NCBI GenBank assembly: GCA_026162565.1
Contig: JAOEIQ010000002.1
Coordinates: 124,001 to 188,000, forward strand
Direction: 5' to 3'
Length of the DNA stretch: 64,000 bases
Origin: Flavobacteriaceae bacterium NBU2973
GTDB lineage: Bacteria; Bacteroidota; Bacteroidia; Flavobacteriales; Flavobacteriaceae
The notes under the pieces were generated by a model. It ran no database searches, had not been told where the DNA came from, and saw nothing but the letters and a program-made list of their open reading frames with translations. Positions 1 to 64,000 of this stretch are shown piece after piece. A program made the position numbers and the translations under genes. Numbering within the stretch: position 1 is the first letter of the stretch; the number at the start of each line of letters is the position of its first letter.

Positions 1-1764
1 TGGCGTTAGAGCTGGGTTTCCTTGAAATAAATTTGTTGGACTTGATCGAGACGGAAACGGATTTAAGAAAAACGAACGTGGACGACTCAAGCGTCTGTTA
101 TAGCCTAGTTGAATACTTTCTGTATCACTAAACTCATAGTTTAAGTTAAGTGTTGGAAACCAAGCATCAAAATTATTACGTTGCAAATTGTTCGTTTCTA
201 CTTGATTTATAAATAATCGGGTTGTCTCATAGCGCAATCCAGCTAAAAATGAAAACTTATTAATCTTATTTCCATATTGCGTATAAAAAGCATTTATGGT
301 TTCTTTAAAATCTAATACATTACTTGGATCTGTAATACCACCTGCTGCTAATTCCTCTAATGTTGGATTAATAAAAATAACATCATAATCAGAGTCTAGT
401 TTGTTAAAGTCACCTCGATAACCTAGTTCAAATTGACTGTCTTCACCAATAGGTAATACATAATCAGTCTGTATGAGGATTCGGCGTTGTGCTTCTGCTG
501 TACGAACACTTTCAGTTTCGATTCCATCTTGAAGAATTAGCGAAGATTCTACTTCGTCACTATCTTCAAATTGAAAATCAAAAGTTAATTTATGACCTGT
601 ATCATTAAATTGTTTATCTATGTTTAAGGCATATTGAAATGTGCGATCATTTTCTATTTCTGGATCTAATCGTAATCCTTCTTCGATAGTACCATCAATA
701 TCACGTTGAAATGTCTGGTTCAATGATGTATTGTCATTATCAGACGATCTGTAAAATATACTATTGGTTATTGAAGTTGATTCGTTTACATACCATTCAA
801 TACCAAAATTACTATTGAAGCCTTTGCGTATTCTGTCGAATTCGGTATCCTCTCTCAAAAAGTCACCATTTACAACATTTCCTGATTGATCTTCTACAAA
901 AAATTGTTGCTCACTGAATGAATTCCCAGGTCGTTCCCTATAGTTATAACCAGTATTAGTAAAAATATTGATATCACCAGTACGATAATTTAAGTTACCA
1001 TTAACACCAGCTTGCCATGGAAAACCTGTATTTATGGTAAGAGCACCATTTAAACCTTGTAATTTGCTTCGTCTAAGAATGATATTTAAAATACCTCCGC
1101 TACCTTCGGCATCGTAACGTGCTGAAGGAGATGTAATTACTTCTACACGTTCTATAGATTCTGCAGGCAATTGACGTAAAGCATCTGTTGAATTTAATCC
1201 AACTAATCCTGATGGCTTTCCGTTTATTAAAATACGAACATCATCGTTACCTCTGAGCTGTACATTACCTTCTACATCCACAGATACGGAAGGTACATTG
1301 TCAAGTACGTCACTTACTGTTCCTCCACGAACTGTAAGGTCTTTACCAATATTATAGATTTTTTTATCGAGTCTAATGTCTACAGTTGTTTTTTCTGCAA
1401 TAACTTCTACTGCTTCTAATGATTCCACATCTTCAGCTAGAGAAATAGTACCTAAATTTTCATCTGTAGTAATTTGTTTATTAGGTAAAGATTGTGTTTT
1501 GAAAGAAATAAATTCTATAGTAACATCGTAAATTCCAGTTGGAACAGGAATACTAAAATTACCATTAACATCTGTAATACCTCCAGTTATTATTTTGTTT
1601 TGTTGTTTACTAAAAAACGCAATAGTCGCGTATTCTAATGCTTGACCACTCTGTTGATCTATTACTTTTCCTGTTATTTCAACTTCTTTGCTTTCAGAGC
1701 TTTGGCTAAAAGAAAAAGCTATAGATACAATGGTAAGTATAATGGTTAGTGTAATTTTATTCAT
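1..1764 (-). CDS. Outer membrane beta-barrel / TonB-receptor-like protein, 3' truncated by window edge
   Basis: The frame is open from the ATG at 1764-1762 to base 1 (588 codons, no stop), so the C-terminal barrel lies outside the window. Residues 1-20 form a signal peptide ending AFSFS. A carboxypeptidase-regulatory-like Ig domain follows (about 28-110, ITGKVID start), then a TonB plug with YNIGKDL, NVPSVSVD, RGNDDVRILINGKPSG and SARYDAEGSGGILNI. The visible barrel part ends in the QGNPALTP motif typical of OMP_b-brl_3 proteins. The family consists of outer-membrane receptors or channels; whether this one is TonB-energised, and its substrate, cannot be told. It is the last visible gene of a minus-strand run, with about 100 bases before the ArsC-like gene. 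Confidence 0.85.
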   Translation of the reverse strand, partial: MNKITLTIILTIVSIAFSFSQSSESKEVEITGKVIDQQSGQALEYATIAFFSKQQNKIITGGITDVNGNFSIPVPTGIYDVTIEFISFKTQSLPNKQITTDENLGTISLAEDVESLEAVEVIAEKTTVDIRLDKKIYNIGKDLTVRGGTVSDVLDNVPSVSVDVEGNVQLRGNDDVRILINGKPSGLVGLNSTDALRQLPAESIERVEVITSPSARYDAEGSGGILNIILRRSKLQGLNGALTINTGFPWQAGVNGNLNYRTGDINIFTNTGYNYRERPGNSFSEQQFFVEDQSGNVVNGDFLREDTEFDRIRKGFNSNFGIEWYVNESTSITNSIFYRSSDNDNTSLNQTFQRDIDGTIEEGLRLDPEIENDRTFQYALNIDKQFNDTGHKLTFDFQFEDSDEVESSLILQDGIETESVRTAEAQRRILIQTDYVLPIGEDSQFELGYRGDFNKLDSDYDVIFINPTLEELAAGGITDPSNVLDFKETINAFYTQYGNKINKFSFLAGLRYETTRLFINQVETNNLQRNNFDAWFPTLNLNYEFSDTESIQLGYNRRLSRPRSFFLNPFPSRSSPTNLFQGNPALTP

Positions 1765-1860
1765 TAAAAAATTTTTTTGAACAAAATTAGTTTATAGAAT
1801 CATGGCTATAGGTTAAAGTACTGTTAAACAACAATGGATTGTTTAGATTACTTCAAGTGT

Positions 1861-2235
1861 TTATGTTAAAGTCTTGTTAGGAAGAATATCGAATATTTTT
1901 TTTGCTGGTTTTCCAATTACTGCTTTATCTCCATTAATAATAATTGGCCTCTCAATTAAGTCAGGATATTCAATCATTATTTTAATGAGCTCATCTTTTG
2001 AAAACTCAATACCATCATCTAATAAATGTTGAAACTTATCTTTCCAAAATTTAGATTTGGTTCTAATTAATTCAATTGGGTTAATGTTTAATAAATTTAT
2101 AATTTTAATGAGCTTTTCTTCTTCGAGAGGTTTGTCTTGATATTTTATTACCTGATGGTCGTGTTTACTGGTTTCAAGTATTTCTAAACACTTTCTGGAG
2201 TTTTTAGAATTGGGATTGTGGTAAATAACTATCAT
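1861..2235 (-). CDS. ArsC/Spx-like thioredoxin-fold protein lacking the catalytic cysteine
   Basis: This 124-aa protein has the ArsC architecture: N-terminal YHNP strand-loop, LNINPIELIRTKS, and the C-terminal ERPIIINGDKAVIGKP segment that holds the substrate-facing Arg-Pro pair. The active-site loop reads HNPNSKNSRKC, so the cysteine of HNPxCxxSR is Ser10 (codon TCT). The neighbouring paralogue keeps Cys10. Cys16 lies six residues later and could not act as the normal nucleophile without rearrangement. It sits 24 bases downstream of that paralogue and is probably co-transcribed. Known relatives are glutaredoxin-coupled arsenate reductases and Spx-type RNA polymerase binders. Loss of the nucleophile argues against reductase activity; I infer a regulatory or structural role. 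Confidence 0.8.
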   Translation of the reverse strand: MIVIYHNPNSKNSRKCLEILETSKHDHQVIKYQDKPLEEEKLIKIINLLNINPIELIRTKSKFWKDKFQHLLDDGIEFSKDELIKIMIEYPDLIERPIIINGDKAVIGKPAKKIFDILPNKTLT

Positions 2236-2259
2236 TTTTAGGGAAAATGGGTTAGTTTA

Positions 2260-2607
2260 TTAGCTACTAATTAATTTTACAATACGTTCAATTGGTCTCC
2301 CAATTTCGGCTTTTTTTCCTTTAATAACAATTGGACGTTCAATTAATTTTGGATTTTCATGCATGATTTTTACAATAGCATTGTCACTCAAATCTTTACC
2401 TTTAAAATTTTCTTTCCAAATAGTCTCATTTTTTCGTACTAACGCAATTGGCTCAATATTTAAAAAGCTAATAATTTCCTCTAATTCACTAATAGAAGGA
2501 ACATCTTCTAAATATTTAATAATCTCAAATTTTTGACCAGATTTTTCTAAAACTTCAAGAGCTTCACGAGATTTACGGCATCTATTATTATGATAAATTT
2601 TAAGCAT
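2260..2607 (-). CDS. Arsenate reductase family (ArsC/Spx-like) protein
   Basis: This is a 115-aa ArsC-fold protein with HNNRCRKSREAL at residues 6-17, placing the nucleophilic Cys10 and Ser13, followed by LNIEPIALVRKNE and ERPIVIKGKKAEIGRP at the C-terminus. The length matches the family (110-120 aa). It may reduce arsenate with glutathione/glutaredoxin-type thiols or be a redox-sensing YfgD/Spx relative. There are no other ars genes nearby, so a dedicated arsenic function is uncertain. It lies directly upstream, in transcription order, of a Cys-less paralogue, suggesting a tandem duplication followed by divergence. Confidence 0.85.
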   Translation of the reverse strand: MLKIYHNNRCRKSREALEVLEKSGQKFEIIKYLEDVPSISELEEIISFLNIEPIALVRKNETIWKENFKGKDLSDNAIVKIMHENPKLIERPIVIKGKKAEIGRPIERIVKLISS

Positions 2608-2640
2608 TGATTTTAGTTAAAAGTTTAAATATAATTTTGA

Positions 2641-2693
2641 CTACAAACTACAAACTACAAACTACAAACTACAAACTACAAACTACAAACTAC
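2641..2693. repeat. Heptanucleotide tandem repeat (ctacaaa)7 plus partial unit
   Basis: Seven perfect copies of ctacaaa run from 2641 to 2689, followed by ctac. The array begins exactly at the stop codon of prfB (TAG at 2692-2690) and fills the space before the ArsC-like gene. On the minus strand it reads as repeats of gtagttt. It is non-coding and could expand or contract by slippage. Its position in the prfB 3' untranslated region and upstream of the ArsC pair means copy number could alter spacing or transcript ends. Confidence 0.95.
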
Positions 2694-3791
2694 TGACTAT
2701 TGTCTACTTGTCCCATCATCATGAGATAGGCTTTTAAAAATGAGTCGATGTTACCATCCATTACCGCATCTACATTTCCAGTTTCATGAGCTGTTCTAAC
2801 ATCTTTTACTAATTTATAAGGATGCATAACATAATTACGGATTTGGCTTCCCCATTCTATTTTCATTTTTCCAGCTTCAATATCATCGCGTTGAGCCATT
2901 TGTTTTTGTAACTCTATTTCATACAGTTGCGATTTTAACATCATCATTGCTCTAGCTCTGTTATCGTGCTGCGAACGTGTTTCAGAACATTGTATTTGTA
3001 TTCCTGTAGGCTTATGTAATAACTGCACTTTAGTTTCTACTTTATTAACATTTTGCCCTCCAGCACCACTAGATCTAGCAGTAGTGATTTCTATATCTGC
3101 TGGATTTATGTCAATTTCTATGGTATCGTCAACTAAAGGATAAACATATACAGAAGCAAAACTTGTGTGGCGCTTGGCGTTACTATCAAAAGGGGAGATA
3201 CGAACTAATCTGTGAACACCATTCTCACCCTTTAGCCAACCAAAAGCAAAATCTCCATCAATCTCTAAAGTAACCGTTTTAATTCCTGCTACATCGCCTT
3301 CTTGAAAGTTGAGTTCTTTAACCTTAAAACCATTTTTTTCAGCATACATTAAATACATTCGCATCAGCATACTTGCCCAATCACAACTTTCAGTGCCTCC
3401 AGCTCCAGCAGTAATTTGTAATACAGCACTTAAATTATCGCCTTCTTCAGACAGCATGTTTTTAAACTCTAAATCTTCAAGGTGATTATTAAGTTTTTCG
3501 TATTGAGAAATAACTTCTTGTTCTGAAGTTTCTCCTTCTTTAAAAAATTCATAAAGTATTTCGAGCTCTTCAAGGTTTGTTTTGGCAGTATTAAAATCTT
3601 TTACCCAATTTTTTTTGACTCGAAGCGATTTCATAATCACTTCCGCATTTTTAGAATCGTTCCAGAAATTAGGATCAAAAGTTTGTTCCTCTTCATTTTG
3701 AATCTCAATAAGTTTAGCATCTATGTCAAAGATATTGCCTTAAGGAAACTAAACGCTCTTTAAGGGCTTTGATATTATCTTGTGTAATCAT
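2690..3791 (-). CDS. prfB: Peptide chain release factor 2, with programmed +1 frameshift
   Basis: RF2 releases the nascent chain at UGA and UAA codons. The reading frame from ATG 3791-3789 runs 21 sense codons to an in-frame TGA (3728-3726) in the context TAT CTT TGA C. A +1 slip at CTT restores the frame and gives a 366-aa protein. The junction reads LRQYL-DIDAK, matching the family consensus around YLDYDAK. The stop-codon recognition tripeptide SPF is at about 199-201 and the catalytic GGQ at about 244-246, close to E. coli numbering. A start at 3640 would remove the first 50 residues of the N-terminal domain and is rejected. The frameshift provides classical autoregulation: low RF2 leaves UGA unread and favours slippage. 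Confidence 0.95.
3725..3731 (-). promoter_or_regulatory. prfB +1 programmed frameshift site (CTTTGAC)
   Basis: The minus strand reads AGG CAA TAT CTT TGA C. The slippery CTT, the UGA stop and the 3' C match the classical RF2 recoding signal. The internal Shine-Dalgarno-like stretch that stimulates slippage in E. coli (AGG GGG TAT CTT TGA) is reduced here to AAGG. That fits a lineage whose ribosomes rarely use Shine-Dalgarno pairing. Confidence 0.92.
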
Positions 3792-3906
3792 GTATTGTTT
3801 GAAGTTTCAACAAAAATAGAATTTATGTCTTCTTTTAAAAACTATTCTGCCATATATTTTATAGATTTATAACATTCAATTTTCAATCATTTATAAACCA
3901 ATTACA

Positions 3907-6303
3907 ATGAAACGTTTTTTACTAATTATCTCCTTATTTTTCTTTACTCATTCGAGTTTTGGTCAGCCATTAAAAGATAAAGAAACTACTAATTATACTG
4001 GTTTTTTTAATTTTTATTATGAAGAATCTCAAGACAAAATTTATTTGGAAGTCGATAAAGTAGATTATGAGTTTTTATATGTAAGCTCTTTAGCAAGTGG
4101 AGTAGGTAGTAATGATATTGGTTTAGATAGAGGACAACTTGGAGGAGAGCGAGTTGTAAAGTTTATAAAAGCTGGTAATAAGTTATTATTGATACAGCCA
4201 AATTTAGATTATAGAGCTATCACTGATAACGAGCTTGAAAAACGAAGTGTTGAACAAGCCTTTGCAAAGTCTGTGTTGTTTGGGTTTACTATTGTTGAAA
4301 ACAATAACGGCAAATATATTATTGATTTGACCCCTTTTCTAATGCAAGATATGCATGGTGTTTCTAATAGATTAAGTGATAATAAACAAGGAAGCTATAA
4401 AATTGATAGCGGTAAAAGTGCTCTTGCTTTAGAGCGCACAAAGGCATTCCCTAAAAATGTTGAGTTTGAAGCTTTATTAACTTTTTCAGGTACAGCTAAA
4501 GGCTATAATATAAGGAGTGTGACACCAAATTCATCGAATGTTAGTGTAATTCAGCATCACTCATTTTTAGAATTACCAGATAGTAATTATAAAAAAAGAG
4601 AGTTTGATGTTAGAAGTGGTGCTTTTGCTATCTCCTATTTAGATTATGCAACTCCTGTACAAGAGCAAATAAAAAAACAATACATTGTTAGGCATCGATT
4701 AGAGAAAAAACAAGGCTCTAACGAAGCTAAAGAACCTATAATATATTATTTAGATCCCGGAACACCAGAACCTGTTCGTTCGGCTTTATTAGAAGGCGGA
4801 CAATGGTGGAATCAAGCTTTTGAGTCTATTGGTTATAAAGATGCTTTTCAAGTAAAAATGTTACCAGAAGACGCCGATCCAATGGACTGTCGCTATAATG
4901 TGATTCAATGGGTTCATCGTTCTACTAGAGGTTGGAGTTATGGAGCTAGTGTAGTCGATCCTAGAACTGGTGAGATTATAAAGGGTCATGTTAGTTTAGG
5001 AAGTTTACGTATTCGTCAAGATTTTATGATTGCACAAGCACTTATGAATAAACCCTTTGCAGAGCGTGATGATAATTATGAACCAATGTTAGAATTAGCT
5101 CTGGCAAGAATTAGGCAATTAAGTGCGCATGAAATTGGTCATACATTAGGTTTTGCTCATAATTTTGCAGCAAGTACAAATAATAGAGCTTCGGTTATGG
5201 ATTATCCTCATCCTAAATTTTCAATTCAAAACAATACAATTGATTTTAGTGATGCTTATGCTACTGGAATAGGTGAATGGGACAAAGTTAGTGTGGCTTA
5301 TAGTTATTCAGAATTTGATGATAATATAGATGAAAAAGTAGCACTTAATAACATACTAGATGATGCTAATGAGCGAGGCTTGCGATATATATCTGATTCT
5401 GATGCTAGACCACAAGGAGGAGCTCATGCTTTAGCACATTTATGGGATAACGGTAAAACGGCTTCTGAAGAATTGAACCATGTTTTAAAAGTTAGAGATA
5501 TGGCGATTAATAATTTTTCTGTTGATAATATAAAGAGTTATGAACCATATTCTGTTTTAGAAGATGTATTTGTTCCACTTTATTTTTTCCATCGTTTTCA
5601 AACAGAAGCAGTTTCTAAAGTAATTGGAGGATTAGATTATAATTATGCTGTTAAAAATGGAAATCAGTTTACTACCAAAACAGTAGAAGTATCAAGTCAA
5701 AGAGCAGCACTTAATTCAATTTTAAAAACAATTAATGCTGAAACACTAGCTATTCCAAAAGAAAAATTAGATTTATTTCCACCAAGAGCATACGGTTACT
5801 ACAGAACTCGTGAATCGTTCAAAGGTAAAACTGGTGTTGCTTTTGATGCATTGAGTGTTGCGTCTACAGCTAGTGATATGACTCTTAATTTATTGTTGCA
5901 TCCTGAGAGAGCAAACAGATTAATTCAACAAAAAAGTTTTGATTCTGATCAGTTAGGTTTATCAGAAGTTTTAAATACTGTTATTGAAAATAGTTTTGGA
6001 CTAAAACATAAAGACAATTATTTAAATGAGATTCAACAGATGATTAATGTTGAAGTATTACAGCACATCATGAATTTGGCAGTAAGTGATAATTCCTTTT
6101 TTCAAGTTAAGGCAGAAGCTAATGCTGCTGTAAGCGCTATTTCAAAATTACTGTATGATAAAAAGAAGCCTTTAAAGTATGCAAGTCAGTATGCTGCTAT
6201 GATTAGAAAGTTTAACGAAAAACCAGAATTATTCAAACTAAAACCAACTCCAAAAATTCCTGATGGTTCTCCTATTGGAACTACTAGTTGTAATTTTAAT
6301 TAA
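3907..6303 (+). CDS. Secreted zinc-dependent metalloprotease (DUF5117/DUF4953 type)
   Basis: This 798-aa protein starts with a signal peptide (MKRFLLIISLFFFTHSSFGQ). The zinc site HEIGHTLGFAHNF places His408, Glu409, His412 and His418 in an extended HExxHxxGxxH metzincin-like motif. Upstream lies IYYLDPGTPEPVRSAL and downstream SVMDYP, the Met-turn, both typical of Bacteroidota proteins carrying DUF5117 and DUF4953. It is probably exported to the periplasm or beyond. It ends 9 bases before the threonine aldolase gene, so the two are likely co-transcribed, although no functional link is apparent. Substrate unknown. Confidence 0.88.
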   Translation: MKRFLLIISLFFFTHSSFGQPLKDKETTNYTGFFNFYYEESQDKIYLEVDKVDYEFLYVSSLASGVGSNDIGLDRGQLGGERVVKFIKAGNKLLLIQPNLDYRAITDNELEKRSVEQAFAKSVLFGFTIVENNNGKYIIDLTPFLMQDMHGVSNRLSDNKQGSYKIDSGKSALALERTKAFPKNVEFEALLTFSGTAKGYNIRSVTPNSSNVSVIQHHSFLELPDSNYKKREFDVRSGAFAISYLDYATPVQEQIKKQYIVRHRLEKKQGSNEAKEPIIYYLDPGTPEPVRSALLEGGQWWNQAFESIGYKDAFQVKMLPEDADPMDCRYNVIQWVHRSTRGWSYGASVVDPRTGEIIKGHVSLGSLRIRQDFMIAQALMNKPFAERDDNYEPMLELALARIRQLSAHEIGHTLGFAHNFAASTNNRASVMDYPHPKFSIQNNTIDFSDAYATGIGEWDKVSVAYSYSEFDDNIDEKVALNNILDDANERGLRYISDSDARPQGGAHALAHLWDNGKTASEELNHVLKVRDMAINNFSVDNIKSYEPYSVLEDVFVPLYFFHRFQTEAVSKVIGGLDYNYAVKNGNQFTTKTVEVSSQRAALNSILKTINAETLAIPKEKLDLFPPRAYGYYRTRESFKGKTGVAFDALSVASTASDMTLNLLLHPERANRLIQQKSFDSDQLGLSEVLNTVIENSFGLKHKDNYLNEIQQMINVEVLQHIMNLAVSDNSFFQVKAEANAAVSAISKLLYDKKKPLKYASQYAAMIRKFNEKPELFKLKPTPKIPDGSPIGTTSCNFN

Positions 6304-6312
6304 AAATCGAAA

Positions 6313-7332
6313 ATGATAATAGATTTAAGAAGCGATACAGTTACAAAACCAACTCAAGGTATGCTTGACGCTATGTTAAGCGCTCAAGTTGGAGATGATG
6401 TTTATAAAGAAGATGAAACTGTCAATAAACTTGAAAAGAGAATTGCAGACATGTTTGGTAAGGAGGAGGCTTTATTTTTCCCATCTGGAACTATGGCAAA
6501 TCAAACTGCATTAAAATTACATACTAATTTAGGTGACCAAGTTATTTGTGATAAATATGCTCATATTTATAATTATGAAGGAGGAGGAGCCTCATTTAAT
6601 AGTGGGATATCTTGTAAATTAATAGATGGTCATCGAGGCATGTTTACTGCAAGTCAGGTAATTGAATCGATTAACCCTCCAGATTTTTATCACAGTCCAT
6701 TAACTAAATTAGTTGCTGTTGAGAATACTACCAATAAAGGAGGAGGAGCTTGTTGGGATTTTGATGAGTTAAAATCAATTAAAGAAGTTTGTAATAATCA
6801 TAATTTAGGCTATCATTTAGATGGAGCAAGATTATGGAATGCTCTTGTAACAAGAAATGAAACTCCTAAAGACTACGGCCAATTATTTGATACCATTTCA
6901 GTTTGCTTAAGTAAAGGACTTGGTTGCCCAGTGGGTTCTGTTCTTGTAGGTGATACAGAGATAATGCAAAATGCCATTAGAATTAGAAAAATATTTGGCG
7001 GCGGAATGCGACAAGTAGGTTATTTAGCAGCAGCAGGATTATATGCTTTGGATCATAATATTGATAGATTATTACAAGATCATATAAGAGCTAAAGAGAT
7101 TGGAGAAGCCTTACTTTCCTTATCAATTATAAAAAAAGTTGAACCTATTGAGACTAACATTATTATTTTTGAACTAGAATCTCATGTTGATGAATCTTCC
7201 TTTGTAAACACCTTAAAAGAAAATAGTATTCATATAATAGGAATGGGCAATAATAAACTTCGAATGGTTACTCATTTAGATTATACAGATTCTATGCATA
7301 ATAAGCTTTTAAGTTTTTTAAAAAAACTATAG
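6313..7332 (+). CDS. ltaE: Low-specificity L-threonine aldolase
   Basis: This is a 339-aa PLP enzyme of fold type I that cleaves L-threonine or L-allo-threonine to glycine and acetaldehyde. The start MIIDLRSDTVTKPT is the family signature. GDDVYKEDETVNKLE, FFPSGTMANQTALK, HLDGARLWNA and the PLP lysine in LSKGLGCPVGSVL (Lys201) are all present. Length matches the family (330-350 aa). It follows the metalloprotease gene by 9 bases. Cytoplasmic; contributes to glycine/threonine balance, while thrB and thrC of the same pathway lie at the far end of the window. Confidence 0.93.
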   Translation: MIIDLRSDTVTKPTQGMLDAMLSAQVGDDVYKEDETVNKLEKRIADMFGKEEALFFPSGTMANQTALKLHTNLGDQVICDKYAHIYNYEGGGASFNSGISCKLIDGHRGMFTASQVIESINPPDFYHSPLTKLVAVENTTNKGGGACWDFDELKSIKEVCNNHNLGYHLDGARLWNALVTRNETPKDYGQLFDTISVCLSKGLGCPVGSVLVGDTEIMQNAIRIRKIFGGGMRQVGYLAAAGLYALDHNIDRLLQDHIRAKEIGEALLSLSIIKKVEPIETNIIIFELESHVDESSFVNTLKENSIHIIGMGNNKLRMVTHLDYTDSMHNKLLSFLKKL

Positions 7333-7578
7333 TTATTTACAGAATTTTCTTTCATTTAATTAACACACTTTGTCGTTAATTTATTACCCTTTATCGAATT
7401 GTTAAAGTTTTCTTAATATAGAAATTCGTTTAAAGTTTTGCAAATCGTTATCTTGTAGGTAGTTAGCACTACACACTAATTATTAACCGTCAAAATTTCC
7501 TAATGTGACTTTTAAAAATATTAGTGTCTTAAAAACAGATTAACAAAAGAGTTTAACCATTAAAAACAAATTTTTAAA

Positions 7579-9255
7579 ATGAAAAAAATTTTACTAACAG
7601 TGTCTGCTGTTGTAATAAGTGCTTTTGCTTTTGCACAAGACTTACCAACAAATCCAGAACCAGGAAAATGTTACGTTCGTTGTGTCACTCCAGATGTTTG
7701 GGTGAACCAAGATGTAACAGTACAAGTTACACCAGCTTATAAAAAATTAAGAGTAACTCCAGCAAAATTTACTACAGATAATATTACAGTCGTGTCCAAA
7801 GTTGCTGGACAGAGCCTCTCTGTAGTTCCTGCAGTTTACGAAAAGCAATCTTTTGATGTAGTAACTAAAGAAGCTTCACAGCGTCTAGAAAAAGTTCCGT
7901 CTCAAGTATCTTCAGATACAGAAGTTGTAACAGTAAGTGAAGCTAGTTATAGTTTAAAATTAATTCCTGCAGTTTATGAGAACAGAACTTTTGAAGTGGT
8001 AACACAACCTGCTTATCAAAAATTAGTTATTGTACCAGCAGTTTATGAAACTAGAGATGTTGTGATTACTGTAAAAGAGCCTTCTCAAAGATTAGAAGTG
8101 ATTCCTGCAAAATGGGGAACAGAGACATTAACATACAAGAAAAGAGAGTATGGGTCTTCAATCAAAACAGTTCCTGCTAGTTTTTCTACAGACTACGAAT
8201 CTATTGAGATCAAGCCTGCTACTGCTAAATGGGAAATGAGTGATACGCCTGCTGCAGATTGTCAATCTTCAGATCCTAACGATTGTCGTTACTGGTGTTA
8301 CAAGAGTATTCCTGCTCAAAACGTCACTGTACCTGTTCAACGTTTATCTGCTGATGCGTCTTATGTAAGAACTCCTGATTGCGACGATAATAATAATGGT
8401 GGTAAACCATGTGGTGAAGGCACTTATACCAAAACAGTATTATTAAGTCCTGCTACTACTCGCGTTATTGATATTCCAGGTGAAACTAAAACTATCAAGA
8501 AAACGGTGATGGTTACACCTCCAACTACGAGAGTTGTTGATGTTCCTGAAGTAAGAGAAACCATGACAAGACGAGTTATGGTAACTCCTCCAACTACTGA
8601 AAGAATTGAGATTCCTGCTGTTACTAAAACAGTTAAGAAAACGATTATCACTAACGAGTCTACACGTACTGTAGATATTCCTTCTACTTCTAAAACTTTT
8701 TCTAAAACGGTTATGACTACGCCTCCAACTACGAGAGCTACAGATATTCCTGAAGAAACTAAAACGTTAAAGGTTACTCGTTTAGCTGAAGATTCTAAAG
8801 TTATTGAAGAGACAGTACCTTCTACTACTAGAACAGTAACTAAAGAAGTATTACAAACTAAAGGTGGTTTAACAACTTGGAAAGAAGTTGATTGTAAATT
8901 AGTTGAGTATAATGACCTTAACATCAACTGGAATTTAGGTTCTGCAACTTTAACAGCTGCTGCTAAAAGAGAAATCGATGCTAAATTATTACCAGTATTA
9001 GCTCAAGGAGTTTCTGTTGAGATTGCTTCTCATACAGATTCAAGAGGATCTAAAGCGAGTAATGAAGCATTATCAGAGAGACGTGCTCAAGCTGTAACTA
9101 ATTATTTAATTTCTAAAGGAATCAACCCGAGTAGAATTACATCTAATGGTTACGGAGAAAACCGTTTATTAAACAGATGTTCTGATGGAGTTTCTTGTAC
9201 AGAAGCTGAGCATTTAGCAAACAGAAGAACACAATTTAGAGTTATCAATCAGTAA
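7579..9255 (+). CDS. OmpA-family outer membrane protein with two internal repeat arrays
   Basis: This 558-aa protein has a signal peptide (MKKILLTVSAVVISAFAFAQ). The C-terminal OmpA peptidoglycan-binding domain (about 445-558) shows LGSATLTAAAKREID, IASHTDSRGSKASN, LSERRAQAV and NRRTQFRV. In place of a TSP3 or barrel region, residues about 45-215 hold about seven loose units of 24-26 aa built on IPAVYExRxxxVVTxEASQRL. Residues about 285-405 hold five units of 23-24 aa built on TPPTTRVxDIPxxTKTxKKTV. A Cys-rich linker (about 227-275) separates the arrays. I infer a surface-anchored fibrous or scaffold protein. It is preceded by 246 bases without another gene and followed by a strong terminator. 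Confidence 0.88.
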   Translation: MKKILLTVSAVVISAFAFAQDLPTNPEPGKCYVRCVTPDVWVNQDVTVQVTPAYKKLRVTPAKFTTDNITVVSKVAGQSLSVVPAVYEKQSFDVVTKEASQRLEKVPSQVSSDTEVVTVSEASYSLKLIPAVYENRTFEVVTQPAYQKLVIVPAVYETRDVVITVKEPSQRLEVIPAKWGTETLTYKKREYGSSIKTVPASFSTDYESIEIKPATAKWEMSDTPAADCQSSDPNDCRYWCYKSIPAQNVTVPVQRLSADASYVRTPDCDDNNNGGKPCGEGTYTKTVLLSPATTRVIDIPGETKTIKKTVMVTPPTTRVVDVPEVRETMTRRVMVTPPTTERIEIPAVTKTVKKTIITNESTRTVDIPSTSKTFSKTVMTTPPTTRATDIPEETKTLKVTRLAEDSKVIEETVPSTTRTVTKEVLQTKGGLTTWKEVDCKLVEYNDLNINWNLGSATLTAAAKREIDAKLLPVLAQGVSVEIASHTDSRGSKASNEALSERRAQAVTNYLISKGINPSRITSNGYGENRLLNRCSDGVSCTEAEHLANRRTQFRVINQ

Positions 9256-9281
9256 TTAGATTTCTAAACTCTTTTATATAC

Positions 9282-9313
9282 AAAAAAAGGAAGCTAAACA
9301 GCTTCCTTTTTTT
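9282..9313. terminator. Shared convergent terminator hairpin
   Basis: The arms aaggaagc and gcttcctt enclose a taaaca loop and are flanked by A and T tracts on both sides. It lies between the OmpA gene (plus) and the YbaB gene (minus) and can end transcripts from both directions. Confidence 0.85.
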
Positions 9314-9327
9314 ATTGAGTTCTGTTT

Positions 9328-9651
9328 TTATTTAAACATATCCAAACCCGGAATATTAGGCATACCTTCTTTTGCCACTGCTGCTACTTCTGTTTCATGA
9401 ACATTAGTTGCTCGTTCAATAGCTTTGTTTAAAGTTAGTATTAAATAATCTTCGAGTTCTTCAGTATCGTTTAATAAACTTTCATCAATAGAAATAGATT
9501 TAATTTTTCTATTTGCAGTTATGGTTACTTTTAACTTTTCATCAGAACTTTGTTCATCAATTAAAACAGAATCTAATCGTTTTTTTGTAGCTTCAACTTT
9601 TTGTTGGGTTTCTTTTAATTTACCCATCATTCCCATTAAGTCTCCAAACAT
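9328..9651 (-). CDS. YbaB/EbfC family nucleoid-associated protein
   Basis: This 107-aa protein shows the YbaB/EbfC pattern: N-terminal [18 protein letters not shown] helix, central [19 protein letters not shown] strand region, and a C-terminal helix ending [12 protein letters not shown]. Family members form dimers and bind DNA with little sequence specificity. In many bacteria the gene lies near dnaX/recR; here it stands alone, between convergent and divergent neighbours. Confidence 0.92.
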
Positions 9652-9708
9652 ATTTTTATACTTTATTTTTTTACAAAATTATAAATAACAAATCATATAT
9701 AATAAACT

Positions 9709-9737
9709 TTGTAGAATTAGCATTAATACTATTTTTG
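9709..9737 (+). promoter_or_regulatory. Bacteroidota-type promoter for the oligopeptidase gene
   Basis: TTG at 9709-9711, an 18-base spacer and TATTTTTG at 9730-9737 match the TTG/TAnnTTTG consensus of the Bacteroidota primary sigma factor. Transcription would start about 7 bases downstream, giving a leader of roughly 10 bases before the ATG at 9755. Confidence 0.5.
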
Positions 9738-9754
9738 TTTCAAATATTATATTA

Positions 9755-11803
9755 ATGAAACCACCAGTAGCTAAAAAGATCCCAGTTAGACTAATAAAGC
9801 ATAATCATGTGAGAGTTGATAATTATTTCTGGTTAAATGAAAGAGAGAATCCAGAGGTAATAGATTATTTAAATAAAGAGAATGAATATTACAATCAATC
9901 AACAGCACATACAAAAGAATTTCAAAAAGAATTATTTGAAGAGATAAAATCTCGTATAAAGGAGGATGACGAATCGGTGCCTTATAAATATAATGGTTAT
10001 TGGTACCTAGTTAAGTTTAAAAAGGGTGGTGATTATCCTATTTATGTTCGTAAAAAAGCGAATCTAGATGCTGAAGAAGAATTATTGTTTGATTGTAATG
10101 AGATGGCTAAAGACTATACATACTTTAATCTAACAGGATTAAGTATAAGTCCAAATAATAAGTTGGTTTCTTTTGGAGTTGATACAGTTAGTAGAAGACA
10201 ATATACAATCCAGATAAAAAACCTGGAAACCGGAGAAATCTATTCTGAAAAAATAGAAAACACTACTGGAGGATCTACTTGGGCAAATGATAATGAAACA
10301 TTATTTTATACTCGAAAAGATCCAGTTACTCTTCGTTCATGTAAAATATTCAAACATAGATTATCAAGTGAGGTTGAGAATGATGAATTGGTGTATTTTG
10401 AAGAAGATGAAACCTTTACAACTCATATTTCTAAGAGCAAATCAAAAAAGTTTCTTACAATAAGCTCTCAAAGTACTGATAGTACAGAATACCAAATTTT
10501 GGAGGCTGACAATCCTAGTGGTAAGTTTAGAATTTTTCATCCTAGAACAGATAAACTAGAGTACTATATTTCGCATTACAACAATCATTTTTACATTCTT
10601 AATAATGGCAATAAGTCTACTAATTTTAAATTATCAAAAACATTAGAAAATAAGACAGATTTTTCTAATTGGAGCGATATAATACTTCATAGAGAGGACA
10701 CTTTATTGGAGGATATTGAGATTTTTAAGAATTATCTTGTATTAAATGAGAGAACCAATGGTTTAAATAAAATTCGAATCATGTCTTGGAATGAAAATGA
10801 AGATTATTACTTACCATTTGATAGCGAGACTTATACTGCATACACTTCAACAAATGTAGATTTTGAAACGGATGTTTTGAGGTATAATTATAACTCATTA
10901 ACAACTCCAAATTCTACTATCGATTTCAATATGAAAACGAAAGAGAAAACTATTATGAAAGAACAAGACGTGTTAGGCGGTAAGTTTAATAAGGAAAACT
11001 ACATTGAAAAACGAATTTGGGCGACAGCAGATGATGGTGTTAAAATTCCAATATCGATTGTTTATAAAAAAGGAATTAAAAAAGATGGTAATACTCCTTT
11101 ATTATTGTATGCATATGGATCTTATGGATCTACTATAGACCCTTATTTTTCTTCAATACGTTTAAGTTTATTAGATAGAGGTTTTATATACGCTATTGCT
11201 CATGTTAGAGGTGGAGAATATCTGGGAAGAACGTGGTATGAAGGCGGAAGATTACTCAATAAAAAACACACATTTACAGATTTTATAGCTTGTTCTAGAT
11301 ATTTGATTAAAGAAAAATATACCTCACCAGAACATCACTATGCTATGGGAGGAAGTGCAGGAGGACTGTTAGTTGGAGCGGTTATTAATGAGGCTCCTAA
11401 TTTATACAAAGGAGTCATTGCAGCTGTTCCATTTGTAGATGTGGTCACTACTATGCTTGATGATACTATTCCTTTAACAACTGGTGAATATAATGAATGG
11501 GGGAATCCTAATAAAAAAGAATATTATGAGTATATCAAATCATATTCTCCATACGATAATGTAGGTGATAAAGAATACCCAAATATTCTAATTACTACAG
11601 GACTACATGACTCTCAAGTTCAATATTGGGAACCAGCAAAGTGGATAGCGAAATTAAGACAGTATAATAAAAGTGATAACAAAATGTTTCTAAAAACGAA
11701 TATGGAGACTGGTCATGGCGGTGCATCAGGTAGGTTTGAAGCTTTAAAGGAATATGCCGAAGAATTCGCTTTTTTGCTTAACTTGGAAGGTATGCTAAGC
11801 TAA
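9755..11803 (+). CDS. ptrB: S9 family oligopeptidase (oligopeptidase B-like)
   Basis: This 682-aa protein has the prolyl-oligopeptidase architecture: an N-terminal beta-propeller (about 1-400) and a C-terminal alpha/beta-hydrolase domain. The nucleophile lies in AMGGSAGGLL (Ser534), the acid in TGLHDSQVQYWEP (Asp619) and the base in TGHGGASGR (His654). The start PPVAKKIPV and the GGEYLGRTWYEGGRLLNKKHTFTDF stretch fit oligopeptidase B, which cleaves short peptides after basic residues. There is no signal peptide, so it is probably cytoplasmic. The oligopeptidase B label rests on overall pattern; plain prolyl oligopeptidase is the alternative. Confidence 0.9.
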   Translation: MKPPVAKKIPVRLIKHNHVRVDNYFWLNERENPEVIDYLNKENEYYNQSTAHTKEFQKELFEEIKSRIKEDDESVPYKYNGYWYLVKFKKGGDYPIYVRKKANLDAEEELLFDCNEMAKDYTYFNLTGLSISPNNKLVSFGVDTVSRRQYTIQIKNLETGEIYSEKIENTTGGSTWANDNETLFYTRKDPVTLRSCKIFKHRLSSEVENDELVYFEEDETFTTHISKSKSKKFLTISSQSTDSTEYQILEADNPSGKFRIFHPRTDKLEYYISHYNNHFYILNNGNKSTNFKLSKTLENKTDFSNWSDIILHREDTLLEDIEIFKNYLVLNERTNGLNKIRIMSWNENEDYYLPFDSETYTAYTSTNVDFETDVLRYNYNSLTTPNSTIDFNMKTKEKTIMKEQDVLGGKFNKENYIEKRIWATADDGVKIPISIVYKKGIKKDGNTPLLLYAYGSYGSTIDPYFSSIRLSLLDRGFIYAIAHVRGGEYLGRTWYEGGRLLNKKHTFTDFIACSRYLIKEKYTSPEHHYAMGGSAGGLLVGAVINEAPNLYKGVIAAVPFVDVVTTMLDDTIPLTTGEYNEWGNPNKKEYYEYIKSYSPYDNVGDKEYPNILITTGLHDSQVQYWEPAKWIAKLRQYNKSDNKMFLKTNMETGHGGASGRFEALKEYAEEFAFLLNLEGMLS

Positions 11804-11875
11804 TCAAAAAAAAACCGTACATTTGCAAGGTTTTGGACAATTTTTTTGATAGATTAGTAGCAATAAATAGCATTT

Positions 11876-12913
11876 ATGAAAGACAGTATTCAAGCAATTG
11901 ACAATGTGTTAGATCTAATTGGAAATACACCTCTTGTTAAATTGAACAGGATAACTCATGATTTTAAAGGAAACTTCTTTGCTAAAGTAGAAGCTTTCAA
12001 TCCTGGACACTCCACTAAAGACCGAATTGCATTATACATAATTGAAGAAGCCGAAAGAAGAGGTATATTATCTCCAGGTGATACGATTATTGAAACCACT
12101 TCTGGGAATACAGGATTTAGTATTGCCATGGTTAGTATAATTAAAGGGTATGATTGCATTTTAGCAGTAAGTTCTAAATCCTCTGGTGATAAAATAGACA
12201 TGCTAAAATCTATGGGAGCAAAAGTTTATGTCTGTCCTGCACATGTTAGTGCTGATGATCCAAGATCATATTATCAAGTTGCCAAACGAATTCATGAAGA
12301 AACAAAAGGTTCTGTATATATAAATCAATATTTCAATGAATTAAATATTGACGCTCATTATAATACTACTGGACCTGAAATTTGGAAACAAACCCAAGGG
12401 AGGATAACTCATTTAGTTGCTTGTAGTGGAACAGGTGGAACCATTTCCGGGACTGCCAGATTTTTAAAAGAACGAAATCCTGATATAAAAATAATAGGTG
12501 TCGATGCTTATGGTTCTGTGTTAAAAAAGTATCATGAAACTCGTGAGTTTGATGCTAAAGAGATTTATCCTTACAGAATAGAAGGTTTAGGAAAAAATTT
12601 AATACCTACTGCTACAGATTTTGATAGTATAGATATGTTCGTAAAAGTAACAGATGAAGATAGTGCTCATACAGCCAGAGAAGTTTCTAAAACCGAAGGG
12701 TTATTTGTAGGATATACAAGCGGAGCTGCTATGCAAGCTCTAAAACAATTGGATGAATCTGGTGAATTTTCTGAAAACGACAATATTGTAGTAATATTTC
12801 CAGATCATGGATCACGTTATATGAGTAAAATTTATAGCGATAAGTGGATGGAAGAGCAAGGTTTCTTTGATAGTAAAACAGAAGTTGCCCAAAATATCCA
12901 ATATATAAAGTAA
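11876..12913 (+). CDS. PLP-dependent cysteine synthase / CBS-like enzyme; candidate cysteate synthase
   Basis: This 345-aa fold-type-II PLP enzyme has the PLP lysine in NPGHSTKDR (Lys48), phosphate-binding loops TTSGNTGFS and [10 protein letters not shown], and a cystathionine-beta-synthase-like end ([22 protein letters not shown]). It is longer than typical CysK (about 310 aa). The motif STKDR replaces the usual SVKDR, and the CBS-like C-terminus suggests serine or phosphoserine as acceptor rather than O-acetylserine. The next plus-strand gene is an alpha-oxoamine synthase. By established capnine biochemistry, a PLP cysteate synthase (O-phosphoserine plus sulfite) feeds such an acyltransferase, so that role is inferred here. 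A simple cysteine synthase or CBS remains possible. Confidence 0.8.
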
Positions 12914-12937
12914 ATAGTTACTAACTAACCTTAATAT

Positions 12938-12972
12938 GCCTGTAACTTATTTTATAAGTTATGGGCTTTTTT
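12938..12972 (+). terminator. Hairpin terminator after the CBS-like gene
   Basis: The arms around tgtaactta and taagttat with outer gcc/gggc pairs are followed by a T tract. It separates the CBS-like gene from the alpha-oxoamine synthase gene, which has its own promoter candidate. Confidence 0.75.
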
Positions 12973-13016
12973 ATGAATGTTATAAACATAGCAAAGTGCA
13001 TAAAAATTAATGACTA

Positions 13017-13049
13017 TTGCTGTATAATTCAATTTATTATATAATTTTG
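13017..13049 (+). promoter_or_regulatory. Candidate Bacteroidota-type promoter for the alpha-oxoamine synthase
   Basis: TTG (13017-13019), a 22-base spacer and TAATTTTG (13042-13049) match TTG-N17-23-TAnnTTTG. The predicted leader to the ATG at 13149 is about 95 bases. Confidence 0.45.
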
Positions 13050-13148
13050 TCCCAAGAACTAAACTAAACTAAAATTAATAGCAGAAATAAGGATATCATT
13101 TAGATTAATTGATTGCAATTATTTCATTTATAAAAGTAATTATTACAC

Positions 13149-14408
13149 ATGAAAGATCTTTTCGATAAAATTTATAAAGATAAAGGACCATTAGGTCGTT
13201 GGGCTTCTCATGCAGAAGGGTATTTTGTATTTCCAAAACTAGAAGGGGAAATAGCAAATAGAATGAAGTTTCAAGGTAAAGATGTAATTACTTGGAGTAT
13301 TAATGATTATCTAGGTTTGGCTAATCACCCAGAAGTCAGAAAAGTAGACGCAGAAGCTGCTGCTCAATATGGATCTGCATATCCAATGGGAGCTCGAATG
13401 ATGTCTGGTCACACAGATCTTCATGAGCAATTACAAAATGAACTTGCTGAATTTGTAAATAAAGAGGCAGCATATTTATTAAACTTTGGATATCAAGGTA
13501 TGGTGTCTACGGTTGATGCTCTTGTTTCAAAAAATGATATCATTGTATATGATGTAGATGCTCATGCTTGTATTATAGATGGAGTTCGCTTACATATGGG
13601 AAAACGATTCACATACAAACATAATGATGTAGAAAGTTTAGAAAAGAACTTGGAGAGAGCAACAAAAATGGCTGAACAAACTGGAGGAGGAATTCTTGTT
13701 ATTTCTGAAGGTGTTTTCGGTATGCGAGGCGAGCAAGGTAAATTAAAAGAAATAGTTGCCTTAAAAAAGAAATTCAATTTTAGACTCTTCGTTGATGATG
13801 CTCATGGTTTTGGTACTTTAGGAGCAACTGGAGCAGGAGCAGGTGAGGAACAAGGTGTTCAAGATGATATTGATGTTTACTTTGCAACCTTTGCTAAATC
13901 TATGGCAAGTACAGGAGCTTTTATTGCTGGTGACAAAGAAATTATTGATTATTTAAAATATAATTTACGTTCTCAAATGTTTGCTAAATCGTTACAAATG
14001 CAACTAGTTGTAGGTGCATTAAAACGTTTAGACATGTTGAGAACAATGCCTGAGTTGAAACAAAATTTATGGAAAATTGTTAACGCACTTCAATCCGGAT
14101 TAAAAGAGCGTGGATTTGATATTGGAACAACTCAAAGTTGTGTAACTCCAGTTTACCTTAAAGGTAGTATTCCTGAAGCGATGGCTTTAGTTAAGGATTT
14201 AAGAGAAAATTATGGAATATTTTGTTCTATAGTTGTATATCCTGTTATTCCTAAAGGATTAATTCTTTTAAGAATGATACCAACGGCAACGCATACTCTT
14301 CAAGATGTGGAAGAAACTTTAGAAGCTTTTTCTGCAATTAGAGAGCGTCTTGAAAATGGTACTTACAAGCGATTATCAGCTTCTGTAATGGCAGCTATGG
14401 GAGAATAA
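13149..14408 (+). CDS. Alpha-oxoamine synthase (serine palmitoyltransferase / cysteate acyltransferase type)
   Basis: This is a 419-aa PLP enzyme of the AOS family (KBL, BioF, ALAS, SPT). Visible motifs: SINDYLGLANHPEV, GSAYPMGARMMSGHTDLHEQLE-like entry segment, VDDAHGFGTLG (Asp216, His219) and the PLP lysine in FATFAKSMASTGAF (Lys250). These enzymes condense an amino acid with an acyl thioester. In Bacteroidota, SPT makes 3-ketosphinganine from serine, and the related cysteate acyltransferase makes 3-ketocapnine for sulfonolipids. Neighbours (a CBS-like PLP enzyme and an N-acyltransferase-like gene) favour the lipid role; serine versus cysteate cannot be settled by eye. No short-chain reductase for the next step is nearby. 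Confidence 0.85.
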   Translation: MKDLFDKIYKDKGPLGRWASHAEGYFVFPKLEGEIANRMKFQGKDVITWSINDYLGLANHPEVRKVDAEAAAQYGSAYPMGARMMSGHTDLHEQLQNELAEFVNKEAAYLLNFGYQGMVSTVDALVSKNDIIVYDVDAHACIIDGVRLHMGKRFTYKHNDVESLEKNLERATKMAEQTGGGILVISEGVFGMRGEQGKLKEIVALKKKFNFRLFVDDAHGFGTLGATGAGAGEEQGVQDDIDVYFATFAKSMASTGAFIAGDKEIIDYLKYNLRSQMFAKSLQMQLVVGALKRLDMLRTMPELKQNLWKIVNALQSGLKERGFDIGTTQSCVTPVYLKGSIPEAMALVKDLRENYGIFCSIVVYPVIPKGLILLRMIPTATHTLQDVEETLEAFSAIRERLENGTYKRLSASVMAAMGE

Positions 14409-14424
14409 TTTTAGACAATATTAT

Positions 14425-14475
14425 AAAAAAAAGCCACTGCATTTCGAGAACCTCAATGACCAGTGGCTTTTTTTT
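14425..14475. terminator. Convergent terminator carrying a repeat-family loop
   Basis: The arms aaaaaaagccactg and cagtggcttttttt form the stem. The loop, with the ends of the arms (14436-14464), shares two 14-15-base blocks with the terminator at 31641-31715 in reverse orientation. It serves the AOS gene (plus) and the acyltransferase gene (minus), whose stop codon lies inside the T tract. Confidence 0.85.
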
Positions 14476-15595
14476 ATGCGATATCTTTTTTAAAAGTACA
14501 ACGTCTTTTATGAGTCACTGGTTTAAAATTTTTCCATAGTTGTTGTATAGCAACATTATCATCTAATTCTGGCCCTCTGATACATAGTTCAATCTGTTTC
14601 TCTTTAAAACTCTTATAGAATTCTTCAAAAATTATTGCAGTTACGCCTTTGTTTTGATATTCAGGTAAAACACCAATTAAGTAAAATGTAACAGTTTTAG
14701 CATGTTTTTTTGCATGTAATAAATGTCTAAATCCAAAAGGGAATAATTTACCCTTCATTTTTTGCAAGGCTCTGGCATATGAGGGTGTTACAATACCAAA
14801 AGCAATGAGTTTATCATCTTTATCTAAAACAAACTTCACATATTCAGGATTTAAAAACCCGATAAATTTTTTCTTAAAATATTCTTTTTGATCATCATTA
14901 ATATCTACAAAAGACGATAGTACTGAATGCGATTTAGAGAAAACATCAAACATCTCATCTGTGTAAGGTAAAATCTCTTTATTGTTTTTAAAAACTAATG
15001 ATTTTAATTGGTAGCGTTTTTTTATTAGTTGTTGTATTCTAGAAAAGAATTCGGGTTTAATATTCTTAAACTCCATTTTGTTTTCAGAGTAGGATTTGGC
15101 AATATCATATTCTAATGCCTTAAAATGTGAAGCATAATAAGGTTGATTATGCCAGGTAATCATATTACCAATTTCATCAAAACCTTCAGTTAAAATTCCT
15201 ACTTTATCAAGGTTTGAAAATCCAACAGGACCCTCAACATACTCTAAATTATTTTCACGACCAATTTCATGAATTTTGTCTAATAGAGCTTCAGTAACTT
15301 TGATATCATCAATAACATCAAACCAACCAAAACGCATTTTCTTTTCGTTTTGCTTATTAACTTCTATCCAATTAATAATAGCTGCAATACGACCTACAAC
15401 AGTATCATTTTTATAAGCCAAAAAAAATCGTGCTTCAGCATCTTTAAATACAGGGTTAACATTTTTGTCAAATGTCTTTAATTCTTCAGAAATAATAGGA
15501 GGAACCCAAGATTTAAAATCCTTATTGAGAATAAAAGGAAACTTTACAAACGCTTTTAAATCTTTTTTAGTAGTAATTTCTTTTACTGTAATCAT
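14474..15595 (-). CDS. GNAT-fold N-acyltransferase-like protein (YghO / bacterial ceramide synthase-like)
   Basis: The protein has 373 aa when started at ATG 15595; the alternative ATG at 15601 adds two residues. The N-terminus ITVKEITTKKDLKAFVKFPF with SWVPPIISEE, NPVFKDAEARFFLAY and VGRIAAIIN is characteristic of the YghO-like family, a double-GNAT fold. Later segments include EGPVGFSNLDKVGILTEGF and, at the C-terminus, YLIGVLPEYQNKGVTAIIF, an acyl-CoA-loop-like stretch. From memory, the Caulobacter ceramide synthase that N-acylates sphingoid bases belongs to this type. Position convergent with the AOS gene supports N-acylation of a capnine or sphinganine base, by inference. Its start is 15 bases from the upstream outer-membrane gene, suggesting an operon. 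Confidence 0.7.
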   Translation of the reverse strand: MITVKEITTKKDLKAFVKFPFILNKDFKSWVPPIISEELKTFDKNVNPVFKDAEARFFLAYKNDTVVGRIAAIINWIEVNKQNEKKMRFGWFDVIDDIKVTEALLDKIHEIGRENNLEYVEGPVGFSNLDKVGILTEGFDEIGNMITWHNQPYYASHFKALEYDIAKSYSENKMEFKNIKPEFFSRIQQLIKKRYQLKSLVFKNNKEILPYTDEMFDVFSKSHSVLSSFVDINDDQKEYFKKKFIGFLNPEYVKFVLDKDDKLIAFGIVTPSYARALQKMKGKLFPFGFRHLLHAKKHAKTVTFYLIGVLPEYQNKGVTAIIFEEFYKSFKEKQIELCIRGPELDDNVAIQQLWKNFKPVTHKRRCTFKKDIA

Positions 15596-15610
15596 ACACA
15601 TGTATCGACA

Positions 15611-16666
15611 TTAAAATCCTCCGTCATCATCATTAAAATCGGTATCTTCCTTTTTTGCTTTTTTTGCCTTTTTCTTTTCAGATTTATCTTTCTTTTTCTC
15701 TTTTCTACCTTTTTTACGGTTAGCTTTTCTTTCAGCTTCCTCTTCAGCAGACTCGCCGTTATCTTCTTTATCTTTATGGAAATCAAAACGATAGGATGCT
15801 CCTAAAGTAGCATTAAAAACTGATGGAGTATCCTTGGTATTTAAAGTTATTGCTGTATCCAATTGAAAATCTGGACCAAATAAATAGGCGCCTCCAAATC
15901 TAAATAGATTATCAGAATAATCTCCTTTTATACCATGCGCTTCAGCAAAAATGGCCCAATTGGGATGAAAAGAATGAGTTAAAGTAACTATATATTGAAA
16001 GTCTGAAGCGTCTTTTCCAATTCGGTCTTTAATCAAATTTATTACAAAAACCCAGCCTCCTGCAAGATTATTTTGAGTAGCAATCATGACCCTCGGACTA
16101 ATCCCGCTTTCTGATCCCGATTGAGCAATTGGTGCTACATATGGAATATAAGGATTGTTTTTACTATCAATATGGACGCCTGCGTAGACTGAAACTGCAG
16201 GAATTAAAGATTTCCATTTAAATTGTCTATTAGCCTTCCAGCTATATAAATTTGGCTTGTCTTCTTCTGCATTTTTATAAGGGTCATAAACCAAATATTT
16301 TGCACCAATAGCTAGATTTCTAAAATTAGAACGTTTATTTTCTTGGGATCCAGCCGTAAAATTATTGTTGGATACTCTATCATTTTGATAAACACCTTCT
16401 ATGTTAATCTCCAATTGCTCAAATAATAAACCATAACGAGCTGCAAAATCAACACCAAAACCAGACACTTCATAGTTTGCGACACTATGATCTTCTTTCA
16501 CAATATAAGGTCCAGCTTCAAATTGTAATACTCCAGTACCAACTGAAAAGGCGCTTCTTGATGTTCCGGGACGATTAGAATTAATTACTTCAGTATATTG
16601 TGCAAAGGCGTTTAAACCAATAAAGAGACATAATGTAGGTAGTAAACTCTTTTTTATAGTTTTCAT
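15611..16666 (-). CDS. Outer membrane transporter-like barrel protein with charged C-terminal tail
   Basis: Start chosen at ATG 16666, giving the signal peptide MKTIKKSLLPTLCLFIGLNAFAQ; an upstream in-frame ATG (16687) would prepend seven non-signal residues. The 351-aa product has alternating aromatic barrel strands (VLQFEAGPYIVKEDHS, AARYGLLFEQLEINIEGVY, NWAIFAEAHGIKGDYSDNLFRFGGAYLF) as in the phenol/MetA_deg-type transporter family, ending in a barrel strand ASYRFDFHKD. About 50 residues of low-complexity Lys/Glu sequence follow (for example RKKGRKEKKKDKSEKKKAK), then a DFNDDDGGF end. It probably shares a transcript with the YghO-like acyltransferase, so a lipid-related export role is possible but unproven. 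Confidence 0.75.
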   Translation of the reverse strand: MKTIKKSLLPTLCLFIGLNAFAQYTEVINSNRPGTSRSAFSVGTGVLQFEAGPYIVKEDHSVANYEVSGFGVDFAARYGLLFEQLEINIEGVYQNDRVSNNNFTAGSQENKRSNFRNLAIGAKYLVYDPYKNAEEDKPNLYSWKANRQFKWKSLIPAVSVYAGVHIDSKNNPYIPYVAPIAQSGSESGISPRVMIATQNNLAGGWVFVINLIKDRIGKDASDFQYIVTLTHSFHPNWAIFAEAHGIKGDYSDNLFRFGGAYLFGPDFQLDTAITLNTKDTPSVFNATLGASYRFDFHKDKEDNGESAEEEAERKANRKKGRKEKKKDKSEKKKAKKAKKEDTDFNDDDGGF

Positions 16667-16788
16667 AGAATGACTGTTTAAAATCAAATATAGATATTTT
16701 ATTATTTTTTTATGACTTTTAAACGTTTTTTAAGTTCTGATAATTGTATTTTTGAATAATTTATTACATGTTGTAACAAGCATCTACA

Positions 16789-17049
16789 ATGGGATTATTA
16801 CGAACAATATTAATTATTTTACTTGTTTATTATGGTGTTAAAATTTTGACCAGAATTTTTGCGCCAATACTAATGAAATCTTTAGTCAAAAAAGCTGAAA
16901 AGCGATTTGGTCAACAATTTGGAAATCAGCAGTCTTATCAGCAAACTCCAAAACAGGAAGGAGAAATTTCAATAGACAAAATACCAGATCAGCAAAAATC
17001 TTCAAACAAAAAAGTTGGTGAATATGTCGATTTTGAAGAAATTGATTAA
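16789..17049 (+). CDS. DUF4834 family small membrane protein
   Basis: This 86-aa protein has one N-terminal transmembrane segment (about 4-24), a basic stretch (SLVKKAEKRFG), a Gln-rich linker and the conserved acidic end KKVGEYVDFEEID, which I recognise as DUF4834 of Bacteroidota. Function unknown. It lies 30 bases before the YfhO gene, an arrangement recalled from other Flavobacteriaceae. TATTTTTG at 16747-16754 could be its -7 promoter element, but no TTG is correctly spaced. Confidence 0.85.
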   Translation: MGLLRTILIILLVYYGVKILTRIFAPILMKSLVKKAEKRFGQQFGNQQSYQQTPKQEGEISIDKIPDQQKSSNKKVGEYVDFEEID

Positions 17050-17079
17050 CTTTCAAGCATATTCATTTACTTAAATTAC

Positions 17080-19506
17080 ATGCAGCAATATTTAAAAAGA
17101 ATCCTACCACACGTTTTAGTTTTAGTAGGATTTGTTGTTATTTCATTAGTTTATTTTAGTCCAGTTTTACAAGGTAAAAAGATTTTTCAAAGTGACATTA
17201 TGCATTACATTGGTGAAGCTAAACAGCAAACCGATTTTAGAGCAGAAACAGGAACTGAAACATATTGGACTAACAGTGTTTTTGGAGGCATGCCAACCTA
17301 TCAGCTTGGTGCAAAGTATCCTAATAACTGCATTAAAATGTTAGATTTAGTTTTACAGTTTTTACCTCGACCTGCTGATTATCTATTTTTATATCTACTA
17401 GGTTTTTATATTCTTTTATTGTCGTTAAAAGTTGATTATAAACTCGCCATATTAGGAGCTTTAGCTTTTGGGTTTTCTACATATTTAATTATTATTCTTG
17501 GAGTTGGTCATAATTCTAAAGCACATGCCATAGCCTATATGCCGTTAGTTTTAAGCGGAATTGTACTTACATTTAGAAAGAAATATGTTTTAGGGTTTAT
17601 ACTCACAACAATTGCGATGGGATTAGAGCTCGTTTCTAATCACTTACAAATGACGTATTACCTCTTATTGTTAGTTATAGTACTTGGAATTGCTTATTTG
17701 ATAGATGCCTTTAAAAAACAAATGCTTCCTCATTATTTTAAGTCTGTAGGTGTATTAATACTTGCTGTTATTTTGGCTATTGGTTTAAATGCTACTAACA
17801 TCATGGCCACTAAAGAGTATGCTAATGAGAGTATGCGTGGAAAAAGTGAACTTACTATTAATCCTGATGGTAGCCCGAAGGAAGTATCTTCTGGTTTAGA
17901 TAAAGAATATATAACACAATATAGTTACGGTATTCTGGAAACCTTTAACTTATATATTCCTCGTTTTATAGGAGGAGGAAGTTATGAAGATGTTGGTGAA
18001 GATTCAGAATTCTACAGTTATAATATTCGTCAAGGCGCTTCTCCTATTCAAGCTAAAGAAATAGTTAAAAATACTCCTACTTATTGGGGAGACCAACCTA
18101 TTGTTGAAGCTCCAGCATATGTTGGTGCGGTTATTTTGTTCTTATTTGTATTAGGAATGTTTTTGGTAAAAGGTCGTTTAAAATGGTGGCTTGTTGGTGG
18201 TACAATTTTATCATTGTTACTATCATATGGTAAAAACCTAGAATTTTTAACCAATTTCTTTATTGATTATGTTCCGCTTTACAATAAGTTTAGAGCAGTC
18301 AGTTCTATACAAGTAATTTTAGAGTTGTGTATTCCAGTTTTAGGAATTTTTGCTTTAGTTCGTTTATTTAATGATTATGAAAAAGATGAAGCAAAGTTAA
18401 AGGCTCTAAAATATACAACTGCTATTACAGCAGGATTAGCATTAGTATTCTTATTATTTAAAGGTGCATTGCCTTTTATGGATTTTACAGGAGTAAACGA
18501 TGGCTATTATCGCCAGAACTATGGACAAGAATTTATAAGTGCTATTAAGGATGATAGAATAACAATGTTTAATGCAGATACTATTAGAACACTAGTTTTA
18601 GTTTTGTTATCTGCAGGAACAGTGTATTTATTTTTAAAGCAGAAGCTATCTGAAAAACTTGTTATAATAGTATTTGGTGCTTTATTACTATTTGATTTGG
18701 TTGGAGTAGATAGACGTTATGTAAATACAGACAATTTTGTATCTGCTAAACAAGTTGATAAACCATATGTTGCTAATCAAGCTGATCAACAAATACTGAA
18801 AGACAAAGATCATTTTAGAGTACTGGATTTAACTGATAGAGCAGCAAGAGCATCTTATTTTCATAATTCGTTAACGGGATATACAGCTGCAAGACCGAAA
18901 CGAATAGAACATATTAGAGACTTTCATATTAATAAAGGCAACATGGAGGTTATTAATATGTTAAACACAAAGTATTTTATTCAACAGGATGAAAATGGTG
19001 TCTTTGCACAACAAAACCCATCAATTAATGGTAATGCTTGGTTTATTGAAAATCTAAAAGCAGTTAATTCACCAGATGAAGAAATTTTAATCCTTGACAG
19101 TTTGCAAACAAAAAAAGTTGCTGTATTTGATGCTTCAAAAATCAATAATTTAAAACCTCAAAACTTTAAAAAAGATTCGCTAGCTTCTATTGTTTTAAAG
19201 GACGTAAAACCAAATTATTTAAAATATGAATCTAATAATGCCTATGATGCTTTTGCTGTTTTTTCTGAAAGTTATTATGGAAACGGTTGGAATGCGTACA
19301 TAAATAATGAATTAACACCTCATTATAGAGTAAATTATATGTTACGAGGTTTGAATATTCCTAAAGGGAATCATACAATAGAATTTAAGTTTGAACCCCA
19401 AGTTGTAAAAACAGGTAGCGCTATTGCTTTAGCGAGTTCTATTATTTTAGGATTAATACTTTTGGTAGGTCTATATTTCGAATATAAAAACAATAAAAGT
19501 GCCTAA
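17080..19506 (+). CDS. YfhO family membrane protein (GT-C-like)
   Basis: This 808-aa protein has about 12 hydrophobic segments in the first 570 residues, a soluble region (about 575-775) and a last transmembrane segment near 780-800. The N-terminal loop has SDIMHYIGEAKQ and YWTNSVFGGMPTYQL, and the soluble part has YTAARPKRIEHIRDF and NGWNAYINNELTPHYRVNYMLRGL, as expected for YfhO. Known YfhO proteins take part in transfer of sugars to surface polymers such as lipoteichoic acid in Bacillus. In Bacteroidota the acceptor is unknown. It overlaps the following glycosyltransferase gene by 8 bases, so the two are translationally coupled. Confidence 0.88.
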   Translation: MQQYLKRILPHVLVLVGFVVISLVYFSPVLQGKKIFQSDIMHYIGEAKQQTDFRAETGTETYWTNSVFGGMPTYQLGAKYPNNCIKMLDLVLQFLPRPADYLFLYLLGFYILLLSLKVDYKLAILGALAFGFSTYLIIILGVGHNSKAHAIAYMPLVLSGIVLTFRKKYVLGFILTTIAMGLELVSNHLQMTYYLLLLVIVLGIAYLIDAFKKQMLPHYFKSVGVLILAVILAIGLNATNIMATKEYANESMRGKSELTINPDGSPKEVSSGLDKEYITQYSYGILETFNLYIPRFIGGGSYEDVGEDSEFYSYNIRQGASPIQAKEIVKNTPTYWGDQPIVEAPAYVGAVILFLFVLGMFLVKGRLKWWLVGGTILSLLLSYGKNLEFLTNFFIDYVPLYNKFRAVSSIQVILELCIPVLGIFALVRLFNDYEKDEAKLKALKYTTAITAGLALVFLLFKGALPFMDFTGVNDGYYRQNYGQEFISAIKDDRITMFNADTIRTLVLVLLSAGTVYLFLKQKLSEKLVIIVFGALLLFDLVGVDRRYVNTDNFVSAKQVDKPYVANQADQQILKDKDHFRVLDLTDRAARASYFHNSLTGYTAARPKRIEHIRDFHINKGNMEVINMLNTKYFIQQDENGVFAQQNPSINGNAWFIENLKAVNSPDEEILILDSLQTKKVAVFDASKINNLKPQNFKKDSLASIVLKDVKPNYLKYESNNAYDAFAVFSESYYGNGWNAYINNELTPHYRVNYMLRGLNIPKGNHTIEFKFEPQVVKTGSAIALASSIILGLILLVGLYFEYKNNKSA

Positions 19507-20788
19507 AAAAGCACTCATAATAGCTTATTATTGGCCACCAGCTGGTGGACCAGGAGTGCAACGCTGGTTAAAGTTTGTTAAATATCTTCATCAGTATGAT
19601 ATTGAACCAATTATTTATGTACCAGAAAATCCTAACTATCCGATTACTGACAATAGTTTAGAGGCAGATATTCCAAAAAATTTAGCCGTAATTAAACAAC
19701 CAATTAAGGAGCCTTATAAATTTGCTAAACTCTTCTCCAGAAAGCAGACAAAAAGAATAAGTTCTGGGATTATTTCTGAAAAGAAAAAACAATCGTTTAC
19801 AGAAGGTATTATGCTTTATATCAGAGGTAATTTTTTTATTCCTGATGCCAGAAAAGCCTGGTTAAAACCATCTGTGAGTTTCTTATCTAACTACATTGCT
19901 ACTGAAGCTATAGACACAATTATTACAACAGGGCCACCACATAGCTTGCATCTTATTGGAAGAGAACTTAAAAGAAAAATAGGAGTGAAGTGGCTAGCCG
20001 ATTTCCGTGATCCTTGGACAACAATAGGTTATCATAATAAACTAAAGCTAACAAAAAGGTCTCAAGAACGACATAAGAGTTTAGAGAAGTCAGTACTTAA
20101 TCAAGCTGATAAAATTATTGTAACAAGTTTCACTACAAAAAAGGAGTTTGAGGAATTAACAAGTAAACCTATTGCAGTAATTACAAATGGTTATGATGTT
20201 GAGAAATTAGATACTTCGATTCAAATAGATAAACAGTTTACTATTTCACATATTGGCTCTTTGCTTTCAGAGCGTAACCCTAAAATATTATGGGAATCTT
20301 TAAGTGAACTTATTGTGGAAGAAAAAGATTTTGCTCATGATTTTCAATTACGACTAGTTGGAACTGTTAGCGAACAGGTTATTAAAACTATTGAAGATTA
20401 TAATTTAAAATCGTTTTTATCTCTTACAGGTTATGTTAGCCACTCTGAAGCCATAAAACTGCAAAGACAATCTCAAGTATTATTACTTTTAGAAATAGAT
20501 TCAGAATCAACAAAATGCATTATTCCTGGTAAGTTATTTGAATATATGGCTTCAAATAGACCGATTATTGCAATCGGACCTAAAGACTCCGATGTAGAGA
20601 AAATTATTAAAGAGACTAATACTGGTCAATATTTTAATTATCAGGATAAAGAGTCTCTTAAAAGTTTAATTTTAGCTTATTATAAATCATACAAGTCAGG
20701 GCAACTGAAAGTAAATGCGATTGGTTTACAGGCTTATTCAAGAAAAGCCCTAACAAAAAAATTATCAGAAGTTATTAAATCCTTATAA
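19499..20788 (+). CDS. Glycosyltransferase (GT4-like)
   Basis: This 429-aa protein starts at GTG 19499, inside the last codons of YfhO. The start (KKALIIAYYWPPAGGPGVQRW) is the glycine-rich GT-B N-terminus. FRDPWTTIGYH, IVTSFTTKKEFEEL, VITNGYDVE and the C-terminal nucleotide-sugar site GKLFEYMASNRPIIAIGP are present. There is no signal peptide; it is probably peripheral on the inner membrane. With YfhO before and a flippase 9 bases after, it belongs to a surface-glycan assembly operon. Confidence 0.9.
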   Translation: MPKKALIIAYYWPPAGGPGVQRWLKFVKYLHQYDIEPIIYVPENPNYPITDNSLEADIPKNLAVIKQPIKEPYKFAKLFSRKQTKRISSGIISEKKKQSFTEGIMLYIRGNFFIPDARKAWLKPSVSFLSNYIATEAIDTIITTGPPHSLHLIGRELKRKIGVKWLADFRDPWTTIGYHNKLKLTKRSQERHKSLEKSVLNQADKIIVTSFTTKKEFEELTSKPIAVITNGYDVEKLDTSIQIDKQFTISHIGSLLSERNPKILWESLSELIVEEKDFAHDFQLRLVGTVSEQVIKTIEDYNLKSFLSLTGYVSHSEAIKLQRQSQVLLLLEIDSESTKCIIPGKLFEYMASNRPIIAIGPKDSDVEKIIKETNTGQYFNYQDKESLKSLILAYYKSYKSGQLKVNAIGLQAYSRKALTKKLSEVIKSL

Positions 20789-20797
20789 CTTTACAAT

Positions 20798-22252
20798 ATG
20801 GGAATAGTTCAAGATCAATCACTAAAAAACACCATTGTAACCTATATTGGTTTTGTATTTGGAGCTATTAACACCTTATTTTTATATACTAATTTTATTA
20901 GTGATAATTATTATGGTCTTGTAACATTTATTCTTTCTACTGCTTTAATTCTAATGCCCTTACTGGCATTTGGAGCTCACAATACTTTGGTAAGGTATTT
21001 TTCATCATTTAAAACCAAAGATGGGCTTTATAGTTTTTTAACAATGATGTTATTTATGCCTTTGGCTCTTATAATTTCAATAGCACTTATAATATATTTC
21101 TGTTATAACCCTTTAGCAGATTTACTTTCAGGAGAAAATGCAATAATCAAAGGCTACCTCTGGCATATTTTTGCTACAGCTATAGCGCTTTCTTATTTTG
21201 AGGTCTTCTATGCTTGGTCCAAAGTACATCTGCAAAGTGTATTTGGAAACTTTATGAAAGAAGTTTTTCATCGTATCTGTATTATGCTATTACTTTTTGC
21301 AGTCTATTTTAAATGGATTACTGTTGAACAGTTTATAAGCGGAATAGTAATAATCTACTCAATTAGGATGATAATCATGATGCTGTATGCTTTTAATCTT
21401 CGTTTGCCTATATTTAAATTTAGAAGGCTAGATAAGTTTAAAGAAATAGTACAATTTTCTACTTTAATAATTATTGCTGGATCTGTATCTGTACTGCTTT
21501 TAGATATTGATAAGTTTATGATTAGTCAGTATATAAAAATAGAAGAAGTTGCTTACTATGGAGTAGCAATTTACATAGCTTCAGTTATTGCTGTGCCATC
21601 AAGATCAATGTTGCAAATTACGAGCCCTTTGACTGCTAAATTTATTAATGATGATGATTTTTTAAGTTTAAAGTCTTTATACAATAAAAGCTCTTTAAAC
21701 CTATTAATAATCAGTGGATTAATATTTGTTTTAATTATATCAAATTTACAAGATTTATATAGAATTATACCTGAAGAGTTTAGTGGTGGATTTTATATTG
21801 TATTAATGGTTGGAATTGCAAAATTGTATGACAACTTTTTAGGTAATAACAATTCAATTTTGTTTAATAGTGACTATTATAAAATAGCATTGATACTAGG
21901 TGTATTTTTAGCTTTAATTACTATTGGATTTAACATGTATTTTATTCCGAAATATGGAATTGAAGGCGCAGCTTTAGCGACATTTCTAGCTGTACTCATT
22001 TATAATACTGCTAAACTCTTATTTGTTAAATTAAAATTTAATATGATGCCATTTTCTGGCAGCACCCTAATAGTTTTGTTAGTTACAGTGGTACTGAGTT
22101 TTGTGTTCTATTTTATGAAGCTTCCTTTTCATGCCATTATTAATATTGCTCTAAAGGGAATCATTACAGTAATATTATACATGGTTATTGTCTATAAGCT
22201 GAATTTATCTGAAGACATATCTAATATTTTAAATAGGTATTTGAAGCGATAG
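20798..22252 (+). CDS. Polysaccharide flippase / O-antigen exporter-like (MOP superfamily)
   Basis: This 484-aa polytopic protein has about 14 predicted transmembrane segments from residue 10 to the end. N-terminal YIGFVFGAINTLFLYTNFI, the central SVLLLDIDKFMISQYI helix pair and YGIEGAALATFLAVLIY near residue 390 are typical of Wzx/PST flippases. It probably moves lipid-linked sugars across the inner membrane. It is the last gene of the DUF4834-YfhO-GT-flippase run and is followed by a hairpin at 22268-22317. Confidence 0.88.
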   Translation: MGIVQDQSLKNTIVTYIGFVFGAINTLFLYTNFISDNYYGLVTFILSTALILMPLLAFGAHNTLVRYFSSFKTKDGLYSFLTMMLFMPLALIISIALIIYFCYNPLADLLSGENAIIKGYLWHIFATAIALSYFEVFYAWSKVHLQSVFGNFMKEVFHRICIMLLLFAVYFKWITVEQFISGIVIIYSIRMIIMMLYAFNLRLPIFKFRRLDKFKEIVQFSTLIIIAGSVSVLLLDIDKFMISQYIKIEEVAYYGVAIYIASVIAVPSRSMLQITSPLTAKFINDDDFLSLKSLYNKSSLNLLIISGLIFVLIISNLQDLYRIIPEEFSGGFYIVLMVGIAKLYDNFLGNNNSILFNSDYYKIALILGVFLALITIGFNMYFIPKYGIEGAALATFLAVLIYNTAKLLFVKLKFNMMPFSGSTLIVLLVTVVLSFVFYFMKLPFHAIINIALKGIITVILYMVIVYKLNLSEDISNILNRYLKR

Positions 22253-22267
22253 ACACCGTATAAATGA

Positions 22268-22317
22268 GAAAATCCCACGACATTTGCTTTGAGGCAAACT
22301 ATTGTCGCAGGACTTTC
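22268..22317. terminator. Imperfect long hairpin between convergent genes
   Basis: gaaaatcccacgaca pairs with tgtcgcaggactttc, and an inner tttgc/gcaaa stem is present. It lies between the flippase gene (plus) and the 388-aa secreted protein gene (minus). T tracts are weak on both sides, so termination is likely but not certain. The flank toward the minus gene (ctaactaaccaacc) resembles the flank of the hairpin at 23611-23649. Confidence 0.55.
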
Positions 22318-22337
22318 TAACTAACCAACCAAAATTT

Positions 22338-23504
22338 TTATAGACCTTTCCTTGATCTAGATGAACGAGAAGCTTTACTTGTTGTTTTTCTACTTTGTGA
22401 CCTAGTACTTACAGTGGATCTCTCCGAAGTTCTAGAGCTTCTATTCTGAAACGTTTTAGAACTTCTATTATTTCTTTTTTGAGCCACTTTATTTCTTGTA
22501 GATCTCTTATTAATTGTTGCTTCTGGTTTACCTCTTTGAGAGCTAGGTCTATCTACTCTGGGTTTTCCTTTTGTAACAGCATTATCAACTCTAGATACTT
22601 TAGGTTTTCCTCTATTAACTGTACTCGTATTAGGTCTAGTATTAGGTCTAACTCTATCAACTCTTGGCTTTCCTCTAGTAACAGTTTCAGGTTTACCAAG
22701 TCTTGAAACTCTAGGCTTACTTCTGCTTACAGTTTGATCTCCACGGGATATTCTTGGTTTTGCTTTTGCAACGGCATTACCACGTCTTGGTGTTGCAGAT
22801 TGTCTGTATCGATCACTTCTTGAAGCTTGAGCAACATTATTTCTTCTACTTGCATTATAACTTCTGTTATATCTTGGTCTTAAGTTGTCTCTGTAAGGTC
22901 TGTAATAGGTGTGCCTTATAGGATTATAAAACTGTCTGTAAGGTCTATTATATACTACACAATAATCTATAACTGGTATTGCATAAAATCTATGCCAAGG
23001 TCTGTATACATAACTTCTATTGAAGACGTTTATAAATCCAGAACAGTAATCAAATCTGTTAAACCTGTTGTAGTGAACAAATAATCCTCCAACTCTCGCA
23101 ATGCGTCCAAAATTATTATATCTAATATTTACGCTTCCAGCTTGAGTAATTCGACCGTAAAAATCATAATAAATAGGAACATTTTCTATTTGTACTACCG
23201 CTCCAAAATCATCGTATTGAACATAAGGGTTATAATTAAAACCAGTATTGAAACTTATGTTTACATTTCCAAAGTTTGCACCAACGCTAAAGTCTGGTCC
23301 AAAAGCATTTACATTAAAATCGAACTGACCATCTGGAAAAACAGCAAACTCTATACCTTGCTCAACAAATATGAAAGAATTACCATAACCTCTCGCAAAG
23401 TTTCTTGATGCATTATTATCTAAATCTGCTTTGGTGGTTGTGCTTGCAATAGCAGTTGTTCCTGATAGGAGCAAACCTGCTAAAATAAATACTAATTTCT
23501 TCAT
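22338..23504 (-). CDS. Secreted protein with GRI-type beta repeats and a basic Arg/Ser/Lys-rich tail
   Basis: Start chosen at ATG 23504, giving the signal peptide MKKLVFILAGLLLSGTTAIAS; a longer frame from 23591 adds 29 residues lacking signal features. The 388-aa product has IFVEQGIEFAVFPDGQFDF, then short repeats such as YDFYGRITQAGSVNIRYNNFGRIARVGGLFVHYNRF (split here over about 36 residues). An aromatic region and an approximately 170-residue basic tail with repeated GKPRVSR/GKPRVDR units follow. I do not recognise a functional family. The adjacent upstream gene is a shorter paralogue without the GKPR tail. Likely periplasmic or surface. Confidence 0.75.
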   Translation of the reverse strand: MKKLVFILAGLLLSGTTAIASTTTKADLDNNASRNFARGYGNSFIFVEQGIEFAVFPDGQFDFNVNAFGPDFSVGANFGNVNISFNTGFNYNPYVQYDDFGAVVQIENVPIYYDFYGRITQAGSVNIRYNNFGRIARVGGLFVHYNRFNRFDYCSGFINVFNRSYVYRPWHRFYAIPVIDYCVVYNRPYRQFYNPIRHTYYRPYRDNLRPRYNRSYNASRRNNVAQASRSDRYRQSATPRRGNAVAKAKPRISRGDQTVSRSKPRVSRLGKPETVTRGKPRVDRVRPNTRPNTSTVNRGKPKVSRVDNAVTKGKPRVDRPSSQRGKPEATINKRSTRNKVAQKRNNRSSKTFQNRSSRTSERSTVSTRSQSRKTTSKASRSSRSRKGL

Positions 23505-23610
23505 AATTGTTTGTTTTATAATTGATACACTATACCATAAACAAACAGCGTGCCATAAATCGAGTTTTGAATATAATAATTTGATTTTCAATTAATTAAA
23601 TTTATTAACA

Positions 23611-23649
23611 AAAAAAGAAACCCCTCAAGCAAATGCTCAAGGGACTCTT
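23611..23649 (-). terminator. Hairpin terminator after the 221-aa paralogue
   Basis: On the minus strand, aagagtcccttgagc, an atttloop and gcttgaggggtttct form a stem followed by a T tract. It separates the two paralogous secreted-protein genes, so they are probably separate transcripts. Confidence 0.75.
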
Positions 23650-23723
23650 CAACTAACCAACCTCCATTTAATTCTAAAGAATCAGAACTTTAATGGATTT
23701 TATAAAATTCAAATCAAAATTTA

Positions 23724-24389
23724 TTAATCGTCATATTTTTTGTGACGCTTTTTCGTTTTTTTATTACTCCTATAGTAAAAATCATCATCGTCATCATACC
23801 AATCGTTATCATAATCATCAAAATGATTTATACTACATTCTGGAGTATCACAAATTCCACATCCTTGATTACTAAAGTTAACATGTCCAGTAGTTCTAAT
23901 TATTTTTCCCCAACGATTATATTTTACATGTAACCCTCCAACTTGTCTTAATTGTCGATGACGATTTTTATCATATTTCATATACACACTTCCTGCACGC
24001 TTAATACGACCGAATCTATCATAGTTAATAAATATATTTCCGATACGTCTTACTTTTCCGTCATAATCATGAGTAATTAATACACCTCTTGATGTTGGAG
24101 TAGAGTAGTGCACACGTCTGCCAGGAGTACCAAAAGTTGTGTTTATAGATGCTCTTCTTGTTCTTGGTCTATATGTTTGATTTCCATAATTGGTATTAAA
24201 ATCAAAGCTACCATCAGGAAAAATCATAAACTCAACACCACGCTCTACAAACAAAATAGGTTGCATTTCACGATAGCGTTTTGTAATATCTAATCTTTTT
24301 CCTTTGTCTGCAGAAGTTGTTTCTGCTAATACTGATACAGGTGTTAATCCCATTAACAAGCCTGCAAATAATAATACTAGTTTTTTCAT
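23724..24389 (-). CDS. Secreted GRI-repeat protein, shorter paralogue
   Basis: This 221-aa protein has a signal peptide (MKKLVLLFAGLLMGLTPVSVLA). LFVERGVEFMIFPDGSFDFN matches the paralogue at 22338-23504, and so do the repeats YDYDGKVRRIGNIFINYDRF, GRIKRAGSVYMKYDK and RQVGGLHVKYNRWGKI. These alternate a turn (DxxGRI) with a short beta strand, recalling YD-type or WG-type repeats. The tail has CGICDTPECS and an Asp/Tyr/Lys-rich end. Function unknown; the pair likely arose by duplication and differs in C-terminal tails. Confidence 0.78.
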   Translation of the reverse strand: MKKLVLLFAGLLMGLTPVSVLAETTSADKGKRLDITKRYREMQPILFVERGVEFMIFPDGSFDFNTNYGNQTYRPRTRRASINTTFGTPGRRVHYSTPTSRGVLITHDYDGKVRRIGNIFINYDRFGRIKRAGSVYMKYDKNRHRQLRQVGGLHVKYNRWGKIIRTTGHVNFSNQGCGICDTPECSINHFDDYDNDWYDDDDDFYYRSNKKTKKRHKKYDD

Positions 24390-24636
24390 AGTATAAGGTT
24401 TTAAGATTTATGCCTACTCATTTAGCTTTTCGGCTTACGCTATTTGTATTGAATAAAACAATGAATATGCCAAAATTATAACTAGCTTATTTACAATAAA
24501 TTACATTTCATTTTTTTCGATTATTAAATAGTTGCGGTAACAAATTGTTCTAAAATCAGTCTTATTAATAAAATGGTATTTGTCTAATCAGCAGTTTTGT
24601 ATCATTTTTATTATTTTTATAAAATCAACCATCATC

Positions 24637-25749
24637 ATGTCAGAGAACAACTCAACCAATTGTTTAAACTGTGAGGAACCTTATGAAAAAGGTTTTGCTT
24701 TTTGTCCGCATTGTGGGCAAAAAACAAATGAAAATCTTACTGTAGGTGTATTATTCTATAATACAATTAGTAATTATTTTTCGTTTGATGCTCGTTTTTT
24801 GAAGAGCTTTATTCCATTAATGTTTATGCCAGGTACATTGGCAAAACGTTTTATACAAGGCAAGCGTTTATTATATTTGCATCCTGCGCAGATGTATTTA
24901 TTTATATCAGTTGTATTCTTCTTTCTCTTTTCATTTAGTGTTAGAAAGCAGGTACAGAGTATTGATGAAAGTTTAGCCAAAACATTAGAAAAGGAAAAAG
25001 TTGTTGACACTATTACTGACCAAAGAGTAAAAGATTCTATAAAACTTGCAAAAGCTGAAAGAAAAAGAATAAAAGATTCTATTACAACAGCTACCGCTCG
25101 AAAAGCTTTAAAAGCTAATAAATTATGGACAGGAATGAATGATCAGCAAATAGACTCATTATTAGCTACCGAAAAATTTAAAGACAATAAAAATAACTTT
25201 GGAACAAGTTTCAGTTTTGATGAAGAGAAAATTGATTCTCTAATTACTGCTGGTGCAACTGATAATGAAATTTATAGAGAAATGGGCTTGAAAAAGGATG
25301 ATAGCTTCATTAAACAGAGGCTTTATAAGCAAGCTTTAAAATTTTATAAAAAAAGACAAGGAGGAAGCATTTTACAGGCTTTTTATGACACGATTCCTAT
25401 TGCAATGTTCTTCTTATTGCCAATATTCGCTTTTATATTAAAGATATTTTATTTTAATAAAGGACGTTATGCACACCATTTAGTGTTTAGTTTCTACTAT
25501 TTCTCGTTTTTATTTACTGCTTTTAGTATAATACTTGGAGTCAATATGATTTGGGATATTCCGGATTGGATTGATTGGCTGGCAGCATTATCGACTTTTA
25601 TATACTTATATATTGCCTTAATTCGATTTTATGGTCAAGGTTGGTTTTTAACTTTTATAAAAGCAAATGTAGTAACCTTTGGATTCTTAATATTTGTAAT
25701 TCCTTTAACAGCTACTATACTTGGTCTATTTGCGTTTTTGTTTTATTAG
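24637..25749 (+). CDS. DUF3667 family membrane protein
   Basis: Start chosen at ATG 24637 (MSENNSTN); an upstream in-frame ATG at 24580 adds 19 hydrophobic residues unlike the family. The 370-aa product begins with a zinc ribbon (CLNCEEP and CPHCGQK), then the DUF3667 core with YFSFDARFLKSFIPLMFMPG and KRLLYLHPAQMYLFISVVFFF. A charged coiled region (about 115-230) and four to five C-terminal transmembrane segments follow. Function unknown. The CxxC pairs suggest metal binding on the cytoplasmic side. Confidence 0.85.
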   Translation: MSENNSTNCLNCEEPYEKGFAFCPHCGQKTNENLTVGVLFYNTISNYFSFDARFLKSFIPLMFMPGTLAKRFIQGKRLLYLHPAQMYLFISVVFFFLFSFSVRKQVQSIDESLAKTLEKEKVVDTITDQRVKDSIKLAKAERKRIKDSITTATARKALKANKLWTGMNDQQIDSLLATEKFKDNKNNFGTSFSFDEEKIDSLITAGATDNEIYREMGLKKDDSFIKQRLYKQALKFYKKRQGGSILQAFYDTIPIAMFFLLPIFAFILKIFYFNKGRYAHHLVFSFYYFSFLFTAFSIILGVNMIWDIPDWIDWLAALSTFIYLYIALIRFYGQGWFLTFIKANVVTFGFLIFVIPLTATILGLFAFLFY

Positions 25750-25813
25750 CTATAATTGGTCAATGAATATATACTTTATTAGAGTTTCTTTTTTTCTATA
25801 CTTTATAGAATAG

Positions 25814-26599
25814 CTATTTCAAATTTAATTCTGCCTCAATTGATTGAATCAAATCATTTGATGCTGCTCTCATTCCTTGCATTCTCTCAATACTTCTTCT
25901 TGCTACACGTCTGGCTTCTAAAAAATAAAATAACGCATCTGTGTAATGTTTTGATGATGGATCTTGTAACCAAGGGTGTTTTTTTAAAGCTTCAGATTTG
26001 TTTAAATAATAATCTGATCGAAATAACCGCCAACCATATTTGCATTCAAAATTAAGATCATTAACTTTTTTAACTTGAGCATTATGATAAAAATCTTCGC
26101 GTTCTAGTTGCTTATAATACACATTTATTTTAGTGATTAGCGAGTCTGATCCAATATTATACAATTTACCAGTATTTTTGATTTCTTCATAAACCGAAGT
26201 GTACAAATTATAAGCACTAGAGTTAAAGAAATTATTGTCATTCATATAAGCTATACGCTCATCATTAAGTTTAACATGATGACCACTATTTAAAAGTCTT
26301 ATAACTGAATCTAATCGCTTTTCATTTTCTGTCACACCATAGTGCTTTACAGGAGCATTTTTGCTAAACTCAATGAAATCTAAACGCTCAATATTGAGGT
26401 TTACTTCTTTTACCATTCTACGAAGTAAATTGTCATTCATTTTATCGGTAGATTTTTTGTTATAAAATGAATTGATCTGTACAGCTATTAATATTCCTAT
26501 AACCACAAGAATAATTTCACCAATGGCATATTTTAAGTATTTGCCAGTTTTGTTTTCTGAAATAAGCTGTTGGCGAATTTTACGAAAGAATTTTATCAT
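25814..26599 (-). CDS. DUF6090 family membrane-anchored protein
   Basis: Start chosen at ATG 26599 (MIKFFRKIRQQLI); the frame extends 7 codons upstream to 26620. The 261-aa product has the Bacteroidota signature RKIRQQLISENKTGKYLKYAIGEI followed by one transmembrane helix (ILVVIGILIAVQI). A largely helical extracytoplasmic region of about 210 residues ends with REARR-like and MRAASNDLIQSIEAEL segments. Function unknown. It is isolated between DUF3667 (convergent) and uvrA. Confidence 0.82.
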   Translation of the reverse strand: MIKFFRKIRQQLISENKTGKYLKYAIGEIILVVIGILIAVQINSFYNKKSTDKMNDNLLRRMVKEVNLNIERLDFIEFSKNAPVKHYGVTENEKRLDSVIRLLNSGHHVKLNDERIAYMNDNNFFNSSAYNLYTSVYEEIKNTGKLYNIGSDSLITKINVYYKQLEREDFYHNAQVKKVNDLNFECKYGWRLFRSDYYLNKSEALKKHPWLQDPSSKHYTDALFYFLEARRVARRSIERMQGMRAASNDLIQSIEAELNLK

Positions 26600-26661
26600 T
26601 TCTATTTGGTTGGTAATCAAAGATAGCGAAAAAAGAAAGGTGTGTTTTAAGTTGAATAAAA

Positions 26662-29448
26662 CTATAATTTATCTTTCAAATAAAAACCAGTAATAGAATT
26701 CGGATTTTCTATAATCGCTTCTGGAGTTCCTGAAGCAACAAGATTACCACCATTTGCGCCACCTTCTGGACCTAGATCTATAATGTAGTCTGCACATTTA
26801 ATAAGCTCTATATTATGTTCAATTACAATTATAGAATGCCCTTTAGCAATTAAAGCATTAAATGAAGTAAGCAGTTTTTGTATATCATGAAAGTGTAAAC
26901 CAGTAGTAGGTTCATCAAAAATAAACAAGGATTTTTCTTGTCTGTTACCTTTTCCTAAAAAGGATGCTAATTTTATACGTTGTGCTTCACCACCAGAAAG
27001 GGTAGAAGAGCTTTGTCCTAAAGTAACGTAGCCTAAACCTACGTCTTGAAGCGGTTGTAATTTACCTTGAATTTTAGTTTGTTTGGTTTTAGCAAAAAAG
27101 GCAATAGCATCATCTATTGTCATACTTAAAATATCATGAATGCTTTTGTTTTCAAAAGTGACTTCAAGTACTTCTTTTTTAAAGCGTTTGCCTTTACATG
27201 TTTCGCATTCTAAATGCACATCTGCCATAAATTGCATTTCTATGGTAACTTCTCCTTCACCTTTACATGTTTCGCATCGACCTCCATCTACATTAAAACT
27301 AAAGTGTTTGGCTTGATAATTACGAATTTTACTTAACTTCTGATTTGAGAACAAGGCTCTTATATCATCGTAAGCTTTTATATAAGTAACAGGATTAGAT
27401 CGAGATGAACGACCAATAGGATTTTGATCAATAAACTCAATATGTTGAACATTACTAAAGTTTCCTTTTAATTCGGTAAACTGACCCGGTTTATCTCCAA
27501 ATCCTGTTAATTTTTTTTGAATGGCAGGAAACAAGATCTTTTTAACTAAAGTACTTTTACCACTTCCTGAAACACCAGTTATGACTGTTAACATTTCTAA
27601 AGGAAGCGTAACATCTATATTTTTTAAATTATTTTCTCTAGCTCCAACTATATCTACATGATATTTTGATGTACGTCTTTTTTCAGGAACTAATATTTCA
27701 AGACTTCCATTTAGGTATTCAGAAGTTAGAGAGTTAGAAACTAGAATATCATTATACGTCCCGCTTGCTACTATATTTCCACCAAAAGTTCCAGCTTCTG
27801 GACCAATATCAATAATTTCGTCTGCAGCTTTCATGATATCTTCATCATGCTCAACAACAATAACTGTATTACCTAAATCACGTAGTGATTGTAAAACAGT
27901 AATTAGTCTCTCTGTATCTTTGGGATGTAGTCCAATACTTGGCTCATCTAATATATACATAGATCCAACTAGACTACTACCAAGAGAAGTTGCCAGATTT
28001 ATGCGTTGACTTTCTCCACCAGATAGCGTATTAGAACGCCTATTTAGAGTTAAATAATCAAGACCAACATTAGAGAGAAAACTTAAACGATTATTAATTT
28101 CTTTTAATAACCTTCCAGCTATTTTAGTCTCATATTTATTTAATTTAATATCATTAAAAAATTCAGATAAATTTTTCAATGGCATTTCAACTAAATCAGT
28201 AATCGTTTTTCCAGCAATTTTTACATTATTCGCTTCTTCACGTAACCGCTTACCATTACAAGTTTTGCATTTAGTCTTCCCTCTGTAACGAGATAGCATG
28301 ACACGGTTTTGAATTTTGTAAGCTTTAGATTCCAGTTCTTCGAAGAAGCTATTTAGACCTTCAAAATAATCATTTCCAGTCCATATAAGTTGTTTATGTT
28401 CTTCACTTAACTCAAAAAATGGTTTGTGAATCGGGAAATCAAATTTATGAGAGTTATTTACTAATTGATCACGATACCAACTCATACTGTCTCCTCGCCA
28501 TGGAAAAATGGCATTTTCATAAACTGATAACGCAGTATTTGGTATAACTAAATCTTCATCAATTCCAATTACATCACCATAACCTTCGCATTTTGGACAA
28601 GCTCCATAAGGATTATTAAAACTGAATAAATGCGTATTTGGTTCTAAAAATGTAATACCATCTAATTCAAACTTATTACTAAATTGTCTTTGATTGTTAT
28701 TAGATAATTTTTCAATAAAGCAAGTACCTCTTCCTTCAAAAAAAGCAGTTTCTATAGCATCTGCTAGACGATTGTAAAAATCGTCATCAGTTTGAGTAAT
28801 GATTCTATCTACAACTAAAAATATAGATTCTATGGATTCATTAAAAGTATTAGCCTCCTCAATTCTAATTACTGAATCGTTAAGCTTTATTCTGGCATAG
28901 CCTTGTTGTTGTAATACGTTAAGCTTGTCTTCTAAAGTACGTCCAGCTTCCAAAATTATTGGTGATAGAAGTAATAATTTTTCATGTTCATCAAACGATT
29001 TTATATAGGTTATAACATCTGTAGTAGTATCTTTTTTTACTTCGTTTCCTGAAACTGGAGAGTAGGTTTTACCAATTCTCGCAAAAAGTAATTTTAAATA
29101 GTCATAAATTTCTGTAGTTGTCCCTACTGTTGAACGAGGATTGGTTGAATTTACTTTTTGTTCAATAGCAATTGCAGGTGCAATACCTTTTATATAATCA
29201 ACCTTTGGTTTGTTTAATCTACCTAAAAACTGTCTTGCATAACTAGATAAACTCTCTACATAACGTCTCTGCCCTTCAGCATATAAAGTATCAAAAGCCA
29301 AACTAGACTTTCCGGATCCAGATAAACCAGTGATTACGACTAATTTATTTCTAGGTATAACAACATCAATATTTTTGAGATTATGCAATTTAGCACCTTT
29401 AATAATGATATTTTGTTTAGGATTTACCTCTGTAATATTAGTAATCAT
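26662..29448 (-). CDS. uvrA: UvrABC excinuclease ATPase subunit A
   Basis: UvrA detects bulky DNA lesions and loads UvrB. Start chosen at ATG 29448 (928 aa). A TTG start at 29475 is rejected because it lies within the -7 promoter box TATCTTTG (29480-29473). Both ATPase modules are present: Walker A GLSGSGKSS near residue 41 and GVSGSGKST in the second half; signatures LSGGESQRINLA and LSGGEAQRIKLA. Zinc motifs CPKCEGYG, CKTCNGKR, CETCKGEG and CETCKGKRF are intact. The length fits full UvrA rather than the shorter UvrA2 that lacks the UvrB-binding domain. Cytoplasmic. Confidence 0.95.
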   Translation of the reverse strand: MITNITEVNPKQNIIIKGAKLHNLKNIDVVIPRNKLVVITGLSGSGKSSLAFDTLYAEGQRRYVESLSSYARQFLGRLNKPKVDYIKGIAPAIAIEQKVNSTNPRSTVGTTTEIYDYLKLLFARIGKTYSPVSGNEVKKDTTTDVITYIKSFDEHEKLLLLSPIILEAGRTLEDKLNVLQQQGYARIKLNDSVIRIEEANTFNESIESIFLVVDRIITQTDDDFYNRLADAIETAFFEGRGTCFIEKLSNNNQRQFSNKFELDGITFLEPNTHLFSFNNPYGACPKCEGYGDVIGIDEDLVIPNTALSVYENAIFPWRGDSMSWYRDQLVNNSHKFDFPIHKPFFELSEEHKQLIWTGNDYFEGLNSFFEELESKAYKIQNRVMLSRYRGKTKCKTCNGKRLREEANNVKIAGKTITDLVEMPLKNLSEFFNDIKLNKYETKIAGRLLKEINNRLSFLSNVGLDYLTLNRRSNTLSGGESQRINLATSLGSSLVGSMYILDEPSIGLHPKDTERLITVLQSLRDLGNTVIVVEHDEDIMKAADEIIDIGPEAGTFGGNIVASGTYNDILVSNSLTSEYLNGSLEILVPEKRRTSKYHVDIVGARENNLKNIDVTLPLEMLTVITGVSGSGKSTLVKKILFPAIQKKLTGFGDKPGQFTELKGNFSNVQHIEFIDQNPIGRSSRSNPVTYIKAYDDIRALFSNQKLSKIRNYQAKHFSFNVDGGRCETCKGEGEVTIEMQFMADVHLECETCKGKRFKKEVLEVTFENKSIHDILSMTIDDAIAFFAKTKQTKIQGKLQPLQDVGLGYVTLGQSSSTLSGGEAQRIKLASFLGKGNRQEKSLFIFDEPTTGLHFHDIQKLLTSFNALIAKGHSIIVIEHNIELIKCADYIIDLGPEGGANGGNLVASGTPEAIIENPNSITGFYLKDKL

Positions 29449-29472
29449 GCGGTTTTTATCTGAATAATCTTG

Positions 29473-29480
29473 CAAAGATA
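29473..29480 (-). promoter_or_regulatory. Candidate -7 element for uvrA
   Basis: TATCTTTG on the minus strand matches TAnnTTTG. No correctly spaced TTG is seen upstream. If used, transcription starts near 29466, giving a leader of about 18 bases to the ATG at 29448. Confidence 0.35.
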
Positions 29481-29546
29481 CTAATAGAAATTCAGCTTAA
29501 AAAATGAAGTATTGTACAATAAATTGTTAAAATATGTTATATTTTT

Positions 29547-29578
29547 TTGCATTTTAGGAATGATTGTTGTTATATTTG
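29547..29578 (+). promoter_or_regulatory. Bacteroidota-type promoter for the ECF sigma factor gene
   Basis: TTG (29547-29549), a 21-base spacer and TATATTTG (29571-29578) match the primary-sigma consensus. The leader would be about 95 bases. No obvious autoregulatory ECF-type promoter was seen. Confidence 0.5.
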
Positions 29579-29678
29579 GTATATATAACCACATAAATAC
29601 AGCATTTGCCTATAGCATAAAAATACTTTTAAAAATTTTGAACCCCAAGCAGTACTAAAAGTCTGCATTTTAAAAGTA

Positions 29679-30269
29679 ATGATTATGCGTAAAGAACTTA
29701 TTTCAGATGCTACTCTTGTTAGTCACTATATAAATGGTGATGAATCTTCTCTAGAAATACTTATTAAAAGACACAAGCAAAAAATCTATAGCTTCATCTA
29801 TTCAAAGGTATTTGATCGTGATGTTGCTGAAGATGTTTTTCAGGATACCTTTATAAAAGTTATTAAAACACTTAAAAGAGGAAATTACAATGAAGAAGGA
29901 AAGTTTTTACCTTGGGTAATGCGTATTGCACACAATTTAGTAATCGATCATTTTAGGAAAAATAATCGCATGCCAAAGTTTGACAATGGAGGCGAATTTA
30001 GTATATTTTCAGTATTAAGTGATAATGCCCTAAACGCGGAGAAAACACTTATTAAATCTCAAGTAGAGCATGATGTAAGACGCGTAATAGAGGAATTGCC
30101 AGATGACCAGAAAGAAGTACTTGTTATGCGTATGTATAATGACATGAGTTTTAAGGAAATTTCTGAAAAAACAGGCGTAAGTATTAATACTGCATTAGGA
30201 AGAATGCGTTATGCATTAATCAATATGAGAAAGATAATAGATAAACATAATATAATTTTAACCAATTAA
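29679..30269 (+). CDS. ECF-type RNA polymerase sigma factor
   Basis: This 196-aa protein (start at 29679 or the ATG two codons later) has sigma region 2 (about 28-95: SLEILIKRHKQKIYSFIYSKV, AEDVFQDTFIKVIKTL, FLPWVMRIAHNLVIDHFRK) and region 4 (about 135-185: LPDDQKEVLVMRMYNDMSFKEI, GVSINTALGRMRYALINMRK). No anti-sigma gene is adjacent. A 47-codon basic ORF follows after 56 bases, then a terminator. Regulon unknown. Confidence 0.92.
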   Translation: MIMRKELISDATLVSHYINGDESSLEILIKRHKQKIYSFIYSKVFDRDVAEDVFQDTFIKVIKTLKRGNYNEEGKFLPWVMRIAHNLVIDHFRKNNRMPKFDNGGEFSIFSVLSDNALNAEKTLIKSQVEHDVRRVIEELPDDQKEVLVMRMYNDMSFKEISEKTGVSINTALGRMRYALINMRKIIDKHNIILTN

Positions 30270-30325
30270 TACAATAAAGAATAATTTTCGTCGTTAGCTT
30301 AATATAGAACCAAAAAATTAAGTAA

Positions 30326-30469
30326 ATGGCAAAACTTTACTCTCGAAAAAAATCCGAATCAAAAAAACTTAACCCGAAGGACGAAACTGTAAAGTTTCTT
30401 CTGGATTACTCTAAGGCTTTAAGTGTTATAAATTGTAATAAATTGAAGTTTGAAGCACTTCTAAACTAA
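30326..30469 (+). CDS. Small basic protein downstream of the sigma factor (47 aa)
   Basis: ATG 30326 opens a 47-codon frame ending TAA at 30467-30469. The product starts MAKLYSRKKSESKKLNPKD, strongly basic, and ends with an amphipathic stretch ETVKFLLDYSKALSVINC. It lies between the sigma gene and a strong terminator (30478-30508) on the same strand, so it is probably co-transcribed with the sigma gene. I do not recognise a family. Support is the clean frame, the placement in the operon and the composition; it could be a regulator of the sigma factor or an independent small protein. Confidence 0.6.
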   Translation: MAKLYSRKKSESKKLNPKDETVKFLLDYSKALSVINCNKLKFEALLN

Positions 30470-30477
30470 ACTTTGAA

Positions 30478-30508
30478 AAAGTCCTGATTAGTCTCAGGAC
30501 TTTTTTTT
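30478..30508. terminator. Convergent terminator hairpin
   Basis: gtcctga and tcaggac enclose a ttagtc loop with A and T tracts on both sides. It ends the sigma-factor operon on the plus strand. The last codons of nth (minus) are encoded by the right arm and T tract. Confidence 0.88.
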
Positions 30509-31150
30509 ATGATAATCATTTATTACAGATTGCCTGCCAATAGTTTTAGTTATAATATCTTTTTCTAAATTCCAACCTCTCGCTGGAGAATATTGGCGAC
30601 CATACCATATAATTTGAAGATGTAAATCATTCCATAATTCTTTTGGGAATAAACGTTTGGCATCTTTTTCTGTTTGATCCACATTTTTACCATTTGTTAA
30701 ATTCCAACGATACATTAGTCTATGTATATGTGTATCTACTGGAAATGCTGGTATACCAAATGCTTGAGACAACACCACAGCTGCAGTTTTGTGACCTACA
30801 GCTGGTAAAGCTTCTAATTCTTCATAAGTTCGAGGAACTTTTCCATCATGTTTATCTATTAGTATGTGTGATAATCCATGAATACCTTTACTTTTCATTG
30901 GCGATAGGCCAACAGGTTTTATGATATCCCTAATTTCTTCTACAGAGAGTTTTATCATATCATACGGATTATCTGCTCTCTCAAATAGCAAAGGTGTTAT
31001 TTGGTTTACTCTAACATCTGTGCTTTGTGCAGACATTAGAACTGCTATGAGCAGCGTGTATGGATCTTTATGATCTAAAGGAATTGGAATTTCAGGATAT
31101 AACCGATTTAAGGTTTTTATAACAAATTCAACTTTTTCTTGCTTATTCAT
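30494..31150 (-). CDS. nth: Endonuclease III-like DNA glycosylase without the iron-sulfur cluster cysteines
   Basis: This 218-aa protein removes oxidised pyrimidines in its family. The helix-hairpin-helix LPAVGHKTAAVVLSQAF holds the catalytic Lys121 and FPVDTHIHRL holds Asp139. LMSAQSTDVRVNQITPLLF near the N-terminus is canonical. Normally four cysteines (C-x6-C-x2-C-x5-C) close the C-terminus around a [4Fe-4S] cluster. Here that region reads IWYGRQYSPARGWNLEKDII, and the whole protein contains no cysteine. The catalytic pair is intact, so it is likely an active, cluster-free variant. Divergent from bcp with about 36 bases between starts. Confidence 0.9.
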   Translation of the reverse strand: MNKQEKVEFVIKTLNRLYPEIPIPLDHKDPYTLLIAVLMSAQSTDVRVNQITPLLFERADNPYDMIKLSVEEIRDIIKPVGLSPMKSKGIHGLSHILIDKHDGKVPRTYEELEALPAVGHKTAAVVLSQAFGIPAFPVDTHIHRLMYRWNLTNGKNVDQTEKDAKRLFPKELWNDLHLQIIWYGRQYSPARGWNLEKDIITKTIGRQSVINDYHKKKS

Positions 31151-31186
31151 TCACGTATCTTTGTAAAAAAATCAAAGTTAATAAAT

Positions 31187-31642
31187 ATGAATACATTAAA
31201 AGTAGGCGATAAGGTTCCAAATTTTACAGTAAATGATCAAGATGGAAATCCTGTATCGTTATCTGATTATAAAGGTAAGAAGTTAGTAGTATTTTTCTAC
31301 CCAAAAGCTAATACACCAACTTGTACAGTAGAGGCTTGTAATTTAGGTGAAAATTATGAAGCATTACAAAAGGTAGGTTATGAAATTCTAGGTGTCAGTG
31401 CTGATTCCGAAAAGAGACAGTCAAATTTTAAAAATAAATTTAATTTTCCATATCCTTTATTAGCAGATACTGAAAAAGAAGTAATAAATGCTTTTGGAGT
31501 TTGGGGTCCTAAAAAATTTATGGGTCGCGAATTTGATGGTATTCATCGCATTACTTTTATTGTTAATGAAGAGGGAGTAGTTGAGCGTGTTATAGATGAT
31601 GTAAAGGCCAAAATCCACGCAAATCAAATATTAGAATCATAA
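31187..31642 (+). CDS. bcp: Thioredoxin-dependent peroxiredoxin (BCP/PrxQ)
   Basis: Start chosen at ATG 31187 (MNTLKVGDKVPNF), giving the usual 151 aa; a frame from 31139 overlaps nth and adds unrelated residues. The PrxQ active site TPTCTVEACNLGENY holds the peroxidatic and resolving cysteines five residues apart. FYPKANTPT and the FGVWGPKKFMGREFDGIHR region are typical. It reduces hydroperoxides with electrons from thioredoxin in the cytoplasm. TATCTTTG at 31156-31163 may be its -7 element. Confidence 0.95.
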   Translation: MNTLKVGDKVPNFTVNDQDGNPVSLSDYKGKKLVVFFYPKANTPTCTVEACNLGENYEALQKVGYEILGVSADSEKRQSNFKNKFNFPYPLLADTEKEVINAFGVWGPKKFMGREFDGIHRITFIVNEEGVVERVIDDVKAKIHANQILES

Positions 31643-31715
31643 AAAAAAAGCGACTGGTCATTGAGGTGTCACACAGGGCTTGTCGAAGTGTTCTCAAAAT
31701 GCAGTCGCTTTTTTT
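31641..31715. terminator. Convergent terminator carrying a long repeat-family loop
   Basis: The stem is aaaaaaagcgact with agtcgcttttttt. Bases 31653-31705 correspond to the reverse of 14436-14464 with 24 extra bases in the middle (including gggcttgtcgaagtg). The base pairs differ from the other copy in a compensating way (gcgactg/cagtcgc against gccactg/cagtggc), which supports a stem maintained by selection. It serves bcp (plus) and the 494-aa gene (minus). Confidence 0.85.
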
Positions 31716-33198
31716 ATTTATTAAAACTATTGTAAAAATCTTCGGATCGTTCTTCTTCTTGTTCATCTTCGTTGTGGGAAAATAAGTTTTGATCTTCTAT
31801 CAATTTAGCAATTCCTTCTGGTAACATTTCTTGCCAACCGTCTTCGCCATTAGCAATCATACTTAATACTTTTCTTGAGAAGATATCTAGAATTTCAGGA
31901 TCATAATCAAAAATATCAAGTACCTTTCCGTTATACTTAAAGAACTTATAGAGCTCTTTCATTCTTGGATGCACTTTTACATTATTACTAGTTATAATTT
32001 CACCAGTTTCTCTATGCTTCATTGGATATAGATAGACCTTTAAGTCTTTAAAGAATAATTTACCAAAGGCTTCAAGAATACCTCCACTTAAATGACGATA
32101 ATACTTTTCATCAAAAATATCGACTAGGTTATTAACTCCCATAGTTAATGCCATACGCTCTTTAGTATAATTTGAGAAATATTCTACTAAACGATAATAC
32201 TCTTGAAATTTAGATATCATTACATTATGACCAAGAGAGCATAACAATCGTGCACGATCCATAAAATCTTGCTCATCTATTTCTCCTTCAGCACGTAGAT
32301 TAGATATTGTGATTTCAAATAACACTACGGTTTTGTCAACATCTACTTTATTTTCACGAATGAATATGTCATAAGATTTTTGAAACATATCCATGTTAAC
32401 TTTTGTAACTGGCCTAAAACTTCCACGAAGTGCCAATATATTTTTTTTGTAAAGTAAGCGAGCTGGCAATATATTGTTACCATCTGGTCCAAAAATAATT
32501 GCTTCTGTGAATCCGTTTTTAATAAGCTGCAAACTCATTAATCTGTTATCTACTTCGGCGAATTGAGGTCCTGAGAAATTTATAGTATCAATTTCAATTT
32601 TATCTTTATCTATGTGATCGTATAAATATTTTAGAAGTTTTTTAGGATGGTGATATTTATAAAAAGCACCATAAATAAGGTTAACACCCATAGTTCCTAA
32701 AGTTTCTTGCTGCATTCTTGCATCAGTCTCATGAAAACGAACATGTAGCATGATATGATTATAGCCTTCATTAGGATTGACTTGAAACTTAATACCAACC
32801 CAGCCATGACCCTTGTACTTTTTTGCAAAATCTATTGTTGCAACAGTATTGGCATAAGCAAAAAACATTTTATCTGGATGTTTTTCTCTAGTAATTCTAT
32901 TTTCAATTAATTTTATTTCGTGATCAAGCATTTTCTTTAAACGCTTTTCTGTCACGTAGCGTCTATCATCTTCAATTCCATAAATGGCATCACTAAAATC
33001 TTTATCATAAGCGCTCATAGCTTTAGCAATAGTTCCAGAAGCACCTCCAGATCTAAAAAAGTGCCTAACCGTTTCTTGACCAGCACCAATTTCGGCAAAC
33101 GTACCATAAATATGGTCGTTTAAGTTAATTCTCAATGCTTTAGCCCTAAGAGAAGGTACATTTTCTATTACTTTATCTCCTTTGTGAACAATTGCCAT
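31714..33198 (-). CDS. Conserved protein of unknown function (494 aa)
   Basis: Start chosen at ATG 33198 (MAIVHKGDKVIENVPSLRAK); the frame extends to 33273 but the added residues look random. No signal peptide or membrane segment. Features: GTFAEIGAGQETVRHFFR and GGASGTIAKAMSAYDKDFSD near the N-terminus, KYKGHGWVGIKFQ in the middle, NLVDIFDEKYYRHLSGGILEAFGKLF and NVKVHPRMKELYKFFKYNGK later, and an acidic Glu/Asp tail. I recall close relatives throughout Flavobacteriia under unreliable names (TonB receptor, nicotinate-nucleotide adenylyltransferase), neither supported by what is visible here. Probably a soluble cytoplasmic protein; function unknown. Confidence 0.8.
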   Translation of the reverse strand: MAIVHKGDKVIENVPSLRAKALRINLNDHIYGTFAEIGAGQETVRHFFRSGGASGTIAKAMSAYDKDFSDAIYGIEDDRRYVTEKRLKKMLDHEIKLIENRITREKHPDKMFFAYANTVATIDFAKKYKGHGWVGIKFQVNPNEGYNHIMLHVRFHETDARMQQETLGTMGVNLIYGAFYKYHHPKKLLKYLYDHIDKDKIEIDTINFSGPQFAEVDNRLMSLQLIKNGFTEAIIFGPDGNNILPARLLYKKNILALRGSFRPVTKVNMDMFQKSYDIFIRENKVDVDKTVVLFEITISNLRAEGEIDEQDFMDRARLLCSLGHNVMISKFQEYYRLVEYFSNYTKERMALTMGVNNLVDIFDEKYYRHLSGGILEAFGKLFFKDLKVYLYPMKHRETGEIITSNNVKVHPRMKELYKFFKYNGKVLDIFDYDPEILDIFSRKVLSMIANGEDGWQEMLPEGIAKLIEDQNLFSHNEDEQEEERSEDFYNSFNK

Positions 33199-33437
33199 TC
33201 TGTAAGTTTTTTGTTTATACAAATTTACACAATTAGTCTTTTTTTGTATAGCTATTTTACATGTTTTTATCAATTAAAGCTTTAAATTTCTTCTTTAAAA
33301 AATAAATTTCTACTTTAAATATTATGAAATTTATTTTTACATCAGTAACCACTAGGTTAGTAAATAATTTTTTAATTCAGAATTTCTAATTTTTTGAATT
33401 AAAAAATCATGTACTTTTGATAAAATTTAGCAGCATA

Positions 33438-34199
33438 TTGAAAATTACTTTTTTAGGCACTGGAACTTCTCAAGGTATTCCTATTATTGGAAGTGACCAT
33501 CCTGTTTGCTTGAGTGATAATCCAAAAGATAAACGTTTACGCGTTTCTATTTTAGTAGAATGGGATGTTAATAGTTATGTTGTTGATTGTGGTCCAGATT
33601 TTAGACAGCAGATGCTTTTGAATAATGTTTCTAAAATTGATGGTATTATTTTTACTCACGAGCACGCAGACCATACTGCTGGTTTAGACGATATTAGACC
33701 GTTCTTTTTCAGGCAAGGAGATTTTCCTATTTATGCTCATAAGCGTGTTATTAAAGCGTTAAAGCAGCGTTTTAATTATATTTTTACTACTAAAAATAAA
33801 TATCCTGGAGTCCCTAATATTATTACAAATCGTATTAAAAACAAACCTTTTGAATTAGGAAATATGATTATAACTCCTGTAAAAGGATTGCATTATAAAC
33901 TTCCGGTTTTTGGTTTTAGATTTCGTGATTTTGCATATTTGACTGATTTCAAAACCGTATCTAAAAAAGAGAAATCAAAGCTAAAAAATTTAGATGTTCT
34001 AGTTGTTAATGCTTTACGAATAAAACCACACATGTCTCATTTTAATTTAGAAGAAGCTTTAGCATTGGTAGATGAGATAAAACCAAAAAGAACTTATTTA
34101 ACGCACATCAGTCATCATTTAGGGTTTCATGATGATGTACAACAAATTTTACCAGAAAACGTTTTTTTAGCTTACGATAACTTACAAATCACATTATAA
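33438..34199 (+). CDS. MBL-fold metallohydrolase (RNase Z / PhnP-like)
   Basis: Start chosen at TTG 33438, because the family begins (M)KITFLGTGTSQGIP and no in-frame ATG exists upstream; a TTG at 33417 overlaps a possible -7 element (TACTTTTG, 33412-33419). The 253-aa product has FTHEHADHTAGLDDI (His74, His76, Asp78, His79) and LTHISHHLGFHDD as the late metal ligand. DCGPDFRQQML is typical of PhnP-like phosphodiesterases. Substrate unknown. The next gene starts 2 bases after its stop, so they share a transcript. Confidence 0.88.
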   Translation: MKITFLGTGTSQGIPIIGSDHPVCLSDNPKDKRLRVSILVEWDVNSYVVDCGPDFRQQMLLNNVSKIDGIIFTHEHADHTAGLDDIRPFFFRQGDFPIYAHKRVIKALKQRFNYIFTTKNKYPGVPNIITNRIKNKPFELGNMIITPVKGLHYKLPVFGFRFRDFAYLTDFKTVSKKEKSKLKNLDVLVVNALRIKPHMSHFNLEEALALVDEIKPKRTYLTHISHHLGFHDDVQQILPENVFLAYDNLQITL

Positions 34200-34201
34200 T
34201 T

Positions 34202-34711
34202 ATGAAAGCTCGAATTTTTATGTATCTATTTATTTTTACGGTATTGTTAGTTATTTTTCAATATGTGAATTCAAAAAACATATTAGATAATTATGAAGAA
34301 AAATTAGATAGATATGAAGCTAATGAGGCAGAAATGACTAAAAAATTTATGGCTTTAGAAGATGAAAACCTTGATCTGTTATATTTTAATTTAGAAAATA
34401 ATGACGATGCCTTAAGTTATTTTGAACGAGATGGTTACAAAACAGATGAATTAATCCCTTTTATTAAAGACCAACTAATTAGCTTAAATGAGTATAAAGG
34501 TGATGAACACCCATTAGTACCTTATGCTTCTATGACAGAAGGAAAAATTTTAGTTAATAAAATTCGTATGCTTAATCATAAATGGATAATAGCAGATTTT
34601 TCAGATGGACAAAATTGGGGAGAATTGTTATTAACCTATGAAATTGATGACAAAAAAGAATTAAAATTTAAAGTTGTAGATCATTTATTATATCCTCCTA
34701 ATAGTTATTAA
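34202..34711 (+). CDS. Membrane-anchored protein of unknown function (169 aa)
   Basis: One N-terminal transmembrane segment (IFMYLFIFTVLLVIFQYV, about 5-22) is followed by a short coiled-coil-like stretch (about 25-60) and a compact extracytoplasmic domain. That domain has MTEGKILVNKIRMLNHKWIIADFSDG and WGELLLTYEI. No family recognised. It is coupled to the MBL-fold gene (2-base gap) and its stop overlaps that of the convergent DUF481 gene by 4 bases. Confidence 0.75.
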   Translation: MKARIFMYLFIFTVLLVIFQYVNSKNILDNYEEKLDRYEANEAEMTKKFMALEDENLDLLYFNLENNDDALSYFERDGYKTDELIPFIKDQLISLNEYKGDEHPLVPYASMTEGKILVNKIRMLNHKWIIADFSDGQNWGELLLTYEIDDKKELKFKVVDHLLYPPNSY

Positions 34712-35472
34712 TAAGTTTTTAGTGTAAAACCAAAAGTCAGAAATTGATCCTCTTGATCTTGACCCTGAATTACAATACTTTCAAAAGTATGCAGATAGTT
34801 AATTTTAAAGTTTAAAAATTTCCACAGAGGAAATTCTAAACCTAAATCTGCTTGCCATCTGTAATTATTACCTTCTTCCAGTGAGGGTTGAAAATAACTT
34901 TCGTGATTAATAATAATTTTATCTTTAAATAAGTAGTATTTACCATTTACCCAAATAGTACCTCGAAACGTATTAATTTCATTATTGTCATTATACTGAC
35001 TTTTGTTAAAAGTGCTTTGCTCAAATCTTGTTTGTTCATATTCACTAGATACTGATGCTTTTAACCAATTTTTATTTTTATTTAAAATTTGAAATGTTAC
35101 ACCAGCTCCAAATAATGATCTAATATCGATTTCTCTTCTAAAGTTAGTGCTCACAAACCCCAATACAAAAGGGTATATTTTTTTTTCAGGATTTATGTAT
35201 AAAAAGTTTAAACTTAAAATATCTTCATCAGCTTTTTCTCTTCCAAATTCTTGAAATACATAGGAGTTTTGGGTTTTAAATACCCAGTTCTTCCATGGTA
35301 TAAAACTTAATCCAGATTTTGCTCTAAATATTTTGGTTTCAACATTTCCGCTTTGCCAAAAACCTGTAAGTGATAAATCAGCTTTAAATTTAAGAGAGTC
35401 AACTTTACTCTCATTTATCTGCGCTGAAAGTAATATTGGTAAAAACAGTAAAGAAAATACTAGTTTTTTCAT
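34708..35472 (-). CDS. DUF481 family outer membrane protein
   Basis: Start chosen at ATG 35472, giving the signal peptide MKKLVFSLLFLPILLSAQ. The 254-aa product has DLSLTGFWQSGNVETKIFRAKSG-like strands (split here: DLSLTGFWQSGN then VETKIFRAKSG), WVFKTQNSYVFQEFG and a C-terminal strand ending in FGFTLKTY, as in DUF481 (YdiY-like) barrels. Probably an 8-12-strand outer-membrane protein. It is the last gene of a minus-strand run that includes esterase and dihydroorotase-like genes. Confidence 0.85.
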   Translation of the reverse strand: MKKLVFSLLFLPILLSAQINESKVDSLKFKADLSLTGFWQSGNVETKIFRAKSGLSFIPWKNWVFKTQNSYVFQEFGREKADEDILSLNFLYINPEKKIYPFVLGFVSTNFRREIDIRSLFGAGVTFQILNKNKNWLKASVSSEYEQTRFEQSTFNKSQYNDNNEINTFRGTIWVNGKYYLFKDKIIINHESYFQPSLEEGNNYRWQADLGLEFPLWKFLNFKINYLHTFESIVIQGQDQEDQFLTFGFTLKTY

Positions 35473-35486
35473 TTTTAAGGAATTAT

Positions 35487-36146
35487 TCAAATTCTATCTT
35501 TTAGCCAATCTTTAAAAGCGTAAAAATTTTGTGGTGCTACACCATGACCAACTGGAAATTCTGAATAGATATGCTTAATGCGTAATGCATCCAAAAATTT
35601 AGGTGCTTGTCTAGCCCAATCTACAGGTATTACTTGATCGACACTCCCATGAGAACAATAAAAGTCTAAATGGTTAAAATCTTTAGATTGAAAACTGTCA
35701 ACTAACAAATCTGTATTTATATAACCACTTAAAGCAATTATATTTTTTACTTTTTCAGGATACGTAAGAGCTACAGAATAACTTAAAATTGTTCCTTGAC
35801 TAAAGCCTAATAAATTTACATTATTGGAATCAACAGGATATGTTTTAACGGCTTCATCAATAAATTTAGCAATCAAATCTCTAGATTCTTTAGCTTGTTC
35901 AGTGTCGCTCCATTTTCCTTGCTCTGCATCAAAATTAATTGCATACCAAGCGTTACCAAAAGGCTGCATGGCATAAGGTGCTCTAACAGAAATAATGAAT
36001 AATTCTTCAGGCAATTCTGAAGCAAATGAAAATAAATCGTTTTCATCACTTCCGTAACCATGACATAAAATTAGTAAAGGTGCATTCTCTGTGAGAGATG
36101 ATTCGCGAATAATGTGATATAATGATAAGTCGTTTCTTGGAGTCAA
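35487..36146 (-). CDS. Alpha/beta-hydrolase, phospholipase/carboxylesterase family
   Basis: This 219-aa protein has LLILCHGYGSDENDLFSFA (oxyanion hole), the nucleophile in LGFSQGTILSYS, the acid in HGSVDQVIPV and the base in FPVGHGVAPQNF. It matches carboxylesterases of about 220 aa. No signal peptide; cytoplasmic. It lies 11 bases after the dihydroorotase-like gene, in the same operon. Substrate unknown. Confidence 0.9.
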   Translation of the reverse strand: MTPRNDLSLYHIIRESSLTENAPLLILCHGYGSDENDLFSFASELPEELFIISVRAPYAMQPFGNAWYAINFDAEQGKWSDTEQAKESRDLIAKFIDEAVKTYPVDSNNVNLLGFSQGTILSYSVALTYPEKVKNIIALSGYINTDLLVDSFQSKDFNHLDFYCSHGSVDQVIPVDWARQAPKFLDALRIKHIYSEFPVGHGVAPQNFYAFKDWLKDRI

Positions 36147-36157
36147 GATTAGAGTAT

Positions 36158-37411
36158 TTATTTTAGAACTACTTTTTTATTAGCGATAATTCCATAAACA
36201 TAACCTTTCATTTTAGAACCTTTAAAGATGGCATTTTTAGATTTAGAAGTTATCTGATCATTACTAAAAGTATAACTTCCTTTTGGGTTGAATAATGTTA
36301 GGTTAACTTCATTACCTTTTTCAATAGAATTCGCTTCTATACCAAAACGTTCTTTCCCTCTCGTTAGATAGTCAACGGTCTTTTTTAATGAAAACGAATT
36401 GTGTAAAGCTCCAAAAGCAGATTCTAAACCAATACTACCATTTAAAGCATAGTCAAACTCTACTTTTTTATGTTCTATGTCTATAGGGTTATGATCACTT
36501 GTAACCATATCAATTGTTCCATCATTAAGCCCCTCTATTAGAGCTTCAATATCAGTTTGCGATCGTAAAGGAGGTGTTACTTTAAAATTAGTATCAAAAG
36601 TGTTTAGCGATTCGTCAGTTAAAAGTAAATTATGAATCGCTACACTGCAGGTAACATCCAATCCTTTTGCTTTTGCTTCCCGAATTAACTCTACACTTTT
36701 AGCAGTTGAAATAGTTGGAATATGTAATTTTCCGTTTGTATATTCTAATAAGAATAAATCTCGAGCTACTTGTAGTTCTTCTGCTAAAGCTGGTATACCT
36801 TTTAGACCAAGCTTTGTGCTAGCTAAACCCTCATGCATAACCCCATTTCTAGCGATAGAATTATCTTGAGGAAATGCATAAACCAGACCGTTGAATGTAC
36901 TTGCATATTGCAAAGCAATTTTCATTAGATTGGCATCACTTACAGGTTTTTTATAGTCAGTAAATGCTATTGCTCCAGAAGACTTCATATCATACATTTC
37001 GGCTAATTCTTCACCTTCACTAGCTTTAGTAAGAGCTCCTGTAGGTATTAAAGTAACTGCATTGCTTTGAGCTTTTGATAAAATAAAGCTTATATCAGAG
37101 CTTGAATCTATAATTGGATTACTATTCGCATTTAAAATAACTGTAGTAAATCCAGATTTAGCAGCAGTGTGTAAACCGTTAGCGATAGTTTCACGCTCTT
37201 CATAACCTGGTTCACCAAAACAAACACTACTATCAAACCATCCTTGGGATATATGTAGGTTTTCTAAAGAAATCTCTCGGTAATTATTTGTGTTTTTTAT
37301 GGAACCAGCTATTTTGCTGATGATACCTTTTTCGATTAAAATATCTTGAGTCTTGTTATGAAATTTACTCTTTGGATCAACAATCGTTGCGGATTTTATG
37401 AGAAGATTCAT
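36158..37411 (-). CDS. Dihydroorotase-like protein lacking the metal-binding HxH motif
   Basis: This 417-aa amidohydrolase-fold protein is clearly dihydroorotase-related: FGEPGYEERETIANGLHTAAKSGFTT, NANSNPIIDSSS, ISTAKSVELIREAKAKGLDV and MVTSDHNPIDIEHKKVEFDYA. The motif HxHxREPG reads S62-V-C64-F-G66-EPG, so both metal histidines and the substrate arginine are gone. The usual His before the ISTAxS motif is Thr233, and Asn261 replaces the second His of the HHLLLT motif. Asp152 and Asp306 remain. It is therefore probably not a dihydroorotase, resembling the non-catalytic PyrC' proteins that support aspartate carbamoyltransferase. It sits in a BatA/VWA-DHOase-like-esterase operon. Confidence 0.88.
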   Translation of the reverse strand: MNLLIKSATIVDPKSKFHNKTQDILIEKGIISKIAGSIKNTNNYREISLENLHISQGWFDSSVCFGEPGYEERETIANGLHTAAKSGFTTVILNANSNPIIDSSSDISFILSKAQSNAVTLIPTGALTKASEGEELAEMYDMKSSGAIAFTDYKKPVSDANLMKIALQYASTFNGLVYAFPQDNSIARNGVMHEGLASTKLGLKGIPALAEELQVARDLFLLEYTNGKLHIPTISTAKSVELIREAKAKGLDVTCSVAIHNLLLTDESLNTFDTNFKVTPPLRSQTDIEALIEGLNDGTIDMVTSDHNPIDIEHKKVEFDYALNGSIGLESAFGALHNSFSLKKTVDYLTRGKERFGIEANSIEKGNEVNLTLFNPKGSYTFSNDQITSKSKNAIFKGSKMKGYVYGIIANKKVVLK

Positions 37412-37493
37412 AGGTTGGTTTTAATCTTAATTTATATTAAATGTAGCGATATTAGTTTGTAATTTATTGATTTACAAATAGTTGATTAACGTT

Positions 37494-39419
37494 TCATTTA
37501 AAATATTTTAGTATCAATAGCTCTAATAATAAAAATACTAGCGCAAAAATAACAAACCATTTCCATAGCTCGTTAACTTTTGCATCACTTTTTATATTAG
37601 TAAAGGTATTTATAAAGGATTCACTGACTGAAACACCTTCAAAATTATCAAGGTTTATATAACTTAAATCACTTTCGTTTCTATTAAAATTAAAGCTAAT
37701 ATTGTTAAATTTTTCAGTATCATTAACAATGGAATAAACACCTGATTTATTGAGCTCATCATTAATAATCAATGACACCTTATTTGAATAGGTTTGTTGC
37801 TGTGGGATAAGACTAATATCTTCATTTTCTAGTTTAAGTATTTCATCCTGACGCATAGTTATAGGAACATCAACCTTATTTTCGTTACCTATAGTATAAT
37901 ATAGTTTTGGTATTTGTAGGCTTTGTCTACCAATATTATAAAGTGTTGGTACTATAAGAGGTGAGTTAATAAAATTAGAGTTCTCTTTATTTAATGGTGC
38001 TGTAAAAACATATAAATTATTACTAGCATTTAATAAAGGGTTGCCATCTTCTAATTGCAGAACTAAACCAGAAGTTTGCTTATTAACAGCATAATATTTT
38101 TTGACTTTTGGATATTGAAAATTACTAACTTGTTTATCGAAAACACCTTGATAAAGCGGATGAGAATAGTTAATTTTTGTAAGTTTCTTTTCAGCAATTT
38201 GTTGTTTAATAAATCCAGTATAATTGAAATTGGTAAACAATTGATTATAAGAATTTAATAATGATTCTTCTGAAGGGATTATTAATACGCTTCCACCATT
38301 ATTTTTAAAGGATACAAGTGCATTAGTTAATGAGATTGGTATGTCTTTTAACTCATTTAAAATTATAAGGTTTTGATCTTCAATAACGTTATAATTAAGA
38401 GTATTAGAATTAGAAGCAAGATATTCGAATTCATCATCTGTAAAAATGCGTTTCAAATAACTATCTGAAGCATTATTAATACTTAATACTTTAATTTTTT
38501 CAGTAGTATTTATATTGAAAAAAAACTCATTATCAAATTCTAATGATGTATCATCTATTACAATTCGCCCATTAATTGGAGTATTTCTAGCAATGGAAAA
38601 AGTTGCTTTAGCTTCATCGTCAATAGTTACAGCGGTTTTTGCTAATAATTCTTCATTATTAATTAAAGAAACAGGTAAGTTTTCAACTGTATTTCCTTGG
38701 TTTTTTAGCAGTACTGTTAGCTCTAATGTCGACGATTCTGTTTTTGATATGTATAAACTGTCAATTTGAATATTGTTACTATTTACAGGTACCATTTTTA
38801 CAAGATGCAAATTAAATACACTGTCTCTATTAATTTTTAAGTTCTGCTTTTGCTGTTGAAAATCTGATACTAAAATTAGATTTTTGATAGATGTTGGATC
38901 ATCTGTAAAAGCTTTTCTCCCCTTTAATATTACGGAATTATAATCTACTTGGTTGGGTGAATTTGAAACCTGAAGAAGATCATTTTTTATAGATTTAGTT
39001 GTAATGTTTCTGTAAGTTTCAGAATTAGTAAACAACGTAAATTCTTCACTTTCTGGAATTACACTTAATATATCTTGAACTGCTCTTTGTAATAGTTTAC
39101 CTTTAGCTCCTTTTGCCTGTGTACTAAATGAATTATCTAAATAAATAACAGTTTCAGACTTACTATTATACGTATTGGTTTTTGCAAAGTAAGGTTGTGC
39201 AAATGCTAAAATAATTGCTCCTAGCAGTAATAATCGAGTGGTTAGAATTAACCATTTTTTTATTTGCGAACTCTTTCGTGTTTGTAAAGTAACAGCTTTT
39301 AAAAATTTCACATTGGTAAAAGCTTCCTTTTTAAAACGTCTTAACTGAAATAAATGAACCAGAATTGGTATAAGCAGTAGGAGTAAAGCGTAAAGAATTT
39401 CTGGGTGTTTAAACTGCAT
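37494..39419 (-). CDS. BatA/VWA domain-containing membrane protein
   Basis: This 641-aa protein starts with the BatA signature (MQFKHPEILYALLLLLIPIL, then HLFQLRRFKKEAFTNVKFL). It has a second transmembrane helix near 57-78 and a VWA domain with the MIDAS-like sequence YLDNSFSTQAKG near residue 97. A large extracytoplasmic region (about 250-610) and a last transmembrane helix at 618-640 complete it. Family members in Bacteroidota are linked to aerotolerance-type operons, but function is unproven. It is followed by the dihydroorotase-like gene after 82 bases. Confidence 0.88.
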   Translation of the reverse strand: MQFKHPEILYALLLLLIPILVHLFQLRRFKKEAFTNVKFLKAVTLQTRKSSQIKKWLILTTRLLLLGAIILAFAQPYFAKTNTYNSKSETVIYLDNSFSTQAKGAKGKLLQRAVQDILSVIPESEEFTLFTNSETYRNITTKSIKNDLLQVSNSPNQVDYNSVILKGRKAFTDDPTSIKNLILVSDFQQQKQNLKINRDSVFNLHLVKMVPVNSNNIQIDSLYISKTESSTLELTVLLKNQGNTVENLPVSLINNEELLAKTAVTIDDEAKATFSIARNTPINGRIVIDDTSLEFDNEFFFNINTTEKIKVLSINNASDSYLKRIFTDDEFEYLASNSNTLNYNVIEDQNLIILNELKDIPISLTNALVSFKNNGGSVLIIPSEESLLNSYNQLFTNFNYTGFIKQQIAEKKLTKINYSHPLYQGVFDKQVSNFQYPKVKKYYAVNKQTSGLVLQLEDGNPLLNASNNLYVFTAPLNKENSNFINSPLIVPTLYNIGRQSLQIPKLYYTIGNENKVDVPITMRQDEILKLENEDISLIPQQQTYSNKVSLIINDELNKSGVYSIVNDTEKFNNISFNFNRNESDLSYINLDNFEGVSVSESFINTFTNIKSDAKVNELWKWFVIFALVFLLLELLILKYFK

Positions 39420-39488
39420 TCAGTAAATTATTATTTAATTGTAAATATAGAAAAAGCCTTAAGATTATATACAGAGCTTAAAACTTAT

Positions 39489-40496
39489 TTAACAAAAGAA
39501 AAAATAATCAATCATTGATTGCTTTTCAAGTTTAGAAAAGTAACTTTTTATGTACAATTGGGCATCCTCATTAGCAACCGTAACAATACTTTGAGGATTA
39601 TCTAATGCTTTTAAAGTTTCAAAATTGAATAGCTCTTTATTGTAGATATGCTTACCAATTTTTTTGGGGTTATCACAAATCCAAATAAAGTCTATATTAT
39701 TCTCAATTAAACGTTTTGCAATAGTTTTCCCTTTAAAACCAGCTCCCCAAACTGTTAGTATTCTAGATTCATCAAAATCAAGTTTTAAAAAGTATGTCAA
39801 TTTAATATCTAAAAAATAATTTTGAGCATAGTGTTCATGTGTTCGAGATGTTCTGGTTGGATAATCTCTCCAATAATGCAAAACTTGATTACAAGGAATA
39901 CAGTTATAATTATGCTCATAAAACCTAAAGGTTAAATCGTAATCTTCTGGATAATCATTTGGATTAAATGCATCGCACTCGATTAAATCGTCTCTATGCA
40001 ACATCCAGCAAGGTGAAGGGATTACACACTCTTTATAAATTTCAGAATAATTAGTTCCAGTGCTTGTTAGTTTATTAAGCCATTTTTCATAGCGATCGTA
40101 ACCATCGCTTATTCCTACGTTACTAAAGTATTTTACTTGACCAATAGCTACATGTTGTTTTCCATGCATGATTAGGCTATTTAGCATGACTTCTAATTTA
40201 CTATTAGTCATAATATCATCACTATCCATTCTGGTTATATAATCGCCTCTAGAGTTTTTAAAGGCCATTCGTAGTGCTTCAATAATGCCTTTGCCTTCAT
40301 TATGAAATAATTGAAACCTTGAATCTTTTTTTGCATAACTACCAACTAATTTATTGCTAGAATCTGTTGAATGGTCATTTATAGCCAACACTTCCCAATT
40401 AGAATAACTCTGATTGATTATCGAATCAAGACATTCTGTGAGATACTGTTCTGTATTTTTAAAAGGAATTAATATACTAACTAGAGGCTCTTGCAT
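39489..40496 (-). CDS. Glycosyltransferase family 2 with extra C-terminal Rossmann-like domain
   Basis: Start chosen at ATG 40496 (MQEPLVSILIPFKN); the frame extends 8 codons upstream. The 335-aa product has the GT-A core: VSILIPFKNTEQYLTECLDS, VLAINDHSTDSS and the metal site TRMDSDDIM. After about residue 235 comes ILTVWGAGFKGKTIAKRLIE with WICDNPKK, which looks like a nucleotide-binding or decorating domain. Sugar donor unknown. Probably at the cytoplasmic membrane face. Confidence 0.87.
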   Translation of the reverse strand: MQEPLVSILIPFKNTEQYLTECLDSIINQSYSNWEVLAINDHSTDSSNKLVGSYAKKDSRFQLFHNEGKGIIEALRMAFKNSRGDYITRMDSDDIMTNSKLEVMLNSLIMHGKQHVAIGQVKYFSNVGISDGYDRYEKWLNKLTSTGTNYSEIYKECVIPSPCWMLHRDDLIECDAFNPNDYPEDYDLTFRFYEHNYNCIPCNQVLHYWRDYPTRTSRTHEHYAQNYFLDIKLTYFLKLDFDESRILTVWGAGFKGKTIAKRLIENNIDFIWICDNPKKIGKHIYNKELFNFETLKALDNPQSIVTVANEDAQLYIKSYFSKLEKQSMIDYFFFC

Positions 40497-40593
40497 GCAG
40501 CGAAGATAGTAATTCATCAATTTAACAAAAACTTATGTTAATAGTTGTAACAAGAGTTTATTTTTGCGAGACATACAAATAAACTTTTTTTAG

Positions 40594-42480
40594 ATGAAAA
40601 AAATAGCACTAATATTTGGTTTTGCTTTGATTTTAGCTTCATGTGGAACTAAAGTAACTACAGATGATTTAGCGATTAGTAATCCAATTAATGTTACTAT
40701 AGATTTAACCCAGGTTACTGATGATAAAGTACCAGTAACAGTAGATCCAGGACGTTTTACAACAGAAAGCGTCACATTTAGGTTACCTAAAGTTGTACAA
40801 GGAACCTATTCTGTAAGTGATTTTGGAAAATATATTGAAGCATTTAAAGCTGTTGATTATGATGGGAATGAAATAGCAGCTACCAAAGCAAGTACGAATA
40901 CTTGGATTATAGCTAATGCCACTAAACTTGATAAAATAATGTATTTAGTTAACGACACATTTGATCAAGAAAAAACTGGAGGAATAGGAGAGGAAGTACC
41001 ATTTTCTCCTGCTGGTACAAATATAGAACCAACTAATTATGTATTAAATCTTCACGGTTTTGTTGGTTATTTCGATTCTCTTAAAAACAATCAATACGCG
41101 CTAGATATGATATCTCCAGATAAATTTGTGAGATCATCAGCTCTACAAGAACTCAAATCTGAAACTAAAGATGGTAAGACCATAACTAGTTTTTTTGCTC
41201 CTCGATATTTTGATATTACTGATAACCCAATGTTTTATGGAGAGTTAGATGTTGAAGAGTTTATGGTTAGTGATATTAAAATTGTTTTAAGTGTGTATTC
41301 GCCAAATAAAGTGCATTCAGCAGCTGGATTAAAGGAAACCATGTATAAAATGATGCAAGGTCAAAAAGCCTATTTAGGTGACATTAATACCACACCTCGT
41401 TACGATATCTATTTATACTTATCTGATACAGAAAAGGAGGATTCTGCAAAAGGATTTGGAGCTCTTGAGCATCATACATCAACAGTAGTTGTATTACCTG
41501 AAAATAGTACAAAAGAACAACTAGATGACTCTATGATAGATGTGGTTGCACATGAATTTTTTCATATCGTTACGCCTTTAAGTGTACATTCTGAAGATGT
41601 GCATTATTTTGATTATAATCAACCAACATTTTCAAAGCATTTGTGGATGTATGAAGGTGTTACCGAATATTTTGCACAACATTTTCAGGTTTATGAAGGG
41701 TTAGTAACTCCAGAGCAGTTTTATAAAACCATGTTACAAAAAATTAATACATCTCAAAATCAGTTGGACGATAGTATGAGTTTTACTAAAATGAGTGAAA
41801 ATGTATTAGACGAACCATATGCTTCACAATACTACAATGTATATATGAAAGGAGCACTTATAGGTATGTGCATTGATATTTTGATGCAAGAAGAAAGTAA
41901 TGGAAATAGAAGTATGTTATCACTTATGAAAGAGTTATCTGCTAAATATGGGAATAGTAAACCATTTGTTGATGATAATTTAATTGCTGAAATTACTGAA
42001 ATGACTTATCCTTCAGTTGGTGAGTTTTTAAATACACATGTCGTTGGTGAAACGCCTATAAATTATGAAGACTTTTTCTCTAAAGTTGGATTAGGTTTTG
42101 CTGAAGGTAAAACAGAAACTGGCTACATTATGAATGGCGCTAATATTATTGTTAGTGCAAACCCAATGAATCAAACAATCTTCTTTACTGAAGAAGTTGC
42201 AAAAAATAGTTTTTGGCGTGACAATGGAGCAAAATTTGAAGATGTTATCACTGAAATAAACGGGAAGAAAGTGACACTTGAAACAGCTAATGATATATTT
42301 ACAGAAGTCTTTGGGTGGAAACCTGGACAAGAGATAGAAGTAAAATTATTACGAGGTGAAGAAGAGGTTGTTATTAAAACTATTACAACGCAATCCTATA
42401 CAATAGGAAGAAGTTTAAAAGCTTTACCTGATGCAACAGAAGCTCAAATAGCTTTACGTAATGCATGGTTAAAAGGTTAA
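40594..42480 (+). CDS. M61 family glycyl aminopeptidase-like lipoprotein with PDZ domain
   Basis: This 628-aa protein has a lipoprotein signal (MKKIALIFGFALILASC, lipid on Cys17). An N-terminal beta domain is followed by the zinc site VVAHEFFHIVTPLSV (His320, Glu321, His324) with WMYEGVTEYFAQH supplying the third ligand. A C-terminal PDZ-like segment (about 525-600: DNGAKFEDVITEINGKKV) completes the M61 layout. Likely anchored in the outer or inner membrane facing the periplasm, digesting peptides. The gene is monocistronic and ends before a complex inverted-repeat terminator. Confidence 0.92.
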   Translation: MKKIALIFGFALILASCGTKVTTDDLAISNPINVTIDLTQVTDDKVPVTVDPGRFTTESVTFRLPKVVQGTYSVSDFGKYIEAFKAVDYDGNEIAATKASTNTWIIANATKLDKIMYLVNDTFDQEKTGGIGEEVPFSPAGTNIEPTNYVLNLHGFVGYFDSLKNNQYALDMISPDKFVRSSALQELKSETKDGKTITSFFAPRYFDITDNPMFYGELDVEEFMVSDIKIVLSVYSPNKVHSAAGLKETMYKMMQGQKAYLGDINTTPRYDIYLYLSDTEKEDSAKGFGALEHHTSTVVVLPENSTKEQLDDSMIDVVAHEFFHIVTPLSVHSEDVHYFDYNQPTFSKHLWMYEGVTEYFAQHFQVYEGLVTPEQFYKTMLQKINTSQNQLDDSMSFTKMSENVLDEPYASQYYNVYMKGALIGMCIDILMQEESNGNRSMLSLMKELSAKYGNSKPFVDDNLIAEITEMTYPSVGEFLNTHVVGETPINYEDFFSKVGLGFAEGKTETGYIMNGANIIVSANPMNQTIFFTEEVAKNSFWRDNGAKFEDVITEINGKKVTLETANDIFTEVFGWKPGQEIEVKLLRGEEEVVIKTITTQSYTIGRSLKALPDATEAQIALRNAWLKG

Positions 42481-42501
42481 TAATCTTCTCTAAATAATAG
42501 C

Positions 42502-42642
42502 AAAAAAAGGCTGTCTAAATAGTCAAAAAAATCAAATTGTCAGGTCGAGCGGAGTCGATACCTACTTTGTATTCTAGATGTTAAAGATCTCGACTCCGCT
42601 CGACCAGACAAGAATACTTACTTTTCAGACAGACTCTTTTTT
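42502..42642. terminator. Nested terminator: outer stem around a 16-bp perfect inverted repeat
   Basis: Outer arms aaaaaaaggctgtct (42502-42516) and agacagactctttttt (42627-42642) resemble a convergent terminator. Inside, ggtcgagcggagtcga (42543-42558) and its exact complement (42590-42605) are separated by 31 bases. The inner stem is extended by ttgtc/gacaa across one A-A mismatch. It lies between M61 (plus) and S10 (minus) peptidase genes. Confidence 0.85.
42537..42611. repeat. Inverted repeat, 16 bp perfect (21 paired bases in total)
   Basis: The G+C-rich arms stand out sharply from the A+T-rich surroundings. The arm sequence (tcgagcggagtcga) resembles dispersed palindromic repeats I recall from many Flavobacteriaceae genomes, so it is probably a REP-like element lodged in the terminator. 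Confidence 0.85.
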
Positions 42643-42654
42643 GCGCGAACATTA

Positions 42655-44139
42655 TTAGTATTTAGCAGCTTTACCCTTAGCTGACGACTTGACAATAAAC
42701 TCACGTAAATCATCATTAGCTTTTATTAAATCTTCTTTGCGTAAATACATCATGTGTCCACTTCTATAACCTTTAAAATACATACGATCTTTCATTTTTC
42801 CACTCGGATCAATCTGTGACATAGAGTATTTAGCAGCAAAATAGGTTGTAGCTCCATCATAATATCCAGACTGTGTGAGTACTTGTAAATATGGATTTTG
42901 GGCCATTGCTTGTCGTAAATCCTCTCTAACCTCATTATTTTCTCTATCCCAAGGATGTACAGGACCAAACATGTTATATTTTACGTCAGTTTTAAAGTTT
43001 AAATGTTCACGTAAATAATAGTTTATTGCAGGCGTAAAAGAGTGCAACCAGGAAGTCAATTCAGCACTGTAATCTGGCCCAGAACCAGCTTCAATTTTAT
43101 CAATTCCTAGATAACGAGAATCCAATCGACCAATTGTTTGTCCAGTTTTATCACGTAATAGTTCTTTCCAGAAAAATTGTGTTGGTACATCTAAATTATG
43201 CTGTAAAATAACTTTAGAGTTTAAACCAGAATAATAACTCATTTTTTCTGCCACACTTTTACGTTCAGAATCAGAAATAAATCCACCTTTTGCTAAAGCT
43301 GGCATTAAAGTATTTATAGCAAAATTTTCTGCTTCAGGTAAAACGTCTAACAAATCTTTAGATTGTAGAGCAGGAGGTAGCATATTGTGATGCCATGCTG
43401 CTGCAGTAAAATATGGCAAATTTATAGCAGAATATTCAGGTTGTCCTGTACTATATAATTTATAATCTGCTGGTGATACCATTATAACACCATTTAAATA
43501 CATCCATTGACTATTTTGTAATTCTAACGATAATCCCATGACACGTGTTCCTCCATAGCTTTCTCCTATAATGTATTTAGGTGATTCCCAACGATTGTGT
43601 CTACTTACAAAGGTATTCATCCATTCTGCTAAATATTTTGTGTCGGCATTAATACCAAAAAACTTCTCTCTGTCAGGCATTTTCCCTTCTTTATTAGGAA
43701 TTAAGCGTGAATAACCAGTATTTACAGGATTTATAAACACAATATCAGCAACATCTATAATAGAGTAGTTATTTTGTTTTACACCATAAGGTTGAATAGG
43801 ATACCCTTCATCATCAATTTTTAAAATTTGTGGTCCAGTATACGCTACGTGCATCCAAACTGAAGCAGATCCTGGTCCACCATTAAATGAAAATAGTATT
43901 GGTCGTTTAGCTCTATCTTTAACATTATTCCTAGTATAATAGGTATAGTATAGTGTTGCTTCAGGGTTTCCCATTGTATCCCAAAGTGGTTGTGTTCCAG
44001 TTTCTGCAGTATATGACATACTCACACCTTTTATGGTTGTATTATGTTGTGTAATAACCATAGTATCTATTGGAATGGTAAGTTTTTGACTAAAAGAAAA
44101 CAGGGTAGCAAAAAGCAAAAGAAACACGAGCTTTTTCAT
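42655..44139 (-). CDS. S10 family serine carboxypeptidase-like protein
   Basis: This 494-aa protein has a signal peptide (MKKLVFLLLFATLFSFSQ), the oxyanion segment SFNGGPGSASVW, the nucleophile in YIIGESYGGTR (Ser194), an acid region in SGYYDGATTYFAA and the base in YRSGHMMYLRKED. INPVNTGYSRL is also typical of S10. Predicted periplasmic or secreted carboxypeptidase. With the metalloprotease, oligopeptidase B, M61 and M24 enzymes it adds to a peptide-consuming profile. Confidence 0.92.
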   Translation of the reverse strand: MKKLVFLLLFATLFSFSQKLTIPIDTMVITQHNTTIKGVSMSYTAETGTQPLWDTMGNPEATLYYTYYTRNNVKDRAKRPILFSFNGGPGSASVWMHVAYTGPQILKIDDEGYPIQPYGVKQNNYSIIDVADIVFINPVNTGYSRLIPNKEGKMPDREKFFGINADTKYLAEWMNTFVSRHNRWESPKYIIGESYGGTRVMGLSLELQNSQWMYLNGVIMVSPADYKLYSTGQPEYSAINLPYFTAAAWHHNMLPPALQSKDLLDVLPEAENFAINTLMPALAKGGFISDSERKSVAEKMSYYSGLNSKVILQHNLDVPTQFFWKELLRDKTGQTIGRLDSRYLGIDKIEAGSGPDYSAELTSWLHSFTPAINYYLREHLNFKTDVKYNMFGPVHPWDRENNEVREDLRQAMAQNPYLQVLTQSGYYDGATTYFAAKYSMSQIDPSGKMKDRMYFKGYRSGHMMYLRKEDLIKANDDLREFIVKSSAKGKAAKY

Positions 44140-44200
44140 TGTAAAAATGTTTTGGTTGTTAGTTAGGTTTAAAGATAAGCAATGCTATTGAAACTCTATG

Positions 44201-44977
44201 TTAAAAGCCTTCAAAAACTCCAAGACCAAACAACGCAAAGTCATATTTAACAGGATCAGAGGAGTCTAATTTTCGTAGTGCTTTATCTAACTCCAATAAA
44301 GCCTTTCCATCGTTTTGTTTACGCTTTAATAAGCCGAGTTTTCTGGCTACATTTCCAGAGTGAACATCCAAAGGGCAAGACAGTTGAGCAGGAGAGAGGC
44401 TCTGCCAAATACCAAAATCAACTCCAGAATTATCATTACGAACCATCCAACGTAAAAACATGTTGATGCGTTTAGCAGCTGAATTTTTTAAGGGATCACT
44501 CACATGTTTTTGAGTTCTTGATACATGATCAATTTCAAAAAAGACTTTTTTAAATTCATGTATGCTTTTCTGGAGTGAATTGTTTTCTGTATTCTTTGAA
44601 AATATTGATTCTAATCCATTATGATTTGTATAGATATGCTTGAGGCTTTTTATAAATTGAATGCAGTCTAATCCATTGAAAGTTCTATGTACAAACGATT
44701 CTAATTTTTCTAAATCAGGTTCTTGATGATTCATAACAAAGTCATAAGGTGAATTATCAAGTAGTAGCATTAATCGTTTAGCATTATTAATAATGCTTTT
44801 TCGATTTCCCCAAGCTATAGTTGCTGTTAAAAAACCTGCAATTTCTATATCTTCTTTCTTTGAAAATGTATGAGGTACTTGTATAGGATCGCTTTCAATA
44901 AATCGTGGATTATTGTATTGAATAACTTTGGCATCGAGAAACTCTCTGAGTTCTTGTTTGTTTAAGCGTTTTGGCAA
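44201..44977 (-). CDS. TIGR02757 family (DUF2400) protein
   Basis: This 258-aa protein has NNPRFIESDPIQVPHTFSKK, EIAGFLTATIAWGNRKSIIN, RINMFLRWMVRNDNSGVDFG, CPLDVHSGNVARKLGLL and a KYDFALFGLGVFEGF end. These are the signatures of TIGR02757, common in Bacteroidota. The central region recalls HhH-GPD glycosylase folds, but function is unproven. It lies 24 bases after the ABC ATPase gene on the same strand. Confidence 0.9.
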   Translation of the reverse strand: MPKRLNKQELREFLDAKVIQYNNPRFIESDPIQVPHTFSKKEDIEIAGFLTATIAWGNRKSIINNAKRLMLLLDNSPYDFVMNHQEPDLEKLESFVHRTFNGLDCIQFIKSLKHIYTNHNGLESIFSKNTENNSLQKSIHEFKKVFFEIDHVSRTQKHVSDPLKNSAAKRINMFLRWMVRNDNSGVDFGIWQSLSPAQLSCPLDVHSGNVARKLGLLKRKQNDGKALLELDKALRKLDSSDPVKYDFALFGLGVFEGF

Positions 44978-45001
44978 TTTTTATTATTGAAGTAAATTTT
45001 T

Positions 45002-45661
45002 CTAAATAATCTTTCCATCAACCATAGTTAGCTTTCTATCAGCCATATCTGCTAGCTCTTTGTTATGAGTAACAATTACAAAGGTTTGTCCAAATTCATC
45101 ACGCAATTTAAAAAAGAGATTATGCAAATTCTCTGCAGATTCACTATCAAGATTTCCCGAAGGTTCATCAGCAAAAATTACTTTCGGATTATTTACTAAA
45201 GCTCTAGCTACAGCAACACGTTGTTGCTCACCTCCAGATAATTCACTTGGTTTATGATTGTAACGATGTGATAAGCCCAAAAAGTCTAAAAAGCGTTTAG
45301 CTTGAACTTCAGCTTCAGATTTACTTATGCCTTTTATAAAAGCTGGTAAACATACATTTTCTAAAGCTGTAAACTCTGGTAATAATTGGTGAAACTGGAA
45401 TATAAATCCAATATTTTCATTTCTGAATTTCGCGATAGCTTTATCAGTTAGTTTGGTAATGTCTGTATCACAAATTGATAAGCTAGATACTTCATTTTTA
45501 TCTGAAATATCAAGAGTTCCTAATATTTGTAAAAGTGTTGTTTTTCCTGCTCCTGAAGCACCTACTATAGAAACTATTTCACCTTCATTAATCGATATAT
45601 CAACGCCTTTTAAAACATGAAGGTCATCGTAATATTTATGAATATTTTTAGCACTAATCAT
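45002..45661 (-). CDS. ABC transporter ATP-binding protein (LolD/MacB type)
   Basis: This 219-aa ATPase has Walker [10 protein letters not shown] (residues 34-42), the LolD-like loop [18 protein letters not shown], signature [15 protein letters not shown] and Walker [13 protein letters not shown]. These match the LolD/FtsE/MacB group involved in lipoprotein release or extracytoplasmic mechanotransmission. No permease gene is adjacent, so its partner lies elsewhere. Cytoplasmic membrane face. Confidence 0.92.
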
Positions 45662-45717
45662 ATGGAAGCTAAAATACTATTTTAATATCAAAAAGCTCTA
45701 GATGATTTATACCAAAA

Positions 45718-48234
45718 TTATAATACTCTAGGGAAGTCATTTATTTCATTTCCACGACTAGACAATCTATCTATAGTATTTTGTTTATCTCTTCTTTTGA
45801 AAATACTTCTTATACCATTATAATCTATAAAGTATTGCAGTCTAACGGATAGTATATGCTGCATATCTTGCGCTAATAAATTATCTAGACTATCAAAAAA
45901 GCTATCTTTTGATTGTGAATTTTGATTGAATAACTGGTTTCTATATAAAGCAGTTAAAAAGCTTCCTGGAGCAAATTGCCAAGAATAGCTTAAATCTACA
46001 TTCCAAGTGCTAAAATTTACATTTGAATCTCCTAAACCCAATTCATCATAAGTACTAGGAGTTTTCAATAATCGTCCATTGTCTAATAGTAAATACGGAT
46101 TTTCTTCATAATCTACCGTAGACCAATAATTTCTGAAAGTAAGGTTTAATGAATTAAAAGGGTTAAAATTATAACTACCAGAAACGCTATTAACAATTGT
46201 TTTTTGGTCACGTTGCCCAAATATTGATGATCCAGAAATACCGTTAGAATTATTAGCATAACCTCTATCTTTAATGGCATTTTCATAATTTAATGAGTAG
46301 GAAACGATAAACTTATCATTAAATTGAAAACGAGGACTCACACCAAACCAATAGTTTAAATAATCTTCTCTACCTTCTTCAAACAATTTAGCTCCTCCGA
46401 TGTTCGCATCTATAGCAAAGGGTTTATTATAATTTGTAGACACCCAAACATTAGCATTCAATCTATTTTCAAAAATAAAAAAGCGTTTGTTTTCGAAATC
46501 ACGAGGTTCGAAAAAGTCATATTGTTTTCCCATTTGGTAGTTGATATTTCCACCAAAATCCATCAATGTTTTTTTAACGTTTCCGTAGACATTTATTCCA
46601 CCATTCATTCCAGTAAATGTACTTGGTTTGTATAGTCTTCTGTAATTATACCAAGCGTTTACTCTAAAATTATTTAGTTTTTCAGTAGCTTCAAATATTT
46701 GGTACGAAGCATCTACACCAAAATTGTTAAAGTTATTTCTAAAGTTTAGACCAAGATCATTAATATCAAAGTTTTCGTTAGAAAATCTATGGTCTACACT
46801 ATAACGCCATTTTCCGTGTGCCTTTCTAATTAAAATAAAAGAACTTAAACCAGTTTCTAAGTTATCTTCTCCTGGAAGGTTTCTGTTACTCATTCTAATA
46901 TTACCACGGATATTGTAAGTATTACGTTTATTAAAAACATTAGCAACAAGCGCAGTTACATTAGCATCTCTAAAATCACTACCTTCTCTTATAACATTAG
47001 TATTAACTAAACTAACTGAAGAGTTGCCATTAAATAATTGATCTACAACAAAAATATTATAGTTAGTAAATGGCTCTACAGTTTCTCTACGGCTTTCTCC
47101 AGTATCTGTATTTCTAATTGTGGCGTCAGTTTTTTCGGTTATGGCATTAAAGAAGCCAATTCCTAGTCCTTTTTTAGTTCTACCAGATACTTTTACTGCA
47201 TTCAATACTTTTACTTCGCTTGGATAATCAATAAGCTCTTCATTTCCAGCAACATTAACACCTCCAGTTGGAGCACTACCAACACGTCTAGAAAAGAAAA
47301 GTCCACCTTTATTAAAAAGATCTACACCTTCGGTAAAAAATTGTCGCTGTTCATTAAAAGTTTGTTCAAAGGGTCCAAGGTTTAAAAATAAATTGTCAAA
47401 TCCAGCTTGACTAAAGTCTGGAATTAATGTAGCATCTAGTGTGAAATTTTCTGTTATTCCGTATTTCACATCCATACCTAAATTGAAGTCTGGTTTGTCC
47501 ATGTTATCAAATACAGTAGATGCAAAAGGATATAAATTTAATCTCACAGGAGGATGTATGTCTTTTATTCCTTTTAATTCACCATGATATAAGCCAATAT
47601 TTCCTTTAGTAGGATCTAACGGGTTCCATGTATACTGCTCATTATTTCGTCTAAAGCGTCTATGAAACTGTAATCCCCAAGTTTCTACATCTGTTGAAAA
47701 ACGTAGTGCTCTGTAAGGAATTTTCATCTCAACTGCCCAACCATCATCATTAATTTTTACGTCACTATCCCAAACTGCATTCCAGCTAAAGTCTTCACCA
47801 TTGTTTGGATTGGCAACAGCATCTGCTTGAGTTCCTGAAGAAAAGACAAAAAACTCGGTGTCGTTTTGTGCATCGTTATTTGGATTTAAAACCACCAAAA
47901 AGAAATCTGATTGCCCAAAATTATCACGACTAGTAAATTGTTTGGCAATTAGTTCAGGATCATCATACATATATGCAGCTACATAAATACCAGAATCATC
48001 ATAGGCCATTTTCACAACAGTTTTAATATCCTCTGTTGCTTTAGTTCCCATATCTGGTCTAAATTGTATAAAATCTGTTGCTTCTTCAGCATCTTTCCAA
48101 ACGGCATCATCTAAAACACCATCGATTTTTGGAGCATTGTCTGTTCGCTTTATGTTAAGTGATTTTTTTTCTTGAGCTACTATTGTTGTCGTAAAGAAAA
48201 GTAGTAATAAGAAGATTGATTGATTGATTTTCAT
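45718..48234 (-). CDS. DUF5916 outer-membrane protein with CBM9-like N-terminal domain
   Basis: This 838-aa protein has a signal peptide ending TTIVA. A CBM9-like domain (about 25-215: APKIDGVLDDAVWKDAEEATDF, WAVEMKIPYRALRF, WGLQFHRRFRRNNEQYTW) is followed by a long beta-barrel region. The latter includes FFTEGVDLFNKGGLFFSRRVG, the DUF5916 core. Family members are large outer-membrane proteins of unknown role in Bacteroidota. The gene stands alone, with about 200 bases upstream before the divergent folE. Confidence 0.9.
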   Translation of the reverse strand: MKINQSIFLLLLFFTTTIVAQEKKSLNIKRTDNAPKIDGVLDDAVWKDAEEATDFIQFRPDMGTKATEDIKTVVKMAYDDSGIYVAAYMYDDPELIAKQFTSRDNFGQSDFFLVVLNPNNDAQNDTEFFVFSSGTQADAVANPNNGEDFSWNAVWDSDVKINDDGWAVEMKIPYRALRFSTDVETWGLQFHRRFRRNNEQYTWNPLDPTKGNIGLYHGELKGIKDIHPPVRLNLYPFASTVFDNMDKPDFNLGMDVKYGITENFTLDATLIPDFSQAGFDNLFLNLGPFEQTFNEQRQFFTEGVDLFNKGGLFFSRRVGSAPTGGVNVAGNEELIDYPSEVKVLNAVKVSGRTKKGLGIGFFNAITEKTDATIRNTDTGESRRETVEPFTNYNIFVVDQLFNGNSSVSLVNTNVIREGSDFRDANVTALVANVFNKRNTYNIRGNIRMSNRNLPGEDNLETGLSSFILIRKAHGKWRYSVDHRFSNENFDINDLGLNFRNNFNNFGVDASYQIFEATEKLNNFRVNAWYNYRRLYKPSTFTGMNGGINVYGNVKKTLMDFGGNINYQMGKQYDFFEPRDFENKRFFIFENRLNANVWVSTNYNKPFAIDANIGGAKLFEEGREDYLNYWFGVSPRFQFNDKFIVSYSLNYENAIKDRGYANNSNGISGSSIFGQRDQKTIVNSVSGSYNFNPFNSLNLTFRNYWSTVDYEENPYLLLDNGRLLKTPSTYDELGLGDSNVNFSTWNVDLSYSWQFAPGSFLTALYRNQLFNQNSQSKDSFFDSLDNLLAQDMQHILSVRLQYFIDYNGIRSIFKRRDKQNTIDRLSSRGNEINDFPRVL

Positions 48235-48442
48235 TATAATTGATTGATGATTAAAATAATAAGCTTTGTTATTAGAGACAACAAAAAAACAATAGTGTTA
48301 CACTTTAAAACAAAACTAGTTCGCTTATGCTTTTAAAACTCCTAACTAAACGTTAAAAAAAGCTTATGATTGTTAATGTTGCCATGTTTTAGAAAATTTT
48401 AGAGATAATATTTTTTAGTTACTTTTACTTAAATTTATTTCT

Positions 48443-49039
48443 ATGCCTTACAAAAAACTTGAAGAATATAATATTGACGTTACAGATCATATAAAAAAAC
48501 ACTTCGAAACAATTATAGAAGAATTGGGTGAGGATAAGAATAGGGAAGGACTTCTAAAAACACCTGAACGTGCGGCAAAAGCCCTTCAATTTCTTACACA
48601 AGGTTATGATTTAGATGCTTCAGAAATATTAAAGGGAGCTATGTTTGCCGAAGATTATGATGATATGGTAATTGTAAAAGACATCGAGTTATATTCGTTG
48701 TGTGAACATCATATGTTACCTTTTTTTGGTAAAGCTCATGTGGCTTACATTCCAAATGGTCATATAGTAGGATTAAGCAAAATACCAAGAATTGTAGATG
48801 TTTTTGCTCGGCGATTACAAGTACAAGAGCGATTAACTCATGATATTTTAGAATGTATTAATAATACATTAAAGCCAAAAGGTGTTGCTGTGGTTATTGA
48901 AGCTTCTCATATGTGTATGATGATGCGAGGTGTACAAAAGCAGAATTCTGTAACAACTACTTCTGGATTTAGAGGCGCTTTTGAGACTATTGAAACTCGT
49001 ACAGAATTTTTAAAACTCATAAGTTCTGATCTGTCCTGA
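48443..49039 (+). CDS. folE: GTP cyclohydrolase I
   Basis: This 198-aa enzyme converts GTP to 7,8-dihydroneopterin triphosphate, the first step of tetrahydrofolate and pterin synthesis. [19 protein letters not shown] holds zinc ligands Cys87 and His90, and [11 protein letters not shown] holds Cys158. [20 protein letters not shown] and [13 protein letters not shown] are canonical. Cytoplasmic homodecamer by family knowledge. A pterin-4a-carbinolamine dehydratase gene occurs about 7 kb away. Confidence 0.96.
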
Positions 49040-49069
49040 TGTAACAAATAAGATGCTAGATATACTAAT

Positions 49070-49099
49070 AAAGTGTCAGGATTTCTTGGCACTTTTTTT
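49070..49099 (+). terminator. Probable terminator after folE
   Basis: aaagtg and cacttt arms enclose a 14-base loop and are followed by a run of T. The stem is short (6 bp). Confidence 0.6.
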
Positions 49100-49136
49100 G
49101 TACTGTAAAGTTCAAATAATATAACCCTTATTTACT

Positions 49137-49415
49137 ATGAAATTTTTCACAAAAAATAAATATAGATTATTAGCATCGAGTATTATACTTGATGCTATAG
49201 GTATGATTCCGTTTATAGATTTACTTTGGGCACCACTTTCTGGATATCTGATGGCTAAACTTTACAAAGGCAGTACAGGACGATTAGCTGGTGCTTTTAC
49301 GTTTATTGAAGAGATTATACCAGGAACAGATTTTATACCAACCTTTACTATTATGTGGTTTTACACTCACATTTTAATCAATAAACCTGAAGATACTATT
49401 ATAAATGTAAACTAA
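49137..49415 (+). CDS. Small membrane protein of unknown function (92 aa)
   Basis: Two hydrophobic stretches (about 12-40 with IILDAIGMIPFIDLLWAPLSGY, and 65-85) suggest a small inner-membrane protein. GSTGRLAGAFTFIEEIIPGTDFIPTF is a distinctive Gly/Pro-containing middle. I recall similar short proteins in Flavobacteriaceae but no function. It has its own strong terminator, so it is a genuine transcription unit. Confidence 0.75.
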   Translation: MKFFTKNKYRLLASSIILDAIGMIPFIDLLWAPLSGYLMAKLYKGSTGRLAGAFTFIEEIIPGTDFIPTFTIMWFYTHILINKPEDTIINVN

Positions 49416-49441
49416 AAAAGCGCTCATTAGAGCGCTTTTTT
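49414..49441. terminator. Convergent terminator hairpin
   Basis: aaaaaagcgctc and agagcgcttttttt with a short loop form a compact stem between the 92-aa protein gene (plus) and the lipoprotein gene (minus). Confidence 0.9.
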
Positions 49442-49459
49442 AGTATATAATACCTATAG

Positions 49460-50011
49460 TTATTGAACTACTACATTGTTAAAAGTAACAGAAATATCTG
49501 TTTCACCACCTGCATTAGTAATATCGCCTTCACTAACACCTGCAGCATCTTTAGCTGGTTCGTGACGTAAGGTAATTGTCACACTACCAGTGGTTGCAGA
49601 ACCAGTAGCTACAGTAAAAGCTAAACCAACTGGGTTACCATCCCCATCAGAATCAGCGTAAGCAAATGTGCCTATGTTAGATGAAAAGAAAAATTGGTGC
49701 TCATCATCCTCTTCTTCTATTTCTTCCGTTATAGATTCAGCTGGTGACTCTGTTTCATTTAATAAATCTAAAGTACCATTGTATGTGGTATTAGCTGTAA
49801 GATTTCCTGAAACATCAGATGTTATAGTTCCATTTAAATCTCTGAAGGTCATAGTAATTTGAGTTCCGCCACCTTGAGGTGTTAATCTAGCTATTAAAGT
49901 CGTTATAACTTCTTCTTCATTTACTGGAGTAGGACTATCATCATCATTAGAACATGAAGAAAAAGTAATCATTGATAAAATTAGTATGGATAAAAATTTA
50001 ATTGTTTTCAT
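49460..50011 (-). CDS. Acidic lipoprotein paired with a TonB-dependent receptor
   Basis: This 183-aa protein has a lipoprotein signal (MKTIKFLSILILSMITFSSC). The mature part begins with an Asp-rich linker (SNDDDSPTP), then a beta-sandwich-like domain with TLIARLTPQGGGTQITMTFRD, an acidic loop ITEEIEEEDDEHQFFFSS, YADSDGDGNPVGL (Ca-binding-like) and SVTITLRHEPAKDAAG. I recall this family directly beside TonB receptors in Flavobacteriia under the name type 1 periplasmic binding fold protein. The gene starts 12 bases after the receptor stop. It likely acts as the receptor's surface or periplasmic partner. Confidence 0.82.
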   Translation of the reverse strand: MKTIKFLSILILSMITFSSCSNDDDSPTPVNEEEVITTLIARLTPQGGGTQITMTFRDLNGTITSDVSGNLTANTTYNGTLDLLNETESPAESITEEIEEEDDEHQFFFSSNIGTFAYADSDGDGNPVGLAFTVATGSATTGSVTITLRHEPAKDAAGVSEGDITNAGGETDISVTFNNVVVQ

Positions 50012-50023
50012 TGTTTAATTGTT

Positions 50024-52417
50024 TTAAAAATTTAGTTTTAATTGTAATTGTATATTTCTTCCTAAATCATCAGCGAAATATCGTAACCTGTTTAAATAAT
50101 TACGATAGGAAGTATTAAATATATTTTCTATTTGTAAGCCAATTGTAAATACGTTTTGATTTTTAAAATCAAAATCTAACGAACTTCTAAAATGCATTAA
50201 GTGGTAACCTGGAGGAGGAGTACTAACATCTACTAACACAAATTCGTTTCTAGAAGGAATAAACACTTCAAAATTATTATCTGGAAATTCGTTTTGTCTA
50301 AATACTGCTTGACTAATTAAATTAAGATTAAGATTATTCCATTCTGGCTTATTAAACGAGAGCTTGGTTTCGGTTTCAAATGGAGGCATATCTATTAGTG
50401 CTCTACTATTTGATACATCATTTCCTTTTATAAATGAGGATTTATTACTCAAAACCCAGTTACTAGAAATTTTATATTCTCCAGTAAAATCTATTCCAAA
50501 TAATGTAGCATTTGTTTGTTTATATCCCCAAATAGGGAAGTAGCCTCTTATAGTCTGTTCCGAGCCAGTTGGCTCTATGTATATAAAATCATTAATAAGG
50601 TTCAGATACGATTCTAAAAGCAATGAAAATTGCTTATTCTTATAATTATAAGTTGTAGAAAATCGATTCGAGGTTTCTTGATCTATTCGTAAATCACCGA
50701 GTTCTATTCTAGCTGCCGAATGATGTAATCCATCACTAAACAATTCTGCTGGATTAGGAGCTCTATTAGATAAACTATAATTTACATTTATGGTATTATT
50801 CTCATTAATATTAACAAATAACCCTAGAGATCCCGAAAGATTATGATAATCAAATTTTGGATTGGTTAATAATTCTGTTCCAAAATCTTCTAGTATTATA
50901 TTTGAAAAATCTTGGTTATAACCTAATTCATTCCAACGATTTGACTCATAAAATTTTTTTGCGTCATATCTATTAAAATCATAACGAAGACCAGCATTTA
51001 ATAATGTTTTATTAGTTAATCTTAAGGTAGAAATAATAAAGGTTCCAAAATCGTATCTATCATAATCTGGGATGAGTCTTCTAACACCAGTTTCAGGACT
51101 TGCGAAATTATTTTGATAACTACCAACTAAACCAATATTAAAAACGCGCTTAATATTATTGTCTATTTTAATATTTGCTTTTAATGAATGTGTAGTTAAT
51201 TTTAGATCCACAGCAGGAATCTCATCTCTATTACCACGCCTTAAATCAAATTCAAATCGACGATTATTTTGAAAGTCATATTGCACATTAAGTTTCCCTA
51301 ATGATTGTAAACGTTTGTAAAAAGTTACTTTAGCTAAATGATGCTTAATCTCTTGCTTTGGATTGTTTATATCGTATGAAAAATCATCTATTGTTAATGG
51401 AATATCACTAGAAATAGCTCTTTCGAAATCCTCAACATTTCCTAAATGCGAAGCTCTTAAAATTCCAATTTCATTATCAATATAACTATAAAATATATTG
51501 AATCCTTTTTCAAAAGTTTTATAACCAGAATTAATGGAAAAAGATTTAGAGTTTAAACCAGTATTAGTTAAATTATAGTCTGGTGCCTCAAAATCTCCAA
51601 AGCGTTTAATACTGGCTTGAGCTGAAGCATACCAGCCTTTTTCATAGGTTTTAGTTACCGAACTACTGGTTGAATAACCACGACCATTTGTTTGCCCATT
51701 TAAAAGGACTTTACCATAGATAGAATCTTTTAAAACTACTTTTGTTGGGTTAATTATTACAGTTCCTCCAATGGCATCTCCTCCAAACTCTAATGCGTCT
51801 GCACCTTTAATAACTGAAATGCTTCCTGCTGAATTAATATCTATATTTGGTGCATGTTCAATTCCCCATTCTTGATCTTGAAGTCGTACACCATTATTCA
51901 TTATAATTATTCTACTACTATGTAAACCATTAATTACTGGTTTTACAATTGCGTTACCAGTATTAATGGAAGACACTCCACTAACTTCTTTTAAAGCATC
52001 ACCTATGTTACCACTACTATACTGTTCAATTTTGTTAGTTGTTATAAGTGTCTCTTGACTAGTAAGAGTGTTTTTTACTGTCTCTCCTTTTACAGTTACT
52101 TCATTTAATTCTTCAATGTGATGTTCCATTAGGACTTCTATAACTGTATCATCATTAACAGAAGAAGTAAACGTTTTAGTTTCACAGTTTAAGTGAGAAA
52201 CAGTTATAGTATATTCCCCTTTACATAAATCTGTAAAAGTAAATACTCCATTAGAGTTACTTGTAGTATGTTTATTTATTTGCTCTATATAAATAGTTGC
52301 ATCTTGAATGTTGGTGCCGTCATGAAAATCCTTGACAGTTCCAGTTACTGTTAATGTGCAATCTTGCGCACTAATACAACTAAATATTAAGCAGAATAGT
52401 AAGCTTAAATATTTCAT
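50024..52417 (-). CDS. TonB-dependent receptor
   Basis: This 797-aa protein has a signal peptide (MKYLSLLFCLIFSCISA). A carboxypeptidase-regulatory-like domain (about 22-95: TVTGTVKDFHDGTNIQDATI) is followed by a plug (about 105-230). The plug has SSGNIGDALKEVSGVSSINTG, NGLHSSRIIIMNNGVRLQDQ and ISVIKGADALEFGGDAIGG. A barrel ends in RNIQLQLKLNF. The sequence WGIEHAPNID in the plug and the His/Cys-rich protein upstream suggest a metal or metallophore substrate, by inference. Outer membrane; energised by TonB. Confidence 0.92.
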   Translation of the reverse strand: MKYLSLLFCLIFSCISAQDCTLTVTGTVKDFHDGTNIQDATIYIEQINKHTTSNSNGVFTFTDLCKGEYTITVSHLNCETKTFTSSVNDDTVIEVLMEHHIEELNEVTVKGETVKNTLTSQETLITTNKIEQYSSGNIGDALKEVSGVSSINTGNAIVKPVINGLHSSRIIIMNNGVRLQDQEWGIEHAPNIDINSAGSISVIKGADALEFGGDAIGGTVIINPTKVVLKDSIYGKVLLNGQTNGRGYSTSSSVTKTYEKGWYASAQASIKRFGDFEAPDYNLTNTGLNSKSFSINSGYKTFEKGFNIFYSYIDNEIGILRASHLGNVEDFERAISSDIPLTIDDFSYDINNPKQEIKHHLAKVTFYKRLQSLGKLNVQYDFQNNRRFEFDLRRGNRDEIPAVDLKLTTHSLKANIKIDNNIKRVFNIGLVGSYQNNFASPETGVRRLIPDYDRYDFGTFIISTLRLTNKTLLNAGLRYDFNRYDAKKFYESNRWNELGYNQDFSNIILEDFGTELLTNPKFDYHNLSGSLGLFVNINENNTINVNYSLSNRAPNPAELFSDGLHHSAARIELGDLRIDQETSNRFSTTYNYKNKQFSLLLESYLNLINDFIYIEPTGSEQTIRGYFPIWGYKQTNATLFGIDFTGEYKISSNWVLSNKSSFIKGNDVSNSRALIDMPPFETETKLSFNKPEWNNLNLNLISQAVFRQNEFPDNNFEVFIPSRNEFVLVDVSTPPPGYHLMHFRSSLDFDFKNQNVFTIGLQIENIFNTSYRNYLNRLRYFADDLGRNIQLQLKLNF

Positions 52418-52444
52418 TAAAAAGTTTTAGTAGAAAATATAATT

Positions 52445-52789
52445 TTATATGTATTGTACTAAAACTTGAGGCGGACCACGAAGAGAAAAATTTAGTGGCT
52501 GATGACTATTTAGAAAATTATAATAAGAAAAGTTTTGTTCTATATCTATGTTAACAAACTCTGATATATCATGATTAAATGTAATGAAGTATTGGTTTGT
52601 TTTATTAAACTTATAAAACTCACAATCTAAATCTAATTCATGAAAATGGTCAATAGAATTTGTTTTACATACCTCATGTTTATGATTTTCAAAAGCATGA
52701 TTAAGTTTTATAGCAGATGGAAGAAGTAAACTTGCAACTAGTGTTAAGGTAAAAACCTTGAAACTAATATGTTGTTTGTAATTATTCAA
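52445..52789 (-). CDS. Small exported His/Cys-containing protein upstream of the TonB receptor
   Basis: The start is TTG 52789, overlapping the stop codon of the DUF6787 gene (8 bases shared); no ATG is available in this frame nearby. The 114-aa product has one hydrophobic segment (about 10-27, FKVFTLTLVASLLLPSAI). A cluster of potential metal ligands follows: HAFENHKHEVCK and DHFHELDLDCEFYKF. No family recognised with certainty. It lies 27 bases before the TonB receptor and probably works with it, perhaps as a metal-binding accessory. Confidence 0.75.
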   Translation of the reverse strand: MNNYKQHISFKVFTLTLVASLLLPSAIKLNHAFENHKHEVCKTNSIDHFHELDLDCEFYKFNKTNQYFITFNHDISEFVNIDIEQNFSYYNFLNSHQPLNFSLRGPPQVLVQYI

Positions 52790-53105
52790 CGTCTTTTAAA
52801 AATCTTTTAAATCCTATTCTGCTTAACATTTTTTTTACAAAATTCCAGAAAAAGGAATATTGACCAAAAATCCATCCAAAGAAAACCAATAAAAATTGAT
52901 AAACAATAAAAACTAACAGAATTTTAAGAACATAATAAAAGACAATTTCAATATTTCCATTAAAATTCTCTTTTACAATACCTAGATAGGTCAATATTGG
53001 TTTTGTAACCAGCATAGAAGAGGAGCCAGTTATACCAAAAACAATAAATATAATTAGAACTTGCCAATTTGAGGAAATTCCCCAACGTTGTTTTAATTTT
53101 TCCAT
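52782..53105 (-). CDS. DUF6787 family membrane protein
   Basis: This 107-aa protein starts MEKLKQRWGISSNWQVLII. It has two transmembrane regions (about 15-38 and 58-85) and ends with FGQYSFFWNFVKKMLSRIGF, the signature I associate with DUF6787. Function unknown. It overlaps the next gene and follows DUF6146 by 23 bases, in a five-gene minus-strand cluster with a TonB receptor. Confidence 0.82.
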   Translation of the reverse strand: MEKLKQRWGISSNWQVLIIFIVFGITGSSSMLVTKPILTYLGIVKENFNGNIEIVFYYVLKILLVFIVYQFLLVFFGWIFGQYSFFWNFVKKMLSRIGFKRFLKDVE

Positions 53106-53128
53106 AGCTTCAATCTATGGCAAAGATA

Positions 53129-53563
53129 TTAAATTCTTGGAGTGAAACCTGTTAATCGTTGTTTATATTGTAACTGAAAGTAAATAAAATAGTTGTAAAG
53201 TTTATAGTTAACTTCATAACCATAATCAATATTTGGGTTGTAGTCTATTCTCATTTGATACAGGTTTGGATCGTATTTATAAGGATCTAAAACCCGTTGA
53301 TTCCACGAGACCACATATAAGTGATTTCTATTCTCCATAAATTGTTGAGAATAATAGCCTTCAGGTCTAGCAGTACTATCTAACCAAGCATTAAAGCCTG
53401 GTTCAATAATTATTATTTGATAATTTGATTCTTCATTACCAATTCTAACAGTATCATTAGCTACTTCCTTTACTACTTCATTATCAGTATTTGAGATTTT
53501 GTCTGTTGTTTTACAACTAAAGATTCCAATGCAGATAATCAGGATTACAATTAAATTTTTCAT
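53129..53563 (-). CDS. DUF6146 family lipoprotein
   Basis: Start placed at ATG 53563 (MKNLIVILIICIGIFSC); an ATG two codons earlier is equally usable. The 144-aa lipoprotein has an Asn/Val-rich linker. The DUF6146 core follows: IIIEPGFNAWLDSTARPEGYY, FMENRNHLYVVSWNQRV and YEVNYKLYNYFIYFQLQYKQR. Function unknown. First gene of the receptor cluster on the minus strand. Confidence 0.85.
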   Translation of the reverse strand: MKNLIVILIICIGIFSCKTTDKISNTDNEVVKEVANDTVRIGNEESNYQIIIIEPGFNAWLDSTARPEGYYSQQFMENRNHLYVVSWNQRVLDPYKYDPNLYQMRIDYNPNIDYGYEVNYKLYNYFIYFQLQYKQRLTGFTPRI

Positions 53564-53630
53564 AACCAACCTTTTACTTAAAGATACAAAATCTATTCCA
53601 AAAAAAGTTCTTATTAAAATAGCTTTAACA

Positions 53631-53658
53631 AAAAAGGCCGAACATAGAGTTCGACCTT
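53631..53658 (-). terminator. Terminator after the DUF937 gene
   Basis: On the minus strand aaggtcgaac, a 5-base loop and gttcggcctt (one G-U pair) are followed by a T run. Confidence 0.82.
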
Positions 53659-53681
53659 ATTTTATAAAAGTATCAATTTCT

Positions 53682-54320
53682 TTATCTTCTACCAAAGATG
53701 CTTCCAAGTAGACCACCAAGACCTCCTTTTTTCTTCGCAGAACCTAATACCATTCCTGCAACATCATCTACAACACTTCCATCTCCATCTGCATCAAGTA
53801 TTGACTCTAAAAAGCTTTGTTCTTTTTTAGCAGAACTGCCTCCTAATAAACCTCCCAATAAACCTCCTAAATCTGAAGCTTGAGATACATTTTGCTGACG
53901 AGATTGTTTACCTAAAACACCCATAAGTATTGGAGCAGCTACTTTCATAATTTGAGCTACAGAACCTAAATCCATACCTGATTTTTGGCTTAATACTTGT
54001 TCAACACCTTGTTGTCTGTTTCCTAATACATGACCTAAAATCTTTCCTCCATCTTGAGTTACCTCTGAGTTTACTCCACCTTTAAATAAATCTCCAAGAT
54101 TATCTAAAATACTGCCGTCGTGTTTGCCTTTTAAAGCTCCTAATAAACCTTCTGCTCCTTGTGGAGTAGAAGCATTTCGTTCCATCGCTTTCATTAAAAC
54201 TGGGAATGCCATAGTTAAAACACTGCTAGTTTTATTGGTATCCTGTCCAGTTGAACCAGCTACACCATTTATAATCGTTTTTCCTAGGTCGCTACCTAAT
54301 AAGTCTAAAATTCCTGACAT
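53682..54320 (-). CDS. DUF937 domain-containing protein
   Basis: This 212-aa soluble protein is Gly/Leu-rich. It has MSGILDLLGSDLGKTIINGVAGSTG, VLTMAFPVLMKAMERNAST and GGKILGHVLGNRQQGVEQVLSQKSG, matching DUF937 helical repeats. The C-terminus has LGGLLGGLLGGSSAKKEQS, a Ca-loop-like DADGDGSVVDDV and a GLGGLLGSIFGRR end. Function unknown; single-gene transcript with its own terminator. Confidence 0.87.
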   Translation of the reverse strand: MSGILDLLGSDLGKTIINGVAGSTGQDTNKTSSVLTMAFPVLMKAMERNASTPQGAEGLLGALKGKHDGSILDNLGDLFKGGVNSEVTQDGGKILGHVLGNRQQGVEQVLSQKSGMDLGSVAQIMKVAAPILMGVLGKQSRQQNVSQASDLGGLLGGLLGGSSAKKEQSFLESILDADGDGSVVDDVAGMVLGSAKKKGGLGGLLGSIFGRR

Positions 54321-54454
54321 AATAATTTGTAATTTTAATTTAGTGTTTAATCAAGATTGTTAAGATAAAAATTATTTTAAGATTAGAAAGAGAATGCCTA
54401 ACAATTTAATTAACAATGGCATAAAGATTGTAATTAGGTTTATATAACTATTGC

Positions 54455-54511
54455 ATGAAACATAAAGTAAACAGTTTTGTCCCTAAAAAGAAACATGCTG
54501 TAGAATTATAA
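54455..54511 (+). CDS. Candidate 18-aa micro-ORF before an orphan terminator
   Basis: ATG 54455 to TAA 54509-54511 encodes MKHKVNSFVPKKKHAVEL, a basic peptide. It directly precedes a strong plus-strand terminator that no other plus-strand gene can explain. Upstream, TTG (54428-54430) and an AT-rich TATATAAC stretch might be a degenerate promoter. Evidence is the clean frame plus the terminator only; the transcript may instead be a non-coding small RNA. Confidence 0.3.
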   Translation: MKHKVNSFVPKKKHAVEL

Positions 54512-54549
54512 ACTACTTTCTTATTAGATGTTAAGGAAGTAGTTTTTTT
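54510..54549 (+). terminator. Strong orphan plus-strand terminator
   Basis: aaactactt pairs with aagtagttt and ctta with taag (loop ttagatgt), giving 13 Watson-Crick pairs and one wobble before seven T residues. On the opposite strand no T run follows, so it is oriented for the plus strand. The minus-strand 166-aa gene ends within its T tract. Confidence 0.75.
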
Positions 54550-55048
54550 AAAACTTTTCTTTAATGATATTGGGTTTCTTTTCTTCAGAATCTCTTTTTT
54601 GTCTTCCTGGAAAAATTAATGATGTACTAGCAAACGAAGTTCCAAAATTTACATTGGCATAATACACTTGACTTATAGCACTTTCTGCTTGCTCTTCTGA
54701 TAGCTCTTTTAAAGGATGCGTAAAAACAGACCATAATATATCATCTGAAATTGCATACTTAACATCAAGAGCTGTATGAAAATTTGCTGATAAGCTTAAT
54801 GTCTTTAATTCATCTGTTAATTTATAACTATCCATTATAGGAGAGATTATACGCATGCGATTATTAGTTGAATCTGTTAAACAGATGAGAAGGGTTTCTT
54901 TGATACTGAATTGCCATCGACCATTAGTACCTTGAACACTATCTGAAACAGAGGTAATAATATTAGCTAATGTTTCATTAGTCATGTTTTGAGAACTGCT
55001 AATTTGAAAGCTAAAAATAATAACAGGTAATAATAGAAACTTTTTCAT
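54548..55048 (-). CDS. Secreted protein of unknown function (166 aa)
   Basis: A signal peptide (MKKFLLLPVIIFSFQISSSQ) precedes a mixed domain with RWQFSIKETLLICLTDSTNN, LSANFHTALDVKYAISDDILWSVFTHPLKEL and QVYYANVNFGTSFAS, and a charged tail. No family recognised. The gene follows yebC on the same strand but a terminator (55094-55131) lies between them. Confidence 0.75.
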   Translation of the reverse strand: MKKFLLLPVIIFSFQISSSQNMTNETLANIITSVSDSVQGTNGRWQFSIKETLLICLTDSTNNRMRIISPIMDSYKLTDELKTLSLSANFHTALDVKYAISDDILWSVFTHPLKELSEEQAESAISQVYYANVNFGTSFASTSLIFPGRQKRDSEEKKPNIIKEKF

Positions 55049-55093
55049 GCTTGTGTATGTTTCTATTTAAGACGCTTATTTATTAGATACATA

Positions 55094-55131
55094 ACAAAAA
55101 AGGCTCAAAAAATATATTTTTGAACCTTTAA
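55094..55131 (-). terminator. Terminator after the YebC gene
   Basis: On the minus strand aaggttcaaaaa and tttttgagcctt enclose a short AT loop and are followed by a T run. Confidence 0.82.
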
Positions 55132-55154
55132 GGTATTTTGAAAACTGATACTAT

Positions 55155-55901
55155 TTATTCTGTAGCTTCTTCCATTGTGTGATACACATTCTGGACATCG
55201 TCATCTTCTTCAAGCTTTTCTAGTAGTTTTTCCACGTCAGCAGTTTGTTCTGTAGTAAGCGTTTTTGTAACTTGAGGAATACGCTCAAAACCGGAACTTA
55301 ATATTTCAATCTTGTTGTCCTCTAAATAACTTTGAATTTTACCAAAACTCTCGAAAGGTGCATAAATCATTACGCTATTGACTTCATTCCCATCGGCATC
55401 TTCATCGGTGTCCTCAAAAATTTCTTCTACTCCAAAATCAATTAATTCCAATTCCAATTCTTCTAAATCTAAACCTTCACCTATAATTTTAAAATTACAT
55501 GTATGATCAAACATAAAAACAACAGAACCAGAAGTACCTAAACTACCATCACATTTGTTAAAGTAACTACGAACATTGGCAACAGTTCGTGTATTATTGT
55601 CTGTAGCAGTTTCAACAAGAATTGCAATTCCATGTGGTGCATAACCTTCAAAAATTACTTCTTTATAATCACCTTGATTCTTATCACTAGCACGTTTTAT
55701 AGCTCGCTCAATATTATCTTTCGGCATATTCACCGACTTTGCATTTTGAATGACTGCTCGTAAACGCGAATTGCTGTCTGGATCAGGACCACCTTCTTTT
55801 ACAGCCATGACAATATCTTTACCAATACGCGTAAAGGCTTTACTCATTGCTGACCAACGTTTCATTTTACGTGCTTTACGAAATTCAAAAGCTCTTCCCA
55901 T
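55155..55901 (-). CDS. YebC/PmpR family protein
   Basis: This 248-aa protein starts MGRAFEFRKARKMKRWSAMS. It has AFTRIGKDIVMAVKEGGPDP, NSRLRAVIQNAKSVNMPKDN, YKEVIFEGYAPHGIAILVE and NTRTVANVRSYFNKCDGSLG, all canonical. Members have been described as DNA-binding regulators and as factors relieving ribosome stalling at proline runs. It is the last gene of a gcvT-epimerase-PCD-yebC run on the minus strand. Confidence 0.95.
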   Translation of the reverse strand: MGRAFEFRKARKMKRWSAMSKAFTRIGKDIVMAVKEGGPDPDSNSRLRAVIQNAKSVNMPKDNIERAIKRASDKNQGDYKEVIFEGYAPHGIAILVETATDNNTRTVANVRSYFNKCDGSLGTSGSVVFMFDHTCNFKIIGEGLDLEELELELIDFGVEEIFEDTDEDADGNEVNSVMIYAPFESFGKIQSYLEDNKIEILSSGFERIPQVTKTLTTEQTADVEKLLEKLEEDDDVQNVYHTMEEATE

Positions 55902-55965
55902 TTTATAATTTTAAGTTTTAATAATTTATGATGAACGCAAATTTAAAAAAATATAGTTATTAGAA

Positions 55966-56256
55966 TTAGTCTTCCGGCTCAACTATATATTCGATAGCTT
56001 CTGCCAGTTTAAAATCTTTAATAGTAACACCTCCAGCATCGTGAGTAGACAGTGATATGGTTAAAACATTATACACATTTTTCCATTCTGGATGGTGATT
56101 TAAAGCTTCACACTCAAAAGCAATTCGGCTCATAGCACTGAAACAATCTTTAAAATTTTCGAATTCAAACTCCGCATGAATAGCATTGTCATAATATTCC
56201 CAATCTGGTAATCGTAAGAGTCTTTTTTCTATATCTTGTTCAGATAATTTTTCCAT
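55966..56256 (-). CDS. phhB: 4a-hydroxytetrahydrobiopterin (pterin-4a-carbinolamine) dehydratase
   Basis: This 96-aa enzyme dehydrates pterin-4a-carbinolamine formed by aromatic amino acid hydroxylases. The active-site signature EALNHHPEWKNVYNVLTISL and STHDAGGVTIKDF are intact. The length fits the family. It lies 23 bases after the epimerase gene. No hydroxylase is nearby in the window. Confidence 0.93.
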   Translation of the reverse strand: MEKLSEQDIEKRLLRLPDWEYYDNAIHAEFEFENFKDCFSAMSRIAFECEALNHHPEWKNVYNVLTISLSTHDAGGVTIKDFKLAEAIEYIVEPED

Positions 56257-56279
56257 AATTACAATACAATTAATGAACC

Positions 56280-57110
56280 CTACAAAATACTACTTTTAAG
56301 GACATCTTTACTTTTAATTTGTAAATTTTTTGGTAATACATTATGCTTTGCCAAAACTGCTAAATAACGATCATCATTAGTCGTGTAGACTTGTTTGTAG
56401 ATTGGTTTGTAATTACCTAGCGATTCTACTATTTCTTTTATAAAATCATCATGATGTACTAAATCTGAACTTCCTAGATGAAAAATACCCGTTTTATTTC
56501 TGTTAATGATATAGTGAATTTGTTGTGCTAATTTATCTTCTGTTGTTACATTTATAATCAAGTTTGGAAACACTTCAATAGCAGTTTTTTCTTTTAAAGC
56601 CTGTTTTATATCTAGAACTCTTGGAGAATTAGTTCCCATAACCATTGGGATTCTTAAAATAGCCCATTTAGCTTTAGGTAAACGCATGATAGCATTTTCT
56701 ATTTTAATTTTAAAGTGTCCATAAATACTATTGCTAAACGTTGTATCGTTTTCATAACTTGGATACTTACTGTAAGCATCAAAAACATTTGAAGATGATA
56801 AAAATAGAAGCTTACATGTATTTTCTTTTACATACTCTATGATATGTTGATGTGCTAGAATTTGCGCATTAAAATTCCCACGAAGTGTAGAAATAATTAT
56901 AGAAGGTTTTATTGCATCGATAATTTCATAAATATCATCTTCGTCTATATTATATTGAAAGAAATGCTGATTGTTTTCAAACTCTTTGTTTGATACGTTA
57001 TAAGTGCCAAAAGTGTTGAAGTAGCCGTACAATTCTTTATACAGCGCTTTACCTATAAAGCCACTTGCTCCAATAATGAGTATTTTATGTTTGCTGTAGT
57101 TCTTCTTCAT
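56280..57110 (-). CDS. NAD(P)-dependent sugar epimerase/reductase (RmlD/SDR-extended type)
   Basis: This 276-aa protein has the N-terminal Rossmann motif ILIIGASGFIGKALYKEL. LLFLSSSNVFDAYSKYPSYE includes the conserved Ser-rich strand, and YGHFKIKIENAI holds the YxxxK pair. ILRIPMVMGTNSPRV follows, as in dTDP-4-dehydrorhamnose reductase-like proteins. Substrate unknown. It is 25 bases after gcvT and 23 before the pterin dehydratase gene. Confidence 0.85.
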   Translation of the reverse strand: MKKNYSKHKILIIGASGFIGKALYKELYGYFNTFGTYNVSNKEFENNQHFFQYNIDEDDIYEIIDAIKPSIIISTLRGNFNAQILAHQHIIEYVKENTCKLLFLSSSNVFDAYSKYPSYENDTTFSNSIYGHFKIKIENAIMRLPKAKWAILRIPMVMGTNSPRVLDIKQALKEKTAIEVFPNLIINVTTEDKLAQQIHYIINRNKTGIFHLGSSDLVHHDDFIKEIVESLGNYKPIYKQVYTTNDDRYLAVLAKHNVLPKNLQIKSKDVLKSSIL

Positions 57111-57135
57111 TAATCAATCTGCAATAAAGCACATG

Positions 57136-58206
57136 TTACTCTTTATAAAACGGTAATTTTACTACAGTAGCAGGTATGGCATTTTTTCGTATTTGAATAT
57201 TTATTTTACTACCAACTTCACTGAATATTTTTGGTACATAACCTAAACCTATTCCTTTTTGTAGCATCGGAGACATGGTTCCAGATGTAACATTGCCAAT
57301 TATATTACCATTGTTATCAACAATATCATATCCTTGACGTGGAATACCACGATCATCTAATTCAAAAGCAACTAATTTTCGCTCTGGAGTACGTCGCTTT
57401 TCATCTTCTAAAGCTTCAGAATTTGTAAACGATTTATTGAATTTACAGACCCAACCTAAACCAGCTTCAATAGGAGATGTAGTATCATCTATATCATTTC
57501 CATAAAGACAATAACCCATTTCAAGACGTAGCGTATCACGAGCTGCTAAACCAATAGGTTTTGCTCCAGCTTCTATAACTTTATCCCAAATTTGTTTTAC
57601 CTCTGAATTCTTGCAATAAATTTCAAACCCACCACTTCCAGTATATCCAGTAGCAGAAATAATTACATTTTCGATTCCAGCAAAATCTCCAACTTCAAAA
57701 TTGTAAAATTTTATAGCTGATAAGTCATGAGATGTTAAAGGTTGCATTGCTTCAACTGCTTTTGGTCCCTGAATAGCAAGTAGAGAGTAATCTTCAGATA
57801 AATCACGCATCTCAGCACCAACATCGTTTTTAGAACTAATCCAATTCCAATCCTTTTCAATATTACTAGCGTTTACAACAAGCAAATACGTTTCGTCTTT
57901 AACTTTATAAATAATTAAATCATCTACAATTCCGCCATCATCATTTGGCAAACAACTATATTGAGCCTTGCCAACAGTTAATTTTGCAGCATCATTACTA
58001 CTCACTTTTTGTATTAAGTCTAAAGCATTTGGTCCTTCTATTAAAAATTCGCCCATATGACTTACATCAAAAACACCAACATTATTTCTAACAGTTTCGT
58101 GTTCTATGTTTACACCTTCATATTGTACAGGCATGTTATATCCTGCAAAGGGCACCATTTTTGCACCAAGTGCTTCGTGAGTTGCTGTTAAAGCTGTATG
58201 TTTCAT
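57136..58206 (-). CDS. gcvT: Glycine cleavage system aminomethyltransferase (T protein)
   Basis: This 356-aa enzyme moves the methylene group of the aminomethyl-lipoyl H protein to tetrahydrofolate, releasing ammonia. [46 protein letters not shown]-like entry, LQ-type QCSCLPND equivalent ([20 protein letters not shown]), [15 protein letters not shown] and [12 protein letters not shown] are canonical. (The first motif is quoted in two overlapping parts.) Cytoplasmic; gcvP and gcvH are not in the window. First gene of a four-gene minus-strand run. Confidence 0.95.
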
Positions 58207-58335
58207 GCTGAAATAATTAATTTTATGATGAGCAAATCTACATAATTTTGCATCAAATTGTTTATAAAAGTTCTGTTAAAAATTGAAAATAGCTTTCATT
58301 ATTTATGTAATTTGAAACCCTAATTTATTATTATT

Positions 58336-59814
58336 ATGAAAATCCATTTGCCATTATTTTTCTCCTTGCTATTTGTTATTGCAATCAATGCTCAAGAACA
58401 CTTACCTACTGATTATTTATCTAAAGAATTTCATAAAGATAGGAGAGAAGTATTACGCAGTAAAATGCCAAAAAATAGTGTAGCCATATTTTTTGCAAAC
58501 CCAGTTCGAAATCGTGCAAATGATGTTGAGTATGTCTATCATCAAGATCCTGATTTTTATTATTTAACCGGTTATAAAGAGCCTCATTCTGTTTTGGTAA
58601 TTTTTTCTGAAAATTATACTGATGTCAATGGCAATACTTATAATGAAAAATTATTTGTTCAAGAAAAAAATGCTCTTTGGGAAATGTGGACAGGAAAAAG
58701 ACTAGGAACAGATGGTGCTAAAGATAAACTTGGTTTTTTAGTAACAGACAATGGTAAAGAGTTTTTGAAAAATGGAATTGATTTTATGAGTTTTGAAAAG
58801 GTGCTATTCAAAGACTTTTTTGATGATTATAGAGATAACAAAAGAAATTCTGCTGATTTATATAGTTTAATTCAATCGTTTAAGAATCAAGTGGGCTATA
58901 ATCTTGTTGCTAATGTTGAATCTGATGATATGCAAAAAGAATTAAAGCAAGAAGGGAGTTTACAACAACGCGCAAATATGGATACAAAAAGTATTTTAAC
59001 GATGATGGCAGAAATGCGCCAAATTAAAACTCCAGATGAAATGAAGCTTTTAACAAAAGCTATTAAAATTTCTGCTCAAGGACAAATTGAGGTTATGAAA
59101 GCTATGAAGCCTAATATGAGTGAAACAGAAATTCAAGGTATTCATGAGTATGTTTATAAAAAATATGGCAGTGAATATGAAGGCTATCCGAGTATTGTAG
59201 GAGCTGGCAGTAATGGATGTGTATTACATTATATTGAGAATAGTAAAACCACAGTAGAAGGTGATTTAGTGTTGATGGATCTAGGAGCAGAATATCATGG
59301 TTATACAGCAGATGTGACAAGAACAATACCTTCTAACGGAAAATTTACACCTGAACAAAAAGCAATCTATGATATTGTTTATGAATCACAAGAAGCCGGA
59401 ATAAATGCTTGTTTGGTAGGAGAGGGTTTTTGGGTTCCTAATCAAAAAGCTAGAGAAATTATTAACAAAGGATTGGCAAAATTAGGTATTATAAAATCTG
59501 AAGACGAAAAGCATAACTATTTACCTCATGGCACATCTCATCATATTGGATTAGATGTTCATGATCCTGGAACTTACAGAGAGTTTGAAGCTAATATGGT
59601 TATTACTGTAGAACCAGGTATTTATATTCCAGAGGGTAGCCCTTGTGATGAAAAATGGTGGGGAATTGCAGTACGAATTGAAGATGATATTTTAATCACA
59701 GATAATGGTCCTATTAATTTATCTGCTGATGCACCTAGAACGTCTGAAGCAATTGAGGCTATGATGAAGTTACCGAGTCCATTAGATAGTTTTAAGTTAC
59801 CTAAAATTGATTAG
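58336..59814 (+). CDS. Exported aminopeptidase P (M24B)
   Basis: This 492-aa protein has a signal peptide (MKIHLPLFFSLLFVIAINAQ). An N-terminal creatinase-like domain with FYYLTGYKEPHSVLVIF is followed by the pita-bread catalytic domain. Dimetal ligands appear in LMDLGAEYHGYTADVTRT, LPHGTSHHIGLDVHDPG, ITVEPGIYIPEG and VRIEDDILIT. It removes N-terminal residues preceding proline, here probably in the periplasm. Single gene, ending one base before the convergent DUF1853 stop. Confidence 0.94.
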   Translation: MKIHLPLFFSLLFVIAINAQEHLPTDYLSKEFHKDRREVLRSKMPKNSVAIFFANPVRNRANDVEYVYHQDPDFYYLTGYKEPHSVLVIFSENYTDVNGNTYNEKLFVQEKNALWEMWTGKRLGTDGAKDKLGFLVTDNGKEFLKNGIDFMSFEKVLFKDFFDDYRDNKRNSADLYSLIQSFKNQVGYNLVANVESDDMQKELKQEGSLQQRANMDTKSILTMMAEMRQIKTPDEMKLLTKAIKISAQGQIEVMKAMKPNMSETEIQGIHEYVYKKYGSEYEGYPSIVGAGSNGCVLHYIENSKTTVEGDLVLMDLGAEYHGYTADVTRTIPSNGKFTPEQKAIYDIVYESQEAGINACLVGEGFWVPNQKAREIINKGLAKLGIIKSEDEKHNYLPHGTSHHIGLDVHDPGTYREFEANMVITVEPGIYIPEGSPCDEKWWGIAVRIEDDILITDNGPINLSADAPRTSEAIEAMMKLPSPLDSFKLPKID

Positions 59815-60624
59815 TTACCACCAAACCACAAAACATTTTAATAGTTCACCATTTGGTTTTTTAATCCAAATCATCGGAGAAGTTTTATTGTTTAAAATAG
59901 GATAGAGATGCTCAATAAAATCTTTATAACTTTTCCAATCTACATTGGTATGCACTTCTAATAACCAATCTATTTTTTTAAGTACATAAAACTTACAATC
60001 CTTAAAGTCATTAAGTTGTTCTTTGTTAAGGTAAAAGCCTATAACACATTCTTTATTTATTTGATTATAGTTTATTTCCGTTTTATTATATGGTATAAAT
60101 AACTGTGCTTTAAAACAGACTTTTTGTTCAATAGATTGAGGTTTAATATTTAGTTCATCTAATAAAGGTTTTGTATGCTTGTTATATAGTAACGGAAGCT
60201 GTTTATTATCTAGTTTATCTAATTTTTGTTTTAGGCTATCTTTCCTATTTGGGCCTATCCAATAATCAATTTCGTAATCACCAACCGTTTCATCATATAA
60301 ATAAAACTTGTAGATAATTTCTAAATGAATCGGCTTTTTATCTTTGAGAAATAAGCAATCTAATTCGCCTATCGTTAATGTATCATTTTGAACTTGATAA
60401 TTTTCAACTAATAATTCTATTGTAGGATCTTGTTCTAATTGAAAACAAATAAACCGTTCAACTAGTTTGCCAAGTCTCAAACTTTTTTGAGGATTAATTT
60501 TTAGTTTATAAATGCATGTGTCTAATTCATATTGACTCAAGCCAATAACAGTATTCCCATGCCATAGACTAGGAGTACAGATGATACCTCTGTAATGCTT
60601 TTCAAAATCACTTTGATCGATCAT
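59815..60624 (-). CDS. DUF1853 family protein (PD-(D/E)XK-like)
   Basis: This 269-aa protein has IGELDCLFLKDKKPIHLEIIYKFYL, in which the Asp and the E-x-Y-K pattern resemble a PD-(D/E)XK nuclease core. YWIGPNRKDSLKQKLDKLDNKQLPLL and a C-terminal MIWIKKPNGELLKCFVVWW also fit DUF1853. The biochemical function of the family is unknown to me. Cytoplasmic; its stop abuts the aminopeptidase P stop without spacer. Confidence 0.82.
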   Translation of the reverse strand: MIDQSDFEKHYRGIICTPSLWHGNTVIGLSQYELDTCIYKLKINPQKSLRLGKLVERFICFQLEQDPTIELLVENYQVQNDTLTIGELDCLFLKDKKPIHLEIIYKFYLYDETVGDYEIDYWIGPNRKDSLKQKLDKLDNKQLPLLYNKHTKPLLDELNIKPQSIEQKVCFKAQLFIPYNKTEINYNQINKECVIGFYLNKEQLNDFKDCKFYVLKKIDWLLEVHTNVDWKSYKDFIEHLYPILNNKTSPMIWIKKPNGELLKCFVVWW

Positions 60625-60712
60625 AAAAATTATTTATACATATTGTAAAAAAAATAAATAAAAATATATGAAATAAATTATTCAACTTTGTAAAAATAAA
60701 TACAACAATATT

Positions 60713-62227
60713 ATGGAAATAAGTTTTTTACAAGATAGTTCATTACAAACAATCACAAATAAAAAGGTTAAGGTTGCGGTTGCAAAAGGAGATGGTATTG
60801 GTCCAGAAATTATGGACGCAACTTTAAGAATATTAGAAGCAGCTGGAGCGAATATCGAACCAGAATTTATTGAAATAGGAGAGCAAGTTTATTTGTCTGG
60901 TAATACTTCTGGAATTAAAGCAGAAGCTTGGGAAATTATTGATAGAAATAAAGTAATACTCAAAGCTCCAATTACAACTCCACAGGGTAAAGGTTATAAA
61001 AGTTTGAACGTTACTTTAAGAAAGTCACTAGGAATGTACGCAAATGTTAGACCAGTTAATGCTCTACATCCTTATGTACAAACTAATTTTCCTAATATGG
61101 ATGTTGTTGTAGTAAGGGAGAATGAAGAAGACTTATATGCTGGTATTGAACATCAACAAACACAAGATGTTATACAATGTCTTAAGTTAATAACTCGACC
61201 AGGTTGTGAAAGAATCATTCGTTATGCATTTGAATATGCAAAAGCTTATGGAAGAAAGAAAGTAACCTGTATGGTTAAGGATAATATTATGAAATTAACT
61301 GACGGTTTATTTCATAAAATATTTGTTGAAATTGCAGCTGAATATCCTGAAATAGTTAACAATACTCAAATCATTGACATTGGTGCAGCTAGATTATCTG
61401 CCAACCCAATTGATTATGATGTTATAGTTACTTCAAACTTGTATGGAGATATTATTTCTGATATAGTAGCTGAAATAGCTGGGTCTGTTGGAATGGCTGG
61501 ATCTGCAAATATTGGTGCTAACGTGTCGATGTTTGAGGCTATCCATGGATCTGCGCCAGATATTGCTGGGCAGAAAATCGCTAATCCTTCTGGTTTAATT
61601 AATGCTGCGATAAGTATGTTAGCTCACATAGGTCAAACTGATACTGCTGATAAAATAAAAAATGCTTGGTTAAGAGCTATAGAAGATGGTTACCATACAG
61701 CAGATATTTATAAAGAAGGTGTTAGTGTTAAAAAAACTTCTACATCAGAATTTGCAGATGCAGTAATTGATAGATTGGGTTTATCGCCAGAAACATTAAA
61801 ATCAAGTAATTTATCAAAAGGTGGCGGACAAATTAGAATTCCAGAATACATTCGTAGAGATGAGCATAAAGAATTAGTTGGAGTAGATGTTTTTATAGAC
61901 TGGAAAGGATCTAGTCCTGAAGAAATAGGCAATGCATTAAATAGAGTTAACGCATTTAATTTAAAGCTTAAAATGATTACTAATAGAGGTGTAAAAGTTT
62001 TTCCTAACGGTTTAAAAGAAACGTATTGCACAGACCATTGGAGATGTCGTTTTGTATCTATTGATGCAGAAATAGAAATTGGAAAGCCAGTTTATAAAGT
62101 TATAGAGTATGAACAAGTTGTTGAATTATTATCAAAGTTATACCATTCTGGATTTGATGTAATTAAAACTGAAAATTTATATGAATTTAACGGCAAGAGG
62201 GCTTTCTCTTTAGGACAAGGTGAATAA
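60713..62227 (+). CDS. icd: NADP-type isocitrate dehydrogenase with C-terminal extension (Thermus type)
   Basis: This 504-aa enzyme oxidises isocitrate to 2-oxoglutarate in the TCA cycle. VAVAKGDGIGPEIMDATL, SLNVTLRKSLGMYANVRPV, VVVRENEEDLYAGIEH, VTSNLYGDIISD and AIHGSAPDIAGQKIANPSG are canonical for the beta-decarboxylating dehydrogenases. After about residue 350 an extra domain of about 150 aa (EYIRRDEHKELVGVDVFIDW, TYCTDHWRCRF) matches the long form known from Thermus and Rickettsia. Cytoplasmic. Confidence 0.92.
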   Translation: MEISFLQDSSLQTITNKKVKVAVAKGDGIGPEIMDATLRILEAAGANIEPEFIEIGEQVYLSGNTSGIKAEAWEIIDRNKVILKAPITTPQGKGYKSLNVTLRKSLGMYANVRPVNALHPYVQTNFPNMDVVVVRENEEDLYAGIEHQQTQDVIQCLKLITRPGCERIIRYAFEYAKAYGRKKVTCMVKDNIMKLTDGLFHKIFVEIAAEYPEIVNNTQIIDIGAARLSANPIDYDVIVTSNLYGDIISDIVAEIAGSVGMAGSANIGANVSMFEAIHGSAPDIAGQKIANPSGLINAAISMLAHIGQTDTADKIKNAWLRAIEDGYHTADIYKEGVSVKKTSTSEFADAVIDRLGLSPETLKSSNLSKGGGQIRIPEYIRRDEHKELVGVDVFIDWKGSSPEEIGNALNRVNAFNLKLKMITNRGVKVFPNGLKETYCTDHWRCRFVSIDAEIEIGKPVYKVIEYEQVVELLSKLYHSGFDVIKTENLYEFNGKRAFSLGQGE

Positions 62228-62286
62228 AAATATTATTTGGTTGGTTGATAGTAGAATTGATTAATAGCACTTTGAAATTCTATTTT

Positions 62287-62327
62287 AAAAAACACCTATA
62301 ATTAGTTAATTATGGGTGTTTTTATTT
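62287..62327. terminator. Convergent terminator overlapping the end of thrC
   Basis: aaaacacc and ggtgtttt arms enclose an AT-rich loop with T runs on both strands. The last codons of thrC (minus) lie within the right arm. Confidence 0.75.
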
Positions 62328-63613
62328 AATAAATAGGATGCTAATTCATTATATTCTGAAATTTTAATTGAGACTTTTTTACCATTCATGACAGACTGTA
62401 TTTGCCTTGGTAACTTTTGTTCTTCTTTAATAACATCTTCAACTACATCTAAAAACTTAACAGGATGCGCAGTTTCAAGAAACACACAATGTGCATTAGG
62501 ATTTTCTTTTAGATAAAATTTGGCACCTAAATATCCAATAGCTCCATGTGGATCTGCAACATAATGATGATTGTTGTAAATCTCTTTCATAGCAGCTTTA
62601 GTTTCTTCATCTGTAAAACTAAAAGAGGATAAGTTATTTTTTAAAGTTTCAAAATCACTTTTATAAATCTCTTGTATGCGAATAAAGTTACTTGGGTTTC
62701 CAACGTCCATGGCATTACTAATAGTTTGTACTGAAGGTTTTGGGTTGTAATTTTCAGTTTTTAAATAAGTAGTTACAACATTATTCTCATTATTTGATGC
62801 TACAAAGTGTTTTACTGGTAGACCTAATTGTTGTGCCATCATTCCTGCGCACACATTACCAAAGTTTCCACTTGGTACAGAAAATACAATATTATCATAC
62901 TGATTATAGAGTTGTTTATACGCAAACATAAAATAGAGTAGTTGTGGTAACCATCTAGCAATATTTATGGAGTTCGCAGATGTAAGTTGCATTTTACTAG
63001 TTAAGTCTTCATCTAAAAAAGCACGTTTTACCATATCTTGACAATCGTCAAAAACACCATCCACTTCTAAAGCTGTGATATTTTGTCCAAGAGTAGTTAG
63101 TTGTTTTTCTTGAATATCACTTACTTTTCCAGAAGGATATAATATAACTACATTTACTCCTTTTACTCCTAAAAAGCCATTAGCAACAGCTCCACCTGTA
63201 TCTCCTGAAGTTGCCACTAATACTGTTACTTGTTCTCTATTGTCCTTATTAAAATAGCCCAAACATCTGGCCATAAAACGTGCACCAACATCTTTAAATG
63301 CCATAGTTGGTCCATGGAAGAGTTCTAAAGTTGAAATATTTTTATTTAGTTCTACAACTGGGAAATCAAACGATAATGTTTCGTTTATTATTCTCTTTAA
63401 TTCGTCTTTTGGTATTTCAGGTAGTACAAATTGCTTGAGAGCTTCAAACGCTATTTCTTGATAGGTGAGTTTATCAATATTTTCAAAAAAAGATTTAGGC
63501 AAAGGTGTTATAGATTCTGGAAAATATAAGCCTCTATCTGGAGCCAATCCTTTTATGACGGCATTTTTAAAAGTTGTATTTGGTGCTTTATGGTTAAGTG
63601 AATAGTAATTCAT
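62306..63613 (-). CDS. thrC: Threonine synthase
   Basis: This 435-aa PLP enzyme converts O-phosphohomoserine to threonine. FHGPTMAFKDVGARFMARCL holds the PLP lysine (Lys107). LVATSGDTGGAVANGF, FSVPSGNFGNVCAGMMAQ and VADPHGAIGYLG are typical. It starts one base after the thrB stop, so the two are translationally coupled in a thr operon. Confidence 0.96.
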   Translation of the reverse strand: MNYYSLNHKAPNTTFKNAVIKGLAPDRGLYFPESITPLPKSFFENIDKLTYQEIAFEALKQFVLPEIPKDELKRIINETLSFDFPVVELNKNISTLELFHGPTMAFKDVGARFMARCLGYFNKDNREQVTVLVATSGDTGGAVANGFLGVKGVNVVILYPSGKVSDIQEKQLTTLGQNITALEVDGVFDDCQDMVKRAFLDEDLTSKMQLTSANSINIARWLPQLLYFMFAYKQLYNQYDNIVFSVPSGNFGNVCAGMMAQQLGLPVKHFVASNNENNVVTTYLKTENYNPKPSVQTISNAMDVGNPSNFIRIQEIYKSDFETLKNNLSSFSFTDEETKAAMKEIYNNHHYVADPHGAIGYLGAKFYLKENPNAHCVFLETAHPVKFLDVVEDVIKEEQKLPRQIQSVMNGKKVSIKISEYNELASYLLNKNTHN

Positions 63614-63614
63614 A

Positions 63615-64000
63615 TTAGTCTATTATTTTAACGCCTTGAGGACTTATTTTGGAATTGAAAATATTAAAATCAATTCCTGTTTTAGCATAGAGGCTTTCCA
63701 TTTCTTTCATCACTTTATCTGCGATTACACTTCCTTTACTTAAAGCGAATATAGTTGGTCCAGCTCCAGAAATTCCTGCACCTAATGCACCAGATTGTAC
63801 AGCAACTTTTTTTACAGAATCAAAATGAGGAATTAATGATTTTCTAACTGGTTCTACAACAACATCTTGAAGCGATCTGCTTATTAAGCCATAATCGCTA
63901 GTATACAATCCACTTATTAACCCTCCAACATTTGACCACTGTGTGATCGCTTTTTTTAATGGGATTTCTTTAGGTAAAACGTTGCGAGCATCTTCAGTTT
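63615..64000 (-). CDS. thrB: Homoserine kinase, 5' end outside the window
   Basis: The frame is open from the window edge (codon at 63999) to TAA at 63617-63615. Visible residues include ARNVLPKEIPLKKAITQWSN, GGLISGLYTSDYGLISRSLQ and the GHMP-kinase motif 3 GALGAGISGAGPTIFAL. The C-terminal 128 codons are present; the ATP-binding first half lies beyond the edge. Supplies phosphohomoserine to the adjacent thrC. Confidence 0.93.
   Translation of the reverse strand, partial: TEDARNVLPKEIPLKKAITQWSNVGGLISGLYTSDYGLISRSLQDVVVEPVRKSLIPHFDSVKKVAVQSGALGAGISGAGPTIFALSKGSVIADKVMKEMESLYAKTGIDFNIFNSKISPQGVKIID

Follow-up and report, generated by a model that had tools for sequence, protein, structure and literature searches.

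A candidate zinc-sensing arrest-peptide leader upstream of a ZnuD-like TonB-dependent receptor in Flavobacteriaceae

Metal-sensing arrest leaders

The sequence R(A/G)PP is a known ribosome-arrest motif, and structures of the RAPP arrest have reportedly been obtained in one study. In Bordetella pertussis, CruR (BP2923, DUF2946) is the copper-sensing arrest leader of the bfrG/crtA TonB receptor gene, the product of which, CrtA, imports chelated Cu(II), and both the CXXC motif (residues 90-93) and the RAPP motif (residues 139-142, three residues from the end) are required for copper control of the TonB receptor. CutF is the copper-sensing leader of the multicopper oxidase CutO in Rhodobacter capsulatus; neither CruR nor CutF has been detected as a stable protein. 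In the portions of the literature covered here, metal-sensing arrest leaders are characterised solely for copper, in proteobacteria, and a search of one library, which makes for a weak negative, returned no zinc-sensing arrest leader. The sections used from a genome survey list RAPP/RGPP leaders before TonB receptors across Gram-negatives in general, rank RGPP as the tetrapeptide that many phyla avoid most and contain no description of the Bacteroidota device proposed below; PMC12992588 reports that leaders of its copper-related gene class were not found among Bacteroidota.

Organisation of the locus

The window is a stretch of 64,000 nucleotides from Flavobacteriaceae bacterium NBU2973 (contig JAOEIQ010000002.1). 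It holds a cluster of five open reading frames, all on the minus strand and at the place given in a preliminary description of this DNA, with the following features in transcription order:

53129..53569, minus strand: DUF6146 lipoprotein (Pfam PF19643), TTG start, with an in-frame ATG at 53563, where the preliminary description had set its end
52782..53105, minus strand: DUF6787 membrane protein (Pfam PF20584)
52445..52789, minus strand: HC leader, candidate exported arrest peptide of 114 aa, TTG start
52622..52699, minus strand: predicted metal site, codons H31 to C56 (H31, H36, H38, C41, H48, H50, C56), from column conservation
52469..52480, minus strand: R104-G-P-P codons, candidate ribosome-arrest motif (R104, P106 and P107 invariant, 80/80)
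52422..52467, minus strand: predicted anti-start hairpin, perfect 11 bp, MFE -9.9 kcal/mol, z -3.5
50024..52417, minus strand: type-A TonB-dependent receptor, ZnuD-like by nearest solved structure and residue conservation
49460..50011, minus strand: acidic lipoprotein of surface type with invariant H105 and H150, partner to type-A receptors by obligate adjacency

HC is used here as shorthand for the 114-aa His/Cys protein. The gaps, 23, -8, 27 and 12 nt from DUF6146 to the lipoprotein, agree with the preliminary description; the negative one is the 8-nt overlap of the HC TTG start with the end of DUF6787. HC carries the motifs HKHEVC and HFHELDLDC, and the lipoprotein the acidic run and DSDGDGNP. 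Pfam agrees with the assignments of DUF6146, DUF6787 and the TonB receptor (PF19643, PF20584, Plug, barrel, CarbopepD_reg_2). Since HC occurs in 94 of 120 sampled Flavobacteriaceae genomes and the gene order is conserved, the cluster is beyond chance. The proposal that all five genes form one functional set did not hold in the synteny analysis, where only HC, the receptor and the lipoprotein travel together, and HC and receptor stand without DUF6146 and without DUF6787 at 15 of the 80 family loci. HC, TonB receptor and lipoprotein make up the functional unit. Because HC-receptor(-lipoprotein) is found without them, DUF6146 and DUF6787 are ruled out as functional parts; they are syntenic chromosomal neighbours rather than members of the unit, with which they are probably co-transcribed.

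We propose, at a probability of roughly two in three, that these three genes encode a self-regulated outer-membrane zinc-uptake unit in which HC would act as the cis-acting sensor, a reading drawn from comparative sequence analysis.

HC, the arrest motif and the junction hairpin

An export segment, judged from hydropathy as a hydrophobic N-terminal 17-mer (mean KD >=1.6), is present in 142 of 143 HC homologues, and the pattern HxHxxC..HxHx4-6C in 109 of them. Among 80 aligned HC sequences C41, H50 and C56 are invariant (80/80 each), and H48 (79), H31 (78), H36 (74) and H38 (72) nearly so. A CxxC motif is carried by 40 of the 143, as well as by HC-like proteins outside Flavobacteriaceae, and is absent from the window HC. 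HC matches no Pfam family at E<=1, and its profile finds nothing in the PDB at E<=10; the window HC does not reach the gathering score of DUF2946 (PF11162), to which five of seven out-of-family HC-like proteins show weak matches below the cut-off.

The C-terminal end reads R[GA]PP in 142 of 143 homologues. The 142 HC-receptor pairs comprise 106 RGPP, 35 RAPP and one RPPP, with exactly three residues beyond R(G/A)PP in 103 of them, and in each the receptor lies directly downstream on the same strand (median gap 41.5 nt). The metal-site Cys is placed 48-49 residues N-terminal of the motif Arg in 122 of 140 cases (48 from C56 to R104 in the window), the segment from Cys56 to the tail being free to vary in sequence but fixed in length. 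In the window genome HC is the sole plausible gene with an R[GA]PP ending; the one other ORF with such an end is anonymous and 70 aa long. Beyond the family, 27 of 53 loci encode a small H/C protein with an R[GA]PP end upstream of the receptor-lipoprotein pair, compared with 4 of 1126 comparable ORFs elsewhere; the R[GA]PP filter returned no leader in 25 of these 53 loci.

The window hairpin joins a 5' arm at 52457-52467 (AAGTTTTAGTA) to a 3' arm at 52422-52432 (TACTAAAACTT) that ends 4 nt before the receptor ATG. Across loci the 5' arm begins a median of 3 nt past the RxPP codons, and the 3' end lies just before the receptor start. With pairs whose gap fell outside 5-90 nt excluded (135 of 142 kept), the HC-receptor junctions fold with a mean z of -2.03 (n=135), compared with +0.11 for receptor-lipoprotein (n=96) and -0.31 for DUF6146-DUF6787 (n=78) control junctions, and about one quarter of them are without a strong hairpin by z. 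The arms co-vary, own stems averaging 8.9 bp against 6.7 bp for 200 re-pairings (highest 7.1), in a set where some genomes appear in both locus collections, so that the 135 junctions include 128 unique ones.

HC shares with CruR the position of a small exported ORF immediately 5' of a metal TonB receptor gene and a Cys metal motif that is followed, after about 46-49 residues, by a C-terminal RAPP/RGPP lying some three residues from the end. It differs in its ligands, which are mostly HxHxxC..HxHx5C instead of CXXC, in lacking a Pfam DUF2946 match, in the metal (predicted zinc versus copper), in the gene behind the receptor (a lipoprotein versus PepSY_TM) and in the intergenic stretch, which is short (median 41.5 nt) and carries a predicted anti-start hairpin, whereas CruR has a 162-nt gap and Rho termination. 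With CutF it has in common a nascent exported sensor, a proline-rich end and a stem-loop masking the downstream start; however, CutF turns a detoxification gene ON with copper, while HC precedes an uptake receptor and would be expected ON at metal scarcity. The preliminary description had read HC as a ligand-rich accessory binder and did not mention the RGPP end or the hairpin; these and the spacing of the motif fit an arrest leader, and HC is probably the metal-sensing part of such a leader and not an accessory metal carrier. As CruR and CutF escape detection as stable proteins, proteomics may miss HC.

The receptor and its lipoprotein

By sequence, Foldseek and VIA the nearest solved structure to the receptor is ZnuD (Neisseria, 4RDR), with VIA Z scores of 39.3 for ZnuD, 37.2 for OprC and 34.6 for haem receptors. 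Three of the four ZnuD zinc ligands (D99, H100, H499) align with E187, H188 and H565 of the receptor, which are conserved in types A and B; Glu340 of ZnuD lies just outside the aligned block, a candidate counterpart being E389 (kept in 53/53), and these residues (E187, H188, H565 and E389) are the candidate Zn ligands in the window receptor. The NCBIfam scores all lie below their cut-offs, the highest being haemin (TIGR01785, 136 bits, cut-off 317), with ZnuD at 84 bits (NF038289, cut-off 950) and OprC at 80.6 bits (TIGR01778, cut-off 472). Compared with ZnuD, the window receptor has in addition an N-terminal carboxypeptidase-regulatory-like domain and a lipoprotein partner, and the His/Asp-rich loops are missing. 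Such His/Asp/Glu runs occur in 39 of 53 type-B receptors, a tally that includes the second receptor of locus L090 (the residue-conservation count used 52, leaving it out), and in none of 29 type-A receptors, whose mature barrel conserves only His, Glu and Asp and no Met or Cys. The two types exchange behind HC, having switched at least 13 times across 58 loci, the same leader preceding a ZnuD-like His-rich type-B receptor in many relatives.

The lipoprotein adjoins all 28 type-A receptors in the HC slot and none of 52 type-B receptors. Adjacency extends to 80 of 80 named loci and reaches into other families and classes, where 53 of 60 loci show it. It is a real partner of type-A receptors, as had been suggested for the acidic lipoprotein at the outset. 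H105 and H150 are invariant, and at least two acidic residues stand at +2..+7 after the lipid Cys in 30 of 31 lipoproteins, as against 0 of 63 DUF6146 controls. Acidic residues after the lipid Cys are the rule for surface-export signals, and the combination of this N-terminus with a TonB receptor is presumably like that of BtuG in BtuB-BtuG, although no sequence relation was seen between the window lipoprotein and this or other Bacteroidota receptor-surface lipoprotein pairs. The model (pLDDT 90.8) shows a small beta-sandwich, for which the PDB gave no match at E<=0.001 and VIA a best Z of 8.5, to a generic Ig-like domain; no Pfam family scores above cut-off, and the two profile matches in the PDB (better E 0.042) both fall within the N-terminal 50 positions. 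The copper proteins CrdA and P19-like gave only insignificant scores as relatives. Identity with the Riean_0653 family, mutation of which makes Riemerella non-haemolytic, was rejected, the match being distant and below cut-off (E 0.0014; E<=0.01 reached by 6 of 24 members), with matches to Mfa1-family signal peptides commoner (17 of 24).

Metal identity and proposed mechanism

Elsewhere in Bacteroidota the receptor-lipoprotein pair adjoins a Zur-like (Fur-family) regulator, and the palindrome over this pair also occurs at MerC and AztD-like zinc-chaperone genes. The palindrome site TGCAACAnTGTTGCA is absent from the window genome, and a motif search for a Zur/Fur palindrome in 41 regions preceding HC genes that stand alone in Flavobacteriaceae gave nothing convincing. 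Transition-metal uptake, as originally suggested, is well supported, and zinc is the likeliest metal because ZnuD is the nearest structure, the leader is shared with a ZnuD-like His-rich receptor, and elsewhere the pair adjoins a Zur-like regulator and has its palindrome in common with zinc-chaperone genes.

At low zinc, the HC chain, still being made and exported, would stall its ribosome at R104-G-P-P, and the parked ribosome would cover the 5' arm of the hairpin, freeing the receptor start so that receptor and lipoprotein are made. When present, zinc would bind the HxHxxC/HxHx5C segment of HC as it emerges from the ribosome or translocon, and folding or pulling of the zinc-bound chain could relieve the stall; HC would then be completed and discarded, the hairpin would re-form and receptor translation would drop. 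The lipoprotein, predicted to lie on the cell surface, may capture zinc for the receptor, the job of the His/Asp/Glu-rich loops in ZnuD-like receptors.

Alternative explanations

The same device could respond to copper: HC would be a copper sensor and the receptor an importer of Cu(II) in bare or chelated form, on the model of CruR-CrtA. The known leaders CruR and CutF do sense copper, CrtA takes up the chelated ion, CxxC is found in 40 of 143 HC and OprC is the second-best structure for the receptor; yet ZnuD ranks first, the type-A barrel conserves His/Glu/Asp and no Met or Cys, the Fur-family link, AztD-like co-target and His-rich type-B alternative favour zinc, and PMC12992588 places no leaders of its copper-related class in Bacteroidota, so that we regard copper as unlikely. 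Uptake of haem or another iron source, with HC and the lipoprotein handling iron or haem, would account for TIGR01785 giving the best, sub-threshold NCBIfam score, for the plug and loop-6 histidines in common with haem receptors and for the distant Riean_0653 likeness. But ZnuD itself was once misread as a haem receptor from identical motifs, no haem receptor passes E 1e-5 against the window receptor, and the Riean_0653 match is weak, and rarer than that to Mfa1-family signal peptides, which leaves haem a very slim chance.

HC might also be a metal chaperone that persists in the inner membrane or periplasm and serves the receptor, in which case RGPP would be a protein-interaction tail and the hairpin mere translational coupling. 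The conserved His/Cys set and export segment would suit a chaperone, but a tetrapeptide that the consulted sections of the survey rank as most avoided in many phyla is fixed here at a constant distance from the HC end, the stretch from Cys56 to the tail keeps its length while its sequence varies, and the hairpin position is set by the RxPP codons; a chaperone role is quite improbable.

Implications

Reading HC as part of a zinc-responsive arrest leader turns an orphan flavobacterial cluster into a precise, testable mechanism and reassigns HC from uptake to regulation; the ligand set, the codon-placed hairpin, the receptor exchange and the Zur-like replacement elsewhere make both metal identity and mechanism testable. 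For Flavobacteriaceae as a whole, the chances are about even that an arrest peptide, its stall opening a start-blocking hairpin, sets the expression of the zinc receptor where other Bacteroidota use a Zur-like repressor for the same receptor-lipoprotein pair, one leader serving two exchangeable receptor types. If true, this would give a reason why a Bacteroidota zinc receptor can be without a Zur box.

Gene content of the locus

Reading of the open reading frames confirmed the five minus-strand genes of the preliminary description and their order, namely DUF6146 lipoprotein, DUF6787 membrane protein, HC, TonB receptor and acidic lipoprotein. The last three are:

52445-52789 (-), HC, a 114-aa His/Cys protein with a predicted metal site (H31 to C56) and an RGPP tail beginning at R104
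50024-52417 (-), type-A TonB-dependent receptor
49460-50011 (-), acidic lipoprotein, partner of the receptor

Pfam assigns the first two genes to DUF6146 and DUF6787 and the fourth to TonB receptors with a carboxypeptidase-regulatory-like N-terminal domain; the search yields no family at E<=1 for HC and none above cut-off for the window lipoprotein. HC was found in 94 of 120 sampled Flavobacteriaceae genomes, and 80 loci drawn from the HC-bearing genomes were compared, with BLAST recognising HC, receptor downstream, in 79. Since 15 of the 80 keep HC and receptor with both DUF6146 and DUF6787 missing, these two genes are syntenic neighbours, and do not belong to the single metal-uptake cluster in which all five had been placed.

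Two receptor types share the slot downstream of HC, type A of ~800 aa, as in the window, and type B of ~730-790 aa (23-29% identity to type A). In the 80-locus set the lipoprotein adjoins type A in 28/28 loci and is absent beside type B in 52/52; it also lies beside a type-A receptor in all 80 named loci found by lipoprotein profile. Phylum-wide it occurs in 87 of 395 sampled genomes (a count that takes in 12 Flavobacteriaceae genomes), and a receptor adjoins it in 53 of 60 fetched loci, none from Flavobacteriaceae; one of the other seven (L271) sits at a contig end. Variant arrangements were seen as well: the order is permuted to HC-lipoprotein-receptor in L090 (5644-12586), where another, only distantly related TonB receptor follows; L258 (5650-6981) and L259 (5631-6816) have a lipoprotein without adjoining receptor, either two in tandem or followed by a Fur-family gene; two tandem HC-type leaders precede a type-B receptor in L105 (5483-6723), with a TerC-like gene alongside; and in L109 (215-9151) an RND efflux operon is directly followed by HC and a type-B receptor.

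Upstream of the DUF6146 operon, about ten genomes carry a direct repeat, TnACTCA-N14-TnACTCATT, whose 21-bp spacing resembles that of LytTR sites. It is not found upstream of DUF6146 in the window, and elsewhere it stands at a similar distance (~87 nt) before other genes, among them those encoding vWA proteins and carboxypeptidase-regulatory-domain proteins; it looks like the mark of a small conserved regulon.

Comparison loci listed for the TnACTCA repeat
Upstream of DUF6146: L031, L035, L036, L040, L044, L050, L051, L054, L059, L065
Besides DUF6146 upstream regions: L113-L142

HC as a probable arrest-peptide leader

Among 80 aligned HC proteins the (near-)invariant residues are P24, H31, C41, H48, H50 and C56, followed in the tail by R104, P106 and P107. 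The C-terminal motif of 142 HC-receptor pairs is RGPP in 106, RAPP in 35 and RPPP in one, and exactly three residues follow it in 103. The Cys-to-Arg spacing is 48-49 in 122 of 140 HC, while the intervening sequence varies freely. RGPP and RAPP are reported to support arrest in several contexts, to be strongly avoided by proteomes and, across Gram-negatives, to end TonB-receptor leaders that are small and exported (PMC12992588). The window genome has 10 matches to the degenerate RGPP/RAPP codon pattern, HC among them; besides HC, the motif turned up in just one small ORF, an anonymous frame of 70 aa. In other Bacteroidota families, a small His/Cys protein with an R[GA]PP end lies within 600 nt upstream of the receptor-lipoprotein pair in 27/53 loci, compared with 4/1126 comparable ORFs elsewhere in these loci; three of the four, once read, resemble HC proteins just beyond the 600-nt zone. 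A leader filter came up empty in 25/53.

CruR, a leader of the DUF2946 family in front of a TonB receptor in Bordetella, is described as a small exported ORF whose CXXC spans 90-93 and whose RAPP, at 139-142, stops three residues short of the end; expression requires the arrest motif, and copper control the cysteines (PMC9426467). HC likewise has a Cys at fixed distance from a C-terminal RxPP, about three residues before the end, and a TonB receptor downstream; judged by sequence, its layout is the architecture of CruR. Five of seven out-of-family HC-like proteins tested match DUF2946 weakly, below cut-off.

A hairpin between HC and the receptor

In the window, AAGTTTTAGTA starts one base past the RGPP codons and is perfectly complementary to TACTAAAACTT, whose end lies 4 nt upstream of the receptor ATG; this short junction folds with -9.9 kcal/mol (z -3.5). 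Over 135 HC-receptor junctions the mean folding z is -2.03, with 76% below -1, as against +0.11 for receptor-lipoprotein (n=96) and -0.31 for DUF6146-DUF6787 junctions (n=78), and stems of at least 9 bp occur in 56% of the HC-receptor junctions versus 10% of shuffles. The arms co-vary, because the mean stem of 8.86 bp drops to 6.71 bp once each 5' zone is matched to the 3' zone of another locus (sd 0.13 and maximum 7.10 over 200 re-pairings). In loci with a longer tail behind RxPP, the 5' arm keeps its place relative to the motif rather than to the stop codon. The hairpin precedes both receptor types (mean z -2.35 for type A, n=86; -2.22 for type B, n=49) and is weaker out of the family (mean z -1.58, n=24, 15 below -1).

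The receptor and its lipoprotein partner

ZnuD is the nearest solved structure to the window receptor by sequence (E 3e-11; OprC 6e-9), by profile search and by Foldseek (ranks 1-4), and VIA-align gives Z 39.3 for ZnuD (583 residues, 2.2 A), 37.2 for OprC and 34.6 for haem receptors. Three of the four zinc ligands given for ZnuD, Asp99, His100, Glu340 and His499 (PMC4557270), fall on E187, H188 and H565, as counted along printed alignments at a constant offset of 14; Glu340 lies just beyond the aligned block, and its candidate counterpart is E389. Among 53 type-A receptors phylum-wide, H188 is kept in 52, E389 and H565 in all and Glu/Asp at 187 in 52; type B conserves all four positions. Long His/Asp/Glu runs occur in 39/53 type-B and 0/29 type-A receptors; where type B has these runs, the partner of type A offers an acidic segment together with two invariant histidines, His105 and His150.

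Acidic residues after the lipid Cys direct Bacteroidota lipoproteins to the cell surface. They directly follow this Cys in 30/31 of the lipoproteins and 0/63 of the DUF6146 lipoproteins, and the receptor's partner is therefore predicted, from hydropathy and residue counts, to lie at the surface. Type A of Flavobacteriaceae further conserves Cys20, Cys65, His75, Cys78 and a His-His pair (residues 99 and 100), 29/29 each, in the periplasmic N-terminal domain (window receptor, 50024-52417), with His-His just before the TonB box; the set, less conserved phylum-wide, is a possible second metal site.

Fur-family regulators in other families

Ten loci in which the lipoprotein comes first were inspected, including Flammeovirgaceae, Saprospiraceae and a MAG labelled Chryseobacterium; L259 lacks a receptor and L182 is cut by its contig. 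A Fur-family gene adjoins eight, none being seen in L203 or the contig-cut L182. For the one protein tested, E. coli Zur is the nearest solved structure, and the best NCBIfam model, below cut-off in every case, is Zur for two of three and PerR for the remaining one. In nine of the ten, a palindrome resembling TGCAACAnTGTTGCA lies at the lipoprotein start or farther upstream (L260 is without it); a scan found it in 7/8 genomes, with almost no matches for the reversed control, and it was absent from the window genome. Other targets include MerC genes, directly in three genomes and within a cluster in a fourth, and a gene whose product resembles the zinc metallochaperone AztD (E 2e-18, below cut-off). 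Because the ten loci showed no R[GA]PP leader, the arrest leader and the Fur-family repressor appear to substitute for each other at the same receptor-lipoprotein pair.

MerC genes also stand directly upstream of an HC-like leader and/or receptor in Bacteroidota loci L267 (2547-3241), L300 (2321-3021), L274, L280 and L292, the Pfam check of this assignment covering L267 and L280. A second metal cluster in the window genome (L112, G000:C22 near 10991) comprises a TonB receptor, a regulator of the Fur family and a protein, named by eye, that is mercuric-transport-like and has a heavy-metal-binding domain.

Proposed mechanism and alternatives

When metal is scarce, nascent HC probably stalls at RGPP; the parked ribosome would mask the 5' arm, so that the hairpin opens, the receptor start is freed, and receptor and lipoprotein are made. 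When metal is plentiful, its binding to the His/Cys segment probably relieves the stall, as copper does in CruR, and the hairpin then probably shuts off the receptor. A comparable stem-loop masking the next start is described for CutF of Rhodobacter, a nascent exported copper sensor (PMC9973294). The surface lipoprotein would capture metal for a receptor without metal-binding loops.

Zinc is the likeliest metal. The main rival holds that it is copper, as for CruR and CutF; given the closeness of the receptor to ZnuD, we consider copper unlikely. Searches of one open-access library found no published zinc-sensing arrest leader. That HC is a plain chaperone, near to the accessory role first given to it, would agree with its metal site and leave aside the conserved tail and the hairpin that moves with it, and appears distinctly improbable. 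Haem would be slightly less probable still. Plug and loop-6 histidines call for caution here, since they are also found in haem receptors according to PMC4557270; these receptors rank behind ZnuD and OprC in the structural comparison.

Both receptor types probably import one metal, because a common leader serves A and B. On a tree of three neighbouring genes from 58 loci (16 A, 42 B) there are at least 13 switches between the types, at least nine of them forced by well-supported branches, a count close to that from shuffled labels; this alternation argues that the HC leader stays put and the receptor behind it is exchanged.
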